Shown piece by piece: positions 1 through 23,572 of a DNA stretch of 23,572 bases. Location: positions 1-23,572 of IMG/VR virus record IMGVR_UViG_3300042924_004119; one strand, written 5' to 3'. The position numbers and the translations under genes are program-made. Origin of the DNA: a virus. Under the pieces are notes generated by a model that made no database searches, had not been told where the DNA came from, and saw nothing but the letters and a program-made list of their open reading frames with translations. The number at the start of each line of letters is the position of its first letter. Positions within the stretch are counted from its first letter, which is position 1.

Positions 1-351
1 GACGCCATCGAAGTTGTTCAAAAGTCGCAGCAGGGTGAGTTCAAAGGGTCCGCTTTAGGCAAGGCGCTTGAACTGGAAATGGCCATTGAGCAGGCCAAGC
101 AGTTTGAGGAACAGATCAAGATGCTGTTTTTCCAGGCAAACAAGATGGATGTCTGGGCCAGAATTGCAGCCAGGGCGCAGCGGATGGAAGCAGACGCAGC
201 CCATGCGGCGAGGCGTAAAAAGGAAGCCGCAAAGAAACGGCAGCAGGAGTTGGATGAGTTGTTCATTATTTTGATCGGCGCGTTGGTTGTGCTCGTCGTG
301 ATCGGCGCAACTGTTTGGTTTATCGTGGAAGCCACGGCACAAGGAAAATAG
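1..351 (+). CDS. Coiled-coil protein with C-terminal membrane anchor (5' partial)
   Basis: The reading frame is open from the first base of the window, so this is the 3' end of a longer gene; the internal ATG at 79 is probably not the true start. The visible 116 residues are charged and helix-prone, rich in Glu, Lys, Ala and Gln (for example the ARRKKEAAKKRQQ stretch), followed by one clear transmembrane segment (about FIILIGALVVLVVIGATVWF) and a short polar tail. That gives a cytoplasmic or virion coiled coil anchored at its C-terminus. The holin starts one base after the stop codon, so it probably belongs to the lysis or late structural cluster. I do not recognise a named family; similar proteins next to holins in other short-tailed phages are usually annotated as hypothetical. 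A spanin-like role is possible but there is no lipobox or signal peptide in the visible part. Confidence 0.75.
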   Translation, partial: DAIEVVQKSQQGEFKGSALGKALELEMAIEQAKQFEEQIKMLFFQANKMDVWARIAARAQRMEADAAHAARRKKEAAKKRQQELDELFIILIGALVVLVVIGATVWFIVEATAQGK

Positions 352-352
352 T

Positions 353-856
353 ATGTTGTCACTTATCTCCACACTCGGCGGCTTGCTGATTTCCGGCCTG
401 CCAAAATTGCTTGAGTACTTTCAAAACAAAGCCGACCAGAAGCACGAGTTGGCCCTGGCCAGGATGCAAAACGAGCGTGAGTTGGCTCTGGCGGCCCAGG
501 GGTACGCCGCGCAGCAGCGCATTGAGGAAATCCGCACTGATCAGATCATGATGCAGACCGAGGCGCAGATGACCGAGGCCGCTCTGCAACACGACGAAAA
601 GGTGCTGGACAGAGCCCACAAGTGGGTTGCCTCCTACGTCGGCACTGTGCGCCCGACGGTGACGTACATCTTTGTGATTGAATTGGTGCTGATCAACCTG
701 TTCCTGTGCTACTACCTGTACACGAACCCTGGAATGATCAAAAGCATGGACGACGTGCTGCGCTACTCGGACATCATCTTCAGCCCTGATGAAATGTCGA
801 TGTTGGGCGCGATTATTGGCTTTTGGTTCGGTACCCGGACCTGGGGCAAGAAGTGA
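353..856 (+). CDS. Holin, GTA/3TM holin family
   Basis: This 167-residue protein has the layout of the 3TM holin family first described in gene transfer agents. It has a short hydrophobic N-terminus (LISTLGGLLISGLPKLLEYF), a long charged helical hairpin of about 70 residues, a strong transmembrane segment near residues 100-125 (VTYIFVIELVLINLFLCYYL), and a final hydrophobic segment ending in the typical GFWFGTRTWGKK. Holins form lesions in the inner membrane that let the endolysin reach peptidoglycan at the end of infection. The endolysin gene follows directly, overlapping by four bases (GTGA), which supports the role. The start ATG lies just after the upstream stop. Family assignment is from pattern memory; the lysis role is inferred from topology plus neighbour. 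Confidence 0.8.
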   Translation: MLSLISTLGGLLISGLPKLLEYFQNKADQKHELALARMQNERELALAAQGYAAQQRIEEIRTDQIMMQTEAQMTEAALQHDEKVLDRAHKWVASYVGTVRPTVTYIFVIELVLINLFLCYYLYTNPGMIKSMDDVLRYSDIIFSPDEMSMLGAIIGFWFGTRTWGKK

Positions 857-1368
857 AACTGAGCAAGGCCGGCGCTGATCTGATGCATAAGTACGAGGGG
901 TTTAGAAACCGCCCGTACCTGTGTCCGGCGCATATCTGGACGATTGGTTATGGCCATGTGCTGTACCAAGAACAGATTCGCCTGCCGATGATGCGGCCAG
1001 AGGGCAAGACCCAGGCCGACATTCCCATGATCCGTAGGGAGTACCCATTGAAACCGGAGGACAACCGTGTCTGGTCCAAGCAGGAAATTAACGATCTCTT
1101 CGACGCGGATGTCGCAAGTTTTGAACGTGGTGTTTTACGACTTGTGCCCGGCAGTGTTGGCCGTCAAGGCCGCTTTGACGCTCTGGTCAGTATTTCCTTT
1201 AATTTCGGGCTAGGCAATCTCCAGCGCAGCAGCATCCGCATCAAGGCAAATCGAGGCGATTGGGAAGGCGCAGCAGACGCTTTCTTGCTTTGGAACAAAG
1301 GCGGCGGTAAAGTGCTGCCAGGGCTGGACAAGCGCCGCAAAGACGAAAGGGCCCTTTTCCTATCATGA
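853..1368 (+). CDS. Endolysin, T4-type lysozyme (GH24)
   Basis: A 171-residue glycoside hydrolase 24 muramidase. Counting from the GTG start, the catalytic pattern E-8x-[D/C]-5x-T is exact: Glu15 in KYEGFR, Cys24 in the position that is Asp in T4 lysozyme, and Thr30 in WTIGYGH. The Cys variant is known in lambdoid lysozymes. Further family marks are the segment ALVSISFNFG and the C-terminal GLDKRRKDERALF. There is no N-terminal signal or SAR anchor, so export should depend on the holin. I chose GTG at 853 because it overlaps the holin stop as GTGA; the in-frame TTG at 823 would add ten residues with no family match. The gene ends in an ATGA overlap with the next one. Confidence 0.93.
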   Translation: MKLSKAGADLMHKYEGFRNRPYLCPAHIWTIGYGHVLYQEQIRLPMMRPEGKTQADIPMIRREYPLKPEDNRVWSKQEINDLFDADVASFERGVLRLVPGSVGRQGRFDALVSISFNFGLGNLQRSSIRIKANRGDWEGAADAFLLWNKGGGKVLPGLDKRRKDERALFLS

Positions 1369-1757
1369 GCACGGCAAAGAAGACAGACCCGGCAAAATGG
1401 GACAGGATCGTCTCCCAGGTCAAAGCCAGCGGGAAAGGCGGCTCTCCTGGGCAATGGAGCGCCAGGAAGGCCCAGCTTGCCACGCAGAAGTACAAATCTT
1501 CTGGGGGGGGTTACAAAGGCCCCAAGAAGGCGGATAATTCGCTCTCACAGTGGACGAAAGAGGACTGGGGAACGAAGTCTGGAAAGCCGTCCACGCAGGG
1601 ATCCCAAGCAACCGGCGAGCGGTATCTGCCCAAAAAGGCACGAGAGAAGTTAACACCTTCTGAATACGCGGCAACAACGCGAGCCAAAAGAGAAGGCATG
1701 CGACAGGGCAAGCAATTTGTCCCGCAGCCAGAATCTATCAAGAAGAAGGTGTGGTGA
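1365..1757 (+). CDS. DUF5872-type small basic protein
   Basis: A 130-residue, strongly basic, polar protein without membrane segments. It shows the marks I associate with DUF5872: an N-terminal KKTDPAKWDRIVSQVKAS, then GQWSARKAQLATQKYKSSGG, and the core QWTKEDWGTKSGKPST followed by GERYLPKKAREKLT. The function of the family is unknown; it occurs in phages and some large viruses. Here it sits between the endolysin and the tail adaptor, overlapping the former by four bases, so it is made with late proteins and might be a DNA-associated or virion component (inference). A run of eight G at 1503-1510 encodes the Gly-Gly-Gly and is a potential slippage site. The stop overlaps the next start by one base. 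Confidence 0.8.
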   Translation: MSTAKKTDPAKWDRIVSQVKASGKGGSPGQWSARKAQLATQKYKSSGGGYKGPKKADNSLSQWTKEDWGTKSGKPSTQGSQATGERYLPKKAREKLTPSEYAATTRAKREGMRQGKQFVPQPESIKKKVW

Positions 1758-2392
1758 TGACCGTAGCCGCAGTCATGACATACGACAGCTTGGTCGAGGA
1801 CATCCAGTCGTATCTGGAGCGTACCGATCAGGCCACCCTTGACAAGATCCCCCAGTTCATCATGCTGGCGGAGCAGATCATTGCCGCCGATCTGAAGTTT
1901 TTGGGCAATCTGCAAGTGGTCACCAGCCAGATGGTGCAGGGCGAAAACGTAATCGCCAAGCCTGCGCGTTGGAGAAAAACTGTCTCTATGAACGTCACGG
2001 TCGACGGCAAGCGCCAGCCCGTGCTCATCCGCGCCTACGAGTACATCCGAGAGTATTGGCCGGATCCCGCTCAGGAGGCGGCCCCGAAGTTCTTCTGCGA
2101 CTACGACTACGAGCACTGGCTGATCGGCCCGACGCCTGACGTTGCGTACAACTACGAGGTGCTGTACTACGAGCGTTTGCAGCCTCTTGACTCCAGCAAC
2201 CAGTCCAACTGGTTCACGCAGTACGCCCCCCAGGCTCTGCTTTATGGCTCCCTGCTCCAGGCCATGCCGTTCCTCAAGAACGACGAGCGCATGCCGATGT
2301 GGCAGGGCAACTACGACCGCATCATCCAAGTCCTGAAGGAAGAGAACATCACCAGGGTGGCTGACCGTCAGGCGATTGTGAGGGATTCATGA
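1757..2392 (+). CDS. Head-tail adaptor protein (SU10 adaptor-like)
   Basis: A 211-residue protein starting MTVAAVMTYDSLVEDIQSYL with the helical segment IPQFIMLAEQIIAADLKFLG, typical of adaptor proteins that form the ring between portal and tail nozzle in podoviruses such as SU10. The middle is beta-rich (VDGKRQPVLIRAYEYIREYWPD and DYDYEHWLIGPTPD), and the C-terminal half is helical with a conserved QYAPQALLYGSLLQA. ATG 1757 overlaps the upstream stop by one base (TGATG) and is preceded by AAGAAGG; the GTG codons at 1751 and 1754 are less likely starts. The fibre-like and nozzle-like genes downstream fit a tail-assembly cluster. The call rests on recognised patterns, not on a database search. 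Confidence 0.78.
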   Translation: MTVAAVMTYDSLVEDIQSYLERTDQATLDKIPQFIMLAEQIIAADLKFLGNLQVVTSQMVQGENVIAKPARWRKTVSMNVTVDGKRQPVLIRAYEYIREYWPDPAQEAAPKFFCDYDYEHWLIGPTPDVAYNYEVLYYERLQPLDSSNQSNWFTQYAPQALLYGSLLQAMPFLKNDERMPMWQGNYDRIIQVLKEENITRVADRQAIVRDS

Positions 2393-3624
2393 GCTTTACC
2401 AGCCCTTTCACCGGTCAGGTGATCCAGCCGACGGACGTATCGTTCCGTGCCATTACCCTGAGCGTCACCACGACCCTGTCCTGGCCGATCAACGGCAGCG
2501 ACACGGACAATGCTGCCGCCAGGATCATGAACGTCTCGGCCACGGCGGGCAGCCTGCTGCTCAAGATGCCGCCGGCCAATCAGGCCTCTGTCGGTCAAGA
2601 CGCGCTGATCCGCAACGTCGGTGCTACCACCTTCACGGTGGCCGACTACAACGGCAACACCATCGTTGCTGTGGCTTCTGGCGAGGCCAAGTACATCTAC
2701 ATCACCAGCAACGCCACTGAATCGGGCACTTGGGGGGTCATTTCCTTCGGCGTGGGAAGCTCAAGCGCAGATGCTTCGACCCTGGCAGGGTATGGCCTCA
2801 AGGCTCTGTCCACGACCCTCAATCAGTCCCATACGGTTCAGACGTTCTCGTCCAACTACACGGCTGTGGCCTCTGACCGGGCGGCCTCCTACGTTTGGAC
2901 GGGCGGATCTGGAACCTTGAGCCTGACGGGTGCATCGACCCTTGGAAACGACTGGTTCCTGATGATCCGCAACAGCGGAACCGGTGCCTTGGCTGTCAGC
3001 CCGGCTTCGGGCCTGATCAACGGCCTTGCGAGCATTTCCTTGCAGCCGTCTGATTCGGCTTTCATCGTCTGCTCTGGAAGCGCCTTTTACACGGTCGGTC
3101 TGGGGCGCAGCACGCAGTTCAACTTCACGCAGTTGACCAAGGCGGTTGTTTCTGGCTCGTACACCCTGACCTCGTCGGAAGCATCCAACGTGGTGCAGAA
3201 GTACACCGGCACACTCTCTGGCAACGTGACGGTCACCTTGCCGCAGACGGTTCAGGTTTACTACATCACAAATCAGACCGATGGCGGTGGATCGGGGTAT
3301 CAGATCACGTTCACCACCGGCTCTGGTGGTGCAACGGCAACCGTTCCCGCCGGTCAGCAGGTTATCTTGCTGTGCGACTCCGTCAACCTGCTCAACGCCT
3401 CAACGATTGCCGCTGGTGCTGTCAATCTGTCCCTGGTTGATGGCTCTGTGGGTGCCCCGTCGCTCAACTTCGCAAGCGAGACATCAACCGGAATTTATCG
3501 CCCAGGCTCTGGAGAGTTCGGCATCGCCGTGCTTGGTGCGAAGTATTTTGGTCTGACGACCACCGGCTTGTCGATTACCGGCACGGGCATCTTTAGCGGC
3601 GGTGTTCAAGGCGGGGCGTTCTAA
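2389..3624 (+). CDS. Beta-rich fibre or decoration-like virion protein with three tandem domains
   Basis: A 411-residue protein rich in Ser, Thr, Gly and Val, with almost no charged clusters: an all-beta virion protein. Three successive domains of about 85-100 residues look alike (near residues 42-121, 166-237 and 268-340). Each has a strand pair (SLLLKMP, TLSLTG, NVTVTLP), then an I-x-N turn (LIRNVG, MIRNSG, YITNQT), and then a strand ending in residues such as FIVCSG or ILLCDS. The last 70 residues contain SLNFASETSTGIYRPGSGEFGIA, a segment I associate with phage tail fibre C-termini, but no endosialidase chaperone follows. Likely a tail fibre, spike base or head fibre that contacts the host. 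It starts by ATGA overlap with the adaptor gene. Confidence 0.72.
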   Translation: MSFTSPFTGQVIQPTDVSFRAITLSVTTTLSWPINGSDTDNAAARIMNVSATAGSLLLKMPPANQASVGQDALIRNVGATTFTVADYNGNTIVAVASGEAKYIYITSNATESGTWGVISFGVGSSSADASTLAGYGLKALSTTLNQSHTVQTFSSNYTAVASDRAASYVWTGGSGTLSLTGASTLGNDWFLMIRNSGTGALAVSPASGLINGLASISLQPSDSAFIVCSGSAFYTVGLGRSTQFNFTQLTKAVVSGSYTLTSSEASNVVQKYTGTLSGNVTVTLPQTVQVYYITNQTDGGGSGYQITFTTGSGGATATVPAGQQVILLCDSVNLLNASTIAAGAVNLSLVDGSVGAPSLNFASETSTGIYRPGSGEFGIAVLGAKYFGLTTTGLSITGTGIFSGGVQGGAF

Positions 3625-5838
3625 ATGACGCAGAAGGTCTTCTCGCTCGACACGCGGGCTGGAATCCAGCGTGACGGTACCGTTTACGACAAGATTTTCT
3701 ACAACGATGGGCAGTGGGTGCGCTTTCAGCGTGGCCGCCCCAGGAAGATCGGCGGCTACCGGGTCATCTCTGACGGCTTGAGCGGGCCTTCTCGCGGCAT
3801 CTGGGTCAACCCTCAAGACTCGTTCAATTCCATCTTCAGCGGGTACAGCGACGGCTTGCAAGTTTTGGTCATTGACGACAACGGTATCGGTGCCGGCGTG
3901 ACCAATTTCACGCTGTCCAACTTTACCGCGTCTCCATTGAACCTTTGGCAGTTCGACGGCTTCTACGATGTATCCGGGTCTGGTCTGCAAACGATTGTTG
4001 CTCATCCTGGGAAGAATCTTGTTGCGATTGACAGCACCGCCAACACCCCTGTTTTGGCCGGGAACATCAACGGCTCGACCATGTCCAAGGTCGGCGTTTT
4101 TACCGACTCGGCAACCACCGTAAGCGGCAACAACGTCATCACCCTGGCCGCAGTGAATCCTTTTGTCGGTGCCGGGCAGACTGTGACCGGTGCGGGTATC
4201 CCTGCCAACACTACCGTGGTGTCTGTTTCGACGACCAGCGTGACGATCTCCAACAATGCTACGGCTTCGGCTACGGTGACTGTCACGTTCGACAACAACA
4301 TCTCCGTCTCCGGCGGCGTGGTGTCCCTGCACCCGTACCTGTTCGTGTACGGCAACAACGGCTTGATTCAAAATTGCTCTGCCGGCAACTTGGATGACTG
4401 GGTTTCTGCGGACGCCAATGCGACCAACGTGGCCACCGGAAAGATCGTCCAGGGGCTACCCGTCAGGGGCGGCTCCAACGCGCCTTCTGGGCTGTTTTGG
4501 AGCCTTGACAGCCTCATCCGCGTGTCGTTCATCGGCGGCACGGGAACCCCTCCCCAATACTGGCGCTATGACATCATCAGCAGCCAGTCCTCAATCTTGT
4601 CGTCCCAGTCGGCCATCGAGTACGACGGGATCTATTACTGGTGCGGTGTTGACCGATTCCTTCTCTACAACGGTGTGGTCAAGGAAATCCCGAACAGCAT
4701 GAACCAGAACTACTTCTTCGACAACCTGAACTACTCCCAGCGCCAGAAGGTTTGGGTGACCAAGGTGCCCAGGTACGGAGAGATCTGGTGGTTCTACCCC
4801 CGCGGGGACGCAACCGAATGCACCGACGCAATCATTTACAACGTGCGCGAGAACGTCTGGTATGACGCCGGGCAGGCCCTTGGTGCCCGTCGGTCTGCCG
4901 GGTACTTCTCCCAGGTGTTTGCGTTCCCCATCGCGGCCAATTGGGATGCCAGCGAGGCCGAGGCCGTCTTTGTGGACGACTTCAATGAGGTTTCTGGCAG
5001 CGAGTTTTTGTACCTTGACACCTACAACACGCAGGCCGCCATAAATCAAGTCATCTCCGGATCGAACATCCCGACCGGCACGACCGTTGTCGCCATTACG
5101 TCGAGCAACATCAAGACCCTCGGTACGATCACCCCTGGGTCTGGATATGTGGATGCCGTCTACACCAACGTGCCCTTTACTGGTGGCTCCGGGATGGGCG
5201 CAAAGGCGACGATTTCTGTCGTCGGTGGTCAGGTGACGACGGTGACGGTTACGGATCGCGGGGCAGGATATGAGATCGGCGACATCCTGAGCGCGAGCAA
5301 CACAAACCTGGGTGGATCCGGCTCTGGATTCGCAGTTCCCGTGTCGGCGATTTATGCCCAGGCCATTGAGATGTCTGCCGCGGCCACCGCAAGCGGAACG
5401 GCTTCGTTGACGTTTTCGACTCCTGCCGGGCTGGTTCGTTTGTACCAGCACGAGATCGGAACCGACGATGTCGAGGGTCAAAACGTGTCTGCCATCCGCA
5501 GCTACTTCGAGACCAGTGACCTGAGCTTGACTGCTGGTGGCCCGTCTCAGCCTGCCGCTGAAGGCCCGAACCGATGGCTCAGGATCGAGCGGATTGAGCC
5601 CGACTTCTTGCAAGAAGGCGAGATGTCGGTGATCGTGACCGGACGGCCTTTCGCTCAAGGGGAGGACAAGGAGTCTGACCCGTACATCTTTGGCCCGAAC
5701 ACCGGCAAGATCGACATGCGTGAGCAGCGCCGAGAGTTGCGCCTGCGGTTCATCTCTGATGTAGCCGGCGGCGACTATCAACTGGGCAGGCTGCTCCTGA
5801 ACGCCGAGGTGGGCGACGTGAGGCCATATGGCCCTTAA
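3625..5838 (+). CDS. Tail nozzle / stabilisation-like protein with inserted Ig-like domains
   Basis: A 737-residue protein. Residues 1-135 (starting MTQKVFSLDTRAGIQRDG, with WVRFQRGRPRKIGGY), the centre (about 240-456, with SQSAIEYDGIYYWCGVDR and IIYNVRENVWY) and the end (605-737, with RELRLRFISDV and QLGRLLLNAEVGDVRPYGP) read as a beta-propeller-type tail protein comparable to P22 gp10 or T7-like tubular protein B, the tube through which DNA leaves. Two insertions interrupt it: an Ig-like repeat at about 169-225, and a second copy at about 457-600 that is itself split by an 82-residue Gly-rich domain (GSGYVDAVYTNVPFTGG...). It follows the fibre gene directly; AAGGCGGGG lies upstream of the ATG. 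Function is inferred from position and C-terminal pattern. Confidence 0.72.
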   Translation: MTQKVFSLDTRAGIQRDGTVYDKIFYNDGQWVRFQRGRPRKIGGYRVISDGLSGPSRGIWVNPQDSFNSIFSGYSDGLQVLVIDDNGIGAGVTNFTLSNFTASPLNLWQFDGFYDVSGSGLQTIVAHPGKNLVAIDSTANTPVLAGNINGSTMSKVGVFTDSATTVSGNNVITLAAVNPFVGAGQTVTGAGIPANTTVVSVSTTSVTISNNATASATVTVTFDNNISVSGGVVSLHPYLFVYGNNGLIQNCSAGNLDDWVSADANATNVATGKIVQGLPVRGGSNAPSGLFWSLDSLIRVSFIGGTGTPPQYWRYDIISSQSSILSSQSAIEYDGIYYWCGVDRFLLYNGVVKEIPNSMNQNYFFDNLNYSQRQKVWVTKVPRYGEIWWFYPRGDATECTDAIIYNVRENVWYDAGQALGARRSAGYFSQVFAFPIAANWDASEAEAVFVDDFNEVSGSEFLYLDTYNTQAAINQVISGSNIPTGTTVVAITSSNIKTLGTITPGSGYVDAVYTNVPFTGGSGMGAKATISVVGGQVTTVTVTDRGAGYEIGDILSASNTNLGGSGSGFAVPVSAIYAQAIEMSAAATASGTASLTFSTPAGLVRLYQHEIGTDDVEGQNVSAIRSYFETSDLSLTAGGPSQPAAEGPNRWLRIERIEPDFLQEGEMSVIVTGRPFAQGEDKESDPYIFGPNTGKIDMREQRRELRLRFISDVAGGDYQLGRLLLNAEVGDVRPYGP

Positions 5839-6088
5839 TCCGGCTCAGGTCTATGACCCCAGGTATCACACTTTTGAGTCGTGGGCCTGCCTCATGGTCG
5901 AGTTGTATGCGGCGCAGCAGCTTTCGATCCCTGACGCAACCACCGACTGGAAGAAGTGGGGCAACGGCTTGGGTGCGATTGACGTGTTCTCCAACGAGGC
6001 GATCCCGATGACGGACGACTTCGACAATTGGTATGACTGGGCCCAGGCCCTGGTTTCAGCGGTGAACCCTGCGGTGCAAACAACCTGA
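5828..6088 (+). CDS. Small phage protein, unknown function
   Basis: An 86-residue acidic protein with several tryptophans (FESWACLMVELYAAQQ, DWKKWGNG, NWYDWAQALVSAVN). It overlaps the end of the nozzle-like gene by 11 bases, and GTGAGG upstream can serve as ribosome binding site. No membrane segment or known motif. The tight coupling to the nozzle gene and the same late operon suggest a minor virion or assembly protein. Similar short proteins after nozzle genes occur in related phages, but I cannot name the family. Confidence 0.8.
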   Translation: MALNPAQVYDPRYHTFESWACLMVELYAAQQLSIPDATTDWKKWGNGLGAIDVFSNEAIPMTDDFDNWYDWAQALVSAVNPAVQTT

Positions 6089-6099
6089 CGGCAACTGAC

Positions 6100-6519
6100 A
6101 TGGAATACCAGACAGAGGATCAGGAAGTCCAAGAGGCGAACAGAATCGCCCTTGAGTATTTCCGCGGGATCACAAAAACGGAGGAGGAGGCCCAGGAGAT
6201 GATGGGCAGGCTGGCCCGCGTCCTACAGGACGATGGTGCAAAGCTCGTCCACCTCGGAAATGTTTTGTTCCTGATTTTGGTCAGGAGCGAGGGTGTGGTT
6301 GAAGTCCATACCATCGGCGAAGAGAAGCGGCCACGGGACATGGCCAATGATTTCTTGGAGTTGTCCAAGTACCTCAAGAACATCGGCGTGAAGACCGCCT
6401 ACACCTATGCCGAAGACGAGCGGTTCAAGAAGTTGGCCAAAATGATTGATCTGCCGATCAAGCAGTACAAGGCCGACTACGAGGGCATGAAACTTAACGT
6501 GTTTGTGGTGGAGCTATAA
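6100..6519 (+). CDS. Possible GNAT-fold virion protein
   Basis: A 139-residue alpha/beta protein. After a charged N-terminal helix (to about residue 45) comes a strand-turn-strand pattern (KLVHLGNVLFLILVRSEGVV), then VEVHTIGEEKRPRDMANDFLELSKYLKNIG, a final helix (DERFKKLAKMIDL) and a closing strand (MKLNVFVVEL). This order resembles small acetyltransferase-like proteins of T7-group phages, where the gp13-type internal virion protein has a GNAT-like fold. There is no clear acetyl-CoA loop (Q/RxxGxG/A), so enzymatic activity is doubtful. It lies just before the large internal-virion-type genes, which fits a virion role. The GNAT link is a weak inference; the gene itself is well supported by position and length. 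Confidence 0.6.
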   Translation: MEYQTEDQEVQEANRIALEYFRGITKTEEEAQEMMGRLARVLQDDGAKLVHLGNVLFLILVRSEGVVEVHTIGEEKRPRDMANDFLELSKYLKNIGVKTAYTYAEDERFKKLAKMIDLPIKQYKADYEGMKLNVFVVEL

Positions 6520-9099
6520 ATGCCAGCAGCCGTAGTAATGGTAGGTCTCGGTGCCTCTGGGGCACTGACCGCTATTGGCGGTGGTATTGCCACCGCAATC
6601 GGCGCATCAAGCCTCGTCGGTACGGCTGCGGCTACCGCAATCGGGGCTGGTGTTGTATCAGGTGGCATTACGGCGATTCAGGGCGGTGATGCAAGCGATG
6701 TCTTGAAGTCTGCCGTTCTTGGTGGCGTGTCGTCATATGCCGGGGCCTCCATTGCGTCATCTGTCGCGTCATCCGTTTCTGAATCCATCCTGAGCAGCGG
6801 CACCGAGAGCCTTGTGAGCAAGTCGGTTGCGGATGCTATGGGCCGCGTTGCCGGTCAGGCAGCCAGCGGCGCAGTTGTTTCTGGAACATCTGCCCTGTTG
6901 ACCGGCAGAGATCCAGTTGATGCGCTGCTCACTGGTGGCCTCACTGGAGCCCTGACATCCGGCTTGATGGAGACCGTCAATTACGCTGTCAAGGACGTAC
7001 CCGGCTTTGGCCCTCCTGCAAACGCAATGGAGGCTGCGGCACAGAGGGCGGCAAAGACCGCGCTGGCTACGACAATTCTTTCTGGCGGCAACGTAGAGAG
7101 CGTCGCACCAGCCGTTTTGAATTCGTTCATCGGTTCTGGCGCAGAGGCGATGGCCAGAGGGATGCGCGATCTTGGCTCGACCACCCAGACCGCAAATGAT
7201 GAATACAAGGCTGCCCGAGCAGAATTTTCGGATGTCTTGTCTCAACAGGAAAAACTGGTTGAGGAGTACAACCAAGGCATAAAGCCGCTGCAAGATCAGT
7301 ACGCTGAAATCCAAGACCTGTCGAAGCAGTACGAGGATCTGGCAAACAAATACAACAACTACGATTCTTTGTTTGCAGGCGGCGTTGATCAGGACGGCAA
7401 TACTGCGCCAGTAAAAGCCGATCTTTACAACGAAGCAATTGCTCTTGACAGCAATATCGCCAAAATTTTTGAAAGCTATCAGAATCGAGAAGAAGTAGTT
7501 CTTGCATCTCTTGCTCCATTGAAGGATCAGATTACTGCTTTGCAAGACAGAATACCTGATCTGCAAACCAATTTTCAGGAGAAGGAATCCAACCTCACAA
7601 AGGCCATTGATGCATTCAATGCCGCAGAGGCTGAGAACGCTGAGATTGCGAAGAAGACACTTGGGGATATCACCACCGCAAGCGAACGCTACAGGGAAAA
7701 GTTCGGCGAAGACCCGACACAAGAAATTCTGGGCAAATATATTTCCAGCGGAGATATATTGGATGCGGTTGACTTTGACATTTACAAGTCCGATCTGAAC
7801 CCGCAGCAGCGTGCTGCCGCAGAATGGCAACGCTACCTTGAGAGCCTGGAAAACAAGCCGGTAGAACTAAATTTGCCCGGATCAACGATTGATGTTGGAG
7901 AGTACTGGAACGAATACAACCAGAACCTCAAGCGCATCATGGATGAGGGCGGGTACACCAGCCAGTGGCAGAACGTCGTCAACAAAGACCGCATCTTTGT
8001 CAACGATGACGGAACGGCCATCGGCATCAACGAAGAAGGCGGAACGTATTCGCTGTCTGAGGATCAGGTTGAGGAGATGGTTGAGAACGCCCTCCTGAAC
8101 ACTCAGGAGTCCGGGTACTTCTCCGCAACCGGTGGCACGGATACAGCCCCAGGCGGGTACAACCGATGCGGGGATGGGTTCCACTGGGACGAAGCCCGTC
8201 AGATGTGCATTCCGGACTCCGACGAGCAGAAGGAGTCGCAGGAGTGCCCTGATGGGTTTGTCTTCGACCTCAACACCCAGTCTTGCGTCCCCGTGGGCTC
8301 CTCGCCCAGCAGAGGGGGTGGTGGCCAGTTGATGCCTGCCGCCGGCAATTTTGCCGGTGCAGCAAGCGCACTCAATTTCCTGTTTGGCCCCCAGTCATCA
8401 GGCTCCATTCCTGCGTCAACCGCTGACAAGCCGATGCAAAAATCGGGGTTGCCGATATATGGAAAAATGGATAAATTTGAAGGGCCTTTGGAAGATTTTC
8501 TTGAAATGGTTTCCGAGGGATCGTATGTCAATGAACCGGCTCAACAGCCGCAGCAGGCAAACAACATGAACATGCCAACACAACCAGACCGCCTTGATCA
8601 GCCCTTCGGGTATTTCAATTACGGTCAAGAGCCCAACATCGACAACACCCTGGCTTCATACGACCAGAACCCTCAGAATTTCGCTCAGGCCAATTATTTT
8701 GGGCAGCAAATGCAGGCCAAGGCGGGTGGCCTTGCAACGCCTCTGATGGCCGCAGGGGGCACAACTCGATACGGCAAGTATGCTGGTGGTGGCCTGAATG
8801 TCATCGAGCACGCTGGCAAGCAGCGCCTGGACTTCCGCGAGGGTGCTGCGGTGACCGGGGAGGGTGACGGACAATCCGACGACATCCCGGCCATGCTTGC
8901 AGACGGCGAATTTGTCTTCCCGGCTGACGTTGTTGCTGCTCTCGGAAATGGCTCAACCAAGGCCGGAAGCGATAAACTCTACGACATGATGCACGCGATC
9001 AGGGCGCATCACAGAACGGGCGATCCAGAAGACCTTCCACCGCCGGCCAAGAAGTCGCCGCTGGACTACCTCAAGAAACCCAGCAAAGCAAGGGGATAA
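6520..9099 (+). CDS. Large internal-virion / ejection-type protein with coiled coil and Cys repeats
   Basis: An 859-residue protein. Residues 1-215 are Gly/Ala/Ser-rich and amphipathic to hydrophobic (VGLGASGALTAIGGGIATAI), suited to membrane insertion. Residues 225-390 form a predicted coiled coil (QQEKLVEEYNQGIKPLQDQY and onward). Residues 550-563 and 576-589 hold two copies of C-x-D-G-F-x-[WF]-D-x5-C, followed by a Gly-rich linker. The C-terminal 120 residues carry GQSDDIPAMLADGEFVFPAD plus GNGSTKAGSDKLYDMM, a module seen at the ends of large phage tail or internal virion proteins. In a short-tailed phage such proteins are ejected with the DNA to build a conduit across the envelope. The start follows the previous stop directly; GGTGGAG lies upstream. 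Confidence 0.72.
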   Translation: MPAAVVMVGLGASGALTAIGGGIATAIGASSLVGTAAATAIGAGVVSGGITAIQGGDASDVLKSAVLGGVSSYAGASIASSVASSVSESILSSGTESLVSKSVADAMGRVAGQAASGAVVSGTSALLTGRDPVDALLTGGLTGALTSGLMETVNYAVKDVPGFGPPANAMEAAAQRAAKTALATTILSGGNVESVAPAVLNSFIGSGAEAMARGMRDLGSTTQTANDEYKAARAEFSDVLSQQEKLVEEYNQGIKPLQDQYAEIQDLSKQYEDLANKYNNYDSLFAGGVDQDGNTAPVKADLYNEAIALDSNIAKIFESYQNREEVVLASLAPLKDQITALQDRIPDLQTNFQEKESNLTKAIDAFNAAEAENAEIAKKTLGDITTASERYREKFGEDPTQEILGKYISSGDILDAVDFDIYKSDLNPQQRAAAEWQRYLESLENKPVELNLPGSTIDVGEYWNEYNQNLKRIMDEGGYTSQWQNVVNKDRIFVNDDGTAIGINEEGGTYSLSEDQVEEMVENALLNTQESGYFSATGGTDTAPGGYNRCGDGFHWDEARQMCIPDSDEQKESQECPDGFVFDLNTQSCVPVGSSPSRGGGGQLMPAAGNFAGAASALNFLFGPQSSGSIPASTADKPMQKSGLPIYGKMDKFEGPLEDFLEMVSEGSYVNEPAQQPQQANNMNMPTQPDRLDQPFGYFNYGQEPNIDNTLASYDQNPQNFAQANYFGQQMQAKAGGLATPLMAAGGTTRYGKYAGGGLNVIEHAGKQRLDFREGAAVTGEGDGQSDDIPAMLADGEFVFPADVVAALGNGSTKAGSDKLYDMMHAIRAHHRTGDPEDLPPPAKKSPLDYLKKPSKARG
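8167..8289 (+). repeat. Twin Cys-hairpin protein repeat
   Basis: Within the 859-residue protein, two units each contain two cysteines spaced by 12 residues and share C-x-D-G-F-x-[WF]-D-x5-C-[IV]-P (units CGDGFHWDEARQMCIP and CPDGFVFDLNTQSCVP). They are separated by a 12-residue acidic spacer. These are the only cysteines in the protein, so each unit probably closes as a disulfide hairpin outside the reducing cytoplasm. Confidence 0.75.
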
Positions 9100-9101
9100 G
9101 C

Positions 9102-10118
9102 ATGTCAATCACTCAAGGCTCTCCGCTTCCAGACGTCAGAACGACGACGATCACCTCTGATCGGGCCCCTGATTACTACAAGGACTACCTGACGACCCTG
9201 AGCCAAGCAGGCCAGACGGCGATGGGCCGTACCGGCGCAGAAAGCGTTGCTGGCTACGACCCCTTGCAGACTCAGGGCTATAGTGCTTTGCCCGGTGCTG
9301 CTGAGGCCTACAAGCCCGGCTTGACTGCTGCGCAGCAGACTGCATCCAGGGCTTCAGCGGGCATCACTCCTGAGCGCATCCAGGCGCTCATGAACCCGTA
9401 CACGACCAATGTGGTCAACGAGATGGAAAGGCTGTCTCAGCAGAACCTCCAGAGGAATATTCTGCCGACCATGAAGGCCGCTTTCGTCGGTACTGGTGGA
9501 CTGGGCAGCAGAGGATATGGCGGCTCCCTTGGGCAGTCGATGGCAGACATTCAAGCCAATTTGACGGGTCAACAGCAAGTGGCCCTATCCAAGGGCTTCA
9601 GCGAGGCCATGAAAGGCGCTCTGGATGAGGCGCAACTGCAAAATCAGGCCGCTCGCACTCAGGGCGAACTTGCGAAGATCCAGCAAGACCTCGACTTGAC
9701 CGGTGTTGGGGCGCTGACCAAAGCTGGCGCAGAGCGTCAGGCTTTTCAGCAGAGCATCCTTGATGCCCCGCTCAAAGCGGCAACGACTGGAGCCGGCCTA
9801 CTGCGTGGCTACACGGTGCCCACCTCGAAGACCGAGACGTTCGTCGGCCCGAAGGCTGGCGTTTACTCTCAGTCGCCGCTGCAAGGAATTCTTGGTCTTG
9901 GCGCGATGCTCGGCGCTGCCGGTCAAGGCTCTCTGCTGGCTTCTCTCGGCTCCGGTATCGGCAGAGCATTCTCGCCCCCCCCCGGTTCCCCAGGCTACAG
10001 ATATTACGACCCAAATAATTATGGCGAGGCTTCTTTTGAGCAGCAGGATTATCTAAATCAGGCCTTGAATCCATACTCTCCCTTGAATTTTCAAGACGTC
10101 TTCGATTATGGCTACTAA
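9102..10118 (+). CDS. Internal virion / DNA-ejection-type protein
   Basis: A 338-residue protein rich in Gln, Ala and Gly. It opens with MSITQGSPLPDVRTTTITSD and PDYYKDYLTTLSQ, then has long helices (AEAYKPGLTAAQQTASRAS, MERLSQQNLQRNILPTMKAA, a Gln-rich helix at about 175-200), a Gly-rich hinge GTGGLGSRGYGGSLGQ, a hydrophobic stretch (PLQGILGLGAMLGAAGQGSLLA), and a Tyr/Asn-rich tail. The features match ejection or tail-lumen proteins that lie next to each other in podovirus genomes, but I cannot assign a named family. AAGGGG precedes the ATG. A run of nine C at 9975-9983 encodes Pro-Pro-Pro in frame and could slip. Neighbours on both sides have the same low-complexity helical style. Confidence 0.65.
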   Translation: MSITQGSPLPDVRTTTITSDRAPDYYKDYLTTLSQAGQTAMGRTGAESVAGYDPLQTQGYSALPGAAEAYKPGLTAAQQTASRASAGITPERIQALMNPYTTNVVNEMERLSQQNLQRNILPTMKAAFVGTGGLGSRGYGGSLGQSMADIQANLTGQQQVALSKGFSEAMKGALDEAQLQNQAARTQGELAKIQQDLDLTGVGALTKAGAERQAFQQSILDAPLKAATTGAGLLRGYTVPTSKTETFVGPKAGVYSQSPLQGILGLGAMLGAAGQGSLLASLGSGIGRAFSPPPGSPGYRYYDPNNYGEASFEQQDYLNQALNPYSPLNFQDVFDYGY

Positions 10119-10136
10119 AATTAAAAGGATTTAATT

Positions 10137-12347
10137 ATGTCCAAGCCTGGATCTCCGCAAACGACATATTTGGCTGGCGATGATCCTGAAACGATTGCTG
10201 CCAACAGGGCATATCAAGAGGCGCTTGCAAGGCTGACCGATTCCCTCAACAGCCGTAAAAATCGACTTTTTGACCCTGTGCTGCTTGCCGTTGCGCAGGG
10301 ATTTCTTGCGCCCACTCAAACCGGCAGCTTCTCTGAAGCTCTGGGCAATGTAGCTGCAAAGTTGGGCCCAGCAGAAGCTGCCGCTTTCAAGGAGCGGCAA
10401 GAGCTTGAAGAGCAAAGACTTATGCTGGCCTCTCGCGGACTGGAACTTCAGCGTCAGAGGTCTAGGGATGCAATGGCCCGCAGGGCTCTTGCTGGTGATG
10501 AGGATGGTGCATTGGCGGAGCCTGGAGCCGGTCCTGCTCAGGGCGCTCTTGCACAGGCTCGCGGTGCCTCAGGTCAAGAGAGGGGCTTCCAAATTGCTCC
10601 GCCGGTTCCTGGCGTCAGCCGCCGGCAATTCTTTGAACTTGGTTTGGCAGACGGCAAAAACCTTTCTGACATTACCAAAGAGTGGGAGGCAATCGTAAGG
10701 GGCAGGCAGCAGACAAAAGAAGGATTCTTGATTGACACCTCAAGAGGTAGGGCATATGCCTTCCCAACCGGAAAATTGGAAGAGGTTCAAATCTTCGATC
10801 CGGATGGATCGGCGCAGACATATAGGGTTTCTGCAAACGTCGCTGCCGAGTTGAGTGAACTCGCAAGGGCTGGTGACTCAGATGCTTACTTTGCTCTGGC
10901 TGCCAGGGTTAAAGGGGGCCCAAGGGCCCGGCCTGCTGCACAGAGCGCCGCTGCGCAACCTGCTGCACCGGGCGCTGCTGCGCAGCCTGCCACCTTGCCC
11001 CCACCGGTAGCCGCTCAAGCTGCCGCTCCTGTCGTGCCTGCTGCTGTTTCTGCTGCGGTTCCTGCTGCCCCCGTGGTGCCGGCAGCGGCCCAAGCTGCGG
11101 CTGTTCCACCGGCGGCTCCCCAAGCGCCGGCTGTGCCCCCAGCGGCTCGTCCTGCTGCGCCTGTCGTTGCTCCGGCGGCTGAACTTGTGGGTGGGATGTT
11201 CACGCCCCCAACCAAAAACGCAGACAATCCCAGAATTGGGCAGATGGTTGAATACTACAAAAACAACCTCGCTGTAGCCTCCGGCTTGCCGCTTAATCGC
11301 GGCGAGCCCTTTTCGCCCGAAGTGATTAATCGGGCGCAAGAAGAAGCTGATGCGACTCTGAAAAGATTGGAGGAAAACTTCGGCATGAGGCTGGCTCCGG
11401 CACAGCCTTCTCGTGCTCAGGCTGCACCAGCACAGGTTGCCGCACAAGCCGCCCCACGAGTTCAGCCTCCAGTTGCGCAGCCGGCTGCTCCTGCGCAGGC
11501 TGCTACAGCAGCGCCCCCACAGAGAACCGGGCTGAGGTCGCAAGAGCAAATCTCAGCAGAAAGGCGTCAATCGGAAATTGATCAAGCGGCAGAAACGGAG
11601 CGGCGCAAGAAACTTGCAGATGCCGCCGCCGCTAAAGAGGCCGCACTTGAGGCGAACGACAGGGCTGCAAGGAACACTTACCAAAGCGCAAGCAAGATTC
11701 TGGACTACGTCAAACAGAGCCCGAACTTTTTTGGTATCTTTTCTCGTCCTGGCGTGGTCTCTGCAATTGGCGGCTTCATTGAACAGGGTCTTCGCACCCC
11801 AACGGGAACGATTGATCTGCCTGGGTTCAGGGAGAGCATTACCAAGCTGATGCCGAACGTGCGGCAACAGGACTTGGACAACGTCATGCTTGCTGCTGCC
11901 GAGCTTGCCGAGATTGAGCTTAATTTCAGCCGGCAGTATTTCCAGGGCCAAGGGGCTGTGACGGAAAACGAGCGGAAAATTGTCCGTGCAATTCCAGGCT
12001 CGGTCAGTAGCAGCCCAAGGGTCTTGAGGGCCCGTATGGAGCTTTTGAGGGACAGGGCGCAATACGACATCGATGTGGCCGATGCCTTCCGTGACTGGCA
12101 GAAGAACCACCCTGGCCGCTCCTACTTGGATTTTGAGCGCGACTCTCAGTTGTACAAGGACATCAAGAAAGACTTTGACACCAAGGCTGCAAAGATTTAC
12201 AACGGCCTGCCGGCAATACCGAGCAGGGAGAGAGCGCGAGGGACAGGCGCGGCTCCACAAGCTCAAGCAGCCGGCGCTCAACCAAGCACTGGGTTCATCA
12301 GGGATCCAAACACAGGCGTGATTCGCAGGAAAAAACCCGGAGAGTGA
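10137..12347 (+). CDS. Large helical virion protein with Ala/Pro linkers
   Basis: A 736-residue protein. Residues 1-115 include RKNRLFDPVLLAVAQGFLAP and SFSEALGNVAAKLGPAEAAA, a segment typical of large internal virion proteins, followed by a coiled coil (FKERQELEEQRLMLASRG). A globular part (about 150-258) is joined through an Ala/Pro/Gln linker (261-348) to a short domain (350-418). A second Ala/Pro linker (420-462) leads to a charged helix (468-510) and a helical C-terminal domain (515-690) with FFGIFSRPGVVSAIGGF and ENERKIVRAIPG. The tail FIRDPNTGVIRRKKPGE is basic. AAAGGA stands seven bases before the ATG. The elongated design with flexible linkers suits a protein that threads through the tail during ejection. 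Function is inferred from neighbours and architecture. Confidence 0.65.
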   Translation: MSKPGSPQTTYLAGDDPETIAANRAYQEALARLTDSLNSRKNRLFDPVLLAVAQGFLAPTQTGSFSEALGNVAAKLGPAEAAAFKERQELEEQRLMLASRGLELQRQRSRDAMARRALAGDEDGALAEPGAGPAQGALAQARGASGQERGFQIAPPVPGVSRRQFFELGLADGKNLSDITKEWEAIVRGRQQTKEGFLIDTSRGRAYAFPTGKLEEVQIFDPDGSAQTYRVSANVAAELSELARAGDSDAYFALAARVKGGPRARPAAQSAAAQPAAPGAAAQPATLPPPVAAQAAAPVVPAAVSAAVPAAPVVPAAAQAAAVPPAAPQAPAVPPAARPAAPVVAPAAELVGGMFTPPTKNADNPRIGQMVEYYKNNLAVASGLPLNRGEPFSPEVINRAQEEADATLKRLEENFGMRLAPAQPSRAQAAPAQVAAQAAPRVQPPVAQPAAPAQAATAAPPQRTGLRSQEQISAERRQSEIDQAAETERRKKLADAAAAKEAALEANDRAARNTYQSASKILDYVKQSPNFFGIFSRPGVVSAIGGFIEQGLRTPTGTIDLPGFRESITKLMPNVRQQDLDNVMLAAAELAEIELNFSRQYFQGQGAVTENERKIVRAIPGSVSSSPRVLRARMELLRDRAQYDIDVADAFRDWQKNHPGRSYLDFERDSQLYKDIKKDFDTKAAKIYNGLPAIPSRERARGTGAAPQAQAAGAQPSTGFIRDPNTGVIRRKKPGE

Positions 12348-12348
12348 T

Positions 12349-13986
12349 ATGTCCAAAAAAACGCCTCAAGACTTCATCAAGACCTACAAATCGGTTGCCG
12401 AACAAGTCGGTCGTGAGATTGGGGTCGATCCCAATGTCCTCCTGAGTCAGTGGGCCCTTGAGAGCCAATGGGGCAACAAGATCCCTGCAAGCCACAACAT
12501 TGCGGGCATCAAAGACTTCTCCGGTAAAGGTACCGCAGCAAGAGACAGCCAGCTTGGCACCATCGACAAATATGTCGAGTTCGAGGATCCAGAGGTCTTC
12601 GGCATGTACTATGCCGACCTGATCAAAAGGAAGTTTCCCAACGCGGTAAACACCGGGCCCGACATCGGCGCGTTTACCAGGGGTCTCGTGAGCGGGGAAA
12701 GCGGCTCCTACTTCGGGGGAGATCCTCAGAGATACGCTGTCGGCCTGACGGCCATCCACAACTCCATCCCAGGCGCAGAAGAGGCACCAAGGCCTAACGT
12801 GTATGACGTAGATGAGACTGCCTCGGCGGCCACAAGGCCCGCCCCAGCAGAGGGCAACGAGGAGATTTCCGGAACCCTGGACGACATGCGCCGAGAGGAG
12901 CTTGAGAGGGCTGACCTTGAGGCTCAAGAGCGCAGGCAGGCTCAAATCTATGGCGGTGGTGCCGGTGCTGCTCTTTCCACCACGAGGGCGGCGGGTTCTG
13001 TTGCCGGTTCAGCAATAGAGGCCGCTGCAAGGCGTGCGGCAGAAGGTCGGAGTGCTGTTGAGCAAGAAGTTGCCCGTCAGGCCGCCGCCCGTCAGGCTGC
13101 TGCCGCAAATCTTCCGCCCGGATCAAGCATCATGCGTCAGCCTCCCTCTCCGCCAATTCCTGTTGGCCAGGATGTAGGCGGCAGGGCTGTTGGCCGAGGC
13201 AGCGCCAATTTCAACTACGGCACGGCTTTTGGCCTTACCCCGATTGAGGCCGCTCAGGCAACGAGCATGAGCAACCAGCCCGGAGGTGCTGGGGACTTGA
13301 TCAAGCAAAGGGCTGCTGGTTTGAGCAGGGTTCAGCAGACTTTCCCTGGCGGCCAGTTTGTTGAGAACCCAAGATACGGCGGCTTGATGACGCCCACCGG
13401 CACCAGAGCCCCGAGGGAGTCGTTTCGCCAGCTTGGTGCGTTGACATCGGATTTGGACGACCCAAGAAATCTTTTCCCCGGTGGGCTTGAGCCCGGCGCA
13501 GTGAGGCCTCGGGCCCCTGTTGCATCGTCTCCCATCTCAACCGCCCCTCCGGCCCCCTCGATGCTTGAAAGAGTGTCTGATAACTTCAAGAGAATGATGG
13601 GGCCCATCTCCTCTGGTCTGTCGGCAATTGGACGGTATGCCGTTCCTCCCCTTGCGTTGGCAAGCGCAGCCGGCGAGGGGATGAACATCGCCCAGCAGTA
13701 TCGCCGCCCATCGTCTTCTGGTCTTGATGCTCTTGGCCAGCCGATGGTTGGGGGTGCTCCTGAGCGCGACTACACCAGCATGGGGTTGAGCGGTCTGAAC
13801 ATCCTCGGCGGTGCTCTGTCCTTGTTCCCGCCGACGGCACCGGTTGGTATTCCCTTGAGCATCGGAACCGCCGCCACTCAGGCTTACAGAGACAACCCAG
13901 AGGTGAGGGAATTGATCCGTCGCAGGATGATGGAGTCGAGCCAGACCCCGTTCTCTGACCCAATGACCGGCAACATTTATCCCTGA
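12349..13986 (+). CDS. Virion-associated glucosaminidase (GH73-like) with long C-terminal region
   Basis: A 545-residue protein whose first 145 residues are a GH73/FlgJ-type glucosaminidase domain: DFIKTYKSVAEQVGREIGVD, then VLLSQWALESQWGNK with catalytic Glu38, NIAGIKDFSGK, and a C-terminal EFEDPEVFGMYYADLI segment. It should cut the glycan strands of peptidoglycan locally so that the tail complex can cross the wall. The remaining 400 residues are Ala/Arg/Gln-rich and low in complexity, with two hydrophobic segments near the end (RYAVPPLALASAAGE and LSGLNILGGALSLFPP), suggesting membrane contact after ejection. A separate lytic enzyme at the start of the operon (GH24) handles lysis, so this one is likely for entry. 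It is the last gene of the operon; GGAG precedes the ATG. Confidence 0.8.
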   Translation: MSKKTPQDFIKTYKSVAEQVGREIGVDPNVLLSQWALESQWGNKIPASHNIAGIKDFSGKGTAARDSQLGTIDKYVEFEDPEVFGMYYADLIKRKFPNAVNTGPDIGAFTRGLVSGESGSYFGGDPQRYAVGLTAIHNSIPGAEEAPRPNVYDVDETASAATRPAPAEGNEEISGTLDDMRREELERADLEAQERRQAQIYGGGAGAALSTTRAAGSVAGSAIEAAARRAAEGRSAVEQEVARQAAARQAAAANLPPGSSIMRQPPSPPIPVGQDVGGRAVGRGSANFNYGTAFGLTPIEAAQATSMSNQPGGAGDLIKQRAAGLSRVQQTFPGGQFVENPRYGGLMTPTGTRAPRESFRQLGALTSDLDDPRNLFPGGLEPGAVRPRAPVASSPISTAPPAPSMLERVSDNFKRMMGPISSGLSAIGRYAVPPLALASAAGEGMNIAQQYRRPSSSGLDALGQPMVGGAPERDYTSMGLSGLNILGGALSLFPPTAPVGIPLSIGTAATQAYRDNPEVRELIRRRMMESSQTPFSDPMTGNIYP

Positions 13987-13987
13987 T

Positions 13988-14037
13988 TCGGGTGATCTCC
14001 CACCCGAGTTGCCGTGGCTTTGCAGTTGCCTACGGCA
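13988..14037 (+). other. Two RNA hairpins ahead of the terminator
   Basis: Directly after the stop codon of the glucosaminidase gene, TCGGGTG (13988-13994) pairs perfectly with CACCCGA (14001-14007) across a six-base loop. TGCCGT (14010-14015) then pairs with ACGGCA (14032-14037), extendable by a G-T and a G-C pair. Neither is followed by a T run. They may protect the 3' end of the late transcript or slow polymerase before the real terminator. Confidence 0.55.
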
Positions 14038-14043
14038 CATTTG

Positions 14044-14071
14044 CCCCTCCCATCGCGGGAGGGGTTTTTTT
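14044..14071 (+). terminator. Rho-independent terminator of the late operon
   Basis: CCCCTCCC (14044-14051) and GGGAGGGG (14057-14064) form a perfect eight-base-pair GC-rich stem with a five-base loop, followed by seven T (14065-14071). It lies between convergent operons. On the opposite strand there is no T run after the stem, so it works in the + direction only. The T run touches the stop codon of the - strand gene that ends at 14070. Confidence 0.93.
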
Positions 14072-14297
14072 ACGGCCTCTGATTCTCTAAACCGCAGGCC
14101 ACCTCTCGGTTCATGTGGGAGACGATCTTGACGCATCGTTGGTGCTCCTGTCTCGCAATGATCGGCCTGATGACTGCCTCAAGTTTCTGAGCGAACTGCA
14201 CGATGTCAACCTCGTCGGCGATCAGGGCGTCCTTGCGTTTCTCGTCAGAGTAGAAGAAGACCTGTTTGATCAGTTCTTCGGTCAAGCAGCTTTCCAT
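14070..14297 (-). CDS. Small phage protein, unknown function
   Basis: A 75-residue protein, last gene of the - strand operon. It is helical and charged (MESCLTEELIKQVFFYSDEK, then DEVDIVQFAQKLEAVIRPII, then a Cys/His-containing stretch RQEHQRCVKIVSHMN). GAGGAA lies six bases before the ATG, and the exonuclease gene ends seven bases upstream. No family recognised. Its stop codon lies at the edge of the convergent terminator, and no separate terminator for this operon is visible, so its transcripts may run into the antisense of the late genes. Confidence 0.7.
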   Translation of the reverse strand: MESCLTEELIKQVFFYSDEKRKDALIADEVDIVQFAQKLEAVIRPIIARQEHQRCVKIVSHMNREVACGLENQRP

Positions 14298-14304
14298 TAA
14301 TTCC

Positions 14305-15084
14305 TCACTGGTGTTGGTTTTTGAGTTGCCAAAACTTGAGCAGGGAGCAGAACATCAACCAGCCGCGGTCAAGATCTTCTGCGCTCCACTCGCGCATGAC
14401 TGAAAGGCCGGCAACGCTGCGGGAGACAAACACGTTCGCGCACCGCGCCTTGGGGATGCCAAGCCCGACCCGGTAGGCAGCAAGCTGCATCAGGTGGTCA
14501 TCGTACCCCTCGACCTTGGCGGGGTCGCTGAAGTCCTTGGTCTTTACGTCCACCACGATGCCGTCGAATTCAAGCCTTGCAGGCGCGTGGAGATCGCACT
14601 TGCCACCGAACCCCATCTCATGGGCAAACGAACGCTCTGCGATCCATCCTTGCAGCCCAAAGTGGTTGTTTATGACCTTGGTGCAGCCCATGACGTGGCT
14701 GTGGTGCTTGAAGTTCGGATCACCGTCGTAGAAGCCCTGGATTGAGGCATGGATGTCAGTTCCGGCATCAGCCGCAGCGCGGCCCTGCTCCTTGCTGTCA
14801 TCCATGATCCGGTCAATCCAATCGTCCTCCGGCTCGTCCTGTCGCCTGGGAAGCGTCAGGGCGGCCATCAGGACTTGCTTTTGCAGCCACTGCGTCAGGG
14901 CGGGCTTTGCAGCCACGTTTAGGACGGTGGTGACCGAAGGTACAAGGTTGAGCTTTCGGGCGTCTCTGAGGGTTGTGTTCCTCATCCCACCCTTGGCTGC
15001 CTCGACCGTGTACATCGGCGCACCGTCTCGGGTGTACCAATGGTTGCTTTCGCTTGCGCGAGGCTCCTTTGCGGTAATGGTCAT
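14305..15084 (-). CDS. PD-(D/E)XK family exonuclease (Cas4/RecB-like)
   Basis: A 259-residue nuclease of the PD-(D/E)XK superfamily. From the ATG at 15084 one can read His112 in AGTDIHASIQGFYDG, Glu150 in WIAERSF, Asp164 in GGKCDLHA, the core Asp179-Val-Lys181 in VVDVKTKDF, and the QxxxY motif (Gln200-Leu-Ala-Ala-Tyr204), the full set seen in RecB/Cas4-type nucleases. It probably resects DNA ends for phage recombination or degrades host DNA. The reading frame is open upstream to 15468, but the extra 128 residues are shadow sequence; ATG 15084 overlaps the previous stop as ATGA and has GGAG six bases upstream. The SSB-like protein in the same operon fits a recombination or replication-repair set. 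No annealing protein (RecT, Erf) is visible in the window. Confidence 0.88.
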   Translation of the reverse strand: MTITAKEPRASESNHWYTRDGAPMYTVEAAKGGMRNTTLRDARKLNLVPSVTTVLNVAAKPALTQWLQKQVLMAALTLPRRQDEPEDDWIDRIMDDSKEQGRAAADAGTDIHASIQGFYDGDPNFKHHSHVMGCTKVINNHFGLQGWIAERSFAHEMGFGGKCDLHAPARLEFDGIVVDVKTKDFSDPAKVEGYDDHLMQLAAYRVGLGIPKARCANVFVSRSVAGLSVMREWSAEDLDRGWLMFCSLLKFWQLKNQHQ

Positions 15085-15320
15085 TTGATCTCCGAGAGCT
15101 TGTTCTGGATGAAGTAGTCTATGACCTCTTCGAGCAAAGCCATTCGGTTTGACTTCCTCCCGTCGGCAAGGGCGGTGATCATCCAGTAGTGCGACGGGGA
15201 CACGCCAATGGCGAAGCTCTCGGTTTTTTTCTTGTTTACCTGGGGCATGCGCTTGGGTGGTTTTTTGACTGCAACAGTCGACACCCTTTTGACTTTTTTG
15301 ACTTGAGATTCTTCGTTCAT
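15081..15320 (-). CDS. Small basic protein, possible ribbon-helix-helix
   Basis: A 79-residue protein starting MNEESQVKKVKRVSTVAVKK. The first 35 residues are Lys-rich; the rest (ESFAIGVSPSHYWMITALAD, then GRKSNRMALLEEVIDYFI) has the strand-helix-turn-helix order of a ribbon-helix-helix DNA-binding domain. It may bind DNA as a dimer and act as an operon regulator. ATG 15320 shares one base with the preceding stop (TAATG), and the gene ends in an ATGA overlap with the exonuclease. An in-frame upstream ATG at 15440 would cover the membrane protein gene and is unlikely. RHH is a pattern-based inference. Confidence 0.6.
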   Translation of the reverse strand: MNEESQVKKVKRVSTVAVKKPPKRMPQVNKKKTESFAIGVSPSHYWMITALADGRKSNRMALLEEVIDYFIQNKLSEIK

Positions 15321-15487
15321 TAAAACACTCCAAACCAGATGCCGGTGCCGTGAACGCACCCGACGGGGAAGAACAGCGCCCCTGCCAACAAGAAGCCCCA
15401 GGAGGCTGTCTTGAGGCAGACGATGACATGGGTGAACCAAGCCAGGACGACCCAGGCTGCAATCGCAAACGGGAAAAGCTCGCTCAT
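15320..15487 (-). CDS. Small two-segment membrane protein
   Basis: A 55-residue hydrophobic protein with two transmembrane segments: about residues 5-24 (FPFAIAAWVVLAWFTHVIVC) and about 29-46 (ASWGFLLAGALFFPVGCV), followed by the end HGTGIWFGVF. Proteins of this shape, with a Trp-His core and a closing GxxIHGxGIWFG-like end, are common in phage early operons and have no assigned function. The start ATG overlaps the preceding stop as ATGA, and the stop overlaps the next start by one base. It may alter the host membrane, or act in superinfection exclusion (speculative). Confidence 0.7.
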   Translation of the reverse strand: MSELFPFAIAAWVVLAWFTHVIVCLKTASWGFLLAGALFFPVGCVHGTGIWFGVF

Positions 15488-15735
15488 GATTGGGCCGCCG
15501 CGAGTCTCAACTGACGTTGCTTTTCGTGCCGGGCCTTCATGAAGGCAGACTGCTTTGCACGCTGCTCGGGAGTCCACGCGGCTTTCTTGCGCTCTTTCTT
15601 GACTTCCTTCGGCTTTTTATCGGCCTTGACCAGGGCGCGAAGGTAGATCACTTCGGCGTTGATGTCTTGAACCATTGCGGCCAAGCTCTTGATGTCTTTT
15701 TGCAGTTGCTCTTTTTCGCTCTTAGAAATAAACAT
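15484..15735 (-). CDS. Small coiled-coil, basic protein
   Basis: An 83-residue protein: a coiled coil (MFISKSEKEQLQKDIKSLAA to about residue 38) followed by a Lys/Arg-rich half (KADKKPKEVKKERKKAAWTP, ending in EQRAKQSAFMKARHEKQRQL). It should dimerise and bind nucleic acid or an acidic partner. AGGAGAG lies six bases before the ATG. The end overlaps the small membrane protein gene by four bases. No family recognised; the tail EQRAKQSAFMKARHEK resembles the motif of small NUMOD3-like or AT-hook-like basic helices, but this is weak. Confidence 0.7.
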   Translation of the reverse strand: MFISKSEKEQLQKDIKSLAAMVQDINAEVIYLRALVKADKKPKEVKKERKKAAWTPEQRAKQSAFMKARHEKQRQLRLAAAQS

Positions 15736-15744
15736 GTCGCTCTC

Positions 15745-16101
15745 CTATTTGTTGACGTTGGATCTCCACAGGGTGACATACATCCCGTGGACGGTTCTGC
15801 TTTCAGCCCTGACCGGGCCTACGGCACTGACAATCCCCTCTTTCGAGGCTCTCTTCGCAATATGCCCCCAGGCCCTTGAGTCAGGGGGCGGTGGAACGTG
15901 CAGGCTGGCTGCACGCACTTGCTCGGTGGTGAACTCGTAGTTCATGCGGGCGAACTGTAGGAAGGACTCGAAAGCCACCTCCTTCCAGCTTTCCCCAGCG
16001 TGATCAGCCGCTACCTTGGCCATAGCGTGACCGATCTCCAGCCCTGTAAACGGCCTGCCACCGAACATGTCAATGGTCAAATCGTCGCTTGGTAGCTTCA
16101 T
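15745..16101 (-). CDS. Phage protein with winged-helix-like C-terminal half
   Basis: A 118-residue protein. After a short N-terminus come FTGLEIGHAMAKVAADHAG, the helix SWKEVAFESFLQFARMN, then EFTTEQVRAASL, PPPPDSRAWGHIAKRASKEG and a closing pair of strands around VRAESRTVHGMYVTLWRS. The same order (helix, TTxxV, RAxGxxxKRAxxxG, then strands ending in VWRS) recurs in small phage proteins near replication genes and looks like a winged helix. ATG 16101 lies one base after the stop of the SSB-like gene; a longer open frame from 16317 is a shadow. It may help load a replication protein or bind DNA; function unknown. Confidence 0.68.
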   Translation of the reverse strand: MKLPSDDLTIDMFGGRPFTGLEIGHAMAKVAADHAGESWKEVAFESFLQFARMNYEFTTEQVRAASLHVPPPPDSRAWGHIAKRASKEGIVSAVGPVRAESRTVHGMYVTLWRSNVNK

Positions 16102-16102
16102 G

Positions 16103-16747
16103 TCAGAAGGGCACGTCGCTATCCAGATCGTCAAACCCAGATCCGCCTTTTGGTTTTGCAGCATGTTTTGACCTCGCTTGCCATTCTGGGCTTGACTGAA
16201 TCTTCTCTTGCAGGTTCCTGCTGAAGGTCTCGAACATTTCCATGTCGGGGTTGTCGATGTAGAACAGGCCTGTCTCGTTGAATGGCTCGGGCATGCCGGC
16301 CTTCCTGACCGAGGCAAGCACAGGGTTCACCGTCATGATGTTGGTGTACTCCTTGCCGTTGCCGCCGGTGGATTTCGCAACCGAGAGCATTGCCCAATGG
16401 CCGAGGATGTTCTTGAGTTCAAAGCCGCGAAGCTCGTCTGAAGTGAATTCCTTGCCGCGCCATGTCTGCAAGTCCTTGCGCAGGGCGGCTTTCTCACCGA
16501 GAGAGAGGGTGTAGTTCTTCGAAATGGTCATCGGCTCGCCCTTCTTCGTGATCAGGGGCCTTCCGCTCTCATCTTCGCCGTGAACCTCAAAGTGCAGCAT
16601 TACCTTGTGCAGGTGTTTGACCTCACCTTGCCACTCTGACTTTTGCGTGCCGAGGTCAACGATGCGGTAGCACCGTGCAAGATGCATCCCTGGGGGTACT
16701 GGGGTAAAGGTGCTTTCGCTGTTGTTTTCTTTCGCTACTAGACTCAT
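16103..16747 (-). CDS. SSB-like protein with acidic C-terminal tip
   Basis: A 214-residue protein. The N-terminal 145 residues are mixed beta (VPPGMHLARCYRIVDLGTQK, HKVMLHFEVHGED, EPMTISKNYTLSLGEKAALR, FELKNILGHWAMLSVAKS), compatible with an OB-like fold. A linker then ends in GFDDLDSDVPF, nearly identical to the DDDIPF tip with which single-strand binding proteins recruit partners. It probably coats single-stranded DNA during phage replication or recombination. I chose ATG 16747 over 16777: it overlaps the stop of a 48-residue gene as ATGA and has GGAGAG upstream, while 16777 has no ribosome binding site. The exonuclease three genes later in the operon may be a partner. The fold is inferred; the tail motif is seen directly. 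Confidence 0.75.
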   Translation of the reverse strand: MSLVAKENNSESTFTPVPPGMHLARCYRIVDLGTQKSEWQGEVKHLHKVMLHFEVHGEDESGRPLITKKGEPMTISKNYTLSLGEKAALRKDLQTWRGKEFTSDELRGFELKNILGHWAMLSVAKSTGGNGKEYTNIMTVNPVLASVRKAGMPEPFNETGLFYIDNPDMEMFETFSRNLQEKIQSSPEWQARSKHAAKPKGGSGFDDLDSDVPF

Positions 16748-16890
16748 TTCTTCTCTCCGATTGATGGTAGACCGCATTCATAGCGGATGGTTTTCCAGTC
16801 TTCGCTTGTAGCAACGCCCGCCTCAGCCCTGGCAAGGGCCTCTTCGAGCATCTGCATTCTTTCGAGCATGGCTTGGTGGTGTTCGCTCAT
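16744..16890 (-). CDS. 48-residue coiled-coil protein
   Basis: A very short gene between two - strand genes. It reads MSEHHQAMLERMQMLEEALA, continues with an acidic Ala-rich helix, and ends GLPSIGEKK. Its ATG (16888-16890) overlaps the preceding stop as ATGA, and its TGA overlaps the start of the SSB-like gene, again as ATGA. This double coupling, plus coding-like composition, supports a real gene and fixes the start of its downstream neighbour. The first half is a short coiled coil; function unknown. Confidence 0.72.
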   Translation of the reverse strand: MSEHHQAMLERMQMLEEALARAEAGVATSEDWKTIRYECGLPSIGEKK

Positions 16891-17090
16891 ACGTCGGTCC
16901 TCACGATTGAGTTGACGTATCGACCGATGCGGTCAAGGAGCCCAGGCTTTTGCACCTGTTGGTGAGACAAGAAGCTGTCTTGCAGCCGCTCCATGTCTCT
17001 GCTGACCGGGTAGTTCAGCTTGCGCTGGTACATGCAGCCGATCTGCACACCTGTCTTCGTTGTGTAGGGAATCACTTTTTCGCTTTTCAT
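16887..17090 (-). CDS. Small phage protein, first gene of the leftward operon
   Basis: A 67-residue protein starting MKSEKVIPYTTKTGVQIGCM and containing LNYPVSRDMERLQDSFL, then KPGLLDRIGRYVNSIV. It is the first gene transcribed leftward from the divergent control region, with a leader of about 20-25 bases. The ribosome binding site is weak (AAGCAAG upstream). The YTTKTGVQIG-x-Y-x10-S-x-DMERLQ pattern recurs in small early phage proteins of unknown function. It ends by ATGA overlap with the next gene. Confidence 0.68.
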   Translation of the reverse strand: MKSEKVIPYTTKTGVQIGCMYQRKLNYPVSRDMERLQDSFLSHQQVQKPGLLDRIGRYVNSIVRTDV

Positions 17091-17112
17091 CGCACTTGCT
17101 TCGCTGTTGAGG

Positions 17113-17148
17113 GAACCGCAGTGTATCGGCTTTAACGTGACAATACAA
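17113..17148 (-). promoter_or_regulatory. Possible leftward early promoter
   Basis: On the - strand, TTGTAT (+ coordinates 17143-17148) and TACACT (17120-17125) are spaced by 17 bases and lie about 30 bases upstream of the first leftward ATG. Each box is an imperfect sigma-70 match (three and four of six bases). The -35 box overlaps an operator half-site TACAAC at 17144-17149. This is the best candidate I see, but weak. Confidence 0.3.
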
Positions 17149-17202
17149 CCCCTGTTGCAAAACTTTTTTTTGGTTGTATGATGGCGTTACAACAGCAACA
17201 GG
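17143..17202. promoter_or_regulatory. Operator cluster with interleaved inverted repeats
   Basis: The half-site TACAAC or its complement GTTGTA occurs exactly at 17144-17149, 17173-17178 and 17188-17193, with a one-mismatch copy GTTGCA at 17154-17159. The pair at 17173-17193 is a perfect dyad, GTTGTA-N9-TACAAC. Larger arms also match: ATACAACC (17143-17150) with GGTTGTAT (17172-17179), and CCTGTTGC (17151-17158) with GCAACAGG (17195-17202), in interleaved order. Likely binding sites for the Cro/YdaS-like protein encoded next to it, or for a regulator outside the window. Confidence 0.65.
17155..17182 (+). promoter_or_regulatory. Rightward early promoter (sigma-70 type)
   Basis: TTGCAA (17155-17160) and TATGAT (17177-17182), spaced by 16 bases, match sigma-70 boxes at four and five of six positions. 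Transcription would start near 17189, about 20 bases before the ATG at 17210. The GTTGTA half-site at 17173-17178 overlaps the -10 box and the dyad partner at 17188-17193 covers the start point, so repressor binding would block polymerase. Confidence 0.6.
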
Positions 17203-17209
17203 AGTCTGC

Positions 17210-17419
17210 ATGACACTTAAAGATTTTTTTGAAACCAAGAAGCTGGGGGCCAAGACTGATATGGCCCAGGCGCTGGGGATCAGTCGAACGTGGCTGGCGC
17301 TGATCATCAACGGTCAGCGCGTACCCAGCGTCAGGCTCAGTCTGGACATCGAGCGTTACACCAACGGCAAGGTCAGGCGCAAGGATCTTCGGCCAGACAT
17401 GTTTGGAGCAATAAAGTGA
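17210..17419 (+). CDS. Cro/YdaS-like HTH regulator
   Basis: A 69-residue helix-turn-helix protein: MTLKDFFETKKLGAKTDMAQ, then ALGISRTWLALIINGQR as the HTH, then VPSVRLSLDIERYTNGKVRR and a closing DLRPDMFG. The combination of a Cro-type HTH and the end (I/L)E..T.G.V.R.DLRPD is characteristic of the YdaS family of phage and prophage Cro-like regulators. It should bind the operator cluster just upstream and control both divergent operons. The ATG at 17210 has AGGAG (17200-17204) at proper distance; an in-frame TTG at 17174 lies inside the promoter and is not the start. It ends in a GTGA overlap with the DUF1376 gene. No CI-like partner is visible in the window. Confidence 0.85.
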   Translation: MTLKDFFETKKLGAKTDMAQALGISRTWLALIINGQRVPSVRLSLDIERYTNGKVRRKDLRPDMFGAIK

Positions 17420-18069
17420 TTTGGTACAAATTCCACCTTGGTGACTACATCACCCACACCACGCATCTGAGCGATGCAGAGGACTTGGCTTACCGCCGCC
17501 TGTTGGATTTGTACTACATGAGCGAAAAGCCAATCCCCTTGGACACTGATGCCGTGTCTCGTCGAATTCGACTTGACTTGGACATAACCGAATCGGTTTT
17601 GAATGAGTTCTTCGAGAAGACTCCAGAGGGCTATCGGAACGTGAGATGCGATGCTGAAGTCGAGAAGTACCAGCAGCGTGTTGAGACCAACCGATCCCTT
17701 GGCCTGAGAGGCGGAAGGCCCAAGAAAACCGAATCGGTTAGCGAATCGAAACCGAACGATAACCCTAAGAAGATACAGATACAGAAAGAGAATAAAGACA
17801 TATCGTCGCAAGCGACTCGTTTCGGCGACTTCTGGTCTGCATGGCCAACGTCAAAGCGTAAGGTCGGAAAGGGTGCCTGCGAGGCGAAATGGAGCCGCCT
17901 GGGCCTAGACCCCCTGGCTGATCGAATCATCGCCTCTGTGACCCGTTTAAAGGCCTCTGAGCAGTGGTTGTCGGGGTTTGAGCCCGCCCCGCTGACGTAC
18001 ATCAACCAAAAGCGGTGGGAAGATGAGGCCGGAACCGAATCGGTTTCCATTGGCAGGAGGCTTGTATGA
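17416..18069 (+). CDS. DUF1376 (YdaU-like) replication protein
   Basis: A 217-residue protein. Residues 2-100 carry the DUF1376 signature: WYKFHLGDYITHTTHLSDAE, DLAYRRLLDLYYMSEKPIPL, a second helical part, and NRSLGLRGGRPKK. A Lys/Gln/Ser-rich linker follows (about 101-135), and then a C-terminal helical domain (FGDFWSAWPTSKRKVGKGAC, and LSGFEPAPLTYINQKRWED) like those of phage replication initiators and helicase loaders. It probably binds the origin and recruits the helicase encoded two genes downstream. The start is GTG 17416, overlapping the regulator stop as GTGA; an ATG at 17290 in the same frame would only add shadow sequence. Three copies of a 13-base dyad lie inside the gene. Confidence 0.85.
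   Translation: MIWYKFHLGDYITHTTHLSDAEDLAYRRLLDLYYMSEKPIPLDTDAVSRRIRLDLDITESVLNEFFEKTPEGYRNVRCDAEVEKYQQRVETNRSLGLRGGRPKKTESVSESKPNDNPKKIQIQKENKDISSQATRFGDFWSAWPTSKRKVGKGACEAKWSRLGLDPLADRIIASVTRLKASEQWLSGFEPAPLTYINQKRWEDEAGTESVSIGRRLV
17586..18045. repeat. Three exact 13-bp dyads in the replication gene
   Basis: AACCGAATCGGTT (six-base arms around a central A) occurs exactly at 17586-17598, 17727-17739 and 18033-18045. Each copy encodes Thr-Glu-Ser-Val in the DUF1376 frame. Between the second and third copies lies a purine- and A-rich stretch (about 17755-17810) with a tandem AGATAC repeat at 17771-17782. The arrangement resembles initiator-binding sites inside phage replication genes, as in lambda O. 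Confidence 0.55.
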
Positions 18070-18500
18070 GCCCGGTCGAGAACCTGCTTCAGCGCCTGGA
18101 GAAGGTCAAGGGCCGTAATGGCTCATGGACTGCCCGCTGCCCGGCGCACGACGACAAGGGCCCTTCCCTGGCCATCAAGGCCGCAGACGATGGCCGGGTG
18201 CTGCTGCACTGTTTTGCAGGCTGTGACGTCCACTCCGTGGTCGGGGCGGTCGGCATGGAGATCGGCGACCTGTTCCCTCCTGACAGCAAGCGCAAGGAGT
18301 ACCCGGTTGATGGCAAGCCCGCAATCAAGCCGGCCTTCTACGCAAGCGATCTGATGCGCATCATCGGCTTCGAGGCCCTTGTGGTGCAGATCGTCGCCTT
18401 TGACATCGGCAACGGGAAACCCATCAGCGAAGAAACCCGCGAGCGCATGCTCACGGCCTACCAGCGAATCGACGAAGCAATGAGGTACGCGAATGTCTAA
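18066..18500 (+). CDS. Primase-type CHC2 zinc-finger protein without catalytic domain
   Basis: A 144-residue protein. The zinc site is Cys25-x2-His28 (RCPAHDDKGPSL) with Cys49-x3-Cys53 (VLLHCFAGCDVHSVVGAVGM), the DnaG/CHC2 arrangement that reads template sequence during primer synthesis. The rest (about 75-144) is helical and contains no Toprim or RNA polymerase domain, so this is a stand-alone zinc-binding module or a shortened primase. It overlaps the DUF1376 stop by four bases and is followed by a helicase gene that overlaps its last eight bases. It may combine with the helicase in trans, as the split parts of a T7 gp4-like primase-helicase would, or recruit the host primase. That role is inference; the zinc motif is directly seen. 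Confidence 0.82.
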   Translation: MSPVENLLQRLEKVKGRNGSWTARCPAHDDKGPSLAIKAADDGRVLLHCFAGCDVHSVVGAVGMEIGDLFPPDSKRKEYPVDGKPAIKPAFYASDLMRIIGFEALVVQIVAFDIGNGKPISEETRERMLTAYQRIDEAMRYANV

Positions 18501-19503
18501 TGTAGCCATGATCGAACAGAGGGCGCGTCAACTCGACGAGGCCCGCAAGGTGCGGATGATCAAGTCCGAGGAGATCGACACAGAGACGTACCTCAAAGCG
18601 CACGATGTGACGCACAAGGTGCATGAGGCATCGGTCTGGCTTGAGGAGTTGCAGCAAGAACTCGTCGCACCGCCTGAGCGAGACAAGAGCGTGACGATGC
18701 CCTGGCCGAAGACTCATGCGGGGTTTCAGTTCCGCCCAGGCGAGGTGACCCTGTATGCCGGCTCCAACGGCGGCGGGAAGTCCCTGATCACCGGTCAGGT
18801 GGCGATGGGCCTGATCAAGCAGAAGCAGAGGGTGTGCATTGCCAGCTTCGAGATGAAACCCAAGCGCACGATCTACCGGATGCTGCGTCAGTTCGCTGGC
18901 GAGAACATCGAGTTCCCGCAGTACGTTGACAAGGCAACCTACATCGGCAGGCTGCTGGAGCGGTTCACGCAATACAGCCGCGATGGGTTGTGGCTGTACG
19001 ACCAGCAGGGGACGACCTCAAGCCAACAGGTGATTGCGATGGCCCGGTACTGCGCGATGGAGCTCGACGTGCAGCACGTCTTTATCGATTCTTTGATGAA
19101 GTGCGTGGCCGGCGAGGACGACTACAACGCCCAGAAATCCTTCGTGGACGAGTTGACCGCCCTGGCCAGGGATCACCACATCCACATCCATCTGATCCAT
19201 CACATCCGCAAGCTCGGCAGCGAGGAGCAGATGCCAAGCAAGACCGACATCAAAGGTACTGGAGCGATTGCCGATCAGGTGGACAACGTGCTGCTGATGT
19301 GGCGCAACAAAAAGAAGGAGCACGAGATTCAGAACGGCGGCAACCCAGATCCGATGAAGCCCGATGCAATCTTGATGTGCGAGAAGCAGCGCAATGGTGA
19401 GGCAGAAGACTGGTACAGCCTTTGGTATCACAAGGACAGCCAGCAGTTCTTGGAGTCGGACTCATCTCTGACGATGTCGTTCGACGACAGGGGGGCATTT
19501 TGA
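18493..19503 (+). CDS. DnaB/Twinkle-like replicative helicase
   Basis: A 336-residue RecA-fold helicase. Walker A is GSNGGGKS at residues 90-97 (after GEVTLYA); VCIASFEMKPKRTIYRMLRQ follows as motif 1a; Walker B is VFID ending at Asp199; LIHHIRK (234-240) is the H-motif; and TDIKGTGAIADQVDNVLLMW (251-270) is the DnaB/T7 gp4 segment around the subunit interface, followed by EKQRNGE (297-303). The first 80 residues are a charged linker without a DnaB N-terminal domain. It should unwind the phage origin as a hexamer with the zinc-finger protein and DUF1376 protein encoded just before it. ATG 18493 overlaps the previous gene by eight bases. Confidence 0.9.
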   Translation: MSNVAMIEQRARQLDEARKVRMIKSEEIDTETYLKAHDVTHKVHEASVWLEELQQELVAPPERDKSVTMPWPKTHAGFQFRPGEVTLYAGSNGGGKSLITGQVAMGLIKQKQRVCIASFEMKPKRTIYRMLRQFAGENIEFPQYVDKATYIGRLLERFTQYSRDGLWLYDQQGTTSSQQVIAMARYCAMELDVQHVFIDSLMKCVAGEDDYNAQKSFVDELTALARDHHIHIHLIHHIRKLGSEEQMPSKTDIKGTGAIADQVDNVLLMWRNKKKEHEIQNGGNPDPMKPDAILMCEKQRNGEAEDWYSLWYHKDSQQFLESDSSLTMSFDDRGAF

Positions 19504-19733
19504 GTGAAGGCGAAGGAGCGGACGAGCATCGGCATCGTTGTCTCGTTCGGGAAGTCATCCGAAAAAGGATACAAGATCGTGCAGCTGCGCACCGATTTCT
19601 CTACGGTTACCGTGACGACCTTGGCAAGTATCACAAGGGCTGGAACGAAATACATCCAAAGTCAAGACTTGATCAAGATGTGCGAGAGCAGTGGAACAAA
19701 GGCAACAGAGGCCAAGAAGGAGAATGGAAATGA
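19500..19733 (+). CDS. Small conserved phage protein, TTG start
   Basis: A 77-residue protein reading (M)SEGEGADEHRHRCLVREVIR, a basic helix, then GKYHKGWNEIHPKSRLDQDV and the end REQWNKGNRGQEGEWK. The His/Cys cluster near the start and the QWxKGNRGxxGEW ending recur in small phage proteins. I chose the TTG at 19500: it overlaps the helicase stop as TTGA, has a G-rich run upstream (19490-19495), and the gene then ends in an ATGA overlap with the next. A competing frame from GTG 19504 to 19749 gives a Thr/Ser-rich sequence without family features and would overlap the next gene by 20 bases. Function unknown; HxHxC could bind metal. Confidence 0.68.
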   Translation: MSEGEGADEHRHRCLVREVIRKRIQDRAAAHRFLYGYRDDLGKYHKGWNEIHPKSRLDQDVREQWNKGNRGQEGEWK

Positions 19734-19915
19734 ACATGGGAAAACTTGAATGGAATCCGGAAGATGGGGAGGGATTCGTTCTCTTCTCGACCAAATTTAT
19801 TACATCAGACCGGATCGTCCAGCTTGATGCCCTGGTTGATTGGATCAGGATGTTGCAGGACACCTACGACGAAATGCTTGAGCAAACACAAGGAGAAGAT
19901 GATGAGCAAAGTTGA
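19730..19915 (+). CDS. Small acidic protein, unknown function
   Basis: A 61-residue acidic protein (MNMGKLEWNPEDGEGFVLFS, then RIVQLDALVDWIRMLQDTYD, with an acidic tail EQTQGEDDEQS). It overlaps the previous gene by four bases (ATGA) and the next one by 14. A strand pair followed by an amphipathic helix suggests a small folded domain. No family recognised. Confidence 0.7.
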   Translation: MNMGKLEWNPEDGEGFVLFSTKFITSDRIVQLDALVDWIRMLQDTYDEMLEQTQGEDDEQS

Positions 19916-20189
19916 GTTGAGTGATTTTCAGAAACAGTTCCTGCTCGGGCAGGGTGCTGGGCAAACCCTGTACACCGAGAAGGAGTTCGGTGAGCGGCTT
20001 GCGCAAGCGAAGGCAGAGATCATGGCCATTGCTATCCAGACCAGCAAGCAGGCCGTCATGATCGAGCGTCAGGCCTGCGCAGAACTGGTCATGGAGCTTG
20101 CGTCTCAGGAGGATGAGGGTGAGACCTCGACTGCCATGAAGAACGCGGCATACGCCATCCTGAACCGCATACCGAGCCAAAGACAATGA
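19902..20189 (+). CDS. Small helical phage protein, unknown function
   Basis: A 95-residue protein starting MSKVELSDFQKQFLLGQGAG, with TLYTEKEFGERLAQAKAEIM and MIERQACAELVMELASQEDE, ending NAAYAILNRIPSQRQ. It is mostly helical; the ERxACAELVxxLA segment recurs in small phage proteins of unknown function. I prefer ATG 19902 over the ATG at 19899 because AGGAG (19891-19895) is then six bases away. A long open frame upstream (from 19746) is a shadow. It ends in an ATGA overlap with the methyltransferase gene. Confidence 0.72.
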   Translation: MSKVELSDFQKQFLLGQGAGQTLYTEKEFGERLAQAKAEIMAIAIQTSKQAVMIERQACAELVMELASQEDEGETSTAMKNAAYAILNRIPSQRQ

Positions 20190-22144
20190 AATTCGGATCT
20201 GTCTGCTCTGGGATTGAGGCCGCATCTGTTGCGTGGGAGCCATTGGGCTGGAAAGCCGCTTGGTTCTCCGAGATTGAGCCGTTCCCCTCTGCGGTGCTTG
20301 CGCACCACTACCCTGATGTCCCCAACCTGGGTGACATGACTACTTTGCCAGAACGAATCTTGTCTGGTGATGTTGAGGCCCCCGATGTGTTTTGTGGCGG
20401 CACTCCCTGCCAAGCATTCAGCGTGGCCGGCCTTCGCAAATCCCTTGATGATGCTCGTGGAAATCTTTCTCTTACTTTTGTAGGTATCGCAAATGCAATT
20501 GACCATGTTCGATCTGTTCGACGAGATGACCCGTCAATCATCTTCTGGGAAAACGTCCCCGGAGTCCTCTCAACAAAGGACAACGCTTTCGGCTGCTTTC
20601 TTGGCGCACTTGCCGGGGAAGATGATCCGATCATCCCATCAGGGGACAAATGGACGAACGCAGGTTGTGTGTATGGCCCCCAAAGAGCAGTCGCGTGGCG
20701 AGTCCTCGACGCCCAATATTTCGGAGTGGCCCAACGACGCCGCCGTGTGTTCGTTGTCGCAAGTGCTAGAGCAGACTTCGATCCCGCAGCGGTTCTTTTT
20801 GAGTTCGACGGCGTGCGCCGGGATTCTGCGCCGAGCCGAGAAACGGGGAAAAACGCTGCCTCCTGCTCTCCATCAAGCCCTGAAGTCTGTGGCGCATTGA
20901 CCGCTCGGTTCGGCGGTCAAGCTATGGGCGCTCCAGAGGTAGATGCTGGGTTGTACATTCCAGTTTCCCACTCCTTGCGCGGTGAGGGATTTGATGCCAG
21001 CGAGGATAGCACCGGGCGGGGATCGCCGCTGATTCCGGTAGCAATGCGGGAATCCGGCCAAGGCTATTGGATGCAGGACGATGTAGCTGGCACGTTGAGA
21101 GCTGAGGGAGAAGGCAGGCCCAGCAGACCTAGCCATGTCATCGGTGTTCCCATCGCCTTCCATCCCACGCAAGACCCGATCAGTAGCACGGACGGAACCA
21201 CGCACGCGATGGGCTGCGGGTCGAGCGGTGGAACGGCAACAGTAGCGGTAGCGCAGCCATTAAACATCTACGGCGGCAACAAGCGCCAAGACCGTCCAGA
21301 AGGTGGGTTTTACGTTCGTATGGACGAGGAAACCAGCAAGACGCTGGACGCAGCCAGCGGGTTGAATCCAACCTGTTCTCAGGGCGGCACGGCTGTGTTG
21401 CAGGCCGTCGGCTTTGACTCCTACAACCACGCCGTGACAGGCGATTTGTCAAAGACGTTGGATGTTGGGCAGGACTACCACCATGTGCCGAATGTGTTTC
21501 AGCCAATCGCCCTGCAAGACGTAACGCCCCGCGAGAAGGCGCAGAACGGGAAGGGCTGGAATGATGACGGCTCGGCGTACACAGTAGACACTCACGCAAC
21601 GCAAGGAGTGATGCAGGCGATTCCGATTGACACCATGAACATGACTCCCGGACATTCATCTGGTGGACTTGGTTTTGGTCAACCCGGGGATCCCAGCTTC
21701 ACACTGACTAAGGGGCACAGTCATGCGGTGGCACAGCCAATCGCTTGGGATGAAGAAATGAATCCATTCTTGGATGTTGCTGGGACTCTGCTGCGCGGCG
21801 GCGCTGGCGGCAGGCACGATGGGGTAATGCAGCCAGTTGGATTCACCCGCTGCGACCACGGTGGGGATGCCGTAATTGACGGCACGCCGACCATGCGATG
21901 CGGCAGCAATTACTCGGCGCATTTGGCAGCAGCCATGCCGTCCATGCAAGTGCGTCGCCTCACGCCCGTAGAGTGCGAGCGCCTGCAAGGCTTCCCCGAC
22001 AACTACACCGCCATCCCGTGGCGTAAGAAACCTGCGTCAGAATGCCCTGACGGCCCCCGCTACAAAGCCCTGGGCAATAGCTGGGCTGTGCCCGTGGTGC
22101 GTTGGATAGGCGCAAGGATACAAAAGGAGGCCAGTGGTGATTGA
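20186..22144 (+). CDS. C5 cytosine DNA methyltransferase with repeat-rich target region
   Basis: A 652-residue DNA (cytosine-5) methyltransferase. Motif I is FGSVCSGIEAASVAWEPLGW (3-22); motif IV is GGTPCQAFSVAG with catalytic Cys75; motif VI is WENVPG (ENV at 122-124); motif VIII is QRRRRVFVV (183-191); motif IX is RRLTPVECERLQGFPDNYT (590-608); and motif X is YKALGNSWAVPVVRWIG (626-642). The stretch between VIII and IX, which holds the target recognition domain, is almost 400 residues and consists largely of degenerate repeats (see 20888-21937). It modifies phage DNA, most likely to evade host restriction; no restriction endonuclease is adjacent. A second open frame lies inside the gene at 20493-20900. 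It starts by ATGA overlap. Confidence 0.93.
   Translation: MKFGSVCSGIEAASVAWEPLGWKAAWFSEIEPFPSAVLAHHYPDVPNLGDMTTLPERILSGDVEAPDVFCGGTPCQAFSVAGLRKSLDDARGNLSLTFVGIANAIDHVRSVRRDDPSIIFWENVPGVLSTKDNAFGCFLGALAGEDDPIIPSGDKWTNAGCVYGPQRAVAWRVLDAQYFGVAQRRRRVFVVASARADFDPAAVLFEFDGVRRDSAPSRETGKNAASCSPSSPEVCGALTARFGGQAMGAPEVDAGLYIPVSHSLRGEGFDASEDSTGRGSPLIPVAMRESGQGYWMQDDVAGTLRAEGEGRPSRPSHVIGVPIAFHPTQDPISSTDGTTHAMGCGSSGGTATVAVAQPLNIYGGNKRQDRPEGGFYVRMDEETSKTLDAASGLNPTCSQGGTAVLQAVGFDSYNHAVTGDLSKTLDVGQDYHHVPNVFQPIALQDVTPREKAQNGKGWNDDGSAYTVDTHATQGVMQAIPIDTMNMTPGHSSGGLGFGQPGDPSFTLTKGHSHAVAQPIAWDEEMNPFLDVAGTLLRGGAGGRHDGVMQPVGFTRCDHGGDAVIDGTPTMRCGSNYSAHLAAAMPSMQVRRLTPVECERLQGFPDNYTAIPWRKKPASECPDGPRYKALGNSWAVPVVRWIGARIQKEASGD
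20493..20900 (+). CDS. Overprinted ORF inside the methyltransferase gene (+1 frame)
   Basis: A 135-residue open frame entirely within the methyltransferase gene, shifted by +1. It starts MQLTMFDLFDEMTRQSSSGK, continues with a Ser/Gln/Thr-rich part, then NISEWPNDAAVCSLSQVLEQ and TSIPQRFFLSSTACAGILRR, and ends AEKRGKTLPPALHQAL. The last 55 residues match a pattern I know from short phage proteins annotated near or beside cytosine methyltransferases (CSLSxVLE...PxRFFLSxxACAGILRRAEKRGKxLP), so the frame may be a conserved product and not a chance opening. A weak AGGT lies about ten bases before the ATG. It overlaps the region coding for motifs VI and VIII of the enzyme. Whether it is translated cannot be decided from sequence alone. 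Confidence 0.45.
   Translation: MQLTMFDLFDEMTRQSSSGKTSPESSQQRTTLSAAFLAHLPGKMIRSSHQGTNGRTQVVCMAPKEQSRGESSTPNISEWPNDAAVCSLSQVLEQTSIPQRFFLSSTACAGILRRAEKRGKTLPPALHQALKSVAH
20888..21937 (+). repeat. About ten degenerate repeats in the methyltransferase target region
   Basis: Residues 235-584 contain about ten units built on a [ST]-x-[TS]-[LVM] core followed after a variable stretch by a hydrophobic Q-P-[IVL] step. Cores include ALTARFGG (237), HSLRGEG (262), GTLRAEG (302), SKTLDAAS (384), SKTLDVGQ (422), AYTVDTH (464), SFTLTKG (504), GTLLRGG (533) and PTMRCGS (568). Links include VAQPLNI, LQAVGF, FQPIAL, MQAIPI, VAQPIAW and MQPVGF. Unit length varies from about 18 to 40 residues. Confidence 0.7.
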
Positions 22145-22481
22145 ACTGACCTTGCCTTGGCCGCCCTCGGTCAATCGGTACTGGCGCACGTTCCAGGGCC
22201 GCATGATCATCAGCGCAGACGGCAGGGCTTACCGCAAGGCGGTGGCCGATCAGGTGCTGATTCAGCAAGGGGCCAAGAACCTTGCCGGCAAGCTCGTGGT
22301 GGAGATCGAAGCCTGGAGGCCAGACAACCGAAGGCGCGATCTGGACAACCTGCTCAAGGCGGCTTTGGACGGCTGCACCCACGCGGGCGTATGGGAAGAC
22401 GACAGCAACATCGTTGACCTGAGAATTTATTGGGCCGAGCACATCGGCGGGATGCTAAAAATTAAAGTGAGAGAACAATGA
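22137..22481 (+). CDS. rusA: RusA-type Holliday junction resolvase
   Basis: A 114-residue RusA family endonuclease. Key marks are LPWPPSVNRYWRTFQGR at the N-terminus and the acidic catalytic block RRRDLDNLLKAALDGCTHAG followed by VWEDDSNIVDLRI; the Asp residues in DLDN and EDD match the metal-binding aspartates of RusA. It resolves four-way junctions made during phage recombination or replication. A perfect AAAGGAGG (22123-22130) lies inside the end of the methyltransferase gene. GTG 22137 is six bases from it and is preferred over GTG 22134, at three bases. The gene ends in an ATGA overlap. Length is normal for the family (about 120). Confidence 0.92.
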   Translation: MIELTLPWPPSVNRYWRTFQGRMIISADGRAYRKAVADQVLIQQGAKNLAGKLVVEIEAWRPDNRRRDLDNLLKAALDGCTHAGVWEDDSNIVDLRIYWAEHIGGMLKIKVREQ

Positions 22482-22690
22482 ACGAGAGCACTGCATTGGA
22501 GTGGCGGTGGTTTGAGCCGTCAAAAGGAAAGATTGGGGTTGCAAAAGTGCAGACCCAAGACGGCAAGATTGAGTACCGCATCAGCCCGGTCGATGGGTTC
22601 ATGGAGAAGATGGACGTGCAGCAGATCGTGGCCTGGGGGGCTGCATTCCCTGACGCCGCGGGGCAGGCGCTCTTCAAGGGGAAAGCATGA
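22478..22690 (+). CDS. Small phage protein, unknown function
   Basis: A 70-residue protein starting MNESTALEWRWFEPSKGKIG, with QDGKIEYRISPVDGFMEKMD and the end AAGQALFKGKA. The first half looks like a small beta hairpin with aromatic residues, the second half is helical. It is coupled by ATGA overlaps to the RusA gene before it and to a 59-residue gene after it. No family recognised. Confidence 0.72.
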   Translation: MNESTALEWRWFEPSKGKIGVAKVQTQDGKIEYRISPVDGFMEKMDVQQIVAWGAAFPDAAGQALFKGKA

Positions 22691-22866
22691 AGCCAGAACC
22701 ACAACTGATCGACCTGTTTGCGATGTTCGCATTGATGAACCAGACCAATGACTCTTCGCTTTTTGGGAGCGACGAGTACCAGCGCCTGATCGCGGAGCGG
22801 TCTTACCGCATGGCTGCGCAGATGATGAAAACAAGAGAGCGATTTATTGGAGACAAAGATGAGTGA
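22687..22866 (+). CDS. 59-residue helical protein, unknown function
   Basis: A short gene between two better-supported ones. It begins MKPEPQLIDLFAMFALMNQT, continues with SSLFGSDEYQRLIAERSYRM, and ends in a charged helix RERFIGDKDE. The ATG overlaps the preceding stop as ATGA, and the last eight bases overlap the start of the next gene. Without it, 168 bases would be unexplained in an otherwise gap-free operon. Composition is coding-like; function unknown. Confidence 0.72.
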   Translation: MKPEPQLIDLFAMFALMNQTNDSSLFGSDEYQRLIAERSYRMAAQMMKTRERFIGDKDE

Positions 22867-23197
22867 CAGCGACGTAAAAAATCCAGAGCTTGCGATTGAG
22901 TACATCTTCAAGTACGGCAAGAAGTTCGGAGAGGCTAAGGGCAATCGAATCTATATGGAGGAGTACCGCAAGTCTCTGAAGGCGATGATCATGAAGCGAA
23001 GCCTTGAGACATCGGTCAATGCGCAGGAGCGCGAGGCGTACTCTGATCCCGAGTACATCCAGCACCTCAGAGGCTTGCAGGAGGCGGTGCAGATTGAGGA
23101 GGAGATTCGCTGGCGCTTGATCGCTGCGCAGGCTCGCATCGAGGTCTGGCGCTCAATTGAGGCAACGAACCGGGCAGAGGGCAAAGCGACGATATGA
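22859..23197 (+). CDS. Conserved helical phage protein, unknown function
   Basis: A 112-residue helical protein: NPELAIEYIFKYGKKFGEAK, YMEEYRKSLKAMIMKRS, QEREAYSDPEYIQHLRGLQE, and ARIEVWRSIEATNRAEGKA. The order AK-x-R-x-x-x-EE-x-RK-x-x-KA, then QE-x-x-AYS-x-P-x-Y, then WRS recurs in phage early operons near recombination genes; no function has been assigned that I know of. GGAG lies six bases before ATG 22859; a TTG at 22847 in the same frame is less likely. It ends by ATGA overlap with the zinc-ribbon gene. Confidence 0.75.
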   Translation: MSDSDVKNPELAIEYIFKYGKKFGEAKGNRIYMEEYRKSLKAMIMKRSLETSVNAQEREAYSDPEYIQHLRGLQEAVQIEEEIRWRLIAAQARIEVWRSIEATNRAEGKATI

Positions 23198-23376
23198 AGT
23201 GCCCACTATGCGGTGCGCCATCCGATGTCAAGGCAACTCGAAAGCCCAATGGCGTCATTGTGCGCAGCCGCCTCTGCTACAACGAACACATCTTCCGAAC
23301 CGAGGAGCGGGCCATCACTGAGCCCAGGCACAAGGATGACAAAAGACGAAAAAAAGCACCTGTCCAGAGTAGCTGA
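23194..23376 (+). CDS. Small zinc-ribbon-like protein (NrdR-like N-terminus)
   Basis: A 60-residue basic protein: MKCPLCGAPSDVKATRKPNG, then VIVRSRLCYNEHIFRTEER and a Lys/Arg-rich tail. The first part resembles the zinc ribbon of NrdR (CPxCG, a central V-x-x-(S/T)R-x8-RxR-x-C, then F-x-T-x-E), but the fourth ligand is His in C-Y-N-E-H instead of Cys in CxxC, and the ATP-cone is absent. It may bind DNA as a small phage regulator. It overlaps the previous stop as ATGA, and its last 41 bases overlap the next gene. Confidence 0.68.
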   Translation: MKCPLCGAPSDVKATRKPNGVIVRSRLCYNEHIFRTEERAITEPRHKDDKRRKKAPVQSS

Positions 23377-23572
23377 CCTCGGCTGCGCTGTGTGTCGGCG
23401 CATGGGGTATCCGGGTACCCCTGCCGAGATACATCATCCAAGGGCCGGAACAGGGGCTGGGAGACGCGCAAGCCACTGGGATGCTATCCCACTATGCCCA
23501 GAGCATCACCGCGGCAAGACGGGGCTGCACGGCCTTGGCACGAAGGGCTTTCCCAAGCACTACGGCTACGAC
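23336..23572 (+). CDS. HNH nuclease, Ref (RecA-dependent nuclease)-like (3' partial)
   Basis: The frame is open to the end of the window; 79 residues are visible. After MTKDEKKHLSRVADLGCAVC comes RRMGYPGTPAEIHHPRAGTG, then RRASHWDAIPLCPEHHRGKT and GLHGLGTKGFPKHYGYD. The pattern CxxC, IHH, IPLCPEHHxG, GxHxxGxxxFxxxYG is that of phage P1 Ref and relatives, HNH-type nucleases that cut at RecA filaments, or of closely related HNH proteins of lambdoid phages. The zinc cysteines (C17, C20) and the HH pair are present. The ATG at 23336 overlaps the zinc-ribbon gene by 41 bases. The C-terminus is cut by the window edge. Confidence 0.82.
   Translation, partial: MTKDEKKHLSRVADLGCAVCRRMGYPGTPAEIHHPRAGTGAGRRASHWDAIPLCPEHHRGKTGLHGLGTKGFPKHYGYD

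Follow-up and report, generated by a model that had tools for sequence, protein, structure and literature searches.

Between two divergently transcribed gene sets of a 23,572-nt stretch from an aquatic bacterial virus (record IMGVR_UViG_3300042924_004119; hereafter the window), inverted repeats alternate over the presumed promoters, and the question raised by this locus is whether a single protein, encoded by the small gene at 17210, could switch both operons, and through which of these repeats. In lambda, Cro is encoded ahead of the replication genes and O_R and O_L lie over divergent early promoters, and it is mainly as one side of a lysis-lysogeny switch that Cro proteins are known. Here, we consider it probable (about 0.7) that the locus specifies a Cro-type shut-off switch which represses its own gene, targets several early promoters and has no known CI partner; binding, dimerisation, repression and timing are what we infer from a computed motif, its conservation and spacing, its overlap with promoter boxes, further dyads in related contigs and a predicted fold.

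Repeats of the divergent region and the paired dyads

The original prediction described four 8-base repeats in the order A-B-A'-B' (Table 1), and their positions are correct; likewise, the perfect GTTGTA-N9-TACAAC dyad is present at 17173–17193, with the rightward -10 box and the presumed start inside it. The half-site TACAAC/GTTGTA, said to recur four times, has three copies in 17143–17202 (at 17144, 17173 and 17188). Within the whole window, this is the single interleaved set of 8-bp inverted repeats (gap of at most 45), and among 3000 dinucleotide-shuffled versions of the 119-nt divergent region none contained one. An 8-bp inverted repeat alone was seen in 244 of these shuffles and some perfect 6+6 dyad (gap of at most 12) in 955, which is not rare, so the window alone cannot decide. 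When up to two mismatches are allowed, GTTGTA-N9-TACAAC matches the window four times (0.30 expected), two of the matches being in the divergent region. Since single repeats and dyads also arise in shuffles, the dyad is persuasive mainly by its conservation.

Viral contigs supplied 13 loci with relatives of the regulator, as well as 80 of the 140 relatives of the neighbouring DUF1376 protein, and the regulator was located at these loci with an HMM (95 matches); the comparison thus covers loci reached through one protein or the other, many of them closely related. An alignment of 53 distinct 120-nt upstream regions, from which the non-divergent loci L083, L084 and L091 were left out, features two conserved blocks, which are in register with two 21-bp dyads, O_L and O_R. 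The dyad half-site reads (G)NTKTAW, with a 7-bp core, and the four half-sites share NNTKTAW (T at position 3 in 88–100%, T at position 5 in 98–100% and A at position 6 in 100%). In the window, O_R has the best matrix score (21.2) and O_L the second best (16.7, leave-out matrix), and they are found as ungapped 21-mers in 52/53 and 50/53 aligned regions, respectively. Scores are lower in some relatives: O_L is weak in L005 (12.7) and L011 (11.0), and both sites of L071 as well as O_R of L063 fall below 14. Moreover, no motif was found upstream of the regulator in L012 (regulator 57% identical) or in the MW202545 stretch (48% identical). Both dyads are kept in L083, L084 and L091, despite an apparent small gene between control region and regulator; there, a 229-nt stretch with a small open frame of about 66 aa precedes the regulator (L083 1335–1563, L084 1765–1993, L091 3563–3791).

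A symmetric matrix trained on the aligned O_L and O_R sites was then applied to new regions. A second viral scan (80 loci, of at least 416 relatives) contributed 46 of them, i.e., those on so far unused contigs with upstream sequence present, and the genome collection contributed one; 34 of these 47 were kept after removal of short or already-seen regions. Of the 34, 28 have their two top-scoring sites at 8 or more each and 43–44 bp apart (42–46 being accepted), versus 0/1700 Markov resamples and 1/1404 of the remaining 220-nt segments from these loci; the other six (L192, L198, L200, L226, L245 and L251) lack such a pair. The new regions are not all independent, because five repeat a training site exactly in one or both of their dyads (both in L181) and because L194/L195 and L224/L225 have sites in common. 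Finally, a DNA-pattern scan of viral contigs for the window's own dyad returned 33 stretches. Among the 31 loci newly numbered from it, 22 are without a regulator match; L096, which belongs to these 22, derives from the L011 contig and has its regulator outside the fetched stretch, and the others may include chance matches.

These alignments change how the repeats are paired. The half-site predicted on the leftward -35 box is there, but it is not solitary: its partner, GCTTTA (17129–17134), forms the left half of O_L and lies outside the interval first noted (17143–17202). Pairing A with A' as a dyad of its own was rejected, these being the facing halves of two separate dyads, O_L and O_R; outside the window's clade, A' in the aligned regions is mostly of the GGTGTAT type rather than GGTTGTAT. 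As for the second inverted repeat proposed, B/B', it does not hold up among close relatives. In nine distinct upstream regions, chosen for an exact dyad and therefore a test of B/B' and not of the dyad, A and A' are intact throughout, while B/B' is complementary at 8/8 positions in L001 and L003 only and at 3–4/8 in the other seven. Judged from the sequences compared, the repeats do exist, with arms that were at first wrongly paired, and the working units are the two 21-bp dyads.

Table 1. Coordinates of repeats, putative operators, promoter boxes and genes in the window.
Feature	Position	Strand	Remarks
Exonuclease-like protein, leftward operon	14305..15204	-	PHROG 298 exonuclease, E 2.9e-9; in-frame part of a 387-aa ORF
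Leftward-operon gene, function unknown	16103..16777	-	PHROG 862
First leftward-operon gene, 67 aa	16887..17090	-	no significant family, no HTH match
Leftward promoter -10, TACACT	17120..17125	-	17-bp spacer
Putative operator O_L (GCTTTAACGTGACAATACAAC)	17129..17149	strandless	imperfect 21-bp dyad over leftward -35 and spacer
Leftward promoter -35, TTGTAT	17143..17148	-	inside O_L; 17-bp spacer to -10
Repeat A, ATACAACC	17143-17150
Repeat B, CCTGTTGC	17151-17158
Rightward promoter -35, TTGCAA	17155..17160	+	conserved in aligned relatives
Repeat A', GGTTGTAT	17172-17179
Putative operator O_R (GTTGTATGATGGCGTTACAAC)	17173..17193	strandless	perfect 6-base arms over rightward -10 and presumed start
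Rightward promoter -10, TATGAT	17177..17182	+	inside O_R; 16-bp spacer
Repeat B', GCAACAGG	17195-17202
YdaS/Cro-type regulator, 69 aa, proposed repressor of both promoters	17210..17419	+	Pfam, PHROG, fold
DUF1376 / primosomal-type replication protein	17416..18069	+	PF07120, PHROG primosomal (searched from 17419); likely GTG start, read from sequence, overlapping the regulator's stop
Primase-type zinc-finger protein, rightward operon	18066..18500	+	PHROG DNA primase; Pfam Zn_ribbon_DnaG below cut-off
DnaB-like helicase, rightward operon	18493..19503	+	PF03796

The regulator, its promoters and the proposed shut-off

The gene at 17210 encodes a protein matching Pfam YdaS_toxin (PF15943) with 44 bits, above the curated cut-off of 30, and PHROG 35, a transcriptional repressor. 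Its AlphaFold model (37 sequences; mean pLDDT 95.2) has six helices in the all-helical YdaS/Cro fold. The best Foldseek matches are YdaS of CP-933P (8co2, 8c7k), followed by 3bd1, the Cro of Xfaso 1, a putative prophage; one match has an E-value below 0.001, and the TM-score against 8co2 is 0.83–0.85 by query length, at 35% identity. Sequence searches agree that both YdaS of CP-933P and Xfaso 1 Cro are relatives. By sequence, palindromic sites over divergent promoters adjoin the regulator gene; the claim of a single YdaS/Cro-like regulator for both operons is probable and gains support from the comparison.

The rightward promoter is the single sigma-70-like match in 16800–17500 (0.4 expected). 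Among relatives, and under loose criteria, the leftward boxes hold in 50/50 extracted sites (TTG-type -35, -10 of at least 4/6, spacing of 16–18 bp) and the rightward boxes in 51/52 (at least 4/6 for the -10 and 3/6 for the -35), the exception being L012.

According to the shut-off reading, the region would control early transcription in a tailed phage, with the regulator, probably as a dimer, binding the two operators. On O_L, it would block the leftward promoter by occluding the -35 box, with the exonuclease-like gene among those affected; on O_R, it would block its own promoter by occluding the -10 box and the start, a block that would cover the DUF1376, primase-type and helicase genes along with the regulator itself. 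Early in infection, both promoters would fire, until the regulator builds up and both are shut down. Because the regulator comes first behind P_R and this promoter holds O_R, negative autoregulation is the simplest reading, and O_L would extend the same control to the left operon. In the same phage group, the regulator probably also acts on other early genes with a dyad just upstream. Given that the searches yielded no CI-type partner, a role in setting lytic-cycle timing or dosage is likelier than one in a choice between lysis and lysogeny.

A broader proposal, to which we would give somewhat less than even odds, is that of a lytic-cycle timer in virulent aquatic phages, i.e., a Cro-type repressor detached from any CI/integrase switch, with a genome-wide regulon of symmetric operators that shift with its recognition helix. 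If true, it would amount to the shut-off of the two divergent operons together with as many as about six more transcription units, one of which, in at least one phage of the lineage, has the portal gene at its start.

Further dyads in related contigs

A leave-out scan of the window and 12 contigs (score threshold of 14) yielded 51 sites in the 13 sequences (19 of them O_L or O_R, 32 elsewhere), versus summed per-sequence means of 1.8 for Markov controls and 4.5 for permuted matrices, while six more sequences yielded 30 sites versus 0.75 (Markov). Altogether, 50 extra dyads were found in 19 sequences, at 0–7 per sequence, with none scoring at least 14 in the window or in L079; homologous extra sites are common to G022, G023, L005 and L011. 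A crude ORF caller placed 22 of the 32 extra sites of the first scan between ORFs and 10 inside an ORF, and three extra sites (L063 38935, L042 37321 and L012 21189) may be chance matches. Contig G022, 99.96% identical to the last 9 kb of the window (14545–23572) and thus of essentially the same phage, extends further. Its next two dyads fall at what would be window positions 23656 and 25025, the first of them 84 bp past the end, so that the window stops just short of the first extra operator.

An AGCGAA-type leader occurs at most 140 nt downstream of 38/50 extra dyads (versus 408/3800 random positions), which favours the shut-off reading. A -35 box of at least 4/6 adjoins just 16/50 (versus 578/3800), which weighs against it, as do the lack of extra sites in L079 and the 10 sites inside ORFs. 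In the clearest extra promoters, the dyad sits between TTGACA and a -10 box made by its own right half (TAAACT, TATACT or TACACT). Genes downstream of extra dyads in L042 include the portal gene and one for an anti-restriction-like protein, and in both L038 and L077 a dyad lies ahead of an ORF of similar size.

Two other sequence elements were observed in these contigs. A TAGGG-N4-6-CCTA palindrome lies at most 75 nt upstream of 22/50 extra dyads (versus 7/3800 random positions; e.g., L005, L011, L033, L042 and L077), often next to an A/T-rich stretch, and is possibly a second regulator site or an UP-element region. Furthermore, a AACAGCGAA leader recurs before start codons (window 17100–17108, minus strand; L011 contig 46237; L042 contig 46053 and 47819), in a position recalling the start-associated sequences of cluster K mycobacteriophages (PMC3203893).

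At position 4 of the extra half-sites (L012 left out), G is found in 20/20 of those of the window's clade versus 23/78 in the others (Fisher p = 2.8e-9 on half-sites, counting related sites as independent); the ten extra sites of the clade amount to just four distinct sequences, the pattern being perhaps a single evolutionary event, and regulators outside the clade also use G at this position. This is no more than suggestive of a covariation between recognition helix and operator. Related regulators with slightly different operators offer a natural series for following how helix and operator change together, and the dyad motif predicts a regulon in uncultured genomes, where it could help to recognise early promoters.

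Known systems, lifestyle and competing explanations

The closest known system is that of CP-933P of E. coli O157:H7, whose YdaS is reported to protect two stretches over both divergent promoters, the paaR2-ydaS operator region having 18-bp palindromes with the half-site GTTTAGTAA (PMC8630535). The two systems have in common the Pfam YdaS family, the fold and palindromes over both divergent promoters, and the half-site GTTTAA/GTTGTA is close to GTTTAGTAA. They differ in that the dyads here span 21 bp rather than 18 bp, with cores one base further apart, and in that the divergent gene of CP-933P encodes the CI analogue PaaR2, whereas here it encodes a 67-aa protein without significant family or HTH match and no CI was found. 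As in lambdoid and N15-like phages (PMC8630535), a small Cro-type protein is encoded ahead of replication genes and operators lie over divergent early promoters; unlike in these phages, no cI lies between the promoters and neither an integrase nor an S24 repressor is matched. In phiKO2, Cro is reported to bind only OR3, upstream of cB (PMC4997575). The locus is thus ordinary in kind, as a Cro-type operator region, and unusual in setting, with dispersed symmetric operators and no CI or integrase found.

Across 20 related contigs (41–62 kb), no tyrosine integrase (PF00589), resolvase (PF00239), S24 repressor or ParA-type ATPase was matched, and a lone ParB_N match, below cut-off, lies inside a 1606-aa open frame. 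Neither a divergent CI-type gene nor an integrase, as expected of a lambdoid lysis-lysogeny switch, was found in these contigs. HTH_3 matches occur in 9/20 contigs, at the regulator in eight and elsewhere in G017. As the known regulator itself went undetected by this model in 12/20, other small HTH proteins may be overlooked and the absence of CI is weak; the divergent gene may encode an undescribed CI type. End repeats of 114–123 bp, as expected of complete genomes, are present in three of 12 checked contigs (L011, L042 and L063), and the remaining nine may be fragments. The system was not found among titles and abstract openings on virulent phages with Cro-type repressors, which leaves its absence from the literature unproven. 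A phage group with a Cro-type repressor and multiplied operators, apparently without CI and integrase, would allow Cro to be studied in lytic growth alone.

The main rival to the shut-off reading is immunity in an extrachromosomal prophage: the regulator of a temperate phage would be its master repressor, the counterpart of C1 in P1, with the dyads across the genome as immunity operators and autorepression at O_R setting the dosage of the replication genes. We regard it as unlikely. It draws on the position of the replication genes directly behind the regulator, on one relative whose contig was binned with a Limnohabitans MAG (the single relative returned by a genome-contig scan with one short pattern) and on a resemblance to P1 C1, with its 22 operators (PMC8546580), and to cluster A stoperators (PMC6550527), in which one phage repressor has binding sites (here predicted) across the genome. 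Yet the P1 C1 and cluster A sites are reported to be asymmetric and to serve immunity, and stoperators are many per genome and mostly not associated with promoters, while the dyads here are symmetric, number 0–7 extra per sequence and in 22/32 cases lie between called ORFs. Moreover, no ParA-type match was found in any of the 20 contigs, the ParB_N match being the one mentioned above, although partition genes of other types may be present, and the sole repressor candidate found precedes the replication genes, as Cro does. In the consulted part of a paper on a Limnohabitans phage (PMC12195039), no link to this system was found.

Alternatively, the dyads could be targets of a host factor or of an unrecognised phage regulator, with the YdaS-like protein acting elsewhere. 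The other strong HTH_3 protein of G017 (the contig of L047; 24347–24526, in a 121-aa frame, one of two matches there), the ease with which small HTH proteins escape the search and the fact that the context of the dyads was examined in regulator-bearing contigs all leave room for this, but relatives consistently have the dyads ahead of the regulator gene, the HTH_3 match is the regulator in the eight other contigs and the half-site resembles that of CP-933P YdaS, making such an arrangement quite improbable. Still less credible is that the repeats are shared promoter sequence and no operator. Half-sites do coincide with the -35 (TTGTAT) and -10 (TATGAT) boxes, which account for part of the upstream conservation; however, conservation is about as high in the halves that lie beyond the boxes (GTTTAA, TTAAAC), permuted matrices find few such sites, and the dyad is more than a promoter element because P_L, P_R and the extra promoters differ in where its centre falls with respect to their boxes. 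Finally, the RNA pseudoknot once read into the A-B-A'-B' order can be set aside, since its complementarity, perfect in the window, is broken at B/B' in 7/9 close distinct regions and starts near 17189 and 17113 would put A, B and A' outside both transcripts.

Elsewhere in the window, a 652-aa cytosine-methyltransferase-like gene (20186–22144) is absent as a clean unit from G023 and G021, where the sequences at window positions 20189 and 22138 are adjacent, and it looks like exchangeable cargo. In a structural protein (3625–5838), matched pieces show 54% identity to MW202545 and 45% to the Caulobacter phages RW, GB2A, RLK and KcrB, hinting at distant cultured kin.
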